From Agromyces soli (GTDB lineage Bacteria > Actinomycetota > Actinomycetes > Actinomycetales > Microbacteriaceae), in assembly GCF_022811605.1 (NCBI RefSeq), contig NZ_CP094533.1, positions 2,356,001-2,420,000 on the forward strand: 64,000 bases of DNA. The letters run 5' to 3'. Shown piece by piece: positions 1-64,000 of the stretch (the stretch's first letter is position 1; every line of letters starts with the position of its first letter). The position numbers were made by a program, and so were the translations under genes. The notes under the pieces were generated by a model, which did not search any database, was not told the DNA's origin, and saw nothing but the letters and a program-made list of their open reading frames with translations.

Positions 1-1501
1 GCGCCGCGGCGACGGTGCGGCGGGCGAGCTCGAGCAGGTTGCGGTCCTCGGCGCTCGGCCGATCGCGCACCTCGGGCGCGCGCCAGCTCGCGAGGACGGA
101 TGCCGCCGCCTCGAGACCGGCCGCCGAGCGCTCGAGCCCGGCGGCGTCCCACATGAGCGCGCGGAGCGCCCCCCGGTCCATCGCTCGCCCCCCACCTCGA
201 CTTGCCCGACTTTCACGAAAGTCGGGCAAGTCGGGGGAGAGGTCTCGACTTGCCCGACTTTCACGAACGTCGGGCAAGTCGGGGGAGAGGTCTCGACTTG
301 CCCGACTTTCGTGAAAGTCGGGCAACTCGGGGGCGGGGGTGGCGACGAGGGCGCGCGCGGCGCGCTCGGCGAACACGGCGGCCTCGAGCAGCGAGTTCGA
401 GGCGAGCCGGTTGGCGCCATGCACGCCGGTGCGGGCGCACTCGCCGACGGCGAAGAGGTTCGGCAGCGTGGTGCGGGCGTCGAGGTCGACGACGATCCCG
501 CCCATCGCGTAGTGCGCGGCGGGGGTCACCGGGATCGGATCGCGCGACCAGTCGAACCCGGCGTCGCGCACGATGCGGTCGAGCCCCGGGAATCGGCGGG
601 CGAGCGCCTTCCCGCCGAGCGCCGTCGCGTCGAGCAGCACGGGCGCGCCGGCCTGCCCGGCCATCGTGCGCCACACGGCACGGGCGACGACATCGCGCGG
701 GGCGAGCTCGGCCAGCGGATGCGCCTCGGCGAGGAACCGCCGCCCCGAGGCATCCCGCAGCACCGCGCCCTCGCCGCGCACCGCCTCGGAGATGAGCGGC
801 GTTCCGGGCACCGCGAGCGCGGTCGGATGGAACTGCACGAACTCGAGGTCGGCGAGTTCTGCACCGGCACGGGCCGCGGCGGCGACCCCGTCGCCAGTCG
901 CCACGCCGGGGTTCGTCGTGTGCAGATAGAGCTGCCCAGCCCCGCCGGTGGCGAGCACCACCCGGTCGGCTCGGCGTTCGACGATCGTTCCGTCCGCGCC
1001 GAGCAGCACGGCCCCGACGACCGCGCCGCCCTCCACGAGGAGATCGAGCAGCATCGTGCGCTCGTGCACCGCGACGGACCGCCGTCGCACGGTCGCGACC
1101 AGCGCCGCCTCGATCGCTGCGCCGGTCGCGTCACCGCCGGCGTGCACGATGCGCGCGCGGGAATGCGCCGCCTCGAGGCCGCGCTCCAGTCCCGACTCGT
1201 CGCGGTCGAAACCGACGCCGAAGCGGATCAGATCGCGCACCCGGGCCGGTCCCTCCTCGCAGAGCACGCGCACCACCTCGGGATCGGCGAGGCCGGCGCC
1301 CGCGGCGATCGTGTCGGCGTAGTGCCGCTCGGCCGAGTCGTCGGGGAACAGCGCGGCCGCGATGCCACCCTGCGCGTAGCGGGTGCTGCCCTCGGCCAGT
1401 TCGGTCTTCGTGACCAGTTCGACGGTGCAGCCGGCCTCGGCGGCGCGCACCGCGGTCCACAGGCCCGCGATCCCGCCGCCGACGACGAGCACGCTCGGCA
1501 C
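1..1501 (-). CDS. nadB: L-aspartate oxidase NadB (C-terminus cut by window edge)
   Basis: FAD enzyme that oxidises L-aspartate to iminoaspartate, the first step of de novo NAD synthesis, and passes it to NadA. The protein opens with the dinucleotide-binding motif VLVVGGGIAGLWTA and carries the NadB signature HGANRLASNSLLE. The GTG start at 1501 lies 2 bases after the nadA stop, so the genes are surely co-transcribed. Residues about 392-433 are encoded by three copies of a 30-bp palindrome (201-326). The frame stays open through them and resumes in a normal NadB C-terminal helical domain (ALRALMWDAAG). About 500 residues are visible and the end lies beyond base 1. The start is below the usual minimum for recognising the gene as a closed frame because the stop is outside the window. 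Confidence 0.93.
   Translation of the reverse strand, partial: MPSVLVVGGGIAGLWTAVRAAEAGCTVELVTKTELAEGSTRYAQGGIAAALFPDDSAERHYADTIAAGAGLADPEVVRVLCEEGPARVRDLIRFGVGFDRDESGLERGLEAAHSRARIVHAGGDATGAAIEAALVATVRRRSVAVHERTMLLDLLVEGGAVVGAVLLGADGTIVERRADRVVLATGGAGQLYLHTTNPGVATGDGVAAAARAGAELADLEFVQFHPTALAVPGTPLISEAVRGEGAVLRDASGRRFLAEAHPLAELAPRDVVARAVWRTMAGQAGAPVLLDATALGGKALARRFPGLDRIVRDAGFDWSRDPIPVTPAAHYAMGGIVVDLDARTTLPNLFAVGECARTGVHGANRLASNSLLEAAVFAERAARALVATPAPELPDFHESRASRDLSPDLPDVRESRASRDLSPDLPDFRESRASRGGGRAMDRGALRALMWDAAGLERSAAGLEAAASVLASWRAPEVRDRPSAEDRNLLELARRTVAAA
201..326. repeat. Three in-frame copies of a 30-bp palindromic element inside nadB
   Basis: Copies lie at 201-230, 249-278 and 297-326. 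Each arm is cttgcccgactttca or a near variant followed by its reverse complement. Copy-to-copy period is exactly 48 bases (30-bp palindrome plus an 18-base spacer ending tctcga), which is 16 codons. In nadB each unit reads roughly LPDFHESRASRDLSPD. No stop is created. The same palindrome recurs at 35527-35603. Copy 2 has a mismatch in the right arm and copy 3 differs at its last base. Confidence 0.93.
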
Positions 1502-1503
1502 GG

Positions 1504-2889
1504 TCAGCTCCGGCCCGCGGCGGGCGCCGCGCCCGGCGCCGGCGTCGGGGCGTCGAGCAGCGCCCCGCTCACAGGCGCCCCGCTCGGCAGCGCCCGCAGC
1601 ATCCGTTCGAGGGCGACCTTCGCATCGGCGGCGACCGAGTCGGGCACCTGGATGCGGTTCACGACGCGGCCCTCGACGAGCTCCTCGAGCACCCAGGCCA
1701 GGTAGCCCGGGTGGATGCGGTACATCGTCGAGCACGGGCAGACCACCGGGTCGAGGCAGAAGATGGTGTGCTCGGGGTGCTCGGCGGCGAGCCGCTGCAC
1801 GAGGTTGATCTCGGTGCCGATCGCGAAGGTGGTGCCCGCCGGGGCGGCCTGGATCGCCTTCACGATGAAGTCCGTCGAACCGGCCGCGTCGGCGGCGTCG
1901 ACGACGGGCATCGGGGACTCGGGGTGCACGATGACCCGCACGCCGGGGTGCTCGCGGCGCGCCTCGGCGATCTGCTCGACCGTGAAGCGGCGGTGCACCG
2001 AGCAGAAGCCGTGCCAGAGGATGACCCGGGCGTCGTCGAGCGTCGCGGCGTCGTTGCCGCCGAGCGGCCGGCGCGGGTTCCACATCGGCATCGCCTCGAG
2101 CGGCACCCCCATCGCCTTGGCGGTGTTGCGGCCGAGGTGCTGGTCGGGGAAGAAGAGCACGCGCCGGCCGCGTTCGAACGCCTGCTCGAGCACGGTGCGG
2201 GCGTTGGACGAGGTGCAGACGATGCCGCCGTGCCGTCCGACGAATCCCTTGAGCGCCGCAGAGGAGTTCATGTAGGTCACCGGCACGACGGGGAGGAGCC
2301 CGTCGGCGTCGGGCGCGTCGAGGTCGCCGTAGACGGTGGCGAGCTGCTCCCAGCACGCCTCGACGCTCGCCTCGTCGGCCATGTCGGCCATCGAACAGCC
2401 GGCGGCGAGGTTCGGCAGGATGACGGCCTGCTCGGGCCGGGAGAGGAGGTCGGCGGTCTCGGCCATGAAGTGCACGCCGCAGAAGACGATCGCCTCGGCG
2501 TCCGGTCGGGTCAGCGCGGCGTTCGCGAGCTGGAACGAGTCGCCGACGAAGTCCGCGTGCTGCACCACCTCGTCGCGCTGGTAGAAGTGGCCGAGGACGA
2601 CGACGCGCTCGCCGAGGGTCTGCTTCGCGCGGCGGATGCGCTCGTGCAGCTCCTCGTCGCTCGCGAGCCGGTAGGCCTCGGGCAGCGCGCCCTGCCGGGG
2701 CGAGCCGGTGGGGATGACGTCGCCCATGGACGCGCCGGGACCGTACGAGGCGGGGCCCGAGTCGAAGGTCCACGGGCCGTCGGCCAGCTCGGGCGCGCAG
2801 CTCTCGCCGCCGCTCGCCCCGCTCGCGATGAGGCGGATGCTGCGATCGACGGACGCCGCTCGGCGGGTGTCGAGGGAGGTGGGGCTCAT
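1504..2889 (-). CDS. nadA: Quinolinate synthase NadA
   Basis: Condenses iminoaspartate with dihydroxyacetone phosphate to quinolinate, using a 4Fe-4S cluster. Conserved cysteine-containing segments are visible: FCGVHFMAETA, the GCSMADMA stretch, WHGFCSVH and CPCSTMYRI near the C-terminus. At 461 residues it is the long actinobacterial form, with an N-terminal extension of about 80 residues before the core begins near AYRLASDEEL. The ATG start at 2889 overlaps the stop of the upstream nrtR gene by four bases (ATGA), so translation is likely coupled. It is followed two bases later by nadB. nadC would be expected beyond the left window edge. Confidence 0.95.
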   Translation of the reverse strand: MSPTSLDTRRAASVDRSIRLIASGASGGESCAPELADGPWTFDSGPASYGPGASMGDVIPTGSPRQGALPEAYRLASDEELHERIRRAKQTLGERVVVLGHFYQRDEVVQHADFVGDSFQLANAALTRPDAEAIVFCGVHFMAETADLLSRPEQAVILPNLAAGCSMADMADEASVEACWEQLATVYGDLDAPDADGLLPVVPVTYMNSSAALKGFVGRHGGIVCTSSNARTVLEQAFERGRRVLFFPDQHLGRNTAKAMGVPLEAMPMWNPRRPLGGNDAATLDDARVILWHGFCSVHRRFTVEQIAEARREHPGVRVIVHPESPMPVVDAADAAGSTDFIVKAIQAAPAGTTFAIGTEINLVQRLAAEHPEHTIFCLDPVVCPCSTMYRIHPGYLAWVLEELVEGRVVNRIQVPDSVAADAKVALERMLRALPSGAPVSGALLDAPTPAPGAAPAAGRS

Positions 2890-3596
2890 GACGCGGTCCT
2901 CTCGGCGTCTCGGAACGGTTCCCGGGCACCCGGCGCGGTGCCGGCCGGGTCGTAGCGGTACAGCTTCGGCGGGCGGTGCGGGGTGCCGGCGCGGTGCTCG
3001 CCCGTCTCCTGCAGGCCGCCCGAGGCGAGCATGGTGCGGCGGAAGTTCGCCGGGTCGAGCGGGCGGCGGAGCACCGCCTCGTAGACCTCGCGCAGTTCGG
3101 CGAGGGTGAAGGTGCGACCGAGCAGGGCGTGCGCGATCTCCGAGTACTCGACCTTCGTTCGGAGCCGCCAGAGCGCGTAGGCGATGATCTCGGCGTGGTC
3201 GAAGGCGAGGTCGGGCAGCGTGTCGGCCGGTACCCAGCGCACGTTCGGGCCGATCGTGGCGCGGGCGGCCTCGTCGCTCGGCAGCAGGGCCCAGTAGACG
3301 ACGGAGACGACGCGCTCGCCGGGGGAGCGGTCGACGCCGCCGAAGGTGTAGAGCTGCTCGAGGTAGCTCGGCGCGAGGCCGGTGGTGGCCCGCAGTGTGC
3401 GGGCGGCGGCGGTCTCGAGCTCCTCGTTCGGCGGGAGCCAGCCGCCGGGCAGGGCCCAATGGCCGAGTTGGGGCTCGCGGGTGCGGCGCACGAGCGGGGT
3501 CCAGAGGGCGGGCGGGCCGCCGGCGCGGTCGGCGCGGAGCGCGAAGATCACGGTCGACACGGCGAGGCGCGCGGTGCTCGGCGGGGTCGTGGGCAT
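2886..3596 (-). CDS. nrtR: NrtR-type Nudix-related transcriptional regulator
   Basis: Likely repressor of NAD synthesis that senses an ADP-ribose-type ligand. The N-terminal half is a Nudix fold with a recognisable but degenerate Nudix box at residues about 52-74: GGWLPP.EELE is kept, but the catalytic REUxEE glutamates are replaced (RTLRATTG). This is typical of NrtR proteins that bind rather than hydrolyse the ligand. The C-terminal half (from about residue 150) matches the winged-helix part, with YSEIAHALLGRTFTLAELREVYEAVL. The ATG at 3596 is preceded by a GGAGG ribosome site. The frame stays open further upstream, but without a site. The gene heads the nrtR-nadA-nadB operon and probably controls itself through the palindromes at 3621-3680. 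Confidence 0.9.
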   Translation of the reverse strand: MPTTPPSTARLAVSTVIFALRADRAGGPPALWTPLVRRTREPQLGHWALPGGWLPPNEELETAAARTLRATTGLAPSYLEQLYTFGGVDRSPGERVVSVVYWALLPSDEAARATIGPNVRWVPADTLPDLAFDHAEIIAYALWRLRTKVEYSEIAHALLGRTFTLAELREVYEAVLRRPLDPANFRRTMLASGGLQETGEHRAGTPHRPPKLYRYDPAGTAPGAREPFRDAERTAS

Positions 3597-3620
3597 CGGT
3601 GCTCCCTCCGGTGCGTCGGT

Positions 3621-3643
3621 CTTCGAGTCAGGATGACTCGAAG
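3621..3643. promoter_or_regulatory. Palindromic operator upstream of nrtR-nadAB (site 1)
   Basis: A perfect 10-base inverted repeat, cttcgagtca and tgactcgaag, separated by gga. It lies 25 bases before the nrtR start on the minus strand. Position and symmetry fit an NrtR binding site. The assignment to NrtR is inferred from context. Confidence 0.65.
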
Positions 3644-3660
3644 GGGCATGGCGGCAGCTT

Positions 3661-3680
3661 ACAGTCATCCTGACTCGAAG
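3661..3680. promoter_or_regulatory. Second palindromic operator upstream of nrtR-nadAB (site 2)
   Basis: The core agtca-tcc-tgact is the reverse complement of the centre of site 1, and its right half tgactcgaag is identical to that of site 1. The left half is truncated. The centres of the two sites are about 37 bases apart. Paired sites of this kind suggest cooperative binding over the promoter. Confidence 0.55.
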
Positions 3681-3730
3681 GCGAATCCGTCCGCGCCGAG
3701 TCCGGCCCTCGGCAGCGGCGACGGGTGCGG

Positions 3731-3736
3731 TAGGAT
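3731..3736 (+). promoter_or_regulatory. Candidate -10 box for the gcv riboswitch transcript
   Basis: TAGGAT lies about 35 bases before the first glycine aptamer. I see no convincing -35 hexamer, which is common in actinobacterial promoters. Confidence 0.4.
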
Positions 3737-3770
3737 CGGGCTCACAACCGCATACCGGGCCATCGACGCG

Positions 3771-3953
3771 TCGCGGGAGAGCCACCGGCAGTCATCGTCG
3801 GGGGCACCGAAGGAGCAAGCCTCCCCGCCAATCTCTCAGGTACACGACACCGCGATGACGAGGCCGCTCTGAAAAGTGCCCGTTTCGGGCCGCCCACGGT
3901 GAAAGCGCACATCCCGCGCGAAACTCTCAGGCTCATGACAGAGGGGGAGTTCT
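3771..3953 (+). promoter_or_regulatory. Tandem glycine riboswitch (two aptamers) before gcvTHP
   Basis: The first aptamer (about 3771-3874) shows gcgggagagcc, gcaccgaaggagcaagcc and aatctctcagg followed by gaggccgctctgaaaag. The second (about 3875-3953) shows acggtgaaagcgca, cgaaactctcagg and gacagagggggag. These are the conserved blocks of the gcvT RNA motif, which binds glycine cooperatively and turns on glycine cleavage genes. The gcvT ribosome site (gaggag, 3985-3990) follows about 30 bases later. The switch therefore probably acts either on translation or through a short terminator there. Confidence 0.92.
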
Positions 3954-3995
3954 CACGCGGCGTCCGCCGCGCGTCTCGACGATCGAGGAGAACTC

Positions 3996-5162
3996 GTGTC
4001 CGATTCCGGAACCACCCCCGAAGAGCGCCGCAGTCCGCTCGACGCCGTGCACCGCGCCGCGGGCGCCGCGTTCACGGACTTCGCCGGCTGGCAGATGCCG
4101 GTGCGGTACTCCAGCGACCTCGCCGAGCACCGCGCGGTGCGCGAGCACGCGGGGCTCTTCGACCTCTCGCACATGGCCGAGATCTCCCTGATCGGGCCCG
4201 GCTCCGCCGACGCGCTCGACCACGCCCTCGCCGGCAAGCTCTCGGCGATCGCCGTCGGGCAGGCGAAGTACTCGCTGCTGCTCGCCGAGAACGGCGGCAT
4301 CATCGACGACCTCGTCGTCTACCGCACGGGCGAGGACCGCTTCCTCGTCGTCGCCAACGCGTCGAACCGCGAGGTCGTCGCCGCCGAGCTCATCGCCCGC
4401 GCCGAGGGCTTCGAGACCTTCGTCTCGGACGAGAGCGACGACATCGCGCTCGTCGCCCTGCAGGGCCCCGACGCCCTCGCCGTGCTGCTCGAGACCCCGG
4501 GCCTCGGCGTCGAAGGCCCCGGCAACGACCAGGAGGACTTCGACCGCGCCGTCACCGAGCTGAAGTACTACCGCTCGTTCCCGGCGACGTTCGAGGGCGA
4601 GCCCGTGCTCGTCGCCCGCACTGGATACACCGGCGAGGACGGCTTCGAGCTCTACCTCGCCCCTGAACTGGCCCCCAAGCTCTGGGAGGCGCTCGCCGAG
4701 ACCGGCGGTCCGCGCGTCGTGCCGTGCGGCCTCGCGAGCCGCGACACGCTGCGCCTCGAGGCGGGCATGCCGCTCTACGGGCACGAGCTCGGCCGCGGCA
4801 TCCTGCCCGCCCAGGCCGGCCTCGGCCGCGTCGTCTCGCTCGCCAAGGAGGCCGACTTCATCGGCCGGGCAGCGGCCGAACGCGGCCCCGCCGATGACGC
4901 TCCCGTGCTCGTCGGCCTCACCGCCGAGGGCCGTCGCGCGCCCCGCGCCGGCTACGAGGTGTTCGACGGCGACTCCGCCGACGCCCGCCGTGTCGGCGAG
5001 ATCACGAGCGGGGCGCTCTCGCCCACGCTCGGCCACCCCGTCGCCATGGCCTTCGTCGCGCCCGGGCTCGCCGAGCCCGGCACCGCCGTCTTCGTCGACG
5101 TCCGCGGCACCCGCATCCCCGCGACCGTCGTCGCCCTCCCCTTCTACCGACGCGCCTCCTGA
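3996..5162 (+). CDS. gcvT: Glycine cleavage system T protein (aminomethyltransferase)
   Basis: Transfers the methylene group from the aminomethyl-lipoyl arm of GcvH to tetrahydrofolate and releases ammonia. The [10 protein letters not shown] block is at residues 29-38. The conserved acidic folate-binding stretch GGIIDDL is at 100-106, and the [12 protein letters not shown] signature lies in the middle. At 388 residues it has the usual length. Translation starts at GTG 3996 after gaggagaac. It is the first gene of gcvT-gcvH-gcvP, controlled by the glycine riboswitch upstream. Confidence 0.97.
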
Positions 5163-5250
5163 GCCCGGCCGCCCGCCGAGGAGCGCGGGCGAGCCGGTCG
5201 CAGGCGACGCGCCGAGCCATCCACCGACCCCACCACCGAGGAGCCCCATC

Positions 5251-5622
5251 ATGACCGACGTCACCGCACTGCAGTACACCGAAGAGCACGAGTGGGTGAA
5301 GGTCGACGGCGACACCGTCGTCATCGGCATCACCGACTACGCCGCCGAGAAGCTGGGCGACGTCGTCTACGTCGACCTGCCCGCCGCGGGCACCGCCGTC
5401 AGCGCGGGCACCGTCGTCGGCGAGATCGAGTCGACGAAGTCGGTCGGCGAGCTCTTCGCCCCGATCGACGGCGAGGTCGTCGAGGCGAACCAGGCCGTCA
5501 TCGACTCCCCGGAGCTCGTGAACAGCGACCCCTTCGGCGAGGGCTGGCTGATCAAGCTCTCCGCGCCCGAGCTGCCGACGCTCATGAGCCACGCCGAGTA
5601 CCGCGCCTTCGTCGGCGAGTAA
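5251..5622 (+). CDS. gcvH: Glycine cleavage system H protein
   Basis: Small lipoyl carrier that shuttles the aminomethyl group between the P and T proteins and the reduced lipoyl arm to dihydrolipoamide dehydrogenase. The lipoylation motif [11 protein letters not shown] places the modified lysine at residue 63. Total length is 123 residues, normal for the family. The ATG at 5251 follows a gaggag site. The gene lies 88 bases after gcvT and 15 bases before gcvP. Confidence 0.97.
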
Positions 5623-5637
5623 GGACCCCAGCGCCCG

Positions 5638-8529
<2,892 letters not shown>

Positions 8530-8549
8530 TCCGGAGCTGAAGCGGGGAC

Positions 8550-8582
8550 GGATGGCCCGGGCGCGACGCCGCCGGGCCATCC
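8550..8582 (+). terminator. Hairpin terminator after gcvP
   Basis: An 11-bp perfect stem (ggatggcccgg with ccgggccatcc) with an 11-base loop, 20 bases after the gcvP stop. No U-tract follows, as is common in this clade. Confidence 0.6.
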
Positions 8583-8644
8583 GCCCCTGCCCGTCGGCAC
8601 CGCGCGGGTCTAAACTGAGGATCATTCACACGCGGAGGTGTCGG

Positions 8645-9058
8645 ATGCTCCCAATGGACGCCCTGCTCGGGGCCGGATTCATCCTCTTCGTCGTGGGCCT
8701 CGCGGTCGCGACGAGCGACCGCTTCGGCCTGGACACCCGGGCCGGGCTGCTCGAACGGCGCGACCCCGCGGCGGCGAACGCGATGCGGCGGGCGCAGGCC
8801 GTCCTGGAACTGCGCGGCGGCGGCTACGGCGACGAGTGCGTCGGCGCGGTGTGCACCCCGAGCCGGCGGAGCTGGATCGACGGGGCCCGCGTGCGCGGCG
8901 CCGACATCGACCCGCGCGTCGAGGTCGCGGAGGAGCAGCTGCCGCCGATGCCGGCGACGGTCGTCGCCCTCGCTTCGGCGACGCACGTGCCCGCGGTCAG
9001 GCGCCCGGCGCCGCGAAGAGCCCCGGCCACCACGCGAGCGCCAGCGGATAGCCGATGA
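8645..9058 (+). CDS. Small hypothetical protein with one N-terminal membrane segment
   Basis: 137 residues. One hydrophobic segment (about residues 7-23, LGAGFILFVVGLAVAT) is followed by a charged, soluble part without a motif I recognise. The ATG at 8645 lies a few bases after ggaggtg (8635-8641), and a TAAACT -10-like box sits at 8611-8616, so the gene looks real. Its last 62 bases overlap the end of the convergent CPBP gene, and the matching tail is Arg/Pro/Ala-rich. The true end may therefore be a read-through extension. Function unknown. Confidence 0.55.
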   Translation: MLPMDALLGAGFILFVVGLAVATSDRFGLDTRAGLLERRDPAAANAMRRAQAVLELRGGGYGDECVGAVCTPSRRSWIDGARVRGADIDPRVEVAEEQLPPMPATVVALASATHVPAVRRPAPRRAPATTRAPADSR

Positions 9059-9761
9059 AGGCCGCCATGTCGAGCACCCAGTGCGCGATCACGAGCGGCA
9101 TGGTGCGGCCCCAGCGCACGTAGCACCAGCCGAAGACGATGCCCATCGCGACGTTTCCCGCGAACGGGCCGAAGCCCTGGTAGAGGTGGTACGTGCCGCG
9201 CAGCAGCGCACTCGAGACGATCGTCGCCCACGGCCCGACGCCGAGCTCGCGCAGGCGGGTGAAGAGGTAGCCGACGACGATGATCTCCTCGGTGAGCGCC
9301 GCCTTGAGGGCCGCGAGCACGAGGATCGGCACCGTCCACCAGTGGGTATCGAGCGGGGCGGGCACGACGGCGACGGTGACGCCGACCGCGCGGCCGATCG
9401 CGTAGAGCGCGAGCCCGGGGATGCCGATCGCCGCGACGAGGGCCAGCCCGCCCGCGACGTCGCGGCCGGGCCGGGTGAAGTCGAAGCCGATCCGCCGGAA
9501 CGGGCTCCGCCCCGGCCGCCAGAGCAGGTAGAGGGCGAGCGCGACGACGAACAGCCCGAAGAAGACGTCGAGGAACTGGTAGGTGAAGTCGAGCCACTCG
9601 CGGCTCGACCGCGACTGGTTGATGGCCGCCGACTGCTCGGCCAGCGGCGTCGTGTCGGTCACTCGAGCGATGATCGAGACGATCGAGTAGACCGCGGAGG
9701 CGCCCAAGGAGAGACCGAGCACGATGGCGAGCTCGACTCGCATGCGACGGGCGGCTGGCAT
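8997..9761 (-). CDS. CPBP family intramembrane metalloprotease
   Basis: Predicted polytopic membrane protein of 254 residues of the CPBP (CAAX protease and bacteriocin-processing, Abi) family. The three family motifs are present: TEEIIVVGYLF with the paired glutamates, RGTYHLYQGF, and IAHWVLDM with the last histidine. These build the intramembrane active site. The ATG at 9761 is the first of two close candidates (the second at 9743), and neither has a strong ribosome site. Neighbours give no clue to a substrate. It converges on the 8645-9058 gene with a 62-base overlap. Confidence 0.85.
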   Translation of the reverse strand: MPAARRMRVELAIVLGLSLGASAVYSIVSIIARVTDTTPLAEQSAAINQSRSSREWLDFTYQFLDVFFGLFVVALALYLLWRPGRSPFRRIGFDFTRPGRDVAGGLALVAAIGIPGLALYAIGRAVGVTVAVVPAPLDTHWWTVPILVLAALKAALTEEIIVVGYLFTRLRELGVGPWATIVSSALLRGTYHLYQGFGPFAGNVAMGIVFGWCYVRWGRTMPLVIAHWVLDMAAFIGYPLALAWWPGLFAAPGA

Positions 9762-9873
9762 GCGATCATCTTCGCACGGCGTCACGGAACGCAAGATTCC
9801 TGCGCATTCGCGTCGGAAAGCGGCGCGAGCGGGGTCGCCAGGTTTCGCGTCGGTAACGGTTTGGCCGTGGAGT

Positions 9874-9902
9874 TTGCTTCGGGTGAGAGGACTCCTTAGC
9901 CT
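9874..9902 (+). promoter_or_regulatory. Promoter of the peptide ABC importer
   Basis: -35 TTGCTT (9874-9879), a 17-base spacer and -10 TAGCCT (9897-9902). It lies about 65 bases before the binding-protein start and is the clearest two-box promoter in the window. Confidence 0.6.
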
Positions 9903-9968
9903 CGATTTACCAGCGCTCGGGCGCGGCCAGAAGCCCTGCCTGCATGCGCACATCTCACAGGAGGAACA

Positions 9969-11594
9969 TTGAAGATCAAGAGAATCGGCGTTGCCGCCAT
10001 TGCTCTTGCTGCGGCCGGAGCGCTCACGCTCACCGGTTGCACGAGCGGTTCGCCGTCGTCGAGCGGTGCTGCCGGCGACATGTCGGCCATCATCACGACG
10101 AACGGTTCCGAGCCCCAGAACCCGCTGATCCCGACCAACACCAATGAGGTCGGCGGCGGCAAGATCCTCGACGCGATCTTCGCCGGTCTGGTGTATTACG
10201 ACGCCAAGGGTGCCGTGCACAACGACGTCGCGGAGTCCATCGAGTCCGACGACGCCCAGAACTACACCATCAAGATCAAGCCCGACCTGAAGTTCACGAA
10301 CGGCGACCCGGTGAACGCCGAGTCGTTCGTCAAGGCGTGGAACTACGGCGCCGCGCTCGACAACGCGCAGCTCTCGAGCTACTTCTTCGGCGACATCGAG
10401 GGCTTCTCGCTCGACGAGAACCGCCCCGAGCTCTCGGGCCTCAAGGTCGTCGACGACCTGACCTTCACGGTCGCGCTCGTGCAGCCCGAGTCGGACTTCC
10501 CGCTCAGCCTCGGCTACTCGGCCTTCTACCCGCTCCCCGAGTCGGCCTGGGCCGACCTCGAGGCCTTCGGTGAGAACCCGATCGGCAACGGGCCGTACAT
10601 GCTCGACGGCGAGGGCGCCTGGAAGCACAACGAGGAGATCAGCCTCGTCACGAACCCCGACTACGACGGTCCGCGCAAGGCGCAGAACGGCGGGCTCGAC
10701 ATCATCTTCTACGCCTCGCAGGACGCCTCGTACGCCGACCTGCAGGGTGGCAACGTCGATGTCGTCGACCAGATCCCGGAGGCGGCGCTCAGCAGCTACG
10801 CCGACGAGTTCCCGGACCGCTCGGTCAACCAGGCCGCGGCGATCTTCCAGTCCTTCACCATCCCCGCGCGCCTGCCGCACTTCTCGGGTGAGGAAGGCCA
10901 GCTCCGTCGCGCCGCCATCTCGATGGCGATCAACCGCGAGGAGATCACCGACGTGATCTTCGAGGGCACCCGCACCCCCGCGCACGACTTCACCTCGCCG
11001 GTCATCGACGGCTACTCGGAGGACGTGCCCGGCTCGGAGGTCCTCGACTTCGACCCGGAGAAGGCGAAGGAGCTGTGGGCCCAGGCCGACGCCATCGCCC
11101 CGTGGAGCGGCACCTTCCAGATCGCCTACAACGCCGACGGCGGCCACCAGGGCTGGGTCGACGCCGTGTCGAACCAGCTGAAGAACAACCTCGGCATCGA
11201 CGCGTCGGGCAACCCGTACCCGACCTTCGCCGAGGCGCGCACCGAGATCACCAACCGCACCATCCAGACCGCGTTCCGCAGCGGTTGGCAGGCCGACTAC
11301 CCGGCGCTGTTCAACTTCCTCGGGCCGCTGTACGGCACCGGTGCCGGTTCGAACGACGGTGACTACTCGAACCCCGAGGTCGACGCCCTCCTGAAGGAAG
11401 GCCGTGCGGAGACCGACATCGACGCCGCGAACGAGAAGTTCCAGCAGGTCCAGGAGATCCTGTTCAAGGACCTCCCCGCGGTTCCGCTGTGGTACTCGAA
11501 CGTCAACGGCGCGTGGAACGACACCGTGGACAACGTGGAGTTCGGCTGGAACTCGGTTCCGCTGTACTACCAGATCACCAAGGCTGCGGAGTAG
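9969..11594 (+). CDS. Peptide ABC transporter substrate-binding lipoprotein (OppA/DppA family)
   Basis: Extracytoplasmic receptor of a family 5 (SBP_bac_5) importer, 541 residues. A signal peptide ends in the lipobox LTGC with lipidated Cys24. A Ser/Gly-rich linker and a typical fold then follow, including GNGPYMLDG and the C-terminal PLWYSNVNGAW. Translation starts at TTG 9969 after a full aggagg site. Permease and ATPase genes follow. A strong hairpin at 11637-11668 lies between this gene and the permeases and probably lowers their expression relative to the receptor. The substrate is likely an oligopeptide, but the sequence alone does not prove it. Confidence 0.92.
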   Translation: MKIKRIGVAAIALAAAGALTLTGCTSGSPSSSGAAGDMSAIITTNGSEPQNPLIPTNTNEVGGGKILDAIFAGLVYYDAKGAVHNDVAESIESDDAQNYTIKIKPDLKFTNGDPVNAESFVKAWNYGAALDNAQLSSYFFGDIEGFSLDENRPELSGLKVVDDLTFTVALVQPESDFPLSLGYSAFYPLPESAWADLEAFGENPIGNGPYMLDGEGAWKHNEEISLVTNPDYDGPRKAQNGGLDIIFYASQDASYADLQGGNVDVVDQIPEAALSSYADEFPDRSVNQAAAIFQSFTIPARLPHFSGEEGQLRRAAISMAINREEITDVIFEGTRTPAHDFTSPVIDGYSEDVPGSEVLDFDPEKAKELWAQADAIAPWSGTFQIAYNADGGHQGWVDAVSNQLKNNLGIDASGNPYPTFAEARTEITNRTIQTAFRSGWQADYPALFNFLGPLYGTGAGSNDGDYSNPEVDALLKEGRAETDIDAANEKFQQVQEILFKDLPAVPLWYSNVNGAWNDTVDNVEFGWNSVPLYYQITKAAE

Positions 11595-11636
11595 TTCCCA
11601 GCCTGCGACGACTCAGGGTTAGACTCTGAGGCGCCC

Positions 11637-11668
11637 GTGGGGCGGCGGTCACCAGACCGCCGCCCCAC
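11637..11668 (+). terminator. Intra-operon hairpin between binding protein and permease
   Basis: A 13-bp perfect stem (gtggggcggcggt paired with accgccgccccac) and a 6-base loop, 42 bases after the binding-protein stop. It may act as a partial terminator or as an RNA-stabilising end for the receptor message. Confidence 0.65.
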
Positions 11669-11776
11669 ACCCACGTATCCTGCGGTGTCGCGAACGGCGT
11701 AGCATCGTAGGGCGACTCCACAACGGTGAGGTTTCTTCCAATAATGTCCACAACCGCAGAAGCCGAGGCCTGATCC

Positions 11777-12706
11777 ATGGCCGGCTACATCCTGCGCCGA
11801 CTGCTGCAGGCGATCCCTGTCTTGCTCGGCACCACCTTCTTGATCTACTTCATGGTCTTCGCCATGCCGGGCGACCCCGTCGTCGCCCTGTTCGGTGACA
11901 AGACCCCGCCCCCCCAGGTCCTCGAGGCGGTGCGCGAGCGCTACAACCTCGACAAGCCGTTCATCGTGCAGTACCTGCTGTTCCTCGGCGGCATCTTCCG
12001 CGGCGACTTCGGCGTCTCCTTCTCGGGCGAGCCCGTCTCCGACATCCTGGCCCGTACGTTCCCGGTGACCCTGCAGCTCGCGGCGATCGCCACGGTGTTC
12101 CTCGCCGTCGGCGGCATCCTCGTCGGCCTCATCTCGGGCCTGCGCAAGGGCGGCATCTTCGACGCGAGCGCGCTCGTGGTGAGCCTCATCCTCATCTCGC
12201 TGCCGATCTTCGTCGTCGCCTTCACCGCGCAGTACATCTTCGGCGTCCAGCTCGGCTGGTTCAGAACGACCGTGGGGTCCGGTGCGCCGATCCAAGACCT
12301 GATATTGCCGGCAATGGTGCTGGCCACAGGAAGCTTCGCGCAGATCGTCCGACTGACGAGGGCGTCGGTCATCGAGACGGACGGCCAGGACTTCGTTCGC
12401 ACCGCCGCGAGCAAGGGCCTGTCCCGGCGACGCATCGTCCCCGTGCACATCCTGCGCAACTCGCTCATCCCGGTCGTGACCTACATCGCCGTGGACTTCG
12501 GCGTGCTCATGGTGGGCGCGACCGTGACCGAGGGCATCTTCAACGTGCCCGGCGTCGGTCGCACCCTCTACCAGGCGATCATCCGCGGGGAGGGACCGAC
12601 CGTCGTCTCCTTCGTGACCGTCATGGTGCTGATCTACCTCATCGTGAACCTCCTGGTGGATCTGCTGTACGCCGTTCTCGACCCGAGGATCCGCTATGTC
12701 AAGTAA
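11777..12706 (+). CDS. oppB: Peptide ABC transporter permease, OppB/DppB type
   Basis: Inner-membrane permease of 309 residues with about six membrane helices. The family N-terminus YILRRLLQAIPVLLGTTFLIY and the EAA-like loop AASKGLSRRRIVPVHILRNS, which contacts the ATPase, are both present. The ATG at 11777 is preceded only by a weak purine-rich stretch. The end overlaps oppC by 11 bases, indicating coupled translation. Confidence 0.93.
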   Translation: MAGYILRRLLQAIPVLLGTTFLIYFMVFAMPGDPVVALFGDKTPPPQVLEAVRERYNLDKPFIVQYLLFLGGIFRGDFGVSFSGEPVSDILARTFPVTLQLAAIATVFLAVGGILVGLISGLRKGGIFDASALVVSLILISLPIFVVAFTAQYIFGVQLGWFRTTVGSGAPIQDLILPAMVLATGSFAQIVRLTRASVIETDGQDFVRTAASKGLSRRRIVPVHILRNSLIPVVTYIAVDFGVLMVGATVTEGIFNVPGVGRTLYQAIIRGEGPTVVSFVTVMVLIYLIVNLLVDLLYAVLDPRIRYVK

Positions 12707-13649
12707 CACCCGATCCACTCAGCAGCACTACGTCGCCCCGGTCGAGGAGACCCCGCTCGTCGCGATCGACGCCGTCAAGGCCGAGGGCAAGCCCTCGAAC
12801 CTCTGGCGCGACGCCTGGGCCGATGTCCGCCGCCGCCCGATGTTCTGGATCTCGGCGGCGATCATCCTGCTCGTCGTCGTGGTCGCCCTGTTCCCGGGCC
12901 TGTTCACCCAGGTGCCGCCGAACAACGACTGCCAGCTCTCGAACAGCAACGCCGGCCCCGCGCCCGGCCACCCGCTCGGCTTCACCAAGCAGGGCTGCGA
13001 CATCTACTCGCGCATCATCCACGGCACCTCGACCTCGCTGTCGGTCGGCCTCATCGTGACGGTGCTCGTGGCGGTGCTCGGCATCCTGTTCGGCGCCTTC
13101 GCGGGCTTCTACGGCGGCTGGGTCGACTCGGTGCTCTCGCGCCTCGGCGACATCTTCTTCTCGATCCCCTACATCCTCGCGGCCGTCGTCGTCATGTCGG
13201 TGCTCTCGAAGTACGCGAGCATCTGGACGATCGCGTTGGCGATCGGCATCTTCGCGTGGCCGGCGACGGCGCGTGTGCTGAGAGCCGAGATCCTGCGGGT
13301 GAAGAACTCCGACTTCGTGATGGCGGCCACCGCCCTCGGCGTCTCCCGGTTCCGCATCCTGCTGCGGCACGTGCTGCCCAACTCGATCGCCCCGGTCATC
13401 GTGATCACCACCATCTCGCTCGCCTCGGCGATCGTCGCGGAGGCGACCCTGTCGTTCCTCGGCGTCGGCCTGCCGTCGAGCATCATGTCGTGGGGCAACG
13501 ACATCAGCCAGGCGCAGCGCGACCTCCGCACCGCGCCGCAGACGCTGATCCTCCCGTCGATCGCGCTGAGCGTGACCGTGCTGAGCTTCATCATGCTCGG
13601 CGAGGTCGTCCGCGACGCGCTCGACCCGAAGGCGAGGGCACGTCGATGA
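12696..13649 (+). CDS. oppC: Peptide ABC transporter permease, OppC/DppC type
   Basis: Second permease subunit, 317 residues. A cytoplasmic N-terminal stretch of about 45 residues precedes the first helix (MFWISAAIILLVVVVALFPG). The loop AATALGVSRFRILLRHVLPN is the ATPase-contact EAA motif. A periplasmic segment after the first helix contains two cysteines (DCQL and GCDIY), which is common in OppC. It overlaps oppB by 11 bases and the ATPase gene by four (ATGA). Confidence 0.93.
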   Translation: MSSNTRSTQQHYVAPVEETPLVAIDAVKAEGKPSNLWRDAWADVRRRPMFWISAAIILLVVVVALFPGLFTQVPPNNDCQLSNSNAGPAPGHPLGFTKQGCDIYSRIIHGTSTSLSVGLIVTVLVAVLGILFGAFAGFYGGWVDSVLSRLGDIFFSIPYILAAVVVMSVLSKYASIWTIALAIGIFAWPATARVLRAEILRVKNSDFVMAATALGVSRFRILLRHVLPNSIAPVIVITTISLASAIVAEATLSFLGVGLPSSIMSWGNDISQAQRDLRTAPQTLILPSIALSVTVLSFIMLGEVVRDALDPKARARR

Positions 13650-15424
13650 CCGAGATCGAGACCCAGAAGACGATCGGAACCTCCGTGCCCGAATCCCGCA
13701 CCGACGACGAGCGGCCGCTGCTCGAGATCAAGGATCTCAAGGTCGGCTTCAAGACCCAGACCGGCATGGTCACCGCGGTCGACGGCGTCAACCTCACCCT
13801 CTACCGCGGCCAGAGCCTCGCGATCGTGGGGGAGTCGGGCTCCGGCAAGTCGACGACCGCGCACGCGATCATCAACCTGCTGCCGGGCTCCGGCGAGATC
13901 ACCGGCGGCCAGATCCTCCTCGACGGGCAGGACCTGACCAAGGCGACGAAGCACGAGATGGAGTCCATCCGCGGCCGCAAGGTCGGCTTCGTCCCGCAGG
14001 ACCCCATGTCGAACCTGAACCCGGTCTGGTCGATCGGCTTCCAGGTCGAGGAGGCGATCCGCGCGAACGGCATCGCGAGCGAGCGCAAGGCCGTCAAGGC
14101 GCGCGCGATCGAGGTGCTGAAGGAGGCCGGCCTCCAGGATGCCGACCGCCGTCTGAAGCAGTTCCCGCACCAGTTCTCCGGCGGCATGCGCCAGCGCGTG
14201 CTCATCGGCATGGGCCTCGCGGCGAACCCGCAGCTGCTCATCGCCGACGAGCCCACCTCGGCGCTCGACGTCACGGTGCAGCGGGTCATCCTCGACCACC
14301 TCGAGTCCCTCACCCGGGAGCTCGGCACCACGCTGCTGTTCATCACGCACGACCTCGGCCTCGCCGCCGAGCGCGCGGAGCAGCTCGTCGTGATGTACAA
14401 GGGCCGCGTCGTGGAGTCGGGCCCGTCGCTGCAGATCCTGCAGAATCCGCAGCACCCGTACACGCAGCGGCTCGTCGCCGCGGCGCCGAGCCTCGCCTCC
14501 CGCCGTATCCAGGCGACCGGCAGCATCAAGGCCGCCGAGGACTCGATGGGCGAGGATGCCGCGTCCGCCGCGGGCGAGGCGATCGACCTGATCGCCACGG
14601 CCGAGGCGCGCGCCGAGGCGCTCGAGGCCGCCGCGGCGCAACCGCCGGCGATCGTCGTGGAAGACCTGACGAAGGTCTACAAGATCCGTGGCACGGGCGA
14701 CTTCACGGCCGTCGACAGCGTCTCGTTCCAGATCGCGAAGGGCACCACCACGGCGCTCGTCGGCGAGTCGGGCTCGGGCAAGTCGACCGTCGCGAAGATG
14801 CTGCTGAAGCTCGAGGACTCGACCTCCGGTCGCATCCTCGTCGGCGGCGCCGACCTCGCGAACGTGCGCGGGCAGGAGCTCTTCGCGCTCCGCAGCCGCA
14901 TGCAGCCGGTCTTCCAGGACCCGTACGGTTCGCTGAACCCGCTCCGCAACATCGGCAACACGATCGGCGAGCCGCTGATGACCCACAAGGTGGGCACCAA
15001 GGCGTCGCGCCGCGAGCGCGTGTTCGAGCTGCTCGACCAGGTCTCGCTGCCGCGGACCCTCGTCGGCCGCTACCCGAACGAGCTCTCGGGCGGCCAGCGC
15101 CAGCGCATCGCCATCGCGCGGGCGCTCGCACTGAAGCCCGAGATCGTCGTGCTCGACGAGGCCGTGTCGGCCCTCGACGTGCTCGTGCAGGCCCAGATCC
15201 TGCGCCTGCTCGCCGACCTGCAGGCCGAGCTCGGGCTCACGTACCTCTTCATCACGCACGACCTCGCCGTCGTGCGCGTCATCGCGGACAACGTCTGCGT
15301 GATGCAGAAGGGGCGCATCGTCGAGGCCGCGACCACCGACGAGGTGTTCGAGAACCCGCAGCAGCAGTACACCAAGGACCTGCTCGCCGCGATCCCGGGG
15401 GCGAACATCCCGCTCGGCGTCTGA
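13646..15424 (+). CDS. Peptide ABC transporter ATP-binding protein, OppD-OppF fusion
   Basis: Both ATPase halves are fused in one 592-residue chain. Domain 1 (about 25-275) has Walker [10 protein letters not shown], signature FSGGMRQRV and Walker [13 protein letters not shown]. An Ala/Glu-rich linker of about 70 residues follows. Domain 2 (about 335-590) has Walker [10 protein letters not shown], signature LSGGQRQRI and Walker [12 protein letters not shown], where Val replaces the usual Pro/Thr. Each half keeps the C-terminal oligopeptide region ([10 protein letters not shown] and [11 protein letters not shown]). It is the last gene of the importer operon and is followed by a strong terminator. 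Confidence 0.94.
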
Positions 15425-15435
15425 TCCGATCCGTT

Positions 15436-15471
15436 CGAGGGCCCGGCCGGTGGCAACCGGCCGGGCCCTCG
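15436..15471 (+). terminator. Terminator of the peptide importer operon
   Basis: A perfect 16-bp stem (cgagggcccggccggt and its complement) with a 4-base loop ggca, 12 bases after the stop. It is one of the longest perfect hairpins in the window. Confidence 0.8.
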
Positions 15472-15603
15472 GCGTCTCCGGGCGAAGGCCGGGAGGCCGG
15501 GAGGACGCTGCCTGGGAACCGCGTGCCGATGCGTTCTCCAGCGTGCGATACGATGTCAGGCGGCCGAGTCCGGCCGATCATCCACCGACAGGAGCTTTCC
15601 TTC

Positions 15604-17508
15604 ATGGCGCTCGCCCACCGCACCGATCTGCGCAACGTCGCGATCGTCGCCCACGTCGACCACGGCAAGACGACGCTCGTCGACGCCATGCTCAAGCAGA
15701 CGAACTCCTTCGCGGAGCACGCGCACGTCGACGATCGCGCCATGGACTCCAACGAGCTCGAGCGTGAGAAGGGCATCACGATCCTCGCCAAGAACACGGC
15801 GGTGGAGTACCAGGGCGTGCACGCGAAGGACGGCCCGGTCACGATCAACGTGATCGACACCCCCGGGCACGCCGACTTCGGCGGCGAGGTTGAGCGCGGC
15901 CTGTCGATGGTCGACGGCGTCGTGCTGCTCGTCGACTCCTCCGAGGGGCCGCTGCCGCAGACCCGCTTCGTGCTCCGCAAGGCGCTCGAGGCGCGCCTGC
16001 CGGTCATCCTCCTCGTCAACAAGACCGACCGCCCCGACGCGCGCATCGCCGAGGTCGAGGAGGAGAGCCACGACCTGCTGCTCGGCCTCGCGAGCGACCT
16101 CTCCGACGACGTTCCCGACCTCGACGTCGACGCGCTGCTCGACGTGCCGGTCGTCTACGCCTCCGGCAAGGCCGGCCGCGCCTCGCGCAACCGTCCCGCG
16201 AACGGCGAGCTGCCCGACAACGGCGACCTCGAGCCGCTCTTCGAGGCGATCCTCGAGCACGTGCCCGCGCCGAGCTACGACGACGAGGCGCCGCTGCAGG
16301 CCTGGGTCACGAACCTCGACTCCTCGCCGTTCCTCGGCCGCCTCGCGCTGCTGCGCGTCTTCAACGGCCGCATCAAGAAGGGCCAGACGGTCGCGTGGGT
16401 CCGCCACGACGGCAGCCACTCCAACGTGCGCATCACCGAGCTGCTGAAGACGAAGGCGCTCGAGCGCTTCCCCGCGGAGGACGCGGGGCCCGGTGACATC
16501 ATCGCCGTCGCCGGCATCGAGGAGATCACCATCGGCGAGACGCTCGCCGACCCGGAGGACGTGCGTCCGCTGCCCGCGATCCACGTCGACGACCCCGCCA
16601 TCTCGATGACGATCGGCACGAACACCTCGCCGATCGTCGGCAAGGTGAAGGGGCACAAGCTCACCGCCCGCATGGTCAAGGACCGGCTCGACCGCGAGCT
16701 CATCGGCAACGTCTCGCTCAAGGTCGTCGACATCGGCCGCCCCGACGCCTGGGAGGTACAGGGCCGCGGCGAGCTGGCCCTGGCCATCCTCGTCGAGCAG
16801 ATGCGCCGCGAGGGCTTCGAGCTCACGGTGGGCAAGCCGCAGGTGGTCACCAAGCAGGTCGACGGCAAGGTGCACGAGCCCTTCGAGCACCTCACGATCG
16901 ACGCGCCCGAGGAGTACCTCGGCGCGATCACGCAGCTCCTCGCCGCCCGCAAGGGCCGGATGGACAACATGTCCAACCACGGCACCGGCTGGGTGCGCAT
17001 GGAGTTCATCGTGCCGAGCCGCGGCCTCATCGGTTTCCGCACGGAGTTCCTCACGATCACCCGCGGCACCGGCATCGCAAACGCGATCTCGCACGGCTAC
17101 GAGCCGTGGGCCGGCACGATCACCACGCGCAACAACGGCTCGATCGTGGCCGACCGCGCCGGTGTGGTCACGCCGTTCGCGATCATCGCGCTGCAGGAGC
17201 GCATGTCGTTCTTCGTGAACCCGACCGAAGAGGTCTACGAGGGCATGGTCATCGGCGAGAACTCGCGCGCCGACGACATGGACGTCAACATCACGAAGGA
17301 GAAGAAGCTCACGAACATGCGTTCGTCGACGGCCGACACCTTCGAGTCGATGACGCCGTCGCGCCAGCTCACGCTGGAGGAGTGCCTCGAGTTCGCCCGT
17401 GAGGACGAGTGCGTCGAGGTCACGCCCGAGAAGGTCCGCATCCGCAAGGTCGAGCTCGACGCGACCGCTCGCGCGCGCGCCACCTCGCGTCTGAAGAAGC
17501 AGGGCTGA
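15604..17508 (+). CDS. typA: Translational GTPase TypA/BipA
   Basis: Ribosome-associated GTPase of the elongation-factor family, involved in ribosome assembly and stress growth. The P-loop AHVDHGKTT is at about residues 15-23. The switch segment [16 protein letters not shown] and NKTD motifs follow, then EF-G-like domains III and V and the TypA-specific C-terminal domain ([24 protein letters not shown]). At 634 residues it is full length. ATG 15604 follows an aggag site. The gene stands alone between two terminators. Confidence 0.96.
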
Positions 17509-17532
17509 TCGGGGATTCCACAGTTCCATCGC

Positions 17533-17562
17533 GGATGCCGCGGGCTTCGGCCCGCGGCATCC
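17533..17562 (+). terminator. Terminator after typA
   Basis: A 13-bp stem (ggatgccgcgggc and its complement) closed by a ttcg tetraloop, 24 bases after the stop. The C(UUCG)G loop is unusually stable. Confidence 0.75.
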
Positions 17563-17739
17563 GGCGTTTCCGGGCGGGGCGCTTCGCCGGTGGTCGGGCC
17601 GAGGGGGAGCCGGATGGCTCGCTGGGATTCCTCCACCGGATTCATGCATTTGGATGAAGCTCCCAGGGAAAGGCACGTACCGTAGCCGAGGCCCTCGATA
17701 AAGATTCGATAACGAACGCACGAACCCGATACGAAACGC

Positions 17740-18519
17740 ATGACGACTTCCCCCGCATCCCGCGGCCGCCGCGCGGCCGCTCGGCCGGCTCGACGCCGCC
17801 GCACCAGCCCCCCGCCCGCCAAGCGCCTCCTCGCGACGCTCGGCATGACCTTCGCCGGCGGCATGATGCTCGCCACGAGCCTGCCGGCCCTCGCCGTCAC
17901 CGCGACCTCGACCGAGCCGACCGCCTCGGTCTACGCGCCCGTGGTCGACGTGCTCGCCCCGAAGCCCCAGGAGCTCGAGGTCGGCGGTGACGTCGTCGCC
18001 GCACAGGTCGCCGTCGACGAGTTCACCGCGGTCGCGGCTCCGCCGCCGATCGCCTCCTCGGTCGCCGGGCTCGGCACGGTCGAGATCCAGCGCACGGACG
18101 CGATCGTGTGGCCCGTGACGAACCCGGGCCGCATCAGCGACGGCTTCGGCCCGCGATCCGCGCCCTGCGCCGGGTGCTCGACGTTCCACAAGGGCGTCGA
18201 CTTCATCCCCGGCGAGGGAACCCCCGTCATGTCGATCGCCGACGGCGTCGTCGTGACCGCCACCGAGAACGGCGGCGGGCTCGGCGTGAACGTCGAGGTG
18301 CAGCACAACATCGAGGGCGAACTGCTCACGAGCTCGTACTCGCACATGCAGTTCGGCTCGCTGCAGGTGTCGGTCGGCGACCGCGTCGCCGCCGGCCAGC
18401 AGCTCGGCAGTATCGGCTCGACCGGCCAGTCGACCGGCCCCCACCTGCACCTCGAGATGTACGGCTCCGACGACGCGCGATTCGACGGCATGGCCTGGCT
18501 GAGCGCACGGCTCGGCTGA
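17740..18519 (+). CDS. Secreted M23 family peptidase
   Basis: Likely zinc endopeptidase acting on cell-wall peptide bridges. An Arg-rich N-terminus leads into a hydrophobic segment (LLATLGMTFAGGMMLATSLPALA), consistent with an export signal. The C-terminal M23 domain shows FHKGVDFIPGEGTPV (H150 and D154) and PHLHLEMYG (H235 and H237), the zinc ligands and catalytic histidine. At 259 residues it has no extra LysM or SH3 domain. The 230 bases upstream hold the typA terminator but no regulatory RNA I could recognise. Confidence 0.87.
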   Translation: MTTSPASRGRRAAARPARRRRTSPPPAKRLLATLGMTFAGGMMLATSLPALAVTATSTEPTASVYAPVVDVLAPKPQELEVGGDVVAAQVAVDEFTAVAAPPPIASSVAGLGTVEIQRTDAIVWPVTNPGRISDGFGPRSAPCAGCSTFHKGVDFIPGEGTPVMSIADGVVVTATENGGGLGVNVEVQHNIEGELLTSSYSHMQFGSLQVSVGDRVAAGQQLGSIGSTGQSTGPHLHLEMYGSDDARFDGMAWLSARLG

Positions 18520-18539
18520 CCAGTCGGGGCCAACGCCGC

Positions 18540-19364
18540 TCAGCGCCCGGTGAAGTCCGGGTCCCGCTTCTCGAGGAAGGCGGCGACGCCCTCGCGCATG
18601 TCCTCGGTGCGGAACGCGTCGCGGAATCCCTCGATCTCGAGCAGCGTGGCGGTCGCGGTCGGCGTGCCCGCCGCGCCCACGAGCACGCGCTTGGCGAGGC
18701 CGACGGCCGTGGCGGCGTTCCGGCCGATGAGCTCCACGGTCTCGCGCGCGCCGGCGAGCAGCGCCTCGCGGTCGTCGAAGCGACGCGTCACGAGCCCGAC
18801 CCGGGCCGCCTCCTCGACGTCGAGCTGACGGCCGGTGTAGATGAGCTCCTTCGCGAGCGCGGGCCCGACGACGCGGGGGAGGCGCACCGTCCCCCCGAAG
18901 CCCGGGATGAGTCCGAGGTGCACTTCTGGCTGCCCGAAGTGCGAGGCCTCCGTCGCGTAGATGAAGTCGCAGGCGAGGGCGAGCTCGAGCCCGCCGCCGA
19001 GCGCGTAGCCGTCGACGCAGGCGATGACCGGCAGCGGCAGCGCCTCGATCGCCGCGGCCACGGCGTGCCCGTGCTCCGCGGTCTGCGCGCCCTCGTCGGG
19101 AGTGAGCTCGGCCATCGCGGAGATGTCGGCGCCGGCCACGAAGGCGCGCCCGCCCGCACCGACGAGGAGCACGCCGGCGAGCCCGCCCGGCTCGGCGGCC
19201 AGCTCGGCGAGCACGTCCGCCAGTGCATCGAGCACCTCGGGCGACAGCGCGTTGAGCGCCTTCGGGCGGTCGATCGTGACGACGGCCGTTCGCCCGTCGC
19301 GCTCGAGCCGGACCACCGGGGCCGCGAGGCCCTCGCTCGTCGCCGTGCCGTCGTCGCTCGTCAT
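18540..19364 (-). CDS. Enoyl-CoA hydratase/isomerase family protein
   Basis: Crotonase-fold acyl-CoA enzyme, 274 residues. The oxyanion-hole segments AFVAGADISAM and YALGGGLELALACDF are present, with the Glu in GQPEVHLGLIPGFGGT and the C-terminal FLEKRDPDFTGR. These match hydratases of fatty acid degradation, but the exact substrate cannot be read from the sequence. The ATG at 19364 follows gggagg. The gene is transcribed opposite to its neighbours and ends 20 bases from the M23 gene stop. Confidence 0.88.
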   Translation of the reverse strand: MTSDDGTATSEGLAAPVVRLERDGRTAVVTIDRPKALNALSPEVLDALADVLAELAAEPGGLAGVLLVGAGGRAFVAGADISAMAELTPDEGAQTAEHGHAVAAAIEALPLPVIACVDGYALGGGLELALACDFIYATEASHFGQPEVHLGLIPGFGGTVRLPRVVGPALAKELIYTGRQLDVEEAARVGLVTRRFDDREALLAGARETVELIGRNAATAVGLAKRVLVGAAGTPTATATLLEIEGFRDAFRTEDMREGVAAFLEKRDPDFTGR

Positions 19365-19436
19365 GCCGCCTCCCGTTCGCCCCGGCCGGGGCCTCCCGCC
19401 ACACGCTACGCCATGTCCGAGGTCGAGGGTCGGCGG

Positions 19437-19442
19437 TAGACT
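19437..19442 (+). promoter_or_regulatory. -10 box of a likely leaderless transcript (lipoprotein gene)
   Basis: TAGACT is followed by exactly 6 bases and then the ATG at 19449. Transcription would start at or next to the start codon. Confidence 0.5.
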
Positions 19443-19448
19443 CGGCGC

Positions 19449-19898
19449 ATGTCCGCCGCGTATCCTCGTCTCCGTCTCGGCCTGCTCGCCGCCACCGCCG
19501 TCTTCGCGGCGACCGCGCTCACCGGCTGCTTCGCGAATCCGGTCGAAGACCTCGTGAACCAGGGCATCGAGGGCGCGGTCGAAGAGGCGACCGGCGGCGA
19601 CGTCTCGCTCGGCGGCGAGCTGCCCGCCGACTTCCCGGCCGAGGTGCCGCTGCCCGAGGGTGAGGTCGTCTTCGCGGCGGGCACCGCGGGCGAGGGCTGG
19701 GTCGTCACGATGACGTCCTCGGCCGCCGACCCCGTGGCCGAGGCGACCGCGGCGCTCGAGGCCGCCGGCTTCACGGTCGACACGGCGCTCTCCGGCGCCG
19801 ACGCGGGCGCTTCCGTCTACACGAACGAGACGTACCTCGTGGTCGTCGCGGGCGACGGCGAGAACATCGCGTTCACGGTCACGGCGAAGCCGCAGTGA
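19449..19898 (+). CDS. Small secreted lipoprotein, function unknown
   Basis: 149 residues. The signal peptide ends in the lipobox ALTGC, and the mature part is acidic with a two-layer alpha/beta look (an Ala-rich helix followed by VDTALSGADAGASVYTNE). No catalytic motif is visible. It is preceded by a -10 box so close that the message is probably leaderless. It overlaps the next membrane-protein gene by four bases, so the two may work together at the cell surface. Function unknown. Confidence 0.72.
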   Translation: MSAAYPRLRLGLLAATAVFAATALTGCFANPVEDLVNQGIEGAVEEATGGDVSLGGELPADFPAEVPLPEGEVVFAAGTAGEGWVVTMTSSAADPVAEATAALEAAGFTVDTALSGADAGASVYTNETYLVVVAGDGENIAFTVTAKPQ

Positions 19899-20338
19899 CC
19901 GAGCACGCGGCACCGGTGTCGACCTGGAGCCGGGTCGGCGGGCTCCTGCTCGCGGCGCTGATCGGTCTCGTCTACGGCGCGGTCGCCACGATCGGGCATC
20001 GCCAGAGCTTCGAGCTCGGCGGCGTGTTCGTGCCCTGGGGGCTCGTCGCCGGGCTGCTCGGGGTCGCCGCGCTCCTCCTCGGCATCCGCCTCGTGGCCGG
20101 CGGCCGCTGGGCCGCCGCCGCCGCCGCGGTCGGCATCATCGGGATCGTCGCGCTGCTCTCCCTGCCGGGCCCCGGTGGCTCGGTGCTCATCGCGAGCGGG
20201 CTGGTCGGCACCGTCTGGTCGGTCGGGCCCGCGCTCATCGCGGTGCTGATCGTCGCCTGGCCCTCGCTGCCGCAGCGCCGCCGGCCGCCGCTGACGGCGG
20301 TCCCCGCGTCCTCCGGTGACGCCACGACCGCGCCGTGA
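19895..20338 (+). CDS. Integral membrane protein, function unknown
   Basis: 147 residues with four predicted hydrophobic helices (LLLAALIGLVYGAVAT, LVAGLLGVAALLLGIRLV, AAAAAVGIIGIVALLSL, ALIAVLIVAWPSL). This layout is found in actinobacterial DUF6113-like proteins. The GTG start overlaps the stop of the preceding lipoprotein gene. Ferredoxin fdxA follows 48 bases later, and conserved linkage of this pair with fdxA and dapC is plausible. No function can be assigned. Confidence 0.65.
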   Translation: MTEHAAPVSTWSRVGGLLLAALIGLVYGAVATIGHRQSFELGGVFVPWGLVAGLLGVAALLLGIRLVAGGRWAAAAAAVGIIGIVALLSLPGPGGSVLIASGLVGTVWSVGPALIAVLIVAWPSLPQRRRPPLTAVPASSGDATTAP

Positions 20339-20352
20339 GCCGCGGGGCCGCT

Positions 20353-20358
20353 CTAGAC
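20353..20358 (+). promoter_or_regulatory. Candidate -10 box before fdxA
   Basis: TAGACT lies 28 bases before the fdxA start. A ribosome site (aaggga) lies between them, so this transcript has a short leader. Confidence 0.4.
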
Positions 20359-20386
20359 TGAAGCGACCGTTTCGAAGGGACGAGCC

Positions 20387-20707
20387 GTGACGTATGTGAT
20401 CGCGCTGCCGTGCGTGGACGTGAAAGACCGCGCCTGCATCGACGAGTGCCCCGTGGACTGCATCTACGAGGGCGAGCGATCGCTGTACATCCACCCCGAC
20501 GAGTGCGTCGACTGCGGTGCCTGCGAGCCCGTCTGCCCGGTCGAGGCGATCTACTACGAGGACGACCTGCCCGACGAGTGGGCCGACTACTACAAGGCGA
20601 ACGTCGAGTTCTTCGACGAGATCGGCTCGCCCGGCGGCGCCGCGAAGGTCGGCGTCATCGCCTACGACCACCCGGTCGTCGCGGCCCTTCCCCCGCAGGC
20701 GCACTGA
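20387..20707 (+). CDS. fdxA: Ferredoxin, 7Fe type (3Fe-4S/4Fe-4S)
   Basis: Small acidic electron carrier of 106 residues. Cysteines are at positions 9, 17, 21, 25 and 40, 43, 46, 50 in the arrangement of seven-iron actinobacterial ferredoxins ([22 protein letters not shown], then [12 protein letters not shown]). Translation starts at GTG 20387 after aaggga. The stop is 2 bases before dapC, so the two are co-transcribed. This fdxA-dapC order is common in Actinobacteria. Confidence 0.94.
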
Positions 20708-20709
20708 GC

Positions 20710-21813
20710 ATGGCGCGGGGCGAGCTTCCCGACTACCCCTGGGACCTGATGGCGCCGTACCGCGAGACCGCGGCGGCGCATCCCGGCGGCCTGGTCGACC
20801 TGTCGATCGGCTCGCCCGTCGACGAGACGCCCGAGGTCGTGCGCGAGGCGCTGGCCGCCGCGACCGACGCGCACGCGTACCCGACCACGGTCGGCACCGA
20901 CGAACTCCGGGCCGAGATCGTGCGCTGGTTCGCGGATCGCCGGGGCGTCACCGGTCTCACCGAGGCCAACGTGCTGCCGACGATCGGGTCGAAAGAGCTG
21001 GTCGCGCTGCTGCCGTTCCTGCTCGGCCTCGGCGAGGGCGACGTCGTGGTGCATCCGCGGGCCGCATACCCGAGCTACGAGATGGGCGCGGTGCTGGTCG
21101 GCGCGACGGCGATGGCCGCCGACGATCCCGCGGACTGGCCGGCCGAGACGAAGCTCATCTGGCTGAACAGCCCCGGCAACCCCGACGGTCGCGTGCTCGG
21201 CCTCGACGAGCTGCGCGCCGCCCGCGCCCGGGCCCACGAGCTCGGCGCCGTCATCGTCAGCGACGAGTGCTACGCCGAACTCGGTTGGGAGGGGGAGTGG
21301 GCTGAGACCCCCGTGCCCTCGCTGCTCGACCCGCGCGTGATCGGCGACGACCGGCGTAACACCCTCGCGATCTACTCGCTGTCGAAGCAGTCGAACATGG
21401 CCGGATACCGCGCGGCGTTCGTCGCGGGCTGCCGCAGCGTGGTGTCGCGGATCTCGACCGTCCGCAAGCACGCCGGGCTCATGGTGCCCTTCCCGCTGCA
21501 GCAGGCCATGGTCGCGGCGCTCCGCGACGAACGGCACGTGGCCGAGCAGAAGGAGCGGTACCGGGCGAGGCGGGAGCGGCTGAAGCCGGCGCTCGAGTCG
21601 GCCGGCTTCCGCATCGATCACAGCGAGGCCGGGCTCTACCTGTGGGCGACCGAGGGGCGCGACGCGTGGGAGAGCATCGAGCGGCTCGCCGGCCTCGGCA
21701 TCCTCGCCGGCCCCGGGCACTTCTACGGCGTGCACTTCCCGCAGCACGTGCGGCTGTCGCTCACCGCGAGCGACGAGCGCATCGCCGAGGCGGCCGCTCG
21801 TCTGCGCGGCTGA
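20710..21813 (+). CDS. dapC: Succinyldiaminopimelate transaminase DapC
   Basis: PLP aminotransferase, class I/II fold, that makes N-succinyl-LL-2,6-diaminopimelate in lysine and peptidoglycan synthesis. SLSKQSNMAGYR carries the PLP lysine (K226). NSPGNPDGRVLG and SDECYAELGWEGE match the actinobacterial DapC subgroup. It has 367 residues and its start is 2 bases after the fdxA stop. Its partners dapD and dapE lie at 26017-28163, so three succinylase-pathway genes sit within 8 kb. Confidence 0.9.
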   Translation: MARGELPDYPWDLMAPYRETAAAHPGGLVDLSIGSPVDETPEVVREALAAATDAHAYPTTVGTDELRAEIVRWFADRRGVTGLTEANVLPTIGSKELVALLPFLLGLGEGDVVVHPRAAYPSYEMGAVLVGATAMAADDPADWPAETKLIWLNSPGNPDGRVLGLDELRAARARAHELGAVIVSDECYAELGWEGEWAETPVPSLLDPRVIGDDRRNTLAIYSLSKQSNMAGYRAAFVAGCRSVVSRISTVRKHAGLMVPFPLQQAMVAALRDERHVAEQKERYRARRERLKPALESAGFRIDHSEAGLYLWATEGRDAWESIERLAGLGILAGPGHFYGVHFPQHVRLSLTASDERIAEAAARLRG

Positions 21814-21873
21814 CGCGCTGATCCGCAGGGGATTGTCGGCAATCTCCAAGGATCGGGCGATGCTTTGGCGGGT

Positions 21874-21903
21874 GCGACAGTGTGCTCCGGGCGCGTCTAG
21901 GCT
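21874..21903 (+). promoter_or_regulatory. Candidate promoter of the citrate synthase gene
   Basis: -35 GCGACA (21874-21879), an 18-base spacer and -10 TAGGCT (21898-21903). It would give a leader of about 70 bases. Confidence 0.4.
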
Positions 21904-21980
21904 GTACTCGGGCAGCGGCCGCCAACCGGGCTGCACCCTTGAAGGCAGGTGACCGCACCATGACGATCACAGGAGGCGCC

Positions 21981-23291
21981 GTGACCGACGTCGTGAACTC
22001 CGCGGCCGGGCAGAACCCCGCGACCGCGACCCTGAACTACCCGGGCGGCACCGCCGAATTCCCGATCACCCCTGCGGTGCAGGGCAGCGCCAGCATCGAC
22101 CTGTCGACGCTCACGCGCCAGACGGGCCTCACCGGGCTCGACTACGGCTTCGTGAACACGGCCTCGACCCGGTCCGAGATCACCTACATCGACGGCGAGC
22201 AGGGCATCCTGCGCTATCGCGGGTACCCGATCGAGCAGCTCGCCGAGCACTCGACGTACCTCGAGGTCGCCTGGCTGCTGATCTACGGCGAGCTGCCGAC
22301 GGCCGACCAGCTGGCCGACTTCGACGACAAGGTCCGCCGGCACACGCTGCTGCACGAAGACCTGAAGCGCTTCTTCTCCGCGCTGCCGCACACGGCGCAC
22401 CCGATGTCGGTGCTGTCGAGCGCCGTCGCCGCGCTGTCCACGTACTACGAGGGCTCCTCCGACCCGCACGACCCCGACCATGTCGAGGTCACGACGCTGC
22501 GCCTGCTGGCGAAGCTGCCGGTCATCGCCGCCTACGCGCACAAGAAGAGCGTCGGCCAGGCGTTCCTCTACCCGGACAACTCGCTGAACTTCGTCGAGAA
22601 CTTCCTGCGCCTGAACTTCGGCAACATGGCCGAGCCGTACGTGCTCGAGCCCACCCTGGTCCGTGCGCTCGACCGCCTGCTCATCCTGCACGAGGACCAC
22701 GAGCAGAACGCCTCGACCTCCACGGTGCGGCTGGTCGGCTCGACGGGCGCGAACCTGTACTCGTCGATTTCGGCCGGCATCCAGGCCCTCTCCGGTCCGC
22801 TGCACGGCGGCGCGAACGAGGCCGTGCTGCAGATGCTCGCCCGCATCCAGGAGTCCGGCGAGGGCGTCGCGAAGTTCGTCGAGCGTGTGAAGCGCAAGGA
22901 GGACGGGGTGAAGCTCATGGGCTTCGGACACCGCGTCTACAAGAACTACGACCCGCGCGCCAAGATCGTGAAGGAGTCGGCCGACGCCGTGCTCGAGAGC
23001 CTCGGGGTGAACGACCCGCTGCTCGACATCGCGAAGGAGCTCGAGCAGTTCGCGCTGCAGGACGACTACTTCAAGGAGCGCCGGCTCTACCCGAACGTCG
23101 ACTTCTACACCGGCGTCATCTACAAGGCCATGGGCTTCCCGACGCGCATGTTCACGGTGCTCTTCGCGATCGGCCGGCTGCCCGGCTGGATCGCGCACTG
23201 GCGCGAGATGAACCTCGACCCGCAGACCAAGATCGGCCGCCCGCAGCAGCTGTACACGGGGGCGCCGGAGCGCCGGTACCCCGGGGTCTGA
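21981..23291 (+). CDS. gltA: Citrate synthase
   Basis: Condenses acetyl-CoA with oxaloacetate, the entry of the citric acid cycle. Type II-like, 436 residues. SGPLHGGANEAVLQML and MGFGHRVYKNYDPRA hold the catalytic histidines, and RPQQLYTGAPERRY is the usual C-terminus. Two starts are possible. GTG 21981 follows a full aggagg four bases away, and ATG 21960 follows aggtga and would add seven residues. I prefer 21981, but the evidence is close to even. The gene ends at a strong bidirectional hairpin. Confidence 0.95.
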   Translation: MTDVVNSAAGQNPATATLNYPGGTAEFPITPAVQGSASIDLSTLTRQTGLTGLDYGFVNTASTRSEITYIDGEQGILRYRGYPIEQLAEHSTYLEVAWLLIYGELPTADQLADFDDKVRRHTLLHEDLKRFFSALPHTAHPMSVLSSAVAALSTYYEGSSDPHDPDHVEVTTLRLLAKLPVIAAYAHKKSVGQAFLYPDNSLNFVENFLRLNFGNMAEPYVLEPTLVRALDRLLILHEDHEQNASTSTVRLVGSTGANLYSSISAGIQALSGPLHGGANEAVLQMLARIQESGEGVAKFVERVKRKEDGVKLMGFGHRVYKNYDPRAKIVKESADAVLESLGVNDPLLDIAKELEQFALQDDYFKERRLYPNVDFYTGVIYKAMGFPTRMFTVLFAIGRLPGWIAHWREMNLDPQTKIGRPQQLYTGAPERRYPGV

Positions 23292-23304
23292 GCACGCCCT
23301 CGAA

Positions 23305-23337
23305 CGAACGCCGGCCGCGTCACGCGGCCGGCGTTCG
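23305..23337. terminator. Bidirectional terminator between gltA and the acylase gene
   Basis: A 15-bp perfect stem (cgaacgccggccgcg and its complement) with a tca loop, between two convergent genes 14 and 19 bases away. Confidence 0.8.
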
Positions 23338-23355
23338 GCGTTTCCGCCGAGCGGC

Positions 23356-25920
23356 TCAGCCGGCGGGACGGAGCGTCAGCTCGTCGACGGATGCCGCGGC
23401 GACCGCCTCCGGCGTGTACGCCCACGGGCGCTGCTCGCCGCGCTGCCACAGCGGCGCCTGATCGTCGTAGTGCCGGTGGAAGGCGTGCCCGGAGGCCCCG
23501 GTGAGGTTCACCCAGGTCGAGCGGTCGAAGTCGGCGAGGTCTACCACCATCCGCATCGACGGCACCCAGTCGACGCCGTAGCCGAGCGAGGCGTCCCAGC
23601 CGATCGCGTTCACGATCGCCGAGCCGCCGCCGAGCCGGTACGGCCCGCGGTTGAAGAGCCACTCGATGGGCGCGATGCCGGACTCGCCGAAGCTCTGGTT
23701 CGTCAGGGTCAGCGTGTGCAGCTCGCCCCAGCTCCATCGATCGGGGTTCGAGCCGAGCAGGCTCCGCGTCTCGGTCCAGGCGGTGGCGAGGGCATCGGCG
23801 ATCATTCCGTCGCGGCCGGTGACGCCGCGCTGCTCGTCGCTCCACCACGGCGACTCGGGGTCGCTGAGGAGGGTGCCGACGACGCTGAACCAGCGGTCCC
23901 CGCCGACCGGGCGGGTGCCCTCGGGGAGATCGCCGAACATGCCGTCGAGGAGGGTGCGCCAGAACACCGCGAAGTAGGCGGCCTGGCCGCTGTCGGCGTC
24001 GGCGTGCGCATCCCAGCCGGCGAGGTAGTCGGCGCCCGCCTTCGCCTCGCCCGAGAGCTCCAGCTCCGCGATGAGCGGCAGGAACGCCTCGGCGTTCGCG
24101 TCGCGGGTGTCGAGCTGGATGGCGGCGAGGTCCTCGGCGCTGAGCTTCGCCCCGCCGTCGAGCGCCTCGGCGAGGCGGCGTTCGATGCCGTCGGCCCGGT
24201 ACCCGAGGTCCCAGTCGGCGGTGAGGAACGGGCCGTCGGCGGTGACGGCGTTGTTCGCCGTGATGATGACGCCGCGCTCCGGGTTGTAGAGCGAAGGCAG
24301 CTCGGCGAAGGGGATGGCGCCGGTCCACCGGTTCGCGCTCGTCCACCCCGGCAGCGGCACGGTGCCGTCGCCGACGCTGCGGATCGGGATGTCGCCGGGC
24401 GCCTGGTAACCGATGTTGCCCTCGACGTCCGCGTAGACGAGGTTCTGGCTCGGCACGTCGAACAGCGACGCGGCCGTGCGGAAGTCGTCCCAGTTCTGCG
24501 CGCGGTTCAGCGCGAAGATCGCCTGCGGCGTCGTTCCCGCCGTGAGCGCGGTCCACGCGAGCGAGAGCTCGATGGAGCCCTCACCCGGATCGGTCTCGTC
24601 GGCGGCCGCGGCGATGCGCTCGAAGCTCTCCCCGATCCCCGTCACGAGCGGGCCGCGGCCGGTGGCTCGGACCGTGACGGTGACGGGATCGCCGCCCGCG
24701 ACCGCGATCGTCTCCTCGCGCAGCTGCAGCGGCCGGCGCACGCCGTCCAGCTCGTAGTCCTCGCCCTCGACACGCTCCAGGAACAGGTCGGCGACGTCGG
24801 GGCCGAGGTTCGTGAAGCCCCACGACACCCGGTCGTTGTGGCCGATGACGACGCCCGGCAGCCCGGAGAAGGTGTACCCGGCGACGTCGTAGGCGCACTG
24901 CTCGGTGCGCTCCGCGCAGCGCAGCCCCATCTGGTACCAGATCGACGGCATCGCGGGGCCGAGGTGCGGGTCGTTCGCGAGGAGCGGCAGTCCGGACTCG
25001 GTGTGCGCGCCCGAGACCACCCACGAGTTGGAGCCGAGGTCGCCGCCGGCCGGGCCGAACAACTCGGGGAGGCCGTCGAGCGCTCCTCGGAGCTCGCGGA
25101 GCGAGGCCGCAGCGTCCGCGGATCCGGCCGAGGCATCCGCCGCCCCGTCATCGTCGATCTGCGACGCCGCGCCGCTCGAGGCGGGGGCTGCAGCCGCTCC
25201 CGGGCCGCCGAGGATGGTCGGCATCGAGCCGAAGGGGTAGCCGGGATGCAGCCGCGCCACCTCCTCGGGCGGGAGCTCGGTGGCGAGCAGCGCCCGGTCG
25301 ATCTCGTCCTCGAGGTTGCTGCGGAGGTCCCACGCCATCGCCTTGAGCCACGCGATGGAGTCGACGGCCGTCCACGGCTCGGGGGAGTAGCCGGGGTTCT
25401 GCAGGCCGAGCACCGCGTACTCGAGTGAGAGGTCCGCGCCGCCGCGTTCGGCGAGATAGGCGTTCACGCCGTCGGCGTAGGCGTCGTAGATCGCCCGGGT
25501 GGCCTCGTCGAGGAGCTCGTACTCCTGCTCGGCGATGCCCCGCCAGTTCAGGGTGCGGATGAAGGCGTCGGTCGGCACCTGCGAGGCACCGAAGAGCTCG
25601 GCGAGCCGGCCGGCAGTGACGTGCCGGCGGAAGTCCATCTCCCAGAAGCGGTCCTGCGCGTGCACGTAGCCCTGAGCGAGGAAGAGGTCGTGGTCGTTCG
25701 TCGCGACGATGGTCGGCAGACCGGCGTCGTCGCGTTCGACCGTGACCTCGGCCTCGAGACCGGGCACGTCGACGGTGCCGCTCGTCTGCGGGAAGGAGCG
25801 CTGCACCGTCCACCAGCCGAAGCCCCAGCCGGCGCCCGCGAGGACGAGCACGGTGACGAGCAGCCCGACGAGGAATTTCAGCAGACCTGACCGACGGGTC
25901 CGCGGTGCATCCGTGCCCAA
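23356..25920 (-). CDS. Penicillin acylase family protein (Ntn hydrolase)
   Basis: Membrane-anchored or secreted amidase precursor of 854 residues. An N-terminal helix (FLVGLLVTVLVLAGAGWGFGWW) precedes the small alpha chain. An acidic, Ala-rich spacer (about 230-275) matches the peptide usually removed. The beta chain should begin at Ser297 in GGDLGSNSWVVSG, the N-terminal nucleophile freed by self-cleavage. GLPLLANDPHLG and FALNRAQNWDDF are family motifs. The TTG start at 25920 is chosen because gaggg lies at proper distance, and a GTG at 25926 is close. Substrate is unknown. Acyl-homoserine-lactone or beta-lactam acylases share this fold. Confidence 0.9.
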   Translation of the reverse strand: MGTDAPRTRRSGLLKFLVGLLVTVLVLAGAGWGFGWWTVQRSFPQTSGTVDVPGLEAEVTVERDDAGLPTIVATNDHDLFLAQGYVHAQDRFWEMDFRRHVTAGRLAELFGASQVPTDAFIRTLNWRGIAEQEYELLDEATRAIYDAYADGVNAYLAERGGADLSLEYAVLGLQNPGYSPEPWTAVDSIAWLKAMAWDLRSNLEDEIDRALLATELPPEEVARLHPGYPFGSMPTILGGPGAAAAPASSGAASQIDDDGAADASAGSADAAASLRELRGALDGLPELFGPAGGDLGSNSWVVSGAHTESGLPLLANDPHLGPAMPSIWYQMGLRCAERTEQCAYDVAGYTFSGLPGVVIGHNDRVSWGFTNLGPDVADLFLERVEGEDYELDGVRRPLQLREETIAVAGGDPVTVTVRATGRGPLVTGIGESFERIAAAADETDPGEGSIELSLAWTALTAGTTPQAIFALNRAQNWDDFRTAASLFDVPSQNLVYADVEGNIGYQAPGDIPIRSVGDGTVPLPGWTSANRWTGAIPFAELPSLYNPERGVIITANNAVTADGPFLTADWDLGYRADGIERRLAEALDGGAKLSAEDLAAIQLDTRDANAEAFLPLIAELELSGEAKAGADYLAGWDAHADADSGQAAYFAVFWRTLLDGMFGDLPEGTRPVGGDRWFSVVGTLLSDPESPWWSDEQRGVTGRDGMIADALATAWTETRSLLGSNPDRWSWGELHTLTLTNQSFGESGIAPIEWLFNRGPYRLGGGSAIVNAIGWDASLGYGVDWVPSMRMVVDLADFDRSTWVNLTGASGHAFHRHYDDQAPLWQRGEQRPWAYTPEAVAAASVDELTLRPAG

Positions 25921-25987
25921 TGCCACTCCCTCGTGACGCGCATGACGGCGGCCGCCACGCGGCGGCCTGGGCACTCACTGTACCGGA

Positions 25988-26004
25988 CGGCCGCGTTGCG
26001 GCCG
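25988..26004 (-). terminator. Hairpin after dapD
   Basis: A short 7-bp stem (cggccgc and gcggccg) just after the dapD stop on the minus strand. A second hairpin (gccgcc and ggcggc, 25951-25966) follows. These may separate dapD from the acylase gene. Confidence 0.4.
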
Positions 26005-26016
26005 CCGGCGCCGCCG

Positions 26017-26979
26017 TCAGGCGTGCAGTGCGTCGTTCAGCACGACGCCGCTGCCCGAGCGGGACAGCACCTCCACCCGGCCGTTCAGCGAGTTGCGCCG
26101 GAACAGCAGGCCGGGCTGACCGGAGAGCTCCAGCGCCTTCACGGTGCGCTCCTCGCCGTCGCCCACGATCGCGACCTTCGTGCCGGCCGTCACGTAGAGA
26201 CCGGCTTCGACGACCGAGTCGTCGCCGATCGAGATGCCGATGCCCGAGTTCGCCCCGAGCAGCGCCCGCTCGCCGATCTCGACGCGCTGCGTGCCGCCGC
26301 CCGAGAGGGTGCCCATGATGGAGGCGCCGCCGCCGATGTCGCTGCCGTCGCCGACGACGACGCCCTGCGAGATGCGGCCCTCGACCATGGAGGCGCCGAG
26401 GGTGCCGGCGTTGAAGTTCACGAAGCCCTCGTGCATCACCGTCGTGCCCGGCGCGAGGTGCGCGCCGAGGCGCACCCGGGAGGCGTCGGCGATGCGGACC
26501 CGCTCGGGAGTGACGTAGTCGAGCAGGCGGGGGAACTTGTCGAGGCCGGTGGCGTGGATGCCGTGCCGCTGCAGGGCGGGGCGGAGCCGGTCGAAGTCGG
26601 CCGGGTGCACGGGGCCCGCGTTCGTCCAGACGACGGCGGGCAGGTGCGCGAAGATGCCGTCGAGGTTCAGGCCGTTGGGTCGTACCAGGAGGTGCGAGAG
26701 CAGGTGCAGCCGGAGGTAGGCGTCGGCGGTGCCCGCGGGGGCGGCGTCGAGCTCGAGCTCGACGGTGACCGCCTCGATGGTGACGGCGCGCCGCTCGTCG
26801 GCGCCGGTGAGCGCCTCGATCTCGGCGGGAAGGATCCAGCGCTCGCGACCGTCGGGGAGGCCGCCGAGGGCGGGGGACGGGAACCAGGCGTCGAGCACCG
26901 TGCCGTCGGCGGCGATCGTGGCGAGGCCGTCGGCCCAGGCGCGGCGGTCGGAGGCGGGGGCGGCGGCGTTCGCGGACAT
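26017..26979 (-). CDS. dapD: Tetrahydrodipicolinate N-succinyltransferase DapD
   Basis: Adds succinyl from succinyl-CoA to tetrahydrodipicolinate in lysine and diaminopimelate synthesis. At 320 residues it is the actinobacterial type. The N-terminal domain starts near [15 protein letters not shown]. Imperfect hexapeptide repeats of a left-handed beta helix run from about residue 175 to 265 ([53 protein letters not shown]). The ATG at 26979 has a GGAAGG site. It diverges from dapE, and their starts are 83 bases apart, so the two may share regulation. Confidence 0.93.
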
Positions 26980-27050
26980 GCCTTCCAGCGTATCGACCGC
27001 CGCAGCGATGTGACGCCCGCGGTCGGCCGGACGGCCCGGACGCACCCGCA

Positions 27051-27056
27051 TAGACT
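27051..27056 (+). promoter_or_regulatory. -10 box of a likely leaderless dapE transcript
   Basis: TAGACT is followed by 6 bases and then ATG 27063. No ribosome site other than the short G-run lies between them. Confidence 0.5.
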
Positions 27057-27062
27057 CGGGGG

Positions 27063-28163
27063 ATGCCGGACGCACACGCCACCCCCGCCCTCGATCTCGC
27101 CGCGGACGTCGTGACGATCACGCGGGCGATCTGCGACGTCCCGAGCGTCTCCGGCGACGAGGGGCGGCTCGCCGAGCTCGTGATGCGGGCGCTCGCGGGC
27201 GCCGCGCACCTCGAGCTCGTCCGCGACGGCGACGCGGTGGTCGCGCGGACGAACCTCGGCCGGGACCGGCGGGTCGTCATCGCCGGCCATCTCGACACCG
27301 TGCCGATCAACGGCAACGTGCCGACCCGCTTCGAGACCGACGAGGACGGCACCGAGTACCTCTGGGGCCGCGGGACGGTGGACATGAAGGCCGGCGTCGC
27401 CGTGCAGCTGAAGCTCGCGGCCGAGCTCGCCGAGCCCGCCGTCGACGTCACCTGGGTCTGGTACGACCACGAGGAGGTGTCCGCCGCCCTGAACGGCCTC
27501 GGCCGCATCGCCCGCACCGCCCCCGGCCTGCTCGCGGGCGACTTCGCGATCCTCGGCGAGCCGTCGAACGGCCAGGTCGAGGGCGGCTGCAACGGCACGC
27601 TGCGCGCCGAGGTCCGCACGAGCGGTCTGCGCGCGCACTCCGCCCGCAGCTGGGTCGGTGACAACGCGATCCACAAGCTCGCGCCGGCGCTCGCGAAGCT
27701 CGCCGCCTACGAGGCCGAGACGATCGAGGTGGACGGCCTCGCCTACCGCGAGGGGCTCAACGCCGTGATCGTGCGCGGCGGCATCGCGGGCAACGTCATC
27801 CCCGACGAGGCGGTGCTCGAGGTGAACTACCGCTTCGCGCCGTCGAAGTCCGCGGCCGAGGCGGCCGAGTTCGTCACCGCGTTCTTCGACGGCTTCGAGG
27901 TCGCCGTGGTGGATGCGGCGGACGGGGCTCGGCCCGGGCTCGACGACCCGCTCGCGCAGGAGTTCGTGCGCGCCGTCGGCGCCGAGGCCCGTCCGAAGTA
28001 CGGCTGGACGGACGTCGCCCGCTTCAGCGCGATGGGCGTCCCCGCCGTGAACTTCGGGCCCGGCGACCCGCTGAAGGCCCACGCCGACGACGAGCGCGTC
28101 GCGGTGGCTCAGATCGTCGACTGCGAGCGCGCGCTGCGCGCCTGGCTCACCGCCGCGGGCTGA
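27063..28163 (+). CDS. dapE: Succinyl-diaminopimelate desuccinylase DapE
   Basis: Zinc hydrolase (M20 family) that releases succinate from N-succinyl-LL-diaminopimelate. It has 366 residues. Metal-ligand motifs are visible: [36 protein letters not shown] with the catalytic Glu pair, [10 protein letters not shown], and a C-terminal His in [10 protein letters not shown]. It is divergent from dapD. Its stop is 9 bases before the next membrane-protein gene. Confidence 0.94.
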
Positions 28164-28171
28164 GGCCGCCG

Positions 28172-29413
28172 ATGCCCGTGCCGGCCGTTCCGTCGCCAGA
28201 GGCGGTCAGGGTCTCGCGGTGGTCGCCGCGGGTGCGGTGGCGGCTCCTGCCGTGGTGGGGGCGGGTCGCGCTGATCTGGTTCGGCGCCCGCGCGGTGACG
28301 ACGGTGTTCGTGCTGGTCTTCGCCGACGGGCAGCTCGCGAACGCGTGGACCGGGGCGAAGCCCGACCTCTTCGCCTTCTCGAACCTCTGGGATGCCCGCT
28401 GGTACCAGATCATCGCGACGGGCGGATACCCGAGCGAGCTGCCGCTCGACGAGAGCGGGCACGTCACCGAGAACGCCTGGGCCTTCCTGCCGGTGTTCCC
28501 CGCGCTCGTCCGCGGCGTCACCTTCCTCGGCATCCCGTGGAACGTCGCCTCGGTGCTCGTCGCGGTCGCCGCGGGCCTCGGCGCGGCGCTCGTGCTGCAT
28601 CGGCTGCTCTCGCGCTTCCTCGAGCCCGATCGGGCGATGTTCGCGATCGTGCTGTTCGCCGTGGCGCCGGTCTCGCCGATCATGCAGTTCGGCTACGCGG
28701 AGTCCCTCGGCGCGCTCCTGCTCGCCGTGGCGCTGCTCCTGCTCGTGGAGCGCCGGTACGGCTGGCTCGTCCCGGTGCTCGCCGTGTGGGCGTTCACCCG
28801 GCCGGGCGCCCTCGCCTTCGCCCTGACGCTCGGGTTGCACTTCCTCGTGCGCTGGTGGCGGCGGCGGGACGACCCGTTCCCCGCTCGCGAGCAGCTCGTC
28901 GTCATCGGCGTCGGCCTCTTCGCCGCGGCCGTGGGCTTCGCCTGGCCGGGCGTCGTCTGGGCCGTCACCGGCGAGGCGTCCGGCTACACGGAGACGGAGC
29001 TCGCCTGGCGGGCCGGTTACCTCGGGCATCAGGAGCTCGTGCCCTTCACCGCGTGGTTCCAGGGCGGCGCGTGGTGGGCGGACTTCGTGGGCCTGCCGGC
29101 GTGGCTCGGAATGCTCGTCGTGGTCGTGATGATCGCGGCGTTCGCCCTCGTTCTGCTGCTGCCGGCCGTGCGCCGGCTCGGTCTCGACATCCGGCTCTGG
29201 CTCGCTTCCTACGGCCTCTACCTGCTCGCGGTGTTCTTCCCGCAGTCGAGCACGTTCCGCATCCTCATGCCGATGTTTCCGCTCGTGGGCGCCCTCGCCG
29301 TGCCGCGCGCGCGGTGGTACCGCTGGAGCCTCGTCGTGCTGCTCCTCGCCCTGCAGTGGGTGTGGCTGCACTTCTGCTGGGCGGTGTCCGCGTACGACTG
29401 GAGTCCGCCCTGA
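28172..29413 (+). CDS. Polytopic membrane protein, GT-C/PIG-V-like
   Basis: 413 residues with about ten hydrophobic helices. After a basic N-terminus there is a helix and then FSNLWDARWYQIIATGGYPSE in the first outer loop. The WD..WY..IA..GY pattern resembles the first-loop signature of GT-C mannosyltransferases of the PIG-V type, which use polyprenyl-linked sugars. The C-terminal loop FPQSSTFRILMPMFPL also fits that group. No soluble catalytic domain is present. I take it as a probable membrane glycosyltransferase, with the donor and acceptor unknown. It lies 9 bases after dapE and may share its transcript. Confidence 0.7.
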   Translation: MPVPAVPSPEAVRVSRWSPRVRWRLLPWWGRVALIWFGARAVTTVFVLVFADGQLANAWTGAKPDLFAFSNLWDARWYQIIATGGYPSELPLDESGHVTENAWAFLPVFPALVRGVTFLGIPWNVASVLVAVAAGLGAALVLHRLLSRFLEPDRAMFAIVLFAVAPVSPIMQFGYAESLGALLLAVALLLLVERRYGWLVPVLAVWAFTRPGALAFALTLGLHFLVRWWRRRDDPFPAREQLVVIGVGLFAAAVGFAWPGVVWAVTGEASGYTETELAWRAGYLGHQELVPFTAWFQGGAWWADFVGLPAWLGMLVVVVMIAAFALVLLLPAVRRLGLDIRLWLASYGLYLLAVFFPQSSTFRILMPMFPLVGALAVPRARWYRWSLVVLLLALQWVWLHFCWAVSAYDWSPP

Positions 29414-29473
29414 CGCGCGAGTGAATTCTTCACACAACTCGCCCGGGATTTCCGAAGGACTCCTGACATGGCA

Positions 29474-29479
29474 GATAAT
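29474..29479 (+). promoter_or_regulatory. Candidate -10 box of the DUF3117 gene
   Basis: GATAAT is the most consensus-like -10 in the region. TTCCGA lies 18 bases upstream as a weak -35. Confidence 0.45.
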
Positions 29480-29508
29480 GGAAGCTCAGCCACGAAAGGG
29501 GTAACTCA

Positions 29509-29679
29509 ATGGCGGCTATGAAGCCACGCACCGGAGACGGGCCGATGGAGGCTGTGAAAGAGGGGCGACTCATCATCGTGCGTGTGCCGCTCGAGGGCGG
29601 GGGACGTCTCGTGGTGTCGGTCAACGATGCCGAGGCGAAAGAGCTGTACGACGTGCTCGGGGGCGTAGTCAACGTCTGA
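29509..29679 (+). CDS. Small DUF3117 domain protein
   Basis: A 56-residue protein that I recognise as DUF3117 from the nearly invariant start MAAMKPRTGDGPMEAVKEG, the core VRVPLEGGGRLVVSV and the C-terminal helix AKELYDVLGGVV. Actinobacteria carry this short conserved protein and its role is unknown. A GAAAGGGG site precedes ATG 29509, an independent promoter is visible, and a strong terminator follows. It is thus a monocistronic, probably well-expressed small gene that length cut-offs easily miss. Confidence 0.88.
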   Translation: MAAMKPRTGDGPMEAVKEGRLIIVRVPLEGGGRLVVSVNDAEAKELYDVLGGVVNV

Positions 29680-29726
29680 GACGCGTCGAGCCGGGTGCCG
29701 ATGACGCCCGCGGCTCAGCGCCACGA

Positions 29727-29760
29727 GAGAGGCCCGAGCGCAGCAGCGCTCGGGCCTCTC
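29727..29760. terminator. Bidirectional terminator between DUF3117 and the O-methyltransferase
   Basis: A 15-bp perfect stem (gagaggcccgagcgc and its complement) with an agca loop between convergent genes. Confidence 0.8.
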
Positions 29761-29785
29761 GGCGTCCGGACGACCGGGCGGCGGG

Positions 29786-30418
29786 TCAGGAGCCGAGTCG
29801 GACGATCTGCAGCAGGCCGTCGCCGACCGGCGAGATGGCCGTCGCGACGGCGGCGGATGCCTCGAGCTCCGTGATGAGTGAACGGAATGCGCTCGCCGTC
29901 TCGTCCCGCTTCGCGGGGTCGGCCACGCGGCCGCGCCAGAGCGCGTGCGCCACGACGACGCTGCCGCCGGGCCGGGCGAGGCGGAGGCCGTGCTCGACGT
30001 ACTCGATCACCGACGCGGCGTCGGCGTCGACGAAGACGAGGTCGTAGGAGCTCTCGTTCATGCGGGGGAGCACCTCGCCCGCACGGCCCGTGATCAAGCG
30101 GATGCGGGCGGCCTGCACGCCGGCGTCTGCGAAGTGCTGGCGCGCGTGCTGCTGGTACTCGGTCTCGGTGTCGATCGAGGTGAGCATGGCGCCCCGGGCG
30201 TGCCGCAGCATCCACAGCCCCGAGACGCCCACGCCGGTGCCGAGTTCGATGATCGATTCGGCGCGGCTGGCGGCGGCGAGCAGGGCGAGCTGCGCACCGA
30301 CCGCGGGCGAGACCGGGTCGATGCCGAGCTCGAGGGACTGCTGCCGGGCGCGGGCGATCGCGTCGCTCTCGACGACGGCGTCGTCGGCGTACTTCCAGTT
30401 CAGGTCGTGTTCGGACAC
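29786..30418 (-). CDS. Class I SAM-dependent O-methyltransferase (Methyltransf_3 family)
   Basis: 210 residues with the catechol/caffeoyl-CoA-type Rossmann fold. SIIELGTGVGVSGLWML (motif I) binds SAM, SIDTETEYQQ is post-I, and YDLVFVDADAASV is the metal-site region. It resembles the mycobacterial Rv1220c protein, which lies near tatB in that genus too. The GTG start at 30418 follows gggag. It is transcribed away from tatB. Substrate unknown. Confidence 0.86.
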   Translation of the reverse strand: MSEHDLNWKYADDAVVESDAIARARQQSLELGIDPVSPAVGAQLALLAAASRAESIIELGTGVGVSGLWMLRHARGAMLTSIDTETEYQQHARQHFADAGVQAARIRLITGRAGEVLPRMNESSYDLVFVDADAASVIEYVEHGLRLARPGGSVVVAHALWRGRVADPAKRDETASAFRSLITELEASAAVATAISPVGDGLLQIVRLGS

Positions 30419-30492
30419 TTCCGGTCTCCCGCTCTCTCAACCCCCAAGGATAGGGGTGGCAGCGGGGTGCGCCAGGACGCCTCGCCGCCGAC

Positions 30493-30498
30493 TATCCT
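30493..30498 (+). promoter_or_regulatory. -10 box of a likely leaderless tatB transcript
   Basis: TATCCT is followed by 6 bases and then the GTG start at 30505. Confidence 0.5.
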
Positions 30499-30504
30499 GT
30501 ATGG

Positions 30505-30897
30505 GTGTTCGGTCTGACGTTCGAGAAACTCCTCATCATCGGGGTGATCGCCGTCTTCCTGCTCGGGCCCGAGCGACTGCCGCACTACGCGGCGCAGCTC
30601 GGCCGGCTCGTCCGTTCGCTCCGCGACCTCGCGAGCGGCGCGAAGGACCGCATGCGCGAGGAGATGGGCCCGGACTTCGACGACGTCGACTGGAAGAAGC
30701 TCGACCCGCGCCAGTACGACCCCCGCAGGATCATCCGCGAGGCGCTGAGCGACGTCGACCCCTTCGCCGATGAGTCGCCGAAGCCGGTCGTCGCCCGCGC
30801 CTCGGTCAACGAGAACTCCGCCTACCTGCAGCGCAAGCGCAAGCGGGAGGCCCTCGGCGCCGAGGAGACGGCGCCGTTCGACTCCGAGGCGACCTGA
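30505..30897 (+). CDS. tatB: Sec-independent protein translocase subunit TatB
   Basis: Component of the twin-arginine translocase that exports folded proteins. It has 130 residues with one N-terminal helix and the hinge LLIIGVIAVFLLGPERLPHY (the FGLTFEKL start and GPERLP are typical of TatB). An amphipathic helix rich in Arg/Asp and a charged tail follow. There is no tatC nearby, which is normal in Actinobacteria where tatAC and tatB are separated. The GTG start at 30505 lies directly downstream of a -10 box. Confidence 0.9.
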   Translation: MFGLTFEKLLIIGVIAVFLLGPERLPHYAAQLGRLVRSLRDLASGAKDRMREEMGPDFDDVDWKKLDPRQYDPRRIIREALSDVDPFADESPKPVVARASVNENSAYLQRKRKREALGAEETAPFDSEAT

Positions 30898-30927
30898 GCC
30901 GGGGCAGGATCGCACGACGACGACGAC

Positions 30928-30954
30928 GGCCGGCGCCGAGCGCGGCGCCGGGCC
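30928..30954. terminator. Possible bidirectional hairpin between tatB and the aldehyde dehydrogenase
   Basis: An imperfect GC stem around ggcgccgagcgcggcgcc lies between convergent genes. It has one bulge and no U-tract. Confidence 0.4.
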
Positions 30955-30963
30955 ATCCGTCCG

Positions 30964-32514
30964 TCAGCGGCGGCGCAGCGCCGCCAGCCCTCGGGCGAGC
31001 AGGAGCAGCAGCGGAGCCTGCTCGCGGTACTCGCTCGCCCAGCGGGGGAGCTGCAGCACTCCCGTCGTCGCCGAGATCGTGACCGGCTCCACGAAGCGCA
31101 GGAGCCCCTCGGGGCCGTTGCGGCGGCCGACGCCGGACTGCTTCTGCCCGCCCATCGGCGCGTCGACCGAGGCGAAGGTGCCGCGGTAGCCCTCGTTGAT
31201 GTTCACGCTGCCGGCCTCGAGCCGCTCGGCGACGCGCTGACCGCGCGCGACGGAGCCGGTGAAGATCGCGGCGTTCAGCCCGTACTCGCTCGCGTTGGCC
31301 GCCTGCACGGCCTCCTCCTCGCTGTCGACGAGGTAGAGCGAGGCGATGGCGCCGAAGGTCTCCTCGGCGTACACGCGCATCTCGGGGGTGACGCCGGTCA
31401 GCACGGTCGGCGAGAAGAACCACGGGCCGACGTCGGGGCGCGGCGTGCCGCCGACGAGGACGGTGGCCCCCTTCGCGACCGCGTCGTCGAGGTGGCCGGT
31501 GACGCGCTCGAGCTGCGCCGCCGAGGCGAGGGAGCCGAAGTCCGCGTCGAAGTCGAGCGCGGAGCCGAGCTTCGCGGCGGCCAGTTCGGCGACGAGCGCC
31601 TTCTGGAACGGGCCGGCGACCGCCCGGTGCACGTAGATGCGCTCGATCGAGACGCACAGCTGACCCATCGCCGAGAAGCAGGCGTGGGCCGCGTTGGCCG
31701 CGGCCCGCTCGGGGTCGACGTCGTCGAGCACGATGAGCGGGTTCTTGCCGCCGAGCTCGAGCGAGGCCCCGACGAGGCGGCGCCCGGCCTTCTCGGCGAT
31801 CTTGCGACCGGTGGCGGTGGACCCGGTGAAGCAGACGTAGTCGACCTCGTCGGTCAGCGCCTCGCCGACCTCGCCGGCGGGGCCCGCGACGACGGCCCAG
31901 AGCGCCTCCGGAACGCCGGCCTCGATGAAGGCGCGGCGGAGCGCCAGGATGGACAGGGCGCCCTGGTCGTCGGCCTTCTGCACGACGGCGCAGCCGGCGG
32001 CGAGCGCCGGTACGACGTCCATCGCGGCGAGGCTCAGCGCGTAGTTCCACGGGGTGATGACGCCGACGACGCCCTTCGAGCGGTAGCGCACCCGGGTCGT
32101 CGCGACCGTCGGGATGCCGCTGCGCCGGCGTCGCCCGCGCAGCACCCGTTGCGCGGCGAGCGCGTTGTAGCGGGTCACCGACGCCGCCTGGAAGATCTCC
32201 TCGAATCCCTGACCGCGCGTCTTGCCGCTCTCGAGCTGGATGAGGTCGAGCAGCAGCTCCCGTCGCTCGAGGAGGAGCTCGTGCGCACGGAGGAGCACGC
32301 GACGGCGGTGCGCGAAGCCCGCGCGGGCCCACGCGAGCTGGGCGAGCCGCGCGCGCGAGATCGCGTCGCGCACGTCGTCGGCGCTCGACTGCGGCAGTTC
32401 GTGGAGCGTTTCGCCGGTGGTCGGGGTGGGCACGGGGCGGGTGACGGAGCCCGAGGCGACCACATCGTCGTCGAGGCTCGCGTACAGGGCGTCGAAGGCC
32501 GTCTGCGCTGGCAT
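30964..32514 (-). CDS. gabD2: Succinate-semialdehyde dehydrogenase, GabD2-like
   Basis: NAD(P)-dependent aldehyde dehydrogenase, 516 residues. The catalytic Cys is C287 in AMGQLCVSIER and the general base is E253 in LELGGKNP. VGVITPWNY and FTGSTATGRKIAE bind the cofactor. The long C-terminal tail after GPEGLLRFVEP and the overall pattern resemble the mycobacterial GabD2 group. An upstream GTG (32520) is possible, but ATG 32514 lies exactly 6 bases after a TAGACT box, the same spacing as in many genes here. The gene diverges from the transporter-decarboxylase pair. Confidence 0.85.
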   Translation of the reverse strand: MPAQTAFDALYASLDDDVVASGSVTRPVPTPTTGETLHELPQSSADDVRDAISRARLAQLAWARAGFAHRRRVLLRAHELLLERRELLLDLIQLESGKTRGQGFEEIFQAASVTRYNALAAQRVLRGRRRRSGIPTVATTRVRYRSKGVVGVITPWNYALSLAAMDVVPALAAGCAVVQKADDQGALSILALRRAFIEAGVPEALWAVVAGPAGEVGEALTDEVDYVCFTGSTATGRKIAEKAGRRLVGASLELGGKNPLIVLDDVDPERAAANAAHACFSAMGQLCVSIERIYVHRAVAGPFQKALVAELAAAKLGSALDFDADFGSLASAAQLERVTGHLDDAVAKGATVLVGGTPRPDVGPWFFSPTVLTGVTPEMRVYAEETFGAIASLYLVDSEEEAVQAANASEYGLNAAIFTGSVARGQRVAERLEAGSVNINEGYRGTFASVDAPMGGQKQSGVGRRNGPEGLLRFVEPVTISATTGVLQLPRWASEYREQAPLLLLLARGLAALRRR

Positions 32515-32520
32515 GCGCAC

Positions 32521-32526
32521 AGTCTA
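32521..32526 (-). promoter_or_regulatory. -10 box of the aldehyde dehydrogenase gene
   Basis: TAGACT on the minus strand, 6 bases before ATG 32514. It helps choose that start over the GTG two codons earlier. Confidence 0.5.
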
Positions 32527-32558
32527 GGTCAACTGTCCCACTTCGAGCCCGGATGCCC

Positions 32559-32564
32559 TAGGCT
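32559..32564 (+). promoter_or_regulatory. -10 box of the transporter-decarboxylase transcript
   Basis: TAGGCT is followed by 6 bases and then ATG 32571. It lies 32 bases from the divergent -10 of the dehydrogenase gene, so the two transcripts share a very short promoter region. Confidence 0.5.
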
Positions 32565-32570
32565 GCCTCC

Positions 32571-33983
32571 ATGCCCGCACCGGAGCGAACGCTGTCGCGC
32601 GGTGTCGTCACCCGCTACGCGATCGGCTCGATCGGCACCGGCGGCTTCGCGACGCTGCCAGGACTCGTCCTCGTCTACTACCTGACCGACACCCTCGGCG
32701 TGGCCGCGCTCGCGGCCGGCGCCGTCGTCACCGCCGCCAAGGTCTGGGACGTCGTCATCGACCCCTGGATCGGCGGGCGCAGCGACCGTGCGCTCGCCAC
32801 GAGCGGCAGCAGGCGGCGCGGCATGCTGATCGGCGCGATCGGGCTGCCGATCGGCTTCGCGCTGACCTTCGCGGTCGTGCCGGGCCTCGGCCCCGTGGCA
32901 TCCGGGCTCTGGGTCTTCCTCGCCTTCCTCGCGACCGCGACGTTCTTCAGCCTCTTCCAGGTGCCGTACATCGCCCTGCCCGCCGAGCTCACCCGCGGCT
33001 ACGACGAACGCACGAGGCTGCTGACCTGGCGCGTCGTCGTGCTGACCATCGCGATCCTGCTCTTCGGCGCGGGCGGACCAGAACTGCGCGGCGCCTTCGG
33101 CGACGAGCACCTCGGCTATCTCGTGATGGCCGTCGTCGCCGGTCTCGCGATCGGCGCGGGCATGCTCGTGGCGACGACGATCGCACCGCGTCGGACGGTC
33201 CTCCCCGCGGCGGGCGCCCCGGCGCCGGGTCGCGCACCGGCCGGTTCCGCCGGCGGCGCGCTCGCCGGCTATCGGGAGGGCTTCGCCGCGCTCCGCCGCA
33301 GCGCCCCGTTCCGCGCCCTCCTCGGCGCCTTCGTGCTGCAGGGCCTCGCCACCGGGCTCATGCTCGCCGGAGCCCAGTTCGTCGCCACCTGGGTGCTCCG
33401 CGACGAACAGGCCGTCACGCTGCTCTTCGTCTCCCTCATCGCCCCCGCCGTGCTCGTGACCCCGCTCTGGCAGCTCGTCGCGAAGCGCATCGGCAAGGAG
33501 CGCGGCTTCGTCGCCGCGAGCGTGCTCTTCGCGCTCGCCGCGACGAGCATGGTCGCCCTCGTCTGGGCACCCGGAGCCTGGGTCTACGCACCCGTCGCCC
33601 TCGCGGGCGCCGCGTACGCCGGCATGCAGTCGCTCCCCATGGCGATGCTGCCGGACGTCATCTCGCACGACGCCCGCCGGAGCGGCCTCGACCGGGCCGG
33701 CAGCTTCGGCGGGGTGTGGACCGCGGGCGAGACGGCCGGCATGGCGCTCGGCGCGACCGTCCTCACCGTCGTGCTCGCCCTCACCGGCTATCTGGAGTCG
33801 ACCGCCGGGGTCACCGTGCAGCAGCCCGACTCCGCCGTCGCCGGCATCGCGATCGCGTTCAGCGTCGTGCCCGCCGTGCTCGTCGCCGCGAGCCTGATCT
33901 CGCTGCGCGGCTACCGGCTCCGGCGGGAGGACATCGACGACGCGGGCGCGGCGCTCGCCGGCGAGGAGAGGACCACCGCATGA
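32571..33983 (+). CDS. MFS transporter of the GPH (sugar:cation symporter) type
   Basis: 470 residues with about twelve helices. The N-terminal half carries YYLTDTLGVAALAAG, DPWIGGRSDRA (the DP-x-x-G-x-x-SDR loop of the GPH group) and a second YIALPAELT region. The C-terminal half shows a second repeat. The family usually moves glycosides, pentosides or hexuronides with Na+ or H+. Its stop overlaps the start of the decarboxylase gene (ATGA), so the two are translationally coupled. That pairing is unusual and makes an amino acid or amine substrate possible. Confidence 0.82.
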   Translation: MPAPERTLSRGVVTRYAIGSIGTGGFATLPGLVLVYYLTDTLGVAALAAGAVVTAAKVWDVVIDPWIGGRSDRALATSGSRRRGMLIGAIGLPIGFALTFAVVPGLGPVASGLWVFLAFLATATFFSLFQVPYIALPAELTRGYDERTRLLTWRVVVLTIAILLFGAGGPELRGAFGDEHLGYLVMAVVAGLAIGAGMLVATTIAPRRTVLPAAGAPAPGRAPAGSAGGALAGYREGFAALRRSAPFRALLGAFVLQGLATGLMLAGAQFVATWVLRDEQAVTLLFVSLIAPAVLVTPLWQLVAKRIGKERGFVAASVLFALAATSMVALVWAPGAWVYAPVALAGAAYAGMQSLPMAMLPDVISHDARRSGLDRAGSFGGVWTAGETAGMALGATVLTVVLALTGYLESTAGVTVQQPDSAVAGIAIAFSVVPAVLVAASLISLRGYRLRREDIDDAGAALAGEERTTA

Positions 33984-35512
33984 GCTTCCAGCAGGATCCC
34001 GCAGCGGTGCTCGCGCGCCTCGCCGTCCTCCGCGACCGCGACGCGCCGACCCACGGCGGGCGGGTGCTCTCGTACGTCTACGACTCCGGCCGGGCCGAGC
34101 TCGATGAGCTCGCCGCCGGCGCCGCCCGGCTCGTGCAGCCGGTCAACGGGCTCGACCCCACCACCTTCACCTCCGTCGCGGTCATGGAGCGCGAGCTCGT
34201 CGGCTTCGCCCGCGAGGCCTTCCACGGCGACGCCGACGTGGTCGGCTCGGCCACCTCCGGCGGCACCGAGAGCTGCCTGCTCGCGGTGAAGACCGCCCGC
34301 GACGTCTGGCGGGCGCGCGGCGGCACCGGGCGGCCCCGCCTCGTCGCCCCGTCGACGGTGCACGCCGCGTTCCACAAGGCCGCCGAGCTCTTCGACCTCG
34401 AGCTCGAGCTCGTCCCCGTGAGCGCCTACGACGGGCGCCCCGACCCCGCCGCCTTCGCCGAGCGGCTCGCGCCGGACGTGGCGCTCGCCGTCGTCAGCGC
34501 CCCCTCGTATCCGTTCGCCTCGCTCGACCCCGTCGCCGAGATCGCCGCGCTCGCCGAGGCGGCGGGCGTCGCCCTGCACGTCGACGCCTGCATCGGCGGG
34601 TTCGCGCTCGCCTTCTGGCCCGAGCCGCTCCCGGCGTGGGACTTCCGCGTCCCCGGCGTCACGAGCCTGTCGGCCGACCTGCACAAGTACGGCTACGCGC
34701 CGAAGGGCGCCTCGGTGCTGCTCACCCGCGGTCGCGACCGGCAACGGCACCAGTACTTCGCGACGACGGGATGGCCCGGCTACCCGGTCGTGAATCCGAC
34801 CCTCGCCGGCTCGAAGCCGGCCGGCCCGCTCGCCGCGGCCTGGGCGATCACGCAGACGCTCGGGCGCGCGGGCTTCGCCGAGCTGACCGCCGAGGCGGCC
34901 AGGGCGACGGCGGCGATCATCGACGCGGTGCACGGCATCCCGGGCCTGCGCATCGTCGGCGAGCCGATCGGGCCGCTGCTCGCGGTCGAATCCGACCTCG
35001 ACGCCGAACCCGAGCTGCGCGTCGACCCGCATCGCTGGGCCGACGCCGCGCTCGCCGCGGGCTGGCAGCTGCAGCTCCAGCCCGGTTTCGCCCAGCCCGG
35101 GGGAGCGGCGCTGCCGCGCACCGCGCACCTCACCGTCACCCCTGTGACCGAGCGGGTGCTGCCCGAGCTGCTGCCGGCGCTCGTCGGCGCGGCCGACGCG
35201 GTGCGCGGACTCCCGCCGATCGACGGTGCCGCGGTGCTCGGCGAGCTCCTCGCCGCCCGGCCCGAGCTGGCTGCGGCGCTCCTGCCGAGCGCCGACGGCG
35301 GCACCGGTGGAGAGGGGAGCGGAGCGCTCGAACTGGGCTCGGACCAGGCGGCCGGGTTGCTCGGCTCGCTTGGGTTGCTCGGTGGTGAGGAGCCGCTCGC
35401 GACGCGACTCGCGCCGGTGCTCGCCCTCGTCGAGGTGCTGCCGCGGCCGCTCACCGAGCGGTTGCTCGTGGAGCTGCTGGCTCGCGCGGTCGAGCCCGTC
35501 GAGGCATCCTGA
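33980..35512 (+). CDS. PLP-dependent decarboxylase/lyase (group II, MfnA/sphingosine-1-phosphate-lyase-like)
   Basis: 510-residue PLP enzyme. VGSATSGGTESCLLAVK is the cofactor phosphate loop, LHVDACIGGFAL contains the Asp that binds the pyridine N, and SADLHKYGYAPKGASVLL carries the Schiff-base lysine K236. The HKYG motif and the NPTLAGSKP loop fit the sphingosine-1-phosphate lyase/tyrosine decarboxylase (MfnA) branch rather than classic glutamate decarboxylase. A C-terminal extension of about 110 residues, rich in Leu, Gly and Ala, is predicted to be helical. It is coupled to the transporter gene and divergent from succinate-semialdehyde dehydrogenase. The true substrate is not decided by sequence. 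Confidence 0.83.
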   Translation: MSFQQDPAAVLARLAVLRDRDAPTHGGRVLSYVYDSGRAELDELAAGAARLVQPVNGLDPTTFTSVAVMERELVGFAREAFHGDADVVGSATSGGTESCLLAVKTARDVWRARGGTGRPRLVAPSTVHAAFHKAAELFDLELELVPVSAYDGRPDPAAFAERLAPDVALAVVSAPSYPFASLDPVAEIAALAEAAGVALHVDACIGGFALAFWPEPLPAWDFRVPGVTSLSADLHKYGYAPKGASVLLTRGRDRQRHQYFATTGWPGYPVVNPTLAGSKPAGPLAAAWAITQTLGRAGFAELTAEAARATAAIIDAVHGIPGLRIVGEPIGPLLAVESDLDAEPELRVDPHRWADAALAAGWQLQLQPGFAQPGGAALPRTAHLTVTPVTERVLPELLPALVGAADAVRGLPPIDGAAVLGELLAARPELAAALLPSADGGTGGEGSGALELGSDQAAGLLGSLGLLGGEEPLATRLAPVLALVEVLPRPLTERLLVELLARAVEPVEAS

Positions 35513-35526
35513 CTCCCACCCCCGGA

Positions 35527-35603
35527 CTTGCCCGACTTTCATGAAAGTCGGGCAACACCTGCTCTTCTCTCGACTTGCCCGACTTTCATGAAAGTCGGGC
35601 AAG
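35527..35603. repeat. Two copies of the 30-bp palindromic element between convergent genes
   Basis: Copies at 35527-35556 and 35574-35603, spaced 47 bases apart. The second copy is a perfect 30-bp palindrome centred on the base pair between cttt|catg-type arms, and the first lacks only the last match. The spacer ends in tctcga, as in the nadB cluster. Here it lies in noncoding DNA between the decarboxylase and mrp stops, where it may also end transcription from both sides. Confidence 0.93.
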
Positions 35604-35621
35604 TCGTGGATTTGCGGCGGG

Positions 35622-36842
35622 TCAGCGGAGCGAGACGTCGAGCCGCCGACCGGCGAGATTGCGCGGGCGGGCGGCGAGCTCGCCCGCGAGCTGCTCGATC
35701 GCGCGTGCGGCCGGGTCGTCGGGCGCGGCGTGCACGACCGGATCGCCCGCGTCGCCGCCCTCGCGAAGCGCCACCGAGAGCGGCACGCTCGCGAGCAGCG
35801 GCACCGGGGCGTCCTGCCCCTCGGAGAGCCGCCGGGCCACCTCGGCGCCGCCGCCGGAGCCGAACAGCTCCAGCACCGTGCCGTCCGGACCGGCGAGGCC
35901 GGCCATGTTCTCGACCACGCCGATCAGGCGCTGCCCGGTCTGCCTGGCGACGACCCCCGAGCGCTCGGCGACATCGGCCGCGGCCGGCTGCGGGGTCGTC
36001 ACGACGACGACCTCCGCGTTCGGCAGCAGCTGGCCGAGCGAGATGGCGATGTCGCCCGTTCCCGGCGGCAGATCCACGAGGAGCACGTCGAGATCGCCGA
36101 AGTACACGTCGGTGAGGAACTGCGAGAGCGTGCGGTGCAGCATCGGGCCGCGCCAGGCCACGGCGACCGAGGACGCGCGCTGACCGGGCTCCGTCGGCTC
36201 GATGAACATGCCGATCGAGATCGTCTTCACGCCGTGCGCGACGGGCGGCAGGATCATCTCGTCGACCCGCGTCGGCTTGGCCGGGGTGCCCTCGGCGTCG
36301 ACGAGACCGAGGAGCGCGGGGATGGAGAAGCCGTGCACATCGGCGTCGACGAGCCCCACTGCGAGGCCTCGCGCCGCGAGCGCGACGGCGAGGTTCGCGG
36401 TGATGGTCGACTTGCCGACCCCGCCCTTGCCGCTCGTGATCGCGATCACCCGGGTGAGCGTGCCCGGCCCGAACGGGTTGCCCCGTGGACGACCGGCGCG
36501 CAGCCGCTCGGTGAGCGCGTTCCGCTGGGCCGGGGTCATCACCGTGAGCTCGACGTCGGCGTTGCCCTCGCCGGCCACCGATTCGGCGGCGGCCCGTACG
36601 TCGCGTTCGATGCGATCGGATGCCGGGCAGCCCACGATCGTGAGCCGGACGACGACGCGGACCCGGCCCGACGCGTCGGCCGTCACCGACTCGATCATGT
36701 CGAGCTCGGGCAGCGGCCGGCGGATCTCCGGGTCGGTCACGCCGCCGAGCGCGGCGGAGACGCGACGCTCGAGCTCGGCGGGAGGCATCCCGATCCCGCC
36801 CGCGGACGCCGTGGCGCCCGAGGGGTCGTCAGGATGCGGCAT
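35622..36842 (-). CDS. mrp: Mrp/NBP35 family P-loop ATPase (Fe-S cluster carrier)
   Basis: Assembles or delivers Fe-S clusters. It has 406 residues. The N-terminal DUF59 (MIP18) domain at about 10-95 includes the TDPEIRRPLPELDM motif. The ATPase core carries the deviant Walker A SGKGGVGKST (residues 137-146, K139 and K144), LVDADVHGF and LLVDLPPGTGD. The C-terminal CPC-type cysteine pair of bacterial Mrp is not obvious in the visible sequence. The ATG at 36842 follows AGGAGG. It overlaps the upstream DUF1003 gene by 14 bases in a three-gene operon. Confidence 0.92.
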   Translation of the reverse strand: MPHPDDPSGATASAGGIGMPPAELERRVSAALGGVTDPEIRRPLPELDMIESVTADASGRVRVVVRLTIVGCPASDRIERDVRAAAESVAGEGNADVELTVMTPAQRNALTERLRAGRPRGNPFGPGTLTRVIAITSGKGGVGKSTITANLAVALAARGLAVGLVDADVHGFSIPALLGLVDAEGTPAKPTRVDEMILPPVAHGVKTISIGMFIEPTEPGQRASSVAVAWRGPMLHRTLSQFLTDVYFGDLDVLLVDLPPGTGDIAISLGQLLPNAEVVVVTTPQPAAADVAERSGVVARQTGQRLIGVVENMAGLAGPDGTVLELFGSGGGAEVARRLSEGQDAPVPLLASVPLSVALREGGDAGDPVVHAAPDDPAARAIEQLAGELAARPRNLAGRRLDVSLR

Positions 36843-37347
36843 GCTCCGCCTCCTCCTCGTCACGACGGTCGAGCTCGTCGAGGATCTGGCGGAGCTCCTG
36901 ACGGATGAACTCCTTCGAGGCGAGGTCCTTCACCGCGAGGCGGAGTGCGACGACCTCGCGCGCGAGGTACTCGGTGTCGGCGAGGTTGCGTTCGGCGCGC
37001 TGACGGTCCTGCTGGATCTGCACGCGGTCGCGGTCGTCCTGGCGGTTCTGCGCGAGCAGGATCAGGGGCGCCGCGTAGCTCGCCTGCAGCGACAGGATGA
37101 GCGTCAGCACCGTGAAGCCGAACGCCTGCGAGTCGAAGCGCCAGTCCTCCGGGGCGTAACTGTTCCACATCAGCCAGGCGACGCAGAACACCGTGAGACC
37201 GAGCAGGAACCACGGCGTGCCCATCGCCCGCGCCACCCACTCGGTGAAACGGCCGAAGCGGTCGCGATCGCCCGACAGTCGGAAGGGCGACGATCGCAGC
37301 ATGCCCTTCGGGGTCTCGAATCGCCGGTCGTCGTCAGCGCGTGCCAT
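36829..37347 (-). CDS. DUF1003 domain membrane protein
   Basis: 172 residues. Two hydrophobic helices (about 46-62, GTPWFLLGLTVFCVAWLMW, and about 72-96, FGFTVLTLILSLQASYAAPL) are followed by ILLAQNRQDDRDR and a long charged coiled coil ending in EEEAEHAAS. This is the DUF1003 pattern. Function is unknown. The start overlaps the CBS-protein gene by 14 bases and the end overlaps mrp by 14 bases, so the three are translated as one unit. Confidence 0.88.
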   Translation of the reverse strand: MARADDDRRFETPKGMLRSSPFRLSGDRDRFGRFTEWVARAMGTPWFLLGLTVFCVAWLMWNSYAPEDWRFDSQAFGFTVLTLILSLQASYAAPLILLAQNRQDDRDRVQIQQDRQRAERNLADTEYLAREVVALRLAVKDLASKEFIRQELRQILDELDRRDEEEAEHAAS

Positions 37348-38665
37348 CGCCTGCCCTCCTTCCCTGCGGGATGGGGATGCTCCCCGTGGTCAGCTGCGCG
37401 CGGGCGGTCGCCCGGCGAGAGAGTTCGTCCTCTTCGGGATGACTTCGCCAGTCGTCCGGAAGCAGATAGTCGAGCACGTCATCGATGGTCACCACCCCGA
37501 CGAGTCGGTGCTTCTCGTCGACGACCGGCACCGACACGAGGTCGTAGCTCGCGAGGATGCGGCTGACCTCCGCGGCCGAGGTGTCGGCGCGGACGGGCTC
37601 GAGGCCCTGATCGATGAGCGAGCCGAGCCGCTCGTGCGGCGGGTAGCGGAGCATGCGCTGGAAGTGCACGATGCCGAGGAAGCGCCCCGTCGGCGCCTCG
37701 TACGGCGGCAGGGTGACGCAGACGGCGGCGCCGAGCGCGGGCGGGAGGTCGTGCCGGCGGATGAGCGCGAGGCCCTCCGCGACGGTCGCGTCGGCCGAGA
37801 CGATGATGGGCTCGGTGGTCATCAGCCCGCCCGCCGTGTCGGGCCCGTAGGAGAGCAGGAGGCGAACGTCCTCCGCCTCCTCCGGCTCCATCAGCTCGAG
37901 CAGGTGCTCGCCGCGCTCCTCTGGGAGCTGGGCGATGAGGTCTGCGGCGTCGTCGGGCTGCATGCGGTCGAGCACGTCGGCGGCGCGGTCGTCGCCGAGG
38001 CCCGCGAGGATCGTGACCTGCTCCGACTCGGGCATCTCCTCGAGCACGTCGGCGAGACGTTCGTCGGGCAGCTCCTCGGCCACTTCCTGGCGGCGCTGGG
38101 GCGGCAGGTCGAGCAGGGTGTTGGCGAGGTCGGCGGGCTTCAGCTCCGAGTAGGTGGCGATGAGCTGCTCGGCGGACTGCGCCTCGCCGGGCGCGTTGGC
38201 CTCGCGGACCTCGCGCCACGTGACGTAGGCGGACTGCCCCTTCGCGAACGGCGAGGCGCTCGCCTTCGGCCGGCGCACGAAGAGCTGGTCGACCTCCCAC
38301 TCGCCGGGCTCGCGCTCCTCGATCGCGACGTCCTCGATGGTGGCCTGCCCGCTGCCGTCGTTGAAGGCGACCTTGCGGCCGAGCATCTCGGCGATGACGC
38401 GCACCTCGCCGCCGCGCTGCTCGAAGCGGCGGAGGTTGATGAGCCCGGTGGTGATGACCTGCCCGCCGCCGATGGAGGTGACCCGGCCGATCGAGAGGAA
38501 GACGCGGCGCTTGCCCGGCACCTCGACGATGAGCCCGACGACCCGCGGCGGGTCCGATTTGCGGTAGACGACGAGGACATCGCGCACGCGGCCGACCCGA
38601 TCGCCGGCGGGGTCGAAGACGGCGCACCCGGCAAGTCGGGCGACGAAGACTCTCGTGGCGCTCAC
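37334..38665 (-). CDS. MgtE-N plus CBS domain protein (no membrane channel)
   Basis: 443 residues. The N-terminal part (about 1-70) looks like a PRC-barrel (FVARLAGCAVFDPAGDRVGRVRDV), then comes the MgtE intracellular N domain (ELKPADLANTLLDLPPQRRQEV onward). A CBS pair follows (TEPIIVSADATVAEGLALI and PVVDEKHRLVGVVTIDDVLDYL). The transmembrane magnesium channel of MgtE is absent, as in mycobacterial Rv1232c-type proteins. It may sense Mg or ATP as a soluble regulator. GTG 38665 lies 7 bases after a TAGGTT box. First gene of the operon with DUF1003 and mrp. Confidence 0.87.
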   Translation of the reverse strand: MSATRVFVARLAGCAVFDPAGDRVGRVRDVLVVYRKSDPPRVVGLIVEVPGKRRVFLSIGRVTSIGGGQVITTGLINLRRFEQRGGEVRVIAEMLGRKVAFNDGSGQATIEDVAIEEREPGEWEVDQLFVRRPKASASPFAKGQSAYVTWREVREANAPGEAQSAEQLIATYSELKPADLANTLLDLPPQRRQEVAEELPDERLADVLEEMPESEQVTILAGLGDDRAADVLDRMQPDDAADLIAQLPEERGEHLLELMEPEEAEDVRLLLSYGPDTAGGLMTTEPIIVSADATVAEGLALIRRHDLPPALGAAVCVTLPPYEAPTGRFLGIVHFQRMLRYPPHERLGSLIDQGLEPVRADTSAAEVSRILASYDLVSVPVVDEKHRLVGVVTIDDVLDYLLPDDWRSHPEEDELSRRATARAQLTTGSIPIPQGRRAGDGTR

Positions 38666-38672
38666 GGATACC

Positions 38673-38678
38673 AACCTA
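38673..38678 (-). promoter_or_regulatory. -10 box of the CBS-DUF1003-mrp operon
   Basis: TAGGTT on the minus strand, 7 bases before GTG 38665. Confidence 0.45.
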
Positions 38679-38702
38679 GTCCCCGCCCCTGGGTGAGGCC
38701 TC

Positions 38703-38749
38703 GGTTCCCCGAGCTCGTCGAGGGGGCGCTTCGACGGGCTCAGCGAACC
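38703..38749. repeat. Imperfect inverted repeat of a dispersed type
   Basis: Arms of about 20 bases (from ggttccccgagctcgtcgag and the complementary region ending cagcgaacc) with a short loop, between divergent genes. The core resembles the ttcgac...gtcgaa class of intergenic palindromes that recur in many high-GC genomes. This is my recollection, not a search. Confidence 0.7.
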
Positions 38750-38818
38750 AGGGGACGTGTTCGCTCCTGGCGCGCGCGTTCCGGGCACGATTCTCCGGCT
38801 CAGCAGGGGTGCACGTGG

Positions 38819-38824
38819 GACAAT
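38819..38824 (+). promoter_or_regulatory. -10 box of a likely leaderless transcript (stress protein gene)
   Basis: GACAAT is followed by 6 bases and then ATG 38831. Confidence 0.4.
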
Positions 38825-38830
38825 GACGCC

Positions 38831-39667
38831 ATGAGCAGCTCTTCGCCGTTCGGCGGCCGTCTGGCCCAAGCGTTCCCGACCCTGCCCAAGGGGGAGACGG
38901 TCGCGAGCTACGAGACCTACGCCGAGGCGCAGGCCGCCGTCGACCGGCTCGCGAAGGCCGAGTTCCCCGTGAAGGAGCTCGCGATCGTGGGCACCGACCT
39001 CACGAGCGTCGAGCGCATCACCGGCAAGCTCACCTGGGGCCGCGTCGCAGGTGGCGGCGCGCTGTCCGGGGCGTGGTTCGGGCTCTTCCTCGGGCTGCTG
39101 TTCTTCATCTTCGCGCCGAGCGGGCCGACCCTCGGCATCCTGGGCGCCGCGGTGCTCATCGGCGCCGGCTTCGGCATGGTCTTCGGGCTCGTCTCCTACT
39201 CGATCAATCGTCGGCGCCGGGACTTCACCTCGGTGATGCAGGTGCTCGCCACACGCTACGCGATCATCGCCGAGCCGCAGCACGTCGACCGCGCGCGAAA
39301 CGTGCTCGGCGTGGACGCTCCGGCCGCGGCAGCGGCGCAGGCGGGCGGCTGGTCGACCGGCTGGTCGTCGCGCGAGGACGCGGCCCGGTCCAGCAGCAGC
39401 GCCGCGCCCGTCGCGGATGCCCCGACGGCACCGGATGCCCCGGCCGCCCCGGCCGAGGGCTCGGGCGAGGAAGGCCGCCCGCTGACCTACGGCGAGGCGC
39501 TCGACGCCGAGCGGCGCGCGAAGGCCCGCGAGGCCGCGGCCCGGGCTGCGGAGCAGCGTGCGGCGGCGGAACAGGCCGCGCGCGAGGCTGCGGCCGCCGA
39601 GGCATCCGCGCCCGCCGACTCCGCGGCCGAGCCGCCGAGCGGCGACGCCGAGCGCCCGCGCGACTGA
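38831..39667 (+). CDS. General stress protein 17M-like membrane protein with acidic tail
   Basis: 278 residues. The N-terminal segment (VASYETYAEAQAAVDRLAKAEFPVKELAIVGTDL) matches the GSP17M-like fold, and a basic helix (KLTWGRVAGGG) and two membrane segments (about 77-97 and 99-120) follow. After NRRRRDFTSVMQVLATRYAI the C-terminal 130 residues are Ala/Glu/Ser-rich and probably disordered or coiled. A homologue lies near tatB/mrp in mycobacteria (Rv1234 type). Function unknown. Confidence 0.75.
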   Translation: MSSSSPFGGRLAQAFPTLPKGETVASYETYAEAQAAVDRLAKAEFPVKELAIVGTDLTSVERITGKLTWGRVAGGGALSGAWFGLFLGLLFFIFAPSGPTLGILGAAVLIGAGFGMVFGLVSYSINRRRRDFTSVMQVLATRYAIIAEPQHVDRARNVLGVDAPAAAAAQAGGWSTGWSSREDAARSSSSAAPVADAPTAPDAPAAPAEGSGEEGRPLTYGEALDAERRAKAREAAARAAEQRAAAEQAAREAAAAEASAPADSAAEPPSGDAERPRD

Positions 39668-39688
39668 CCGCGAGCCCGCTCAGCCCGG

Positions 39689-39760
39689 GCGAGTCGCACG
39701 ACGAAACGTCCGGCGCGCCGTACCAGGACGACGCGCTGCGCGAATCGTCGTGCGACTCGC
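39689..39760. repeat. 16-bp perfect inverted repeat with a 40-base loop
   Basis: Left arm gcgagtcgcacgacga (39689-39704) and its exact complement (39745-39760), with a smaller palindrome cggcgcgccg in the loop. It lies between two convergent genes (stress protein and aminopeptidase P), 22 bases after the first stop, so it could terminate both. The long loop is unlike a simple terminator. Confidence 0.85.
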
Positions 39761-39832
39761 AGCCTGATCGGCCGCCACGGCACCACCCATGCTCGGTCCG
39801 CGCCATCGCGAGGCGGACCGGAGCCGGGAGCC

Positions 39833-41407
39833 TCAGCCGCGCGCGCCCCGGACCCAGGCCTCGACCTCGGCGACCGTGCGGGGGATCGCGGCCGAGAGGT
39901 TCACTGCGCCGTCGGCGGTGACGACGATGTCGTCCTCGATGCGCACCCCGATGCCGCGGAACTCCTCGGGCACCGTCAGGTCGTCGGGCTGGAAGTACAG
40001 GCCGGGCTCGATCGTGAACACCATGCCCTCCTGCAGCTCGCCGTCGAGGTAGAGCTCGCGCCGCGCCTGCGCGCAGTCGTGCACGTCGAGGCCGAGGTGG
40101 TGGCTCGTGCCGTGCACCATGTAGCGGCGGTGGAACTGGTTCTCGGGCTGCAGCGACTCCTCGGCCGAGACGGGCAGGAAGCCCCACTCGGCGGTCTTGC
40201 GGGCGATGACGGCCATCGCGGCCGCGTGCACCTCGCGGAAGACGATGCCGGGCCGGACGATCGCGAACGCGGCGTCCGCGGCCTCGAGCACCGCCTCGTA
40301 GACCTGGCGCTGCACGGCGCTGAACTCGCCGTTCACCGGGAAGGTGCGGGTGATGTCGGCCGTGTAGTAGCTGTCCATCTCGACGCCGGCGTCGAGCAGC
40401 ACGAGGTCGCCGGGGACGACGGGACCGTCGTTGCGGGTCCAGTGCAGGATCGTCGCGTGCGGGCCGGCCGCGGCGATCGACCCGTAGCCGACGTCGTTGC
40501 CCTCGAGACGGGCGCGGGTGGCGAAGACGCCCTCGATGACGCGCTCGCCGCGCACCTCGCTGGTGATGCGGGGGAGTTCCTGCAGCACCTCGGTGAAGCC
40601 GCGCTGGGTGGCGTCGACGGCCGCGCGGAGCTCGGCGAGCTCGTACTCGTCCTTCGTGAGCCGCAGCTCGCTCAGGGCGCGCGCGAAGTCGGCGTCGGGC
40701 TCGTGCTCGCCGCCGACCTCGAGGGAGAACGGGGCGTCCTGCGCGTTCTCGCTGAGGGCGCGCTCGGCGGCGAAGCGGATGCGGGCGTGGTCGATGCGCT
40801 CGGTGACCGCCGGGTCGGCTTCGCGGACGACGAGGGTGGCGGTGTCGGTGGCGTCGACGACGGCGTCGAAGCCGGCCAGGTCGGCGGCGGCGATCGCGAG
40901 CTCGGCGGCGACGTGCGCGACCGAGGGGCGGGCGCCGATCCAGAACTCGCCGATCGCCGGGTTCGCGTAGAACTCCTCGGAGTCGCGGCCGGCGCGCTCG
41001 CGGAAGTAGACGGTGGCGTCGTGCCCGCCGGCGGCGTTCGGCTCGAGCACGAGCACGGCACCGGGCTCGCTGTCGGAGCCCCAACCGGTGAGGTGCGCGA
41101 ACGCCGAGTGGGCGCGGAACGGGTAGTCGGTGTCGTTCGCCCGCTGCTTCATGTCGCCCGCGGGCACCACCAGGCGCTGGCCCGGGAACTGCGCGGAGAT
41201 GGCCGCGCGACGCTCGGCGGCGTACGGCGCCTGACGGCGTGCAGCGGGGAGCGCCTCGTCGCGCTCGGCCCAGCCGCTGCCGATGAAGTCCTTGAAGCCC
41301 TCGGAACCGGGGGTCGTCGAGCGGTTCGCGTTGCGTCCGCTCTGCTCGTCGCTGTGTTCGCTCGCGCCCTCGGGCGCGGTCGTCGTCGAAGTATCGCTCG
41401 TGGCCAT
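39833..41407 (-). CDS. pepP: Aminopeptidase P family protein (Xaa-Pro)
   Basis: Metallopeptidase that removes N-terminal residues preceding proline. 524 residues. An N-terminal acidic tail of about 30 residues is unusual. The creatinase-like N domain follows (about 75-250), then the catalytic domain with LLDAGVEMDSYYTADITRTFPVNG (two Asp metal ligands), GTSHHLGLDVHD (His ligand), FTIEPGLYF and GIGVRIEDDIVV (Glu ligands). The ATG at 41407 lies 6 bases after a GAGAAT box, so the transcript may be leaderless. Confidence 0.92.
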   Translation of the reverse strand: MATSDTSTTTAPEGASEHSDEQSGRNANRSTTPGSEGFKDFIGSGWAERDEALPAARRQAPYAAERRAAISAQFPGQRLVVPAGDMKQRANDTDYPFRAHSAFAHLTGWGSDSEPGAVLVLEPNAAGGHDATVYFRERAGRDSEEFYANPAIGEFWIGARPSVAHVAAELAIAAADLAGFDAVVDATDTATLVVREADPAVTERIDHARIRFAAERALSENAQDAPFSLEVGGEHEPDADFARALSELRLTKDEYELAELRAAVDATQRGFTEVLQELPRITSEVRGERVIEGVFATRARLEGNDVGYGSIAAAGPHATILHWTRNDGPVVPGDLVLLDAGVEMDSYYTADITRTFPVNGEFSAVQRQVYEAVLEAADAAFAIVRPGIVFREVHAAAMAVIARKTAEWGFLPVSAEESLQPENQFHRRYMVHGTSHHLGLDVHDCAQARRELYLDGELQEGMVFTIEPGLYFQPDDLTVPEEFRGIGVRIEDDIVVTADGAVNLSAAIPRTVAEVEAWVRGARG

Positions 41408-41413
41408 GCCCCC

Positions 41414-41419
41414 ATTCTC
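41414..41419 (-). promoter_or_regulatory. -10 box of the aminopeptidase P gene
   Basis: GAGAAT on the minus strand, 6 bases before ATG 41407. Confidence 0.4.
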
Positions 41420-41489
41420 GCACCAGGAACGTGGATGGCGGCCGGGAGCGGCCCCTGCTTCAGCAGGCGGTTCCGGGAACGGGGCCGGT

Positions 41490-42509
41490 TCAGCCGCCGG
41501 TGCGGACGAGGGAGGCCACGACGGGGCGGTGGTCGCTGCCGGAGGCGTCGAGCGAGTCGACGACGCGGAACGACTCGACGTGCCAGTCCGACGTCGCCAG
41601 CACGTGGTCGATGGGGCTGCCGAGCAGCGCGGGCACGTCGGTCGGCCAGGTGCCGACCCCGGCGGCCCCCGCAGCGTTCGCGGCGTCCGAGCAGCGCCCG
41701 AGATCGCCTCCGTCGCTGCCGAGGCCCGCGAAGTGATCGAGGGTGGCGTTGAAGTCGCCCGCCATGATCACGTTGTCACCGGCGCACTGCTCGGCGATCC
41801 AGCCGAGGTCGCTGCGCCAGTTGCGCAGCTCCCAGCGGATCGGCGCGACCGCGTGCACGGCGACGATCCGCGGGCCGTCGCCGTCGACCGGCTCTGCGAC
41901 GAGCGAGGGCACCGTGTTGGTGTTGTCGGGCGGCCCGGGCCAGTCGGGGCTGACGACCGTGTACTCGCCGAGCGCGCTCGACACGAGGAGTGTCGTGGAG
42001 CGAGCCTTGGCGATGTCGTCGAACGCCTGCCAGTGCACCCACATCGGGCTGCCGCCGTCGCGCATCGCGAGTGCGACCTCTTCGCCGAACGGCTCGGTGG
42101 TCTCGGGCAGCACGACGATGTCGGCGCCGCGCTCGAGCGCGAGCTCGGCGACGACCGCGGCATCGGGCTCTTCGCCGAGCGTGTTCCACGCCAGCACCGT
42201 GACCGCCTCGGTGGACGAGGCATCCGAGCCGCCGACCCCGCGCACTGCGAGCACCGCCGCGTTGCCGCCGGCGAACAGCAGGCTCACCGTGAGCATCGCG
42301 ATCGCGAAGCGGCGCAGGCGACGGCCGAGGGCGACGAGCACGAACACGACGGCCGCGACGACACCCACGAGCACGCCGGCGCCGCGAAGGGCGACCACGT
42401 GCGCGGCGATCCACTGATCCTGCAGGCCGAGGCCCTGCGGCCAGACGAGCACGGCGCCGATGACGGCGGAGGCGAGCACGACGAGCCAGCCGAGCAGACG
42501 GAGCAGCAT
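41490..42509 (-). CDS. Membrane-bound endonuclease/exonuclease/phosphatase family protein
   Basis: 339 residues. Three N-terminal membrane helices (about 6-25, 37-62 and 69-90) precede an EEP domain. Family residues are visible: VLAWNTLGEE with the start of the catalytic site, IVVLPETTEPF, IVAVHAVAP, IMAGDFNATLDHF with the Asp-Asn pair, and SDHRPVVASL with the C-terminal SDH. The active site is probably outside the cell. Substrate unknown, perhaps a phosphodiester lipid or nucleotide. ATG 42509 lies 6 bases after TAGGTT. Confidence 0.83.
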   Translation of the reverse strand: MLLRLLGWLVVLASAVIGAVLVWPQGLGLQDQWIAAHVVALRGAGVLVGVVAAVVFVLVALGRRLRRFAIAMLTVSLLFAGGNAAVLAVRGVGGSDASSTEAVTVLAWNTLGEEPDAAVVAELALERGADIVVLPETTEPFGEEVALAMRDGGSPMWVHWQAFDDIAKARSTTLLVSSALGEYTVVSPDWPGPPDNTNTVPSLVAEPVDGDGPRIVAVHAVAPIRWELRNWRSDLGWIAEQCAGDNVIMAGDFNATLDHFAGLGSDGGDLGRCSDAANAAGAAGVGTWPTDVPALLGSPIDHVLATSDWHVESFRVVDSLDASGSDHRPVVASLVRTGG

Positions 42510-42515
42510 CCCTCC

Positions 42516-42521
42516 AACCTA
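42516..42521 (-). promoter_or_regulatory. -10 box of the EEP protein gene
   Basis: TAGGTT on the minus strand, 6 bases (ggaggg) before ATG 42509. The same ggaggg could serve as ribosome site on a leadered message. Confidence 0.45.
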
Positions 42522-42650
42522 GGCCGCCCCGCACAGCGGCGCCGGGGCATCCGCCGTGCGATCACTGGGAGTCGGCTGAGGCGAGCATGTGGAGGAGGAG
42601 GGATGCCTCGCCGCAAGCGCCCGGCGGGCGGCCGCGGCGCCCCGCGGGCT

Positions 42651-42656
42651 TAGCAT
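42651..42656 (+). promoter_or_regulatory. -10 box of the PHP phosphoesterase gene
   Basis: TAGCAT is followed by ggaggg and ATG 42663, the same arrangement as the divergent EEP gene. Confidence 0.45.
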
Positions 42657-42662
42657 GGAGGG

Positions 42663-43532
42663 ATGGCCGAAGCCCCCGCCGTCGCCCTCGAAGCCGATCT
42701 GCACGTGCACTCGACGGTGTCGGACGGCACCGGCGCGCCCGCGCAGCTGCTCGTCGAGGCGGCCGCCGCCGGCCTCCAGGCCATCGCGCTGACCGACCAC
42801 GACTCGACCGCGGGCTGGGCCGATGCCGCGGCCGCGGTGCCCGCGAGCGGCGTCGCGCTCATCCCCGGCATGGAGCTCTCCACGCGCGAGGGCTACCACA
42901 GCGTGCACATGCTCGGCTATCTGATCGACCCCGAGAACCCGGCCCTCGTGGCGGAGACCCGGCGCATCCGCGAGTCGCGACTGAGCCGCGCCGAGCAGAT
43001 CGTGCGGCGCATCTCCCGCGACTACCCGCTCACCTGGGACGACGTGCTCGCGCACTCCGCGGAGGGCGCCACCATCGGTCGGCCGCACATCGCCGACGCC
43101 CTCGTCGCCCGAGGGCACGCGCCGGATCGCTCTGCGGCGTTCGCCGGCATCCTGCACCCCCGCTCGGGCTACGCAGAGCCGCACTACGCGCCCGACCCGA
43201 TCACCGGCATCCGACTCATCCGCGAGGCCGGGGGAGTCCCGGTGCTCGCGCACCCCGGCACGCGCGGCTCCGACGCGGTGACCGCGCCCGGACGGCTCGC
43301 GCAGCTCGTCGAGGCCGGCCTCTTCGGCCTCGAGGTCGACCACCCCGAGAACGAGCCGTCCGCACTGCCGAGGCTGCGCGAGCTCGCAGCGCGGTTCGAC
43401 CTCGCCATCACCGGCTCGAGCGACTACCACGGCGACGGCAAGCCGAACCGCCTCGGAGAGCAGCGCACCGCGCCGGAGGTCGTCGCCCGGCTGATCGCGG
43501 AGGGACGGGGCAGCAGCCCGGTCCTGCCCTAG
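42663..43532 (+). CDS. PHP domain phosphoesterase (YciV/RNase AM-like)
   Basis: 289 residues with a polymerase-and-histidinol-phosphatase fold. ADLHVHSTVSDGT (first metal-binding HxH), ALTDHDSTAGWADA, ELSTREGYHSVHMLGY, PVLAHPGTRG and ITGSSDYHGDGKP are the PHP metal motifs in order. The group includes 5'-3' RNases that trim rRNA and 3',5'-nucleotide bisphosphate phosphatases. The sequence does not tell which. It stands alone and ends at a strong terminator shared with the DEAD helicase. Confidence 0.88.
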   Translation: MAEAPAVALEADLHVHSTVSDGTGAPAQLLVEAAAAGLQAIALTDHDSTAGWADAAAAVPASGVALIPGMELSTREGYHSVHMLGYLIDPENPALVAETRRIRESRLSRAEQIVRRISRDYPLTWDDVLAHSAEGATIGRPHIADALVARGHAPDRSAAFAGILHPRSGYAEPHYAPDPITGIRLIREAGGVPVLAHPGTRGSDAVTAPGRLAQLVEAGLFGLEVDHPENEPSALPRLRELAARFDLAITGSSDYHGDGKPNRLGEQRTAPEVVARLIAEGRGSSPVLP

Positions 43533-43571
43533 GCGTCCGCGCCGGCGCGCCGACCGAGCCACCTGGAACGG

Positions 43572-43607
43572 CGGAACGCCGGCCGCCCGAGGGCGACCGG
43601 CGTTCCG
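43572..43607. terminator. Bidirectional terminator between PHP and DEAD-box genes
   Basis: A stem of cggaacgccgg with ccggcgttccg and an inner cgccc/gggcg stem between convergent genes. Confidence 0.75.
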
Positions 43608-43621
43608 GATGCGGGAGCGCG

Positions 43622-45121
43622 TCAGGCCTGCGGAGCCGCCTGGCTCGCGCCGGCCGAGCCGCTGCTCGAGCTGCCGCCGCGGCGGCGGCGACGGCGACGC
43701 GGGGCCGCGTTGCCGTCGTGGTGCTCCTTGCCCTTGCCGTCGTGGGTGCCGGCGCCGACCTCGCGCTCGGCCCCGTCGCCGGCCGTCGCCTCGGCCGAGT
43801 CGGAGCTCGCCGCGCCGCCGGCGACCGGCGCGCCGCCGCGGGTGCGACGGCGGTTGCGGCTGCGGGGCGCGCGCTCGGCGTCGCCCTCCGAGCGGCCGGC
43901 GGTCGCCGAACGGTTCGCCGGCGCTGCGGGGGCGGCGGGCTTCAGCCGGCCCTTCGTGCCGGCGGGGATGTCGAGGTCCGTGTAGAGGTGCGGGCTCGAC
44001 GAGTAGGTCTCGGTCGGCTCGGGCTGCCCGAACTCGAGCGCCCGGTTGATGAGCGCCCACTTGTGCAGGTCGTCCCAGTCGACGAAGGTGACCGCGATGC
44101 CGGTCTTGCCCGCGCGGCCGGTGCGGCCGGCGCGGTGCAGGTACGTCTTGTCGTCGTCGGGGATGGTGTGGTTGATGACGTGGGTCACGTCATCGACGTC
44201 GATGCCGCGGGCGGCGACGTCGGTCGCGATCAGCACGTCCTTCTTGCCGGCCTTGAACGCGGCCATCGCGCGCTCGCGCTGGTCCTGGTTCAGATCGCCG
44301 TGCACGGCCGCCGCGTTGAAGCCGCGGTCGTTCAGCTCCTCGACGAGCTTGGCCGCCGCGCGCTTGGTGCGCGTGAAGATCACGGTCTTGCCGCGGCCCT
44401 CGGCCTGCAAGATGCGCGAGATCACCTCGTCCTTGTCGAGCGAGTGCGCCCGGTAGACGAGGTGCTTGATGTTCGCCTGCGTGAGGCCCTCGTCGGGGTC
44501 GTTCGCACGGATGTGGATCGGCTTCGACATGAACCGGCGCGCGAGGGCGACGATCGGGCCGGGCATCGTCGCCGAGAACAGCATGGTGTGCCGCACGGCC
44601 GGGACCTTCGAGAAGATCTTCTCGATGTCGGCGAGGAAGCCGAGGTCGAGCATCTTGTCGGCCTCGTCGAGCACGATCTCCTGCACCTCGCCGAGGTTCA
44701 GGAGGCGCTGGCTGGCGAGGTCGAGGAGCCGCCCGGGCGTGCCGACGACGATCTGCGCGCCCGCCTTGATCTGCTCGATCTGCCCCTCGTACGCCTTGCC
44801 GCCGTAGATCGAGACGATCTTCGTGGGCCGGTTCGAGGTGGCGAGCTCGAGGTCTTCGGTGACCTGCACCGCGAGTTCGCGGGTCGGCACGACGACGAGC
44901 GCCTTCACGCCGGGCTCGGGGTCGTCGCCGAGGCGCTGGATCAGCGGGAGGCCGAAGCCGAAGGTCTTGCCGGTGCCGGTCTTCGCCTGACCGATGATGT
45001 CCTGGCCCGAGAGGGCGAGGGGGATGGTCTGCTCCTGGATGGGGAAGGCATCGACGATGCCCTTCCCGGCGAGGGCGTCGACGATGTCCGACGCGATGCC
45101 GAGCTCGGTGAAAGTAGTCAA
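43622..45121 (-). CDS. DEAD-box RNA helicase
   Basis: ATP-dependent RNA helicase of the RhlE/CshA type. 499 residues. The Q motif region GIVDAFPIQEQTI is followed by motif I AKTGTGKT, VVVPTREL, TPGRLLDL, DEAD in VLDEADKML, SAT in LFSATMPG, and C-terminal VIFTRTK, ATDVAARGIDVDDV and HRAGRTGRAG. The C-terminal 110 residues are Gly/Ala/Arg-rich and end in a poly-Arg/Ser-rich tail likely to bind RNA. Translation is taken from TTG 45121 (TTFTELGI), which suits the family N-terminus. The frame stays open upstream without a better site. Next to the ferritin-like gene, as in mycobacteria (rhlE). Confidence 0.9.
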   Translation of the reverse strand: MTTFTELGIASDIVDALAGKGIVDAFPIQEQTIPLALSGQDIIGQAKTGTGKTFGFGLPLIQRLGDDPEPGVKALVVVPTRELAVQVTEDLELATSNRPTKIVSIYGGKAYEGQIEQIKAGAQIVVGTPGRLLDLASQRLLNLGEVQEIVLDEADKMLDLGFLADIEKIFSKVPAVRHTMLFSATMPGPIVALARRFMSKPIHIRANDPDEGLTQANIKHLVYRAHSLDKDEVISRILQAEGRGKTVIFTRTKRAAAKLVEELNDRGFNAAAVHGDLNQDQRERAMAAFKAGKKDVLIATDVAARGIDVDDVTHVINHTIPDDDKTYLHRAGRTGRAGKTGIAVTFVDWDDLHKWALINRALEFGQPEPTETYSSSPHLYTDLDIPAGTKGRLKPAAPAAPANRSATAGRSEGDAERAPRSRNRRRTRGGAPVAGGAASSDSAEATAGDGAEREVGAGTHDGKGKEHHDGNAAPRRRRRRRGGSSSSGSAGASQAAPQA

Positions 45122-45251
45122 GAGGTTCTGCCTTGTCGTGTGCGTTCGCGGTGCGAATGTTGGGGTGCGCCCTGCATTCGTCCACAGGCGCACGGCCGCG
45201 GGTCCGATGCCCGCGAGCCCGTTAAGACTAACGGAGGCTCGCTGAAAGGCC

Positions 45252-45995
45252 GTGCACGCTGCCGATAAGCTGTCGCACGTGGTCTTCTGGTTGAAGCGGC
45301 GCAGGCCGCGCGCTGAGGCGCCCCGACTGCGTCCGCGGGTCGCCGCGACCGAGCTCGCCCGGGTCGACTTCACGGAGTTGGTGCCCGACCCGCTGCCGTA
45401 CCTCGGCCAGGCGGCGTCGCTGCAGCTCGCCTTCTTCGAGTCGCTCGCGAAGGCGGTCGCCACCTCGCCCGATCTCGTGGCGAAGGAGGGGCTGTCGGTC
45501 GCCTCCGGCGAAGCCCTCGCGAAGCACCACGCCCTCATCGAGGAGCTGCGGCGCGCCGACGCCGAGCCCGCCGAGTACCTGGCGATGTTCCAGGCGGCGA
45601 CCGATCACTTCCGGCAGCTCACGAGCGGGGCCGACTGGCACGAGCTGCTGCTCGGCATCCACCTCACCTCGGGCATGCTCGACGACTTCTTCCTGCGGCT
45701 GTCCGACGGGCTCCCGGTGGAGCTCGGCCGCCGAGTGCGCGGCATCCTCGCCGAGCGCCAGGGCGCCCCGGTGCTCGAGCACCTGCTGACGCAGGCGATC
45801 GCGAGCGAGCCGGGGCTCGCCGACCGCCTCGCGCTCTGGGGGCGCAGTCTCGTCGGCGACACCCTGCTCGTCGCCAGGAAGGCGCTCGAGGCGGCGGAGC
45901 CGGAGGCGCGCCACGGCGAGGACGTCGAGCCGGTCTTCACCGAGCTCATCGCCGAGCACACCCGTCGCATGGACGCGCTCGGCCTGACGGCCTGA
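45252..45995 (+). CDS. Ferritin-like fold protein (possible tRNA hydroxylase MiaE-like)
   Basis: 247 residues. The chain is largely helical, with EYLAMFQAATDHFRQLTSGADWHELLLGIHLTSGMLDDFFLR and a late HTRRMDALG segment. It belongs to the actinobacterial ferritin-like-fold proteins linked to rhlE. The classic four-helix di-iron set (E..H) is only partly visible by eye (TDHF, WHELL and EHTRRM), so I do not claim activity. GTG 45252 is chosen, with a later GTG at 45280 as the alternative. It diverges from the DEAD helicase. Confidence 0.7.
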   Translation: MHAADKLSHVVFWLKRRRPRAEAPRLRPRVAATELARVDFTELVPDPLPYLGQAASLQLAFFESLAKAVATSPDLVAKEGLSVASGEALAKHHALIEELRRADAEPAEYLAMFQAATDHFRQLTSGADWHELLLGIHLTSGMLDDFFLRLSDGLPVELGRRVRGILAERQGAPVLEHLLTQAIASEPGLADRLALWGRSLVGDTLLVARKALEAAEPEARHGEDVEPVFTELIAEHTRRMDALGLTA

Positions 45996-46049
45996 CCGCT
46001 GGGCGGTCCGAGCGGCGGCGCGCGACGCGCAGCGGCGGATGCCTCGGCG

Positions 46050-46358
46050 TCAGGCCTTGGCGCCGGCGCCCGGGCGGGCCAGCCGCTCGAACAGCTCGGC
46101 GTCGTGGCGCTCGCGGCTCGGGCCGATCAGGAGGGCGGCGAGCGCCGAGACCACGCCGGCCGCGGCGAGCGAGGCCACCCAGATCCAGCCGCCGTCCCAC
46201 GGCCAGCCGAGCCAGGTGAGGCCGACCCAGACGACGGCCGCGACGGCGGTGCCGATCGCCGGGATCAGCGCGACGCCGTGCGTCGCCCGCCCGGGCAGCG
46301 AATACCGGGCCGCGAGGCCGAGGATCGCGCCGCCCAGGGCGACGAACAGGAGTTCCAT
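46050..46358 (-). CDS. Small membrane protein
   Basis: 102 residues with three hydrophobic helices (about 3-20, 28-52 and 57-79) and a basic C-terminus (SRERHDAELFERLARPGAG). There is no recognisable domain. It is one base from the stop of the DUF3107 gene upstream, so both probably share a transcript. The ATG at 46358 is overlapped by no strong ribosome site in view. Function unknown. Confidence 0.65.
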   Translation of the reverse strand: MELLFVALGGAILGLAARYSLPGRATHGVALIPAIGTAVAAVVWVGLTWLGWPWDGGWIWVASLAAAGVVSALAALLIGPSRERHDAELFERLARPGAGAKA

Positions 46359-46359
46359 G

Positions 46360-46584
46360 TCAGGCGACGAAGCCGACGCGACGCGACTCCTCGGAGCCGA
46401 TCTCGACGTAGGCCAGCGCAGCGCCGGGGATCACGTAGACCGTGCCCTTCTCGTCGCTGAGGCGCAGCGAAGGCGACTGCCCGGAGAGGGCCGCGGTGAC
46501 GGCCTGCTCGACCTCCGCCGCGGTCTGCGCGGCCTCGAAACCGAGTTCACGGGGGGAGTTCTGGATGCCGATGCGAACGTCCAC
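46360..46584 (-). CDS. DUF3107 domain protein
   Basis: Short conserved actinobacterial protein, 74 residues. VDVRIGIQNSPRELGFEA and the middle SDEKGTVYVIPGAALAYVEIG are typical of DUF3107, and the C-terminus RRVGFVA is near-invariant. Start at GTG 46584 with a GAAAGG site at suitable spacing. An in-frame earlier start has none. A -10-like TAGGGT lies about 30 bases upstream. It diverges from adnA. Function unknown. Confidence 0.85.
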   Translation of the reverse strand: MDVRIGIQNSPRELGFEAAQTAAEVEQAVTAALSGQSPSLRLSDEKGTVYVIPGAALAYVEIGSEESRRVGFVA

Positions 46585-46664
46585 TGTGCGCCTTTCTCGT
46601 CGTGCTCTCACCCTATGTCACCCGGCCTCGGCGGTGCTTCGCGTTCACTGTCGGCGGAACGGGT

Positions 46665-46670
46665 TAGCGT
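46665..46670 (+). promoter_or_regulatory. -10 box of a likely leaderless adnAB transcript
   Basis: TAGCGT is followed by ggccgc and ATG 46677. Confidence 0.45.
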
Positions 46671-46676
46671 GGCCGC

Positions 46677-49600
46677 ATGCCCCGCCCCGAAGCCCTCGTC
46701 GAGCAGCCCGCGCTCTTCACCGACGACACCTTCGCGGGGCTCGAGCTCGAGCACCTCGGCACCGAGCGGTCGGCCGCGGTGTTCGGTGCTCCCGGCTCGG
46801 GAAAGACGAGCCTCGCGATCGAACTGGTGGCCCGCCGGATCGAGGGCGGCTACGCGGCCGACGAGGTGCTCGCGCTCGCCGCGACGCGCACCACGGCGAG
46901 CCGCATGCGCGACCGCATCGCGGTCCGGCTCGGCGCGACCACCCGCGGCCCGCTGGCCCGCACCGCGAACTCCCTCGCGTTCCAGCTCGTGCGCGCCTTC
47001 ACCGGCGAGCCGGTGACGCTGCTCACCGGCGCCGAGCAGGACCAGATCATCGCCGAGCTGCTCGAAGCCGCCGAGGCCGACGGCGGCGGCCCGGAGTGGC
47101 CCTTCGAGACGCGGGTGCGCGCGCTCCGCGGTTTCCGCACCGAGCTCCGCGACCTCCTGATGCGTGCGGTCGAGGAGCACGTCGACGGCTCCGCACTCAT
47201 CCGCCTCGGGCGTGCGAGCGGGCGCCCCGAGTGGGTCGCCGCCGGCCGGTTCCTCGACGAGTACACCGAGGTGAAGGAGCAGCTGCGCGGCGGCCAGTTC
47301 GACTCGGCGGAGCTCGCGGCCTTCGCCGCGGCGATCGTGCAGCGCAGCATCCACGACGAGCGGGCGGCGGCGGCGCTCGGCACGCTGTCGCGACTGCGGC
47401 TCATCGTGGTCGACGACGCGCAGGAGGCGACGGCGGCCACGGCCGCGCTCCTCGCCGCCTTCGCGGCGCGCGGCACGCATGTCGTCGCACTCGGCGACCC
47501 CGATGTGGCGAGCAACGGATTCCGCGGCGGCCGCCCCGAGCTGCTCGGCACGCTCTCCGCGCTGCTCGGCGCTCCCGCCGACCGCATCGAGCTCCCGTCG
47601 GTGCACCGGGGGCGTCCGGAGCTGCGTCGGCTCGTCGCCTCGGTCACCGGGCACATCGGCGCGGCGCTCGGCGGCGGGCACCGGGCCGCGAGCGTCCCGG
47701 CCGACACGGCGCCCGCGCCCGATCCGCTCGCGCCGGTGCTCGGCATCGAGGCGGCGTCGCACGCGGGGGAGTGCCAGCAGATCGCGGCGCTGCTGCGCGA
47801 ACGCCACCTGCTCGACGGGGTGCCGTGGTCGCAGATGGCGGTGGTGCTGCGCTCCGGCGCCGACGCGCCGTCGTTCGAACGCGGGCTCGCACTGGCCGAC
47901 GTGCCGACCGCCGGGGCGCTCGTGCGCACCGCCCTGCGCGACGCGCCCGCGGCTGCGGCCCTGCTGCGCGCCGCCTCGCTCGTGCTCGAGCGCGAGCCGT
48001 TGACGCCCGAGCTCGCGGTCGAGCTGCTCACGGGCCCGCTCGGCCGGCTCGACCCGGTCGGGCTCCGTCGGCTGCGCCTCGCGCTCCGGCACGAGGAGCT
48101 GGCGGCAGGGGGCGACCGCACGGGCGACGAGCTGCTCGTCGACGCGCTCTCCGCGCCCGGCGGCTTCGAGACCGTCGACGCCGCTGCGGGCCGTCGCGCC
48201 GCCCGACTGGCCAGGCTGCTCGCGGCGGCGCGCACCCGGGTCGGCACCGGCTCGACGATCGAGGAGATCCTCTGGTCGCTCTGGGACCGCAGCGGCCTGG
48301 CCGAGGAGTGGGGGGCGCAGGCCGCCGGCACGGGGGTGCTGGCAGAAGAGGCGAACCGCGCGCTCGACGCGGTGGTGGCGCTGTTCTCGGCCGCGCAGCG
48401 CTTCGTCGAACGCACGCCGGGCGCCCCCGCGGTGCGCTTCGTCGACGAACAGTTCTCGAGCGAGCTGCCCGAGGACTCGCTCGCCCCGCAGCGTGCCGCC
48501 GAGTCCGTGTTCGTCGGCACCGCGCCGGCGCTCATCGGCCGTGACTTCGAGGTCGTCGTGATCGCCGGCCTCCAGGAGGGGGTGTGGCCGAACCTCCGGC
48601 CGCGCGGCACCCTGCTGCACGCGGCCCTGCTGCCCGCCGTCGCGGCGGCGGCCCGCGCGGGGGCGCCGATTCCCGCCCCGGATTCGACGGCCGACGCCCG
48701 CGCCGCGGTGCGCAGCGACGAGCTGCGCCTGTTCGCGCTCGCCGCGAGCCGGGCGACGCGGCAGCTCGTGCTGAGCTGCACGGCCAACGACGACGAGCAG
48801 CCCTCGATGCTCCTCGGCTACGCGGAGGAGCGGCTGTCGCCGCGACGACGGCCGTTGCACCTCCGCGGACTCGTCGGCGCGCTCCGCCGCGAAGCGGTCG
48901 CCGATCCGGGCGGCGAGGCGGCGCCGGCGCTCGCGCTGCTCGCCGAGGCCGGCGTGCCCGGGGCGCACCCGGAGGAGTGGTACGGCCTGCGCGCGCCGTC
49001 CAGCACGGCGCCGATCGTCGACCTCGACGCCGATCCCGAGGCTCGGGTGCCGGTGTCGCCGTCGCAGATCGACCGCGCCGAGGAGTCCCCGCTCGGCTGG
49101 TTCATCGATCGGGTCGCCTCGCCGCCCTCGGGGCTCGCCGCCTCGATCGGCACGATCGTGCACGCGGTCGTCGAGGAGGCGGGGGCGAGCGGCGAGACCG
49201 AGCTGGAGGCGCTCTGGTCCGGGGTCGAGGCGAGGCTCGAGGCGCTGCGTTTCGAGGCCGGCTGGGTGGCCGAGCGCGAACGCCGCGGCGCCAGGCGCAT
49301 GGTCGAGGGCGCCGCCGACTACCTCGGCCAGTTCGCCGACGACGCGAAGGTGCTGCTCGGCGCCGAGGGCCGCTTCACGCTCGAGCTCGGCCGGGTGCGC
49401 CTCAGCGGCACGATCGACCGCGTCGAGGCCTCGCCCGACGGCACGACCGTGATCGTCGACCTGAAGACGGGGCGCACGCCGCCGACCGCCGCCGAGACCG
49501 CGGCCCACCCGCAGCTCGCCGCCTACCAGCTCGCGGCCCGCCACGAGCAGGTGCCGAACCTCGGCAGGCTGGGCGGGGCGAAGCTCGTCTACCTCGCCCG

Positions 49601-49802
49601 CCCGCTGCGCGGCGCCGCCTACACCGAGCGCGCGCAGCAGCCCTTCGACGACGCCGACGAGCAGGCCTTCCGCGAGCGGCTCGACGCGGTCGCCGCCATC
49701 ATGAGCGGCGCGAGCTTCGAGTCGCCCGTCGAGATCGGGCCGCGATCGCGCTTCGGCGCCTGGCACTACCGGGTGCACCTCGTTCCGGCGGTGTCCGCAT
49801 GA
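46677..49802 (+). CDS. adnA: AdnA subunit of the AdnAB double-strand-break resection helicase-nuclease
   Basis: Partner of AdnB in the actinobacterial end-resection complex. 1041 residues. The UvrD-like motor is degenerate: Walker A GAPGSGKTS (K43) is intact, but motif II reads VVDDAQEAT (D246, D247) instead of DExx. In known AdnAB complexes the AdnA motor is dispensable. The C-terminal RecB-like nuclease has GTIDRVEA (D914) and VIVDLKTGR (D928, K930), so nuclease activity seems kept. It overlaps adnB by four bases (ATGA), and its likely leaderless promoter lies against the start. Confidence 0.9.
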   Translation: MPRPEALVEQPALFTDDTFAGLELEHLGTERSAAVFGAPGSGKTSLAIELVARRIEGGYAADEVLALAATRTTASRMRDRIAVRLGATTRGPLARTANSLAFQLVRAFTGEPVTLLTGAEQDQIIAELLEAAEADGGGPEWPFETRVRALRGFRTELRDLLMRAVEEHVDGSALIRLGRASGRPEWVAAGRFLDEYTEVKEQLRGGQFDSAELAAFAAAIVQRSIHDERAAAALGTLSRLRLIVVDDAQEATAATAALLAAFAARGTHVVALGDPDVASNGFRGGRPELLGTLSALLGAPADRIELPSVHRGRPELRRLVASVTGHIGAALGGGHRAASVPADTAPAPDPLAPVLGIEAASHAGECQQIAALLRERHLLDGVPWSQMAVVLRSGADAPSFERGLALADVPTAGALVRTALRDAPAAAALLRAASLVLEREPLTPELAVELLTGPLGRLDPVGLRRLRLALRHEELAAGGDRTGDELLVDALSAPGGFETVDAAAGRRAARLARLLAAARTRVGTGSTIEEILWSLWDRSGLAEEWGAQAAGTGVLAEEANRALDAVVALFSAAQRFVERTPGAPAVRFVDEQFSSELPEDSLAPQRAAESVFVGTAPALIGRDFEVVVIAGLQEGVWPNLRPRGTLLHAALLPAVAAAARAGAPIPAPDSTADARAAVRSDELRLFALAASRATRQLVLSCTANDDEQPSMLLGYAEERLSPRRRPLHLRGLVGALRREAVADPGGEAAPALALLAEAGVPGAHPEEWYGLRAPSSTAPIVDLDADPEARVPVSPSQIDRAEESPLGWFIDRVASPPSGLAASIGTIVHAVVEEAGASGETELEALWSGVEARLEALRFEAGWVAERERRGARRMVEGAADYLGQFADDAKVLLGAEGRFTLELGRVRLSGTIDRVEASPDGTTVIVDLKTGRTPPTAAETAAHPQLAAYQLAARHEQVPNLGRLGGAKLVYLARPLRGAAYTERAQQPFDDADEQAFRERLDAVAAIMSGASFESPVEIGPRSRFGAWHYRVHLVPAVSA

Positions 49803-52800
49803 TCGCCGCCGCAGAGATCGCGACCCGGCTCGGCCTGCACCCGCCGACCGAGGAGCAGCGCGCGGTCATCGAGGCCGATCCGCGAGGCCGCTCGCTCGTC
49901 GTCGCCGGTGCCGGCAGCGGCAAGACCGAGACCATGGCGAACCGGGTCGTGTGGCTCCTCGCGAACGGCCACGTGCAGGTGCCGGAGGTCCTCGGGCTCA
50001 CCTTCACCCGCAAGGCCGCGGGGGAGCTCGCCGAGCGCATCCGCGCGCGCATCGGACAGCTCGTGGCCGAGGGCATCGCCGAACTCGAGCTCGACCCCCT
50101 CGAGGCGGCGACGGTGTCGACGTACAACGCCTTCGCGAGCGCCATCTACCGCGAGCACGCCCTGCTGATCGGTCGTGAGCCCGACGCCGCGGTGCTGGGC
50201 GAGGCATCCGCCTGGCAGCTGGCCCGCTCGATCGTCGCGGCCGCCGCCGACCCTCGGCTCGTCGAGCTCGACGCCTCCCTCGACAAGGTGACCGGCGCCG
50301 TGCTCGGGCTGAGCCGAGCGCTCGGCGAGAACGTCGCCGACGCGCGCGATGTGCGGGCGATGGCGCGCGAGTTCCTCGGCATGGCCGACCTGCCGATCGG
50401 GGCGCCGCGCAAGCGCACCCCGTACGACTCCTTCGTGGCCGCGCTCGGTGCGGTGGACGCGCTGCCGCCGCTGCTCGAGCTCGCCGAGGCGTACGCCGAG
50501 GCGAAGCGGGCCCGCGGCTACGTCGAGTTCTCCGACCAGGTCTCGCTCGCCCTCGAGATCTGCACGGCGCACCCCGAGGTGGCAGTCGCCCACCGCGAGC
50601 GGTTCCGCACCGTGCTGCTCGACGAGTATCAAGACACGAGCGTCGTGCAGACCCGGCTGCTCGCCGCGCTGTTCCGCGGGCACTCGGTGATGGCGGTCGG
50701 CGACCCGGACCAGTCGATCTACGGCTGGCGCGGCGCGAGCGCCGCGAACCTGGCCCGCTTCGGCGGCGACTTCGCGGCCGAACGAGCCGAGGCACGCGCC
50801 GACGAGCGCGTCGAGCTGCGGCACGACGCGAGCGTCGACGGCCCCCGGCGCACGGGTGCGGGCGACGCCGTCGTCTACGATCTCTCCACGAGCTGGCGCA
50901 ATCCGCGCATCGTGCTCGACGCCGCGAACGCGATCATCGAGCCGCTCGACGGCGGCATCGACAAGGCCCCGCTCGCGGCCTCGCCGTTCGCCGGCGACGG
51001 CGTGCTCGACTGCGCCTGGGCCGAGACCATCGACGAAGAGGCCGAGCACATCGCCCGGTGGTTCGCCGAGCGCCTCGGGCACGCCGAGCCCGGTGACGCA
51101 GGCGCGTCATCGGGCGCCGCCCGCCAGCACCGAAGCGCCGCGGCAGCCGCCGCGCGCACGGGCGCCCTGCTCTGCCGCACCTTCGCGAACGTCGACGTGT
51201 TCACCGCCGCGCTGCGACGGCACGGGGTCCCCGTGCACGTCCTCGGCGTGGCCGGGCTCCTCGACCAGCCCGTCATCGCCGACCTCGTCAGCACCCTGCG
51301 CGTGCTGCACGACCCGACCGCCGGGGCTGAGCTCATCCGCGTGCTGGGCGGCGCCCGCTGGGCGATCGGCCCCGCCGACCTCTCCGCGCTCGCCGGCCTC
51401 GCGCGCTGGCTCGTCGACCGCGACCAGGCGATGCGGCGGCTCGACGACGGCGTGCGCGCGGGCCTGCGGGCCTCGATCGCGGCAGAGGAGTCCCCGTCGA
51501 TCGTCGATGCGCTCGACTTTCTGCTGTCCGCGCCCGACGACCACCGTGCGCTCGTCGCGTTCACGGCCGAGGGGCTCGCCCGCATGCGTCGCGCCGGCGC
51601 GCAGCTCCAGTCCCTGCGCCGGCGCGCGGGGCTCGGTCTCGTCGACTTCGTCAGCCTCGTGCAGCACGAGCTGCTCCTCGACATCGAAGTGGCCGCGAAC
51701 GCCGAGCAGCCGCTCGGTGCGCCGAGCCTCGAAGCCTTCGACGAACTGCTCGCCGGCTTCGTCGACGTCGCGGAGCACCCGAACCTCGGGGCCTTCCTCG
51801 GCTGGCTCACCGAGGCCGAGCAGCGCGATCGGCTCGCCCCGCGCCAGGACGAGCCGGAGCCGGGCGCCGTGCAGGTGCTGTCCATCCACGGGTCGAAGGG
51901 CCTCGAGTGGGACGTCGTCGCGATCCCGCGGCTCGTGACCGACGAGCTGCCGGGCAAGCCGCGCTCCGCGAAGGGCTGGCTCGCGTTCGGCGAGCTGCCG
52001 AACGAGTTCCGTGGCGACCGCGACGAGTTGCCCGAACTGATGTGGCGCGGCGTGCAGAGCCAGCTCGAGTTCGACGAGGCCGTGGCCGGCTTCGCCGAGG
52101 AGAACCGGCACCGCCACGCCGAGGAGGAGCGCCGGCTCGCCTACGTCGGGCTCACCCGCACGCGCGACGAGCTGCTGCTCACCGGCTCGTGGTGGGCCTC
52201 GCAGAAGCAGCCGCGGCAGCCGAGCGTGTTCCTCCGCGAGCTCGTCGCGCACGGGCTCCTGCCCGCCTCGGCGCTGCCAGACCGCCCCGAGTCCGACGAG
52301 AACCCCCGCGCGGTCGGCGAGGAACGGGTGAGCTGGCCCCTCGACCCGCTCGGTCGGCGTCGACTCGGGGTCGTGCGCGCCGCCGACGCCGTGCGGGCCG
52401 CCGCTGAGGGGCCGAGCGGCGCGGGCATCGGTCAGCGTCTCGGCGACCAGCTCCGGCTCCTGCTCGAGGAGCGGCGGCGTCGGATGGCCGGTCACGCGGC
52501 GCCCGAGATCCCGGCTCGCGTGCCGGCGTCGCGTTTCAAGGACTACGTCGACGACGCGGCCGCCGTCGCCGAGCAGCTGCGCCGGCCGATGCCGCAGCGG
52601 CCGTACCGCGCCACCCGGCTCGGCACGCTGTTCCACCGTTGGGTCGAGCATCGCTCGACCGGCGAGCTCGAGGCGAACGCCCTCGACTGGGCCGAGGGCG
52701 GCGCCAGTGACGAGCTGTTCGCCTGGTCGGAGTCCGAGCTCGGGGTGGAGTCCGAGCTCGGAGCGGAGTCCGGTATCGAATCGCGGTCCAGTGTCGAGTC

Positions 52801-53329
52801 GGGCTCCGGCGTCGCCCCGGCGCCTGCGTCCCCCGGCTCCGCCCTCATCGACGGCTCGGCCGCGCGGTTCGCCAAACTGCAGGCCACCTTCGAGGCGTCC
52901 GAGTGGGGCCAGCTGCGCCCGAGTGCGGTCGAGCTCGAACTGCATCTGCCGCTCGATGAGCACGTCTTCGTCTGCAAGCTCGACGCCGTCTACGAGATCG
53001 ACCCCGCGAGCGAGCTCGGCCGGCAGGGCCTTCGGCATCAGGTCGTCGACTGGAAGACCGGTCGAGCGCCGCAGGGCGAGCGCGAGCTCGAACTCCGGCA
53101 GACGCAGCTCGCGCTCTACCGGCTCGCCTACGCGAACTGGGCCGGGGTGCCGCCGGAGCAGATCGACGCCGTCTTCTACTACGTCGAGGACGACCGCCAG
53201 ATCCGGCCCGAACGGCTCTACGACGAAGCGGAGTTGCGGCGCGCCTGGTCGTCCGCGCTGCGCTCGGCGGAGTCGGCGAACGACGACTCGTCGCCGTCCG
53301 CAGCGTCGGCCGCCGTGCTGCCGCGCTGA
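49799..53329 (+). CDS. adnB: AdnB subunit of the AdnAB helicase-nuclease
   Basis: Lead motor of the complex. 1176 residues. Walker A AGAGSGKTET (K42), motif II LLDEYQDTS (D275, E276), GDPDQSIYGWRGA and later GSKGLEWDVV with TRTRDELLLTG are all canonical, unlike AdnA. The RecB-like nuclease shows GTLFHRWVEHR, KLDAVYE (D1062) and VVDWKTGRA (D1084, K1086). A low-complexity Ser/Glu/Gly stretch lies in residues about 977-1005 (see repeat at 52729). Its last 112 bases overlap the convergent kinase-like gene. Confidence 0.93.
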   Translation: MIAAAEIATRLGLHPPTEEQRAVIEADPRGRSLVVAGAGSGKTETMANRVVWLLANGHVQVPEVLGLTFTRKAAGELAERIRARIGQLVAEGIAELELDPLEAATVSTYNAFASAIYREHALLIGREPDAAVLGEASAWQLARSIVAAAADPRLVELDASLDKVTGAVLGLSRALGENVADARDVRAMAREFLGMADLPIGAPRKRTPYDSFVAALGAVDALPPLLELAEAYAEAKRARGYVEFSDQVSLALEICTAHPEVAVAHRERFRTVLLDEYQDTSVVQTRLLAALFRGHSVMAVGDPDQSIYGWRGASAANLARFGGDFAAERAEARADERVELRHDASVDGPRRTGAGDAVVYDLSTSWRNPRIVLDAANAIIEPLDGGIDKAPLAASPFAGDGVLDCAWAETIDEEAEHIARWFAERLGHAEPGDAGASSGAARQHRSAAAAAARTGALLCRTFANVDVFTAALRRHGVPVHVLGVAGLLDQPVIADLVSTLRVLHDPTAGAELIRVLGGARWAIGPADLSALAGLARWLVDRDQAMRRLDDGVRAGLRASIAAEESPSIVDALDFLLSAPDDHRALVAFTAEGLARMRRAGAQLQSLRRRAGLGLVDFVSLVQHELLLDIEVAANAEQPLGAPSLEAFDELLAGFVDVAEHPNLGAFLGWLTEAEQRDRLAPRQDEPEPGAVQVLSIHGSKGLEWDVVAIPRLVTDELPGKPRSAKGWLAFGELPNEFRGDRDELPELMWRGVQSQLEFDEAVAGFAEENRHRHAEEERRLAYVGLTRTRDELLLTGSWWASQKQPRQPSVFLRELVAHGLLPASALPDRPESDENPRAVGEERVSWPLDPLGRRRLGVVRAADAVRAAAEGPSGAGIGQRLGDQLRLLLEERRRRMAGHAAPEIPARVPASRFKDYVDDAAAVAEQLRRPMPQRPYRATRLGTLFHRWVEHRSTGELEANALDWAEGGASDELFAWSESELGVESELGAESGIESRSSVESGSGVAPAPASPGSALIDGSAARFAKLQATFEASEWGQLRPSAVELELHLPLDEHVFVCKLDAVYEIDPASELGRQGLRHQVVDWKTGRAPQGERELELRQTQLALYRLAYANWAGVPPEQIDAVFYYVEDDRQIRPERLYDEAELRRAWSSALRSAESANDDSSPSAASAAVLPR
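52729..52815 (+). repeat. Low-complexity repeat inside adnB nuclease region
   Basis: Degenerate repeats of gagtccgagctcggag-type units encode SESELG, ESELGA, ESGIES and similar short runs. It splits the RecB nuclease region between the HRWVEHR and KLDAVYE segments, probably as a surface loop. Confidence 0.7.
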
Positions 53330-54555
53330 GCCGGCTCGACTGCCGCCCCGGCATCGGGATCCCCGTCCGCGTCCGGGTCCGCATCCGCATCCGCATCGGG
53401 GTTCGCGGCCGAGGCCGGCGCAGCGTCGCCCCAATCGCTGAGGTCGAGCGGGATGGGCGCCGTCATCGAGGAATCCGTCTCCGCATCCGCCGCGCGGCGG
53501 CGGAGCGCCGAGAAGTCGTAGCTGTCCGTCAGCATCGCACCCGCGGGGTCGCGCTGCGCGTCGAGCTGCGGGGTGCGGTCGAGCATGCGCTCGACGTCGC
53601 CGACGGTCAGGATCGGACCCGTCTCCGGGGAGAGCGGCTCGCTCGAGCGGTCGTGCACGCTTTCGACGAGCGCATCGAGCATGCCGACGGCATCGGCGAT
53701 GGTCGCCTCGTCGCGCTGCTCGACGCCGTGCAGGAGCCAGCGGGCGAGCTCGAGTTCCCCGTACAGCAGGGCGCGCTGCGGGATGTGGGGGTCCGCGCCG
53801 CCCTCCCGGGCGAGCAGGTAGGTCTCGAGCGCCCGCTCGGCGGAGCCGCCGCGAGCGGTGAGCAGCCAGTGCAGGTCGACGGCCGGGTCGCCCTGGCCGA
53901 GCTCCGACCAGCCCACGATGCCGGTGACGGTGTCCTCGAGCGAGAGGAAGGAGTCCGCGCTGAGCTGCCCGTTCACGACCGTCGGCTGGAAGCGCCAGAG
54001 CGACTCGTCGTCGGTCGCCTCCTCCCAGCGGCGGAGCAGCGCCGCCGGCAGGTGGCCCGTGTCGGTCGCGCGCCCCACGAGCGACACGACCTCGTCGCGG
54101 ACCTCGCCGGGCGTGCGGCGGGTCAGGCCGGCCTCGCCGATGAAGCCGGTGGGCAGATTGTGCACGGCGGCGATGGCGAGGCCCACGGACTCGGCGATCG
54201 CGTCGGTGCCGGTGAGCTCGTCGGCCGTGCGGCCGAGCCCGGGCACGAAGGTGGTCACGACCCCGCGGGTGCCGTCGACCGGGGCCTGGCCGACGTACTC
54301 GGCCAACTCGAACGGCAGCATCGCGCGCACCCCTTCGGTGAGCGCATGCAGGGCGAGGAGGTCGGCCGACTGCTCGGTCTCGGCGCTCTGGTCGCGCGGC
54401 ACGCGGATGAGCAGCTCGCGGTCGTCGCTCGTGCGGAGCCGGACGGCATCGTACGAACCGCCGGAATTGCGGGTGTGCACCCGGACCGCGCGGACCTCGA
54501 GGCCGGGGACCGCCGCCGTCGCCAACGCGGCTAGAGTGAGTGGGGGTCTGGCCAT
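53218..54555 (-). CDS. Aminoglycoside/macrolide phosphotransferase-like kinase
   Basis: 445 residues. An N-lobe (VRLRTSDDRELLIRVP, E-x-x-SADLL) and a kinase-like catalytic loop (VVNGQLSADSFL, then VGWSELGQGDPAVDLHWLL in which the catalytic HxD is replaced and GDPAVDL carries the metal Asp) fit the APH fold. The first part of the loop is HGD-less, so activity is uncertain. After about residue 370 the tail is Asp/Ala-rich and crosses into antisense of adnB by 112 bases. ATG 54555 lies 7 bases after TAAGCT. The gene sits in the conserved adnAB-nudC-uvrD2 block. Confidence 0.75.
   Translation of the reverse strand: MARPPLTLAALATAAVPGLEVRAVRVHTRNSGGSYDAVRLRTSDDRELLIRVPRDQSAETEQSADLLALHALTEGVRAMLPFELAEYVGQAPVDGTRGVVTTFVPGLGRTADELTGTDAIAESVGLAIAAVHNLPTGFIGEAGLTRRTPGEVRDEVVSLVGRATDTGHLPAALLRRWEEATDDESLWRFQPTVVNGQLSADSFLSLEDTVTGIVGWSELGQGDPAVDLHWLLTARGGSAERALETYLLAREGGADPHIPQRALLYGELELARWLLHGVEQRDEATIADAVGMLDALVESVHDRSSEPLSPETGPILTVGDVERMLDRTPQLDAQRDPAGAMLTDSYDFSALRRRAADAETDSSMTAPIPLDLSDWGDAAPASAANPDADADADPDADGDPDAGAAVEPAQRGSTAADAADGDESSFADSAERSADDQARRNSASS
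53343..53412 (-). repeat. Asp/Ala codon repeat in the kinase-like gene tail
   Basis: Runs of gcatcc-type hexamers on the plus strand give alternating Asp-Ala/Asp-Pro on the minus strand (DADADADPDADGDPDAG). It is a likely source of length variation by slippage. Confidence 0.75.
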
Positions 54556-54562
54556 GGCACAC

Positions 54563-54568
54563 AGCTTA
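54563..54568 (-). promoter_or_regulatory. -10 box of the kinase-like gene
   Basis: TAAGCT on the minus strand, 7 bases before ATG 54555. It supports this start, which has no good ribosome site. Confidence 0.4.
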
Positions 54569-54642
54569 AGCAGCCGACGCCTGTGACCGGGCGACCGCCA
54601 CACCTTGCCGACGAGTCCGCGAGCGCCATGCGAAAGGTGGTC

Positions 54643-55599
54643 ATGCCCCAACCGAGCCTTCCGCCCCTCGCCCGTGCGGCGATCGATCGCGACGCCGCGG
54701 CGAGAGCCGATCCTGAGCGCGAGGCGCGGTTCGACGCGGATGCCTCGGCGCTCGTGCTGCCCGTCCACGATCGGCGGCTGCTGCTCGCCGAGCAGCGCGA
54801 CGGCTCGGCACCCGGGCTCGGCCTCGTGGCTCCGACCGGGCTGCCCGCGGCGTCGCTCCGCTGCTACCTCGGCCGCATCGCGCTCGACGGCGGCCGCACG
54901 GCGCCCGTCGAGCTCCGCGTCTACGACGAGGCGGCCGCCGCCGCGATCGAGGCGGAGGAGGCGCGCTGGGCACAGCTGCGCCGCGCCGCCGCCCTCCTCG
55001 ACGACCGGGGACAGGCCCTGGCGGTCGAGGCGATCGCGCTCGCCTCCTGGCACGAGGCGCACCCGTTCTGCCCGCGGTGCGGCAGCCCCACCGAGGTGAC
55101 CGACGCCGGCTGGGTGCGGCGCTGCCTCGCCGAGGAGCGGCAGCTCTTCCCGCGCACCGACCCCGCCGTGATCGTGCTCGTCACCGACGACGACGACCGG
55201 GTGCTGCTCGGCTCCAACGCGCTGTGGGAGCAGCGCCGGTTCTCGCTGCTCGCCGGCTTCGTCGAGCCGGGCGAGCCGCTCGAGCACGCGGTCGTCCGCG
55301 AGATCGCGGAGGAGGCGGGCATCCCGGTCGATCGTGTCGAGTACGTCGCGTCCCAGCCGTGGCCGCTGCCCGCGAGCCTCATGCTCGGGTTCCGGGCCAG
55401 GCTCGCCGTCGGCGCCGACCCGGCGATCGCACGGCCCGACGGCGAGGAGATCCTCGAGCTCCGCTGGTTCTCCCGGGAGGACATCGCCTCGGCGGGCGAG
55501 GAACTCTTCCTGCCGACCGGCACGTCCATCGCCGGGTGGCTGCTGGAGCACTGGTACGGCGGACCGCTTCCCACGGATGTGCCGTGGCCGAGCTCGTGA
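54643..55599 (+). CDS. nudC: NAD(+) diphosphatase / NudC-type Nudix hydrolase
   Basis: Hydrolyses NADH to NMNH and AMP, and can remove NAD caps from RNA. 318 residues from ATG 54643 (alternatives ATG 54628 and GTG 54583). The zinc-ribbon region CPRCGSPTEVTDAGWVRRC has three of the four usual cysteines. In the position of the fourth the sequence reads AEER. The Nudix box GFVEPGEPLEHAVVREIAEEAG is complete, and SQPWPLPASLMLGF is the NudC signature. Its stop overlaps the start of uvrD2 (GTGA). Confidence 0.87.
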   Translation: MPQPSLPPLARAAIDRDAAARADPEREARFDADASALVLPVHDRRLLLAEQRDGSAPGLGLVAPTGLPAASLRCYLGRIALDGGRTAPVELRVYDEAAAAAIEAEEARWAQLRRAAALLDDRGQALAVEAIALASWHEAHPFCPRCGSPTEVTDAGWVRRCLAEERQLFPRTDPAVIVLVTDDDDRVLLGSNALWEQRRFSLLAGFVEPGEPLEHAVVREIAEEAGIPVDRVEYVASQPWPLPASLMLGFRARLAVGADPAIARPDGEEILELRWFSREDIASAGEELFLPTGTSIAGWLLEHWYGGPLPTDVPWPSS

Positions 55600-57353
55600 G
55601 CGCCGAGGACGAGCTGCTCGACGCGCTCGACGAGGAGCAGCGCGTCGTCGCCGAGGCGCTGATCGGCCCGGTCTGCGTGCTCGCGGGCGCCGGCACCGGC
55701 AAGACCCGGGCGATCACCCACCGCATCGCCTACGGCGTCGCCTCGGGGGCCTACGACCCCGCCCGCGTGATGGCGCTGACGTTCACCTCGCGCGCCGCCG
55801 CCGAGATCCGCGGCCGGCTGCACGCGCTCGGCGCCGGCCGGGTGCAGGTGCGCACCTTCCACGCCGCGGCGCTCGCGCAGCTCAACCACTTCTGGCCGCT
55901 CGTTGCGGGCGGCGGCCCGGCACCCCGCGTGCTCGAGTACAAGGGCCGCCTGCTCGGGCACGCCGCCGAACGGCTCAAGGTCCGGGTGGATACCGCGACG
56001 CTCCGCGACGTCGCGGCCGAGATCGAGTGGCGGAAGGTCTCGGGACTCGGGATGCCGGCCTACGAGGCGCGCCTGGCGAGTCGCGGTCCGGCCGGGGCGC
56101 TGAGCGCCGAGCAGCAGCTCGCGCTCATGCAGGAGTACGAGCGGGTGAAGGACGAGCGGCGCTCGATGGACTTCGAGGACGTGCTGCTCGCCACCGCCGG
56201 CATGATCGAGTCGGAACCGTCCGTCGCGATGCACGTGCGCGAGAGCTATCGGCACTTCGTGGTCGACGAGTATCAGGACGTCTCGCCGGCCCAGCAGCGG
56301 CTGCTCGAACTCTGGCTCGGCGACCGCAAGGAGCTCTGCGTCGTCGGCGACGCGAGCCAGACCATCTACTCCTTCGCCGGGGCGAGCTCGGAGTTCCTGC
56401 TGGGCTTCGAGCGACGGTACGACGACGCCACGGTCGTGCGGCTCGAACGGAACTACCGCTCGACGGAGCCGATCGTGGGCGCCGCGAACCGCCTGATGCG
56501 CGGACGCTCGGGAGCGCTGCGGCTCGAGGCCGCGGCCGATGGGGCTCGGTCGAACGGCCCCGCAGCCGAGCCGCAGCTCTTCGAGTTCGCCGACGATCTC
56601 GCCGAGGCGCGTGACGTCGCGAGCCGCGTGCGAGCCTCCATCGACGCCGGCGCCCCGGCCGCGGAGATCGCCGTGCTGCTGCGGGTGAACTCCCAATCGG
56701 CGATGTACGAGCACGCGCTCGACGAGGTCGGCGTGCCGTATCGGGTGCGCGGCGCCCAGCGTTTCTTCGATCAGCCCGACGTGCTGAAGGCGGTGCACGC
56801 GCTGCGCGCGCAGGCGCTCGTGCCGAGCGACGAGCCCCTCTTCAAGTCGGTGAGCGACGTGCTGCGCTCGCTCGGCTGGTCGGCGCACGCGCCGGAAGGC
56901 CCTGGCGCCGTGCGCGCGCGCTGGGAGGCGCTGAACGCCCTCGCCGGTCTCGTCGACGAGCAGCCGCCGGGCACGACGCTGCGTCAGTTCGCCGACGAGC
57001 TCCGCGCGCGGGCGGAGTCGCACCACGAGCCGGCGGTCCAGGCCGTGACCCTTGCGACCCTGCACTCCGCGAAGGGCCTCGAGTGGGACGAGGTGCATCT
57101 CGTCGGGCTGAGCGAGGGCCTGCTGCCGATCGCCTACGCGAAGGGGCTCGAGGCGATCGACGAGGAACGGCGGCTGCTGTACGTCGGCCTCACCCGAGCC
57201 CGTCGGCGACTCGCCCTGAGCTGGGCTCGTCGCGGCCAGGCAGGGCGGGGCGAGCGGGAGCCGTCGCGGTTCCTCCGGGAGCTCGACACCCGCACTCCGG
57301 GTGCACCGGGTGGCGCGAGTTCCGCGGCGGAGCCCCCGAGACGGGCACGCTGA
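55596..57353 (+). CDS. uvrD2: UvrD2-type ATP-dependent DNA helicase (no HRDC domain)
   Basis: Superfamily 1A helicase of 585 residues. Walker A AGAGTGKTRA (K36), MALTFTSRAA, motif II VVDEYQDVSPA, GDASQTIYSFAGA, ERNYRST, and late LHSAKGLEWDEV and YVGLTRARRRL. Mycobacterial UvrD2 has a C-terminal HRDC domain and is longer. Here the protein ends shortly after motif VI, so that domain is missing. GTG 55596 overlaps the nudC stop, and GTG 55584 is the alternative. The C-terminal 164 bases are antisense to the next gene. Confidence 0.88.
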   Translation: MSAEDELLDALDEEQRVVAEALIGPVCVLAGAGTGKTRAITHRIAYGVASGAYDPARVMALTFTSRAAAEIRGRLHALGAGRVQVRTFHAAALAQLNHFWPLVAGGGPAPRVLEYKGRLLGHAAERLKVRVDTATLRDVAAEIEWRKVSGLGMPAYEARLASRGPAGALSAEQQLALMQEYERVKDERRSMDFEDVLLATAGMIESEPSVAMHVRESYRHFVVDEYQDVSPAQQRLLELWLGDRKELCVVGDASQTIYSFAGASSEFLLGFERRYDDATVVRLERNYRSTEPIVGAANRLMRGRSGALRLEAAADGARSNGPAAEPQLFEFADDLAEARDVASRVRASIDAGAPAAEIAVLLRVNSQSAMYEHALDEVGVPYRVRGAQRFFDQPDVLKAVHALRAQALVPSDEPLFKSVSDVLRSLGWSAHAPEGPGAVRARWEALNALAGLVDEQPPGTTLRQFADELRARAESHHEPAVQAVTLATLHSAKGLEWDEVHLVGLSEGLLPIAYAKGLEAIDEERRLLYVGLTRARRRLALSWARRGQAGRGEREPSRFLRELDTRTPGAPGGASSAAEPPRRAR

Positions 57354-58077
57354 GCGACGCGGCCGAGACCGCTGCACGGTCGAGGTAGCCGTCGAGGGTC
57401 GCGGCGGCGTGCGCAGCGGCGACCCCCAGTGCGCCGGCGGGCAACGGCGCAGTCGGATGCCTCGCGAGCTGCGCGGCGATCGCCGGCCAGGCCGGGTCGA
57501 GGTCGCGGCGGTGCAGTTCCACGCAGCGCAGGCAGGCACCGGTGCCCGGGACGACGAGCGGGCCGACGATGAGCGCGTCGCCCTCGTGCACCAGCGGCAG
57601 GTGCGGGACGTCGCGGCGGAGCCAGCGCAGGTGCGCGGCCGGCGGGACGACCCACGCGGCGGCGAGCACGACGGCGGCCGGGCGTTCCGGTCCGTGGGCC
57701 GCCAGCACAGGTCGCAGGCCGATCGCGCCCAGGGCGACGGCGACGGCACGGGCGAGCCGCGGCTCGGCGTCGTCGATGGCGACGACCGGAGGATCGGCGG
57801 TGCCCGCGGCCCCGGCTGCCGGGGTGCCCGGTGCGGTCTCGAGCAGCGCGGGGGAGAGCAGCTCGAGCAGGGCGTCGAGCCGTGCGGCCGGAATGCCGAG
57901 CGTCGAGACGATCGCGTGCAGGGCGTCGCGCCCGGCCCCGCGCCGGAGCAGGGCGAGCACGGAGCTCTCGAGCTCGCCGGGATCGCGCAGCACCAGCACC
58001 GGACGGCTCGCGCCGAGTTGCAGCTCGTTCGGCGAGCGCCAGACGAGCGGCAGCGCCGGGTCGAGTCGGAGGGTCAT
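57190..58077 (-). CDS. Orphan cyclodehydratase/ThiF-like (TOMM leader-binding type) protein
   Basis: 295 residues. The central CLRCVELHRRDLDPAWP and the C-terminal HPECGC form a four-cysteine zinc site (C182, C185, C262, C264) typical of the C-terminal half of TOMM/cyclodehydratase 'ocin_ThiF-like' proteins. The N-terminal part resembles the peptide-clamp region (VWRSPNELQLGASRPVLVLRD). No YcaO, precursor peptide or dehydrogenase is nearby. It is found in this conserved actinobacterial block (Rv3196-like). The start ATG 58077 is favoured over GTG 58095. The tail overlaps uvrD2 in antisense by 164 bases. Confidence 0.75.
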   Translation of the reverse strand: MTLRLDPALPLVWRSPNELQLGASRPVLVLRDPGELESSVLALLRRGAGRDALHAIVSTLGIPAARLDALLELLSPALLETAPGTPAAGAAGTADPPVVAIDDAEPRLARAVAVALGAIGLRPVLAAHGPERPAAVVLAAAWVVPPAAHLRWLRRDVPHLPLVHEGDALIVGPLVVPGTGACLRCVELHRRDLDPAWPAIAAQLARHPTAPLPAGALGVAAAHAAATLDGYLDRAAVSAASLSVPVSGAPPRNSRHPVHPECGCRAPGGTATAPARPALPGRDEPSSGRVADGLG

Positions 58078-58135
58078 GCCGAGAGCCTGGCGCACGCGCG
58101 TCCAGCGCGGCCCCGGCCATCCACAGGCCGCGGTC

Positions 58136-58169
58136 CGGTCGGCGTCCCGCAGACGTGCGACGCCGACCG
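58136..58169 (-). terminator. Hairpin terminator after the DUF2342 gene
   Basis: An 11-bp stem (cggtcggcgtc and gacgccgaccg) with a 12-base loop, 8 bases after the stop at 58177 on the minus strand. Confidence 0.6.
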
Positions 58170-58176
58170 TTCCGGC

Positions 58177-59553
58177 TCAGGCCTTCGGCGGCTCCTCGCC
58201 GTCCTCGCCGGGACCGGCGGGGGTCTCACCGCGGAGCAGCTGCTCGAGCGCCTCGTCGAACTCCGCGTCCTCGGCGTCGATCGGCGTCGCTCCCGTCAGC
58301 CGGGCGACGAGCACCGCCGGGTCGTCGAGATCGGCGGCCGTCGGCAGCAGATCGGGGTGCGACCACATCGCGTCGCGCTGCTCGACGCCGACGGCATCGG
58401 TCACCGCACGCCACATCGCCGCCGCCTCGCGCAGCCGTCGCGGCCGCAGCTCGAGGCCGACGAGCGTCGCGAGCGCCGACTCCGCCGGGCCGCCGGACGC
58501 CCGCCGCCGGCGGATCGTCTCGGCGATCGCCACCGACTTCGGCAACCGGGCGGTCGCCTCGGCCGTGACGACGTCGACCCAGCCCTCGACGAGAGCGAGC
58601 ATCGTCTCGATGCGGGCGAGCGCGGCCTGTTGCGCCTCGCTCTTCGGACGGATGAGGGCGCCGCTCACGACCGCGTCGCGCAGCGCCTCGGTGTTGGACG
58701 GGTCGAAGCTCTCGGCCAGCTCCTCGAGCCGCCCGGTATCGATGTCGATGCCGCGGGCGAAGGAGGTGATCGCCGTGATGAAGTGCAGGCGCAGCCACTT
58801 CGCGTGTCGGAACAGCCGAGCATGCGCGAGCTCCCGCACCGCCAGGTAGAGCTCGACTTCGCCCGAGTCGACGTCGAGGCCGTCGCCGAATGCGGCCACG
58901 TTCTGCGGCAGCACCGCGGCGCGGCCGTCCTCGATGATCGGGATGCCGATGTCGCCGCCCGAGACCACCTCGGCCGAGAGCTGCCCCACGACCTGCCCCA
59001 GCTGCATGGCGAAGAGCGCGCCGCCGATGCTGCGCATCATGCGGCTGGCGCCCTGCACCATCTGCCGCATCTCTTCGGGGGCCTGCTCGCTCATGACCCG
59101 CGTCAGCGCGTCGGAGATGGAGAGCGCGACGGGCTCCGCGAGCTGCGTCCACACCGGCATGGTCGCCGCCACCCAGGCGCGCCGGGTCAGCAGCTCGGGC
59201 GGAGCGGGCAAGGCGGTCACATCCACGGTCTCGTCGAGCCAGAGCGCGGCGACCTGGAAGGCCTGGTCGAAGCGGCCGCGCTCGGCGTCGTCGAGCTGCC
59301 GCTGGCCGTTCGCCGCGTGCTGCTCGCCCTGCTTGAGCGCCACCGACCAGTCGATGCCGTCGTCGGCGTGGTTCATCGCCTGCTGCAGCTGCGAGAAGAG
59401 CGCGGCGATGCTCGCGGGGTCGTTGGGCAGGCCGGCGGCGCCGGCCAGCTTGGACGGGTCGATGCCGCCGGAGCCGGAGAGCAGCTCGCGGAGCATCTCG
59501 CGGAACTCCTCTTCGGGGTTCTGCTCGCTCGGGTCTTCGCCTCGATCGGCCAC
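58177..59553 (-). CDS. Zinc-dependent metalloprotease-like DUF2342 protein
   Basis: 458 residues of a family once annotated 'coenzyme F420 biosynthesis-associated'. Landmarks are an acidic/Gln-rich N-terminus, WVAATMPVWTQLAEPVA, LGQVVGQLSAEVVSGGDIGIP, a helical AVRELAHARLF (the place of the zinc-type H-E-x-x-H, here imperfect) and RLREAAAMWRAVTDAVG near the end. GTG 59553 follows GGAGG at normal spacing. It is next to uvrD2 and the PDZ-Lon protease in the conserved block. Function remains unproven. Confidence 0.8.
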   Translation of the reverse strand: MADRGEDPSEQNPEEEFREMLRELLSGSGGIDPSKLAGAAGLPNDPASIAALFSQLQQAMNHADDGIDWSVALKQGEQHAANGQRQLDDAERGRFDQAFQVAALWLDETVDVTALPAPPELLTRRAWVAATMPVWTQLAEPVALSISDALTRVMSEQAPEEMRQMVQGASRMMRSIGGALFAMQLGQVVGQLSAEVVSGGDIGIPIIEDGRAAVLPQNVAAFGDGLDVDSGEVELYLAVRELAHARLFRHAKWLRLHFITAITSFARGIDIDTGRLEELAESFDPSNTEALRDAVVSGALIRPKSEAQQAALARIETMLALVEGWVDVVTAEATARLPKSVAIAETIRRRRASGGPAESALATLVGLELRPRRLREAAAMWRAVTDAVGVEQRDAMWSHPDLLPTAADLDDPAVLVARLTGATPIDAEDAEFDEALEQLLRGETPAGPGEDGEEPPKA

Positions 59554-59702
59554 GTGCGCCACCTCCAGTCGCGTCGGGTTCAACGCTAACGCGGGCGCAC
59601 GGTGACGTGACTGGGAAATGGCCTAGGCTGGGCGTTCCGGGTGTCCGCCCTTCGCGAACAGCGCCCGAGCTGCGCCAACGCAGACCCTGGAAGGATGACC
59701 GC

Positions 59703-60830
59703 GTGAGCCTCTTCGAGGACGAGCCCCAGGCCGACCCCCGCTGGCGTCACGACCCGACGGTCGGCCGCCGCACGCTGCGGGAGCGCATCGGCTGGGCCGC
59801 GGTGAGCACCGCCCTCGTCATCGGCGTCGTCTTCGCCCTGCTGCCCTCGCCGTACGTCATCGAGCAGCCGGGGCCGGTCTACAACACGCTCGGCTCGCAG
59901 GAGCACGACGGCGAGGAGCGCCCGCTCATCGCCGTGCCCGACGAGCAGACCTACCCGACGGACGGCGAACTCAACCTGCTCACCGTCTCGGTGGTCGGCA
60001 AGCCCGGGCGCACGCCGAATTGGCTCGAGGTGCTCGGCTCCTGGTTCGACCGCACCAAGTCGGTCCTGCCGGTGGAGGCGATCTTCCCGCCCGGCATCAG
60101 CGAGACCGATCGCGATCAGCGGAACCAGGCGGCGATGGTCGACTCCCAGCAGGACGCGATCGCCGCGGCCCTCGTCGAGCTCGGCTACGACTTCCCGCGC
60201 GAGGTCACCGTCACCGGTTCCGCCGAGGGCACCCCCGCGGCCGGCGTGCTGCAGGAGGGCGACGTCATCGAATCGGTCGACGGCCAGCCGGTCCACTCGA
60301 TCGGGGAACTGCGCGAGGCCGTGCAGGCGCACGGCACCGAATCGCCCGCCGCCCTGGTGGTCAGCCGGGACGGCTCCGAGCAGTCCGTCGAGCTCACGCC
60401 CGTCGACAGCGACGGCACCGCGATCCTCGGCATCGGGGTGCGCATGGTGTACGAGTTCCCCTTCGACGTCGAGATCCAGCTCGACGACGTCGGGGGTCCC
60501 AGCGCGGGCATGATGTTCGCGCTCGGCATCGTCGACACCCTGACTCCGGGCGACCTCACCGGTGGCGAGAGCATCGCCGGCACGGGCACGATCGACTCGG
60601 CCGGCGAGGTCGGGCCGATCGGCGGCATCCGTCAGAAGATGTGGGGTGCGCTCGACGCGGGCTCGAGCTGGTTCCTGGCCCCCGCCTCGAACTGCAACGA
60701 GGTCGTCGGCAATGTGCCGGACGGACTCACCGTGTTCTCCGTCGAGACGCTCGACCAGGCGCGGACGATCGTCGAGGACGTCGCCGACGGCGAGGTCGAC
60801 GGCGAGTACGCGAGCTGCACCGCGGGCTGA
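59703..60830 (+). CDS. PDZ domain Lon-type serine protease (YlbL-like)
   Basis: Membrane-anchored protease of 375 residues. One N-terminal membrane segment (about 23-45, WAAVSTALVIGVVFALLPS) precedes a PDZ domain (VLQEGDVIESVDGQPVHSIGELREAV) and an S16 protease domain. The catalytic dyad is S267 in GGPSAGMMFALG and K312 in GGIRQKMWGA. GTG 59703 follows GGAAGG. It resembles the proteases next to UPF0182 in many actinobacteria (Rv3194c type). The natural substrate is unknown. Confidence 0.87.
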   Translation: MSLFEDEPQADPRWRHDPTVGRRTLRERIGWAAVSTALVIGVVFALLPSPYVIEQPGPVYNTLGSQEHDGEERPLIAVPDEQTYPTDGELNLLTVSVVGKPGRTPNWLEVLGSWFDRTKSVLPVEAIFPPGISETDRDQRNQAAMVDSQQDAIAAALVELGYDFPREVTVTGSAEGTPAAGVLQEGDVIESVDGQPVHSIGELREAVQAHGTESPAALVVSRDGSEQSVELTPVDSDGTAILGIGVRMVYEFPFDVEIQLDDVGGPSAGMMFALGIVDTLTPGDLTGGESIAGTGTIDSAGEVGPIGGIRQKMWGALDAGSSWFLAPASNCNEVVGNVPDGLTVFSVETLDQARTIVEDVADGEVDGEYASCTAG

Positions 60831-60901
60831 CGCGGGCCGCATCCCCTGATCGCGGGGCGGGCCCCGGCCCCGTTCCGGGCAAGCTCCAAGACTCGGCCGC
60901 C

Positions 60902-60907
60902 TAGGAT
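60902..60907 (+). promoter_or_regulatory. Candidate -10 box for UPF0182
   Basis: TAGGAT about 55 bases before the GTG start. The coordinate may be off by one or two bases. Confidence 0.35.
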
Positions 60908-60961
60908 AGGTGTTCGATCCATTCCGACCGACTCCGTTCCGACCGAACCATAGAGGCCAGA

Positions 60962-63886
60962 GTGTCAGCAGAGACGCAAGACCCCCGTCCGTCGCGCCGC
61001 AGGGCGCCCATCGCGATCACGATCGGGGTGGTCGCCGTGCTGTTGGTCGGCTTCTTCCTCTTCGCCGGGGTCTACGCCGACATCCTCTGGTTCCGCCAGC
61101 TCGGCTTCTTCGACGTGCTCGCCACCGAGTGGATCGCCCGCATCGCGCTCTTCCTCATCGGCTTCGTCGCCATGGCGCTGCCGGTCTGGGCCTCGATCTT
61201 CATCGCGTACCGCACCCGTCCGGTGTACGCGAAGCTCAACGCGCAGCTCGACCGGTACCAGGAGGTCTTCGAGCCGCTCCGCCGCCTCGCGATGTACGGC
61301 ATCCCCGTCGTCCTCGGCGTGTTCGCCGGCGTCTCGACCGCCTCCCGCTGGGACGCCGCGCTCGCGTGGCTGAACCGCACCCCGTTCGGCACGACCGACC
61401 CGCAGTTCGGCCTCGACGTCGGCTTCTACGTCTTCGAGCTGCCCTTCTACCGCTCGATCGTCGGCTTCGCCTCCGCCGTCGTGCTCCTCTCGGGGCTCCT
61501 CGTCATCGCGACGAACTACCTCTACGGCGCCATCCGCATCTCCGGTCGCGAGGTCGTCATCTCGAAGTCGGCGCGCGTGCAGATCGCGATCACCGCCGGC
61601 CTCTACCTGCTGCTGCAGGGCATCAGCATCTGGCTCGACCAGTACGGCACCGTGACCGAGCAGGGCACGCTGTTCACCGGTGCGAGCTACACCGACGTCA
61701 ACGCCGTCATCCCCGGGCAGTGGATTCTCGCCGCGATCGCCATCGGCGTCGCCATCCTGTTCTTCGTCACGGCGATCATGGGCCGCTGGCGACTGCCGCT
61801 CGTCGGCACCGTGCTGCTGCTCGTCTCGAGCCTCATCATCGGCTCGATCTACCCGTGGGTGGTGCAGCGCTTCCAGGTCGAGCCGAACGCGCGCACCGCC
61901 GAGGCGCCCTACCTGCAGCGCAACATCGACCTCACCCGCGACGCGTACGGCGTCGACACGGTCGAGGAGATCCCGTATGCGGCGAAGACCGACGCCGAGC
62001 CGGGAGCGCTCCGCGCGGACGCCGAGACGACGGCCTCGATCCGGCTGATGGACCCGCAGCAGATCAGCCAGGCCTTCGGCCAGCTCGAGCAGTTCCGCCA
62101 GTACTACCAGTTCCCGCAGAGCCTCGACGTCGACCGCTACGAGATCGACGGCAAGTCCCAGGATGCGATCGTCGCAGTGCGCGACCTCAACCTCGAGGGC
62201 CTGAGCGACGCGGCCACCTGGTACAACACGCACATCGTCTACACGCACGGCTACGGGCTCGTGGCGGCCGCGGGCAACCAGCGCTCCTCCGACGGGCAGC
62301 CGGTGTTCATCCAGTCGGGCATCCCGCAGACCGGCTCGCTCGGCGAGTTCGAGCCGCGCGTGTACTTCGGCGAGCACTCGCCGAACTACTCGATCGTCGG
62401 TGCGCCGAAGGGTTCGAAGGCCGTCGAGCTCGACTATCCCTCGGGCACCGAAGGCTCGGAGCGCACCGAGACCACGTTCGAGGGCGACGGCGGGCCGAAG
62501 CTCGACAACGCGTTCACGAAGCTCATCTACGCGCTGAAGTTCCAGTCGGAGCAGATCTTCCTCTCCGACGCGGTGAACGAGGAGTCGCAGATCCTCTACG
62601 ACCGCGACCCGATCGACCGGGTGAAGAAGGTCGCGCCGTACCTGGAGCTCGACTCCGACACCTACCCCTCGGTGGTGGACGGCCGGCTGGTCTGGATCGT
62701 CGACGGCTACACGATGACCGACCAGTACCCGTACTCGAACAAGGTGAGCCTCAGCGAGGCGATCGCCGACAGCGAGGGCGCCGCGCCGTCGCTCGCCTTC
62801 GACGAGATCAACTACATCCGCAACTCGGTGAAGGCGACCGTCGACGCGTACGACGGCAAGGTCACGCTGTACGCATGGGACGAGTCCGACCCGATCCTGC
62901 AGACCTGGCAGAAGGTCTTCCCGTCGACGCTCGAGCCGATCAGCAAGATGTCGGGCGACCTCATGAGCCACGTGCGTTACCCGTCCGATCTGTTCAAGGT
63001 GCAGCGCGCCGTGCTCGGCCGCTACCACGTCACCGACGCCGACCCCTTCTACTCTCGCGAGGACGCCTGGACGACGCCGAAGGAGCCGACGGCCTCGGCG
63101 CAGAGCAACGCGCTGCAGCCGCCGTACTACCTGACGATGCAGATGCCCGGCCAGGACTCGCCCGCGTACTCGCTGTACTCGACGTTCATCCCGGACGCGC
63201 GCGGCGAGAACAGCCGCAACGTGCTGCGCGGCTACCTCGCGGTCGATTCCGACGCGGGCGCGAGCGACGGCGAACGCTCGGAGGGCTACGGCAAGCTGAG
63301 GCTGCTGACGCTGCCCGAGGACGACAACGTGCCCGGTCCGGGTCAGGTGCAGGCGAAGTTCAACTCCGACCCGACCGTGTCGCAGTCGCTGAACCTGCTG
63401 AAGCAGGGCCAGTCCGACGTGATCAACGGCAACCTGCTCACGGTGCCGGTCGGCGGCGGCCTGCTCTACGTCCAGCCGGTGTACGTCAAGTCCACCGGTG
63501 GCACGAGCTACCCGCTGCTGCAGAAGGTGCTCGTCGCCTTCGGCGACCAGATCGCCTTCCAGGACACCCTCGACCAGGCGCTCAACGTGCTCTTCGGCGG
63601 CGACTCGGGTGCGTCCGCCGGTGACGAGCAGGTCGAGCCCGGCACCGGGCAGGAGGGCGGCAACCCGGACGAGCCGAGCACCGATCCCGGTGACGGTTCG
63701 ACGCCGACCGCCCCGAGCAGCGAGATGCAGTCGCTCCTGAACCAGGCGAAGCAGGCCATCTCCGACAAGCAGGCGGCCCTCGCCTCCGGCGACTGGACGG
63801 CGTACGGCGCGGCCGATGCGAAGCTCGCCGACCTGGTCTCGAAGATGATCGCGCTGGCGGAGTCCGAGAAGTCGGCCGCGCAGTGA
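60962..63886 (+). CDS. UPF0182 family integral membrane protein
   Basis: 974 residues. About seven membrane helices lie in the first 330 residues (AIGVVAVLLVGFFLFAGVY-type first helix and ILWFRQLGFFDV after it), followed by a large extracellular domain with family markers such as IYPWVVQRFQVEPNA, RNIDLTRDAYG and WVNT-like loops. The C-terminal 110 residues are low-complexity (Gly/Asp/Glu/Pro), then a helix ending in ESEKSAAQ. GTG 60962 starts it. The stop overlaps the next gene's start. Function unknown, despite very wide conservation in Actinobacteria. Confidence 0.9.
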   Translation: MSAETQDPRPSRRRAPIAITIGVVAVLLVGFFLFAGVYADILWFRQLGFFDVLATEWIARIALFLIGFVAMALPVWASIFIAYRTRPVYAKLNAQLDRYQEVFEPLRRLAMYGIPVVLGVFAGVSTASRWDAALAWLNRTPFGTTDPQFGLDVGFYVFELPFYRSIVGFASAVVLLSGLLVIATNYLYGAIRISGREVVISKSARVQIAITAGLYLLLQGISIWLDQYGTVTEQGTLFTGASYTDVNAVIPGQWILAAIAIGVAILFFVTAIMGRWRLPLVGTVLLLVSSLIIGSIYPWVVQRFQVEPNARTAEAPYLQRNIDLTRDAYGVDTVEEIPYAAKTDAEPGALRADAETTASIRLMDPQQISQAFGQLEQFRQYYQFPQSLDVDRYEIDGKSQDAIVAVRDLNLEGLSDAATWYNTHIVYTHGYGLVAAAGNQRSSDGQPVFIQSGIPQTGSLGEFEPRVYFGEHSPNYSIVGAPKGSKAVELDYPSGTEGSERTETTFEGDGGPKLDNAFTKLIYALKFQSEQIFLSDAVNEESQILYDRDPIDRVKKVAPYLELDSDTYPSVVDGRLVWIVDGYTMTDQYPYSNKVSLSEAIADSEGAAPSLAFDEINYIRNSVKATVDAYDGKVTLYAWDESDPILQTWQKVFPSTLEPISKMSGDLMSHVRYPSDLFKVQRAVLGRYHVTDADPFYSREDAWTTPKEPTASAQSNALQPPYYLTMQMPGQDSPAYSLYSTFIPDARGENSRNVLRGYLAVDSDAGASDGERSEGYGKLRLLTLPEDDNVPGPGQVQAKFNSDPTVSQSLNLLKQGQSDVINGNLLTVPVGGGLLYVQPVYVKSTGGTSYPLLQKVLVAFGDQIAFQDTLDQALNVLFGGDSGASAGDEQVEPGTGQEGGNPDEPSTDPGDGSTPTAPSSEMQSLLNQAKQAISDKQAALASGDWTAYGAADAKLADLVSKMIALAESEKSAAQ

Positions 63887-64000
63887 CCGTCGACCCGCGC
63901 GCGGGGGAGTGGCTCGAGGCGAATCGGGCGAACTGGGACGAGCGCGTGCCGCTGCACGTCGCGTCCGAGTTTTACGATCGCAGCGCCCTGCGCGCGGGCG
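63883..64000 (+). CDS. Class I SAM-dependent methyltransferase, N-terminus only
   Basis: The first 39 residues of a protein that continues past the window. WLEANRANWDERVPLHVAS and EFYDRSALRAG match the start of class I methyltransferases often annotated as such in Microbacteriaceae, where NRANWDERVP and SEFYD are common. The motif I glycine loop is not yet reached. GTG 63883 overlaps the UPF0182 stop (GTGA), so the genes are coupled. Confidence 0.65.
   Translation, partial: MTVDPRAGEWLEANRANWDERVPLHVASEFYDRSALRAG

Follow-up and report, generated by a model that had tools for sequence, protein, structure and literature searches.

In our reading, each of the three repeats in nadB represents a copy of a small, non-autonomous palindromic element found in the Agromyces mediolanus lineage, with NUC1 as the candidate nuclease partner that would have driven its spread; we put the probability of this explanation at roughly 0.6. 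A lineage-specific dispersed palindrome occurs in frame in nadB and also brackets an AbiEi/DUF559-class gene; a comparable arrangement with other palindromes recurs across the genus and the family. These observations are best read as a REP-like palindromic system that has a PD-(D/E)xK-type nuclease as its partner instead of a RAYT transposase. The features found in the window, i.e., the whole stretch of 64,000 nucleotides from Agromyces soli that was analyzed, are compiled in the table.

Features of the nadB repeat array and of the intergenic palindrome pair in the window
Feature	Position	Strand	Details
nadB (L-aspartate oxidase)	2..1504	-	501 codons within the window; TIGR00551 above cut-off; 3' end lost at window edge
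Tandem array in nadB	196..333	none	period 48 bp, 2.9 units; Tandem Repeats Finder, 94% matches
Palindrome copy 1, in frame in nadB	198..233	none	centre CACG, 36 bp
Palindrome copy 2, in nadB	246..281	none	centre CACG, one arm mismatch
Palindrome copy 3, in nadB	294..329	none	centre CGTG
Intergenic core copy	35528..35555	none	centre CATG; 16 bp past called end of + strand gene
Second intergenic core copy	35575..35602	none	spacing 47; convergent gene pair, other called stop 20 bp away

Compared with the 36-mer CGACTTGCCCGACTTTCRYGAAAGTCGGGCAAGTCG, the successive nadB palindromes contain 0, 1 and 1 mismatches, and their 28-bp cores start at 202, 250 and 298, that is, at distances of 48 and again 48 bp. 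None of 100 dinucleotide-preserving shuffles of the window yielded a match to the 36-mer. The original prediction had described three 30-bp palindromes with a period of 48; number and period hold, and the length has to be corrected to about 36 bp. It had also proposed that nadB stays open through the repeats and had named a broken frame in a resequenced strain as evidence to the contrary. The minus-strand frame indeed runs uninterrupted across the array, with the translation ...PELPDFHESRASRDLSPDLPDVRESRASRDLSPDLPDFRESRASRGGG..., and it is intact in all three lineage members, G000 (the genome that contains the window), G033 and G034. At its gathering thresholds, Rfam gave no match in positions 1-3000 of the window. 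Tandem Repeats Finder reported other short tandem repeats at 53351-53406 and 52728-52809, with periods of 6-24 and 18, respectively.

NadB matches the NCBIfam L-aspartate oxidase model TIGR00551 with 465.9 bits (cut-off 452.75) in a single stretch over residues 4-501; the remainder of the gene 3' of the window edge was read from loci L083 and L113. In a phmmer comparison, NadB residues 4-384 align with residues 10-404 of the L-aspartate oxidase 5kxj_A, and a second stretch pairs residues 426-471 with 419-467 at 4.6 bits, which is not significant alone. From the extents of both alignments it follows that the repeats lie after the large N-terminal part of NadB and ahead of its C-terminal part, a helical domain. 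All nadB units are in frame, three in G000, three with equal spacing in G034 and a single decayed one in G033, and the four tandem spacings in G000 and G034 are 48, 48, 48 and 48 bp. Among 25 tandem pairs within 60 bp outside nadB, 5 spacings were multiples of 3. The three nadB copies of G000 have the centres CACG, CACG and CGTG, the central CATG being lost in every one, and the nadB copies of G034 retain it.

Beyond nadB, the 28-bp core of the family, TTGCCCGACTTTCATGAAAGTCGGGCAA, recurs with 0-3 changes in a search that allowed up to 5 and whose rows include duplicates from overlapping loci. That the palindrome belongs to a dispersed family, in line with the palindromic element originally supposed, is evident from the exact 20-bp core, which was counted 56 times in G000, 26 times in G033 and 64 times in G034 and was absent from the other 57 of the 60 genus genomes; the reversed pattern gave 0 matches in the same 60 genomes. 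These counts are lower bounds, and further G000 copies with one or more changes were found. In a sample of 398 family genomes from 85 genera, which did not include G033 and G034, the exact CATG form occurred in G000 alone. A 22-mer search of a named collection, in which the window's own genome is possibly absent, returned 67 stretches, all from A. mediolanus JCM 3346 (G033) and RA 14A.10 (G034). The centre is CATG in 167 of 172 copies from 103 site loci, and the three nadB copies of G000 are among the five exceptions. In the JCM 3346 (G033) stretches L027, L045, L048, L062, L065, L068, L069, L078 and L080, runs of N start at or near palindromes. Since they adjoin nine of its loci, the copy count of this genome is a lower bound in this respect as well, and we dropped the reading that G033 has few copies owing to loss of its nuclease. 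Near one family copy of JCM 3346 there is also an unrelated palindrome, GTGACGTCAGTAT...ATACTGACGTCAC (L078:1414-1469), possibly of another family.

Most copies lie between genes. The 138 clusters of G000, G033 and G034, which take in 55 of the 56 exact cores of G000, 25 of the 26 of G033 and all 64 of G034, comprise 67 in convergent, 50 in tandem and 10 in divergent gaps, 7 of undetermined context and 4 inside genes, as judged with a home-made codon-usage gene caller and with orthologous sites counted once per genome. Two of the clusters inside genes are artefacts beside N runs and the other two are nadB of G000 and of G034. Counting coding versus intergenic copies, as had been proposed, therefore yields 127 intergenic clusters of 138 and nadB as the only coding site found. 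A called stop lies within 40 bp in 109 of these 127 clusters. For the window as a whole, the genes bordering gaps of at least 30 bp are convergent in 9 cases, tandem in 13 and divergent in 11. The window itself holds an additional palindrome pair (35528-35602), absent from the original prediction, between convergent genes. Five copies tested for RNA folding gave z scores of -5.5 to -7.5, and in single copies the bases beside the core pair with a frequency of 0.93 in G000, 0.77 in G033 and 0.98 in G034, compared with 0.48-0.52 for cross-paired arms.

We saw no movement of the element when sites were compared among G000, G033 and G034. Out of 85 palindrome sites of G033 and G034, 59 could be located in G000 DNA and 56 of these 59 carry the palindrome there, a degree of sharing that is inflated by the fact that the compared G000 DNA was mostly picked around palindromes. 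At sites L029 and L072, G000 has a slightly changed copy. At the three G000 sites without palindrome (L017, L061 and L073), no clear target-site duplication of the kind that marks MITE insertion was found. The spread of the palindrome looks old or slow.

The candidate partner NUC1 is a frame of 304 residues that is flanked by palindromes on both sides in G034 (L037). G000 contains a copy at G000:C1:3708585-3709496 that is 95% identical and is likewise bracketed by palindromes. The closest G033 match to NUC1 reaches 36% identity, and in place of the 1.3-kb NUC1 module there are about 51 bp with a different hairpin. This is the cleanest empty site of the comparison; it shows no palindrome core within 8 mismatches, and its hairpin was not found elsewhere among the loci examined, which cover part of the genome. 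Further hairpins of another kind (e.g., GGATGCTGCGGGCG...CGCCCGCGGCATCC) lie upstream of NUC1 at L134:981-1156.

NUC1 is probably composed of an AbiEi-like part and a DUF559/MTES_1575 domain, Vsr-like and of the PD-(D/E)xK type. Its score against Pfam MTES_1575 is 16.9 bits, under the cut-off of 38.2. NUC2, a gene of the same class, reaches 36.9 for AbiEi_4 (cut-off 25) and 30.1 for DUF559 (cut-off 20.6). Of the five proteins scanned, three (NUC2 and those of L160 and L240) were above the Pfam cut-off for DUF559, and NUC1 and the L138 protein were below that for DUF559/MTES_1575. PADLOC matches with E <= 0.01 were to AbiEi models throughout for both nucleases (3e-12 for NUC1). Alignments of the 83 nuclease loci out of 89 that were translated revealed residues that are each conserved in at least 89% of the proteins, namely D291, E341-Y-x-G344-x-x-H347 and D357 in the NUC1 set (n=29) and D251, E264-x-D-G, H271 and D297 in the NUC2 set (n=54). 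Such conserved acidic and histidine residues are typical of PD-(D/E)xK nucleases, where they have a catalytic role.

NUC2 provides a counterpart with another palindrome. In six genomes it lies beside dapA and is flanked by GCGGATATACGATCCG elements that are about 1.1 kb apart. It adjoins dapA in 30 of 30 loci of the series L164-L193 and in 7 of 29 loci of the series L234-L262, one of these 7 being from the genus. Through this steady position NUC2 looks like an old resident, whose arms differ between species. A search of 160 family genomes detected NUC2-like genes in 112 of them (E <= 0.001). With two incomplete loci left out, flank-to-flank similarity exceeded 20.0 at 32 of the 58 genus loci with a nuclease gene, compared with a maximum of 20.0 in 177 control windows (150 random windows and 27 nadB flanks), and 26 of the 58 loci did not pass. 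A control of mismatched pairs was discarded, as homologous loci scored up to 193. Scanning the 32 passing loci for an inverted repeat, for which there was no control, found repeats at both flanks of 26 loci, at a single flank of 5 and at neither flank of 1. The flanking palindrome changes with the nuclease clade. A draw across the family gave 26 complete loci (3 incomplete ones were dropped), of which 9 passed, or 8 of 25 outside the genus, as L238 is a genus member.

Copy numbers of these other palindromes point in the same direction. The arm of GCGGATATACGATCCG was counted 0, 3, 8, 9, 13, 17, 17 and 42 times in the eight genomes with its nuclease (at least 59% identity), whereas among the 52 genomes without it six had non-zero counts, with a maximum of 7 (p = 5e-8, a value for which the identity cut was picked after the table had been seen, kinship was ignored, as in the other statistics, and nuclease-adjacent copies were counted). 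A third family, GAGATGACGCGAA, whose arm adjoins a further group of nucleases, has scattered copies in 20 of 60 genomes (control 0) and in G011 and G025 occurs both on the two sides of the nuclease and at additional places. The inner-arm pattern CGACACGCC...GGCGTGTCG was tried as a family marker and rejected; with 1-14 copies in 28 of 60 genomes, it did not separate families and is a hint at most.

For the nadB insertion site, the original prediction had assumed a linker and had suggested a comparison with homologs. Across 44 genus genomes, the region before the C-terminal part is indeed variable, with a length of 41 to 82 residues, and other species carry other palindromes at the same place in nadB. 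An inverted repeat was found in the linkers of 12 of the 44 genomes at p <= 0.01 relative to codon shuffles. The palindrome GCGGATATACGATCCG is present in the nadB linker of G007, G012, G029, G047 and G049, in an identical reading frame in 5 of 5 genomes. The peptide pattern RHA...GVS, which derives from a common inner arm, appears in 6 of 44 linkers (G013, G020, G023, G025, G028 and G031). With 132 shuffled linkers as the reference, similarity to nuclease-flanking DNA was above the 99th percentile for 19 of 44 nadB linkers and above the maximum for 16 of 44. When linkers were paired with nucleases, that of the own genome ranked first in 3 of 34 cases (0.8 expected), second to fourth in seven and 5th to 43rd in 24; strong own matches (score at least 25.5) were seen solely in G000, G034, G007, G047, G023, G028 and G032. 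Ten genus genomes (G009, G010, G014, G015, G018, G038, G039, G044, G056 and G058) have a NUC1-like nuclease gene in the vicinity of nadB, about 2-5 kb away.

On a NadB tree built without the linker, the GCGGATATACGATCCG label cannot be placed with fewer than four changes on starred branches if G018 is counted, whose decayed copy was assigned by our own judgement. This history fits either one old insertion whose arms were swapped in place or recurrent site-specific insertion. The best reading is that the nadB linker tolerates and retains its palindromes. G012, G029 and G049 have no exact GCGGATATACGATCCG copy other than that in nadB, which suggests that palindromes, once fixed within a coding region, may outlast their dispersed family; in G010 the single copy sits elsewhere.

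How could such a system work? We propose that the nuclease recognizes its own palindrome and would spread copies, or overwrite existing ones, through cleavage and copy-in repair, which would make it a counterpart of the RAYT transposases of REPs. Copies would survive chiefly as hairpins near stop codons, where they probably serve as terminators. In nadB the element lies in a poorly conserved linker, and the 48-bp spacing preserves the frame. Two of the three frames are open across the CATG-centred core, so that the element could have become an inserted peptide there.

Among known systems, the Rickettsia palindromic elements (RPEs) were named in the original prediction as the model. They share with the repeats described here that a palindromic repeat lies in frame within a protein-coding gene and adds peptide, in our case in nadB only. 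Membership in this group is nevertheless not borne out by size and by frequency in open reading frames. RPEs are reported to be about 150 bp long, with nearly half of them inside open reading frames, and to add peptide in frame (PMC10969869); the element of A. mediolanus, in contrast, has a 48-bp unit, a 28-bp core and a single coding locus (2 of 138 clusters). There is also a likeness to REP/REPIN sequences with RAYTs, comprising short palindromes, dozens of copies, a position 3' of genes, often convergent ones, and copies around a partner gene. They differ in that our candidate partner is an AbiEi/DUF559-class nuclease, and no Y1 transposase was found: Y1_Tnp (PF01797) had no match at E <= 0.001 in 13 genus genomes, including G000, G033 and G034, whereas 5 of 14 controls matched. 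Reading the rows by eye, we saw no GTAG or CGTC tag beside the core; the adjoining bases are mostly GAC, GAG, GGG and their complements. REPs inside genes are known, and one study reports REP clusters encoding 43-82 residues as well as different REPs at about one site in recB of two Xanthomonas species (PMC3733652). The latter is a close parallel to the differing palindromes of the nadB linker. To the Vsr/DUF559/MTES_1575 and AbiEi proteins, the nucleases are linked by NUC2 passing the AbiEi_4 and DUF559 cut-offs and by the PADLOC matches of NUC1 and NUC2. A search limited to open-licence papers found none that connects DUF559/AbiEi nucleases with flanking palindromes, which is no proof of novelty.

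Several observations speak against the nuclease-partner explanation, namely the 26 of 58 loci that fail the flank test, the 3 of 34 first ranks in own-genome pairing, the NUC1 score under the Pfam cut-off, the 56 of 59 shared sites, and the fact that neither movement nor a clear target-site duplication was seen in the site comparison. Moreover, G033 has kept perfect palindromes with no close copy of the nuclease. This persistence would be expected if the palindromes were simply hairpin terminators or operators, bound by the nuclease through its AbiEi-like part for self-regulation and spread by recombination or another enzyme. The gene contexts (67 convergent, 50 tandem and 10 divergent among 127 intergenic clusters, 109 with a called stop within 40 bp), the strong RNA folding of five copies and the covariation of the bases beside the core agree with it too. 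Terminator function alone, however, leaves unexplained why copy number is high in one lineage, why the gene is bracketed by palindromes specific to its clade and why nuclease-type residues are conserved, and we regard this alternative as rather unlikely.

The shared frame of GCGGATATACGATCCG in five of five genomes and the RHA...GVS pattern common to six of 44 linkers could also mean that the nadB linker carries a structured element that is old, native to it and functional in the nadB mRNA, and that the differences between species arose by drift and compensatory change. This is improbable, given that the same sequences are dispersed elsewhere in genus genomes, that just 12 of 44 linkers contain an inverted repeat at p <= 0.01 and that the A. 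mediolanus palindrome is unlike the other linker palindromes. Finally, REP-like position and copy number would suit elements of the RAYT/REP kind or MITEs driven by another transposase. The palindrome-flanked module, which is found either whole or not at all, could then be a composite that carries the nuclease gene as a passenger between two copies. We give this little credence, since a passenger would not be expected to switch its palindrome by clade and PF01797 was unmatched in 13 of 13 genus genomes, a search that covered Y1 transposases only.

Extending the nuclease-partner explanation beyond A. mediolanus, we may speculate that the abundant solitary AbiEi-DUF559 nucleases of Actinobacteria are in general partners of palindromic elements. 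A clade-specific palindrome on both sides of the gene would then be the source of hairpins seeded at gene ends, and older palindromes would be overwritten in place by cut-and-copy conversion, among them one that the nadB linker would have retained in frame through much of the history of the genus. This wider proposal is tentative, with the odds slightly against it. If true, it would amount to a second, independently invented REP-like system, in which a restriction-type nuclease fold stands in place of the HUH transposase. It would also give a testable role to a common class of genes that has no assigned function, tying its members to specific DNA palindromes. The findings hint at a route to REP-like repeats other than through RAYTs, and would show how such repeats can turn into a lasting inserted peptide of an NAD-biosynthesis enzyme.
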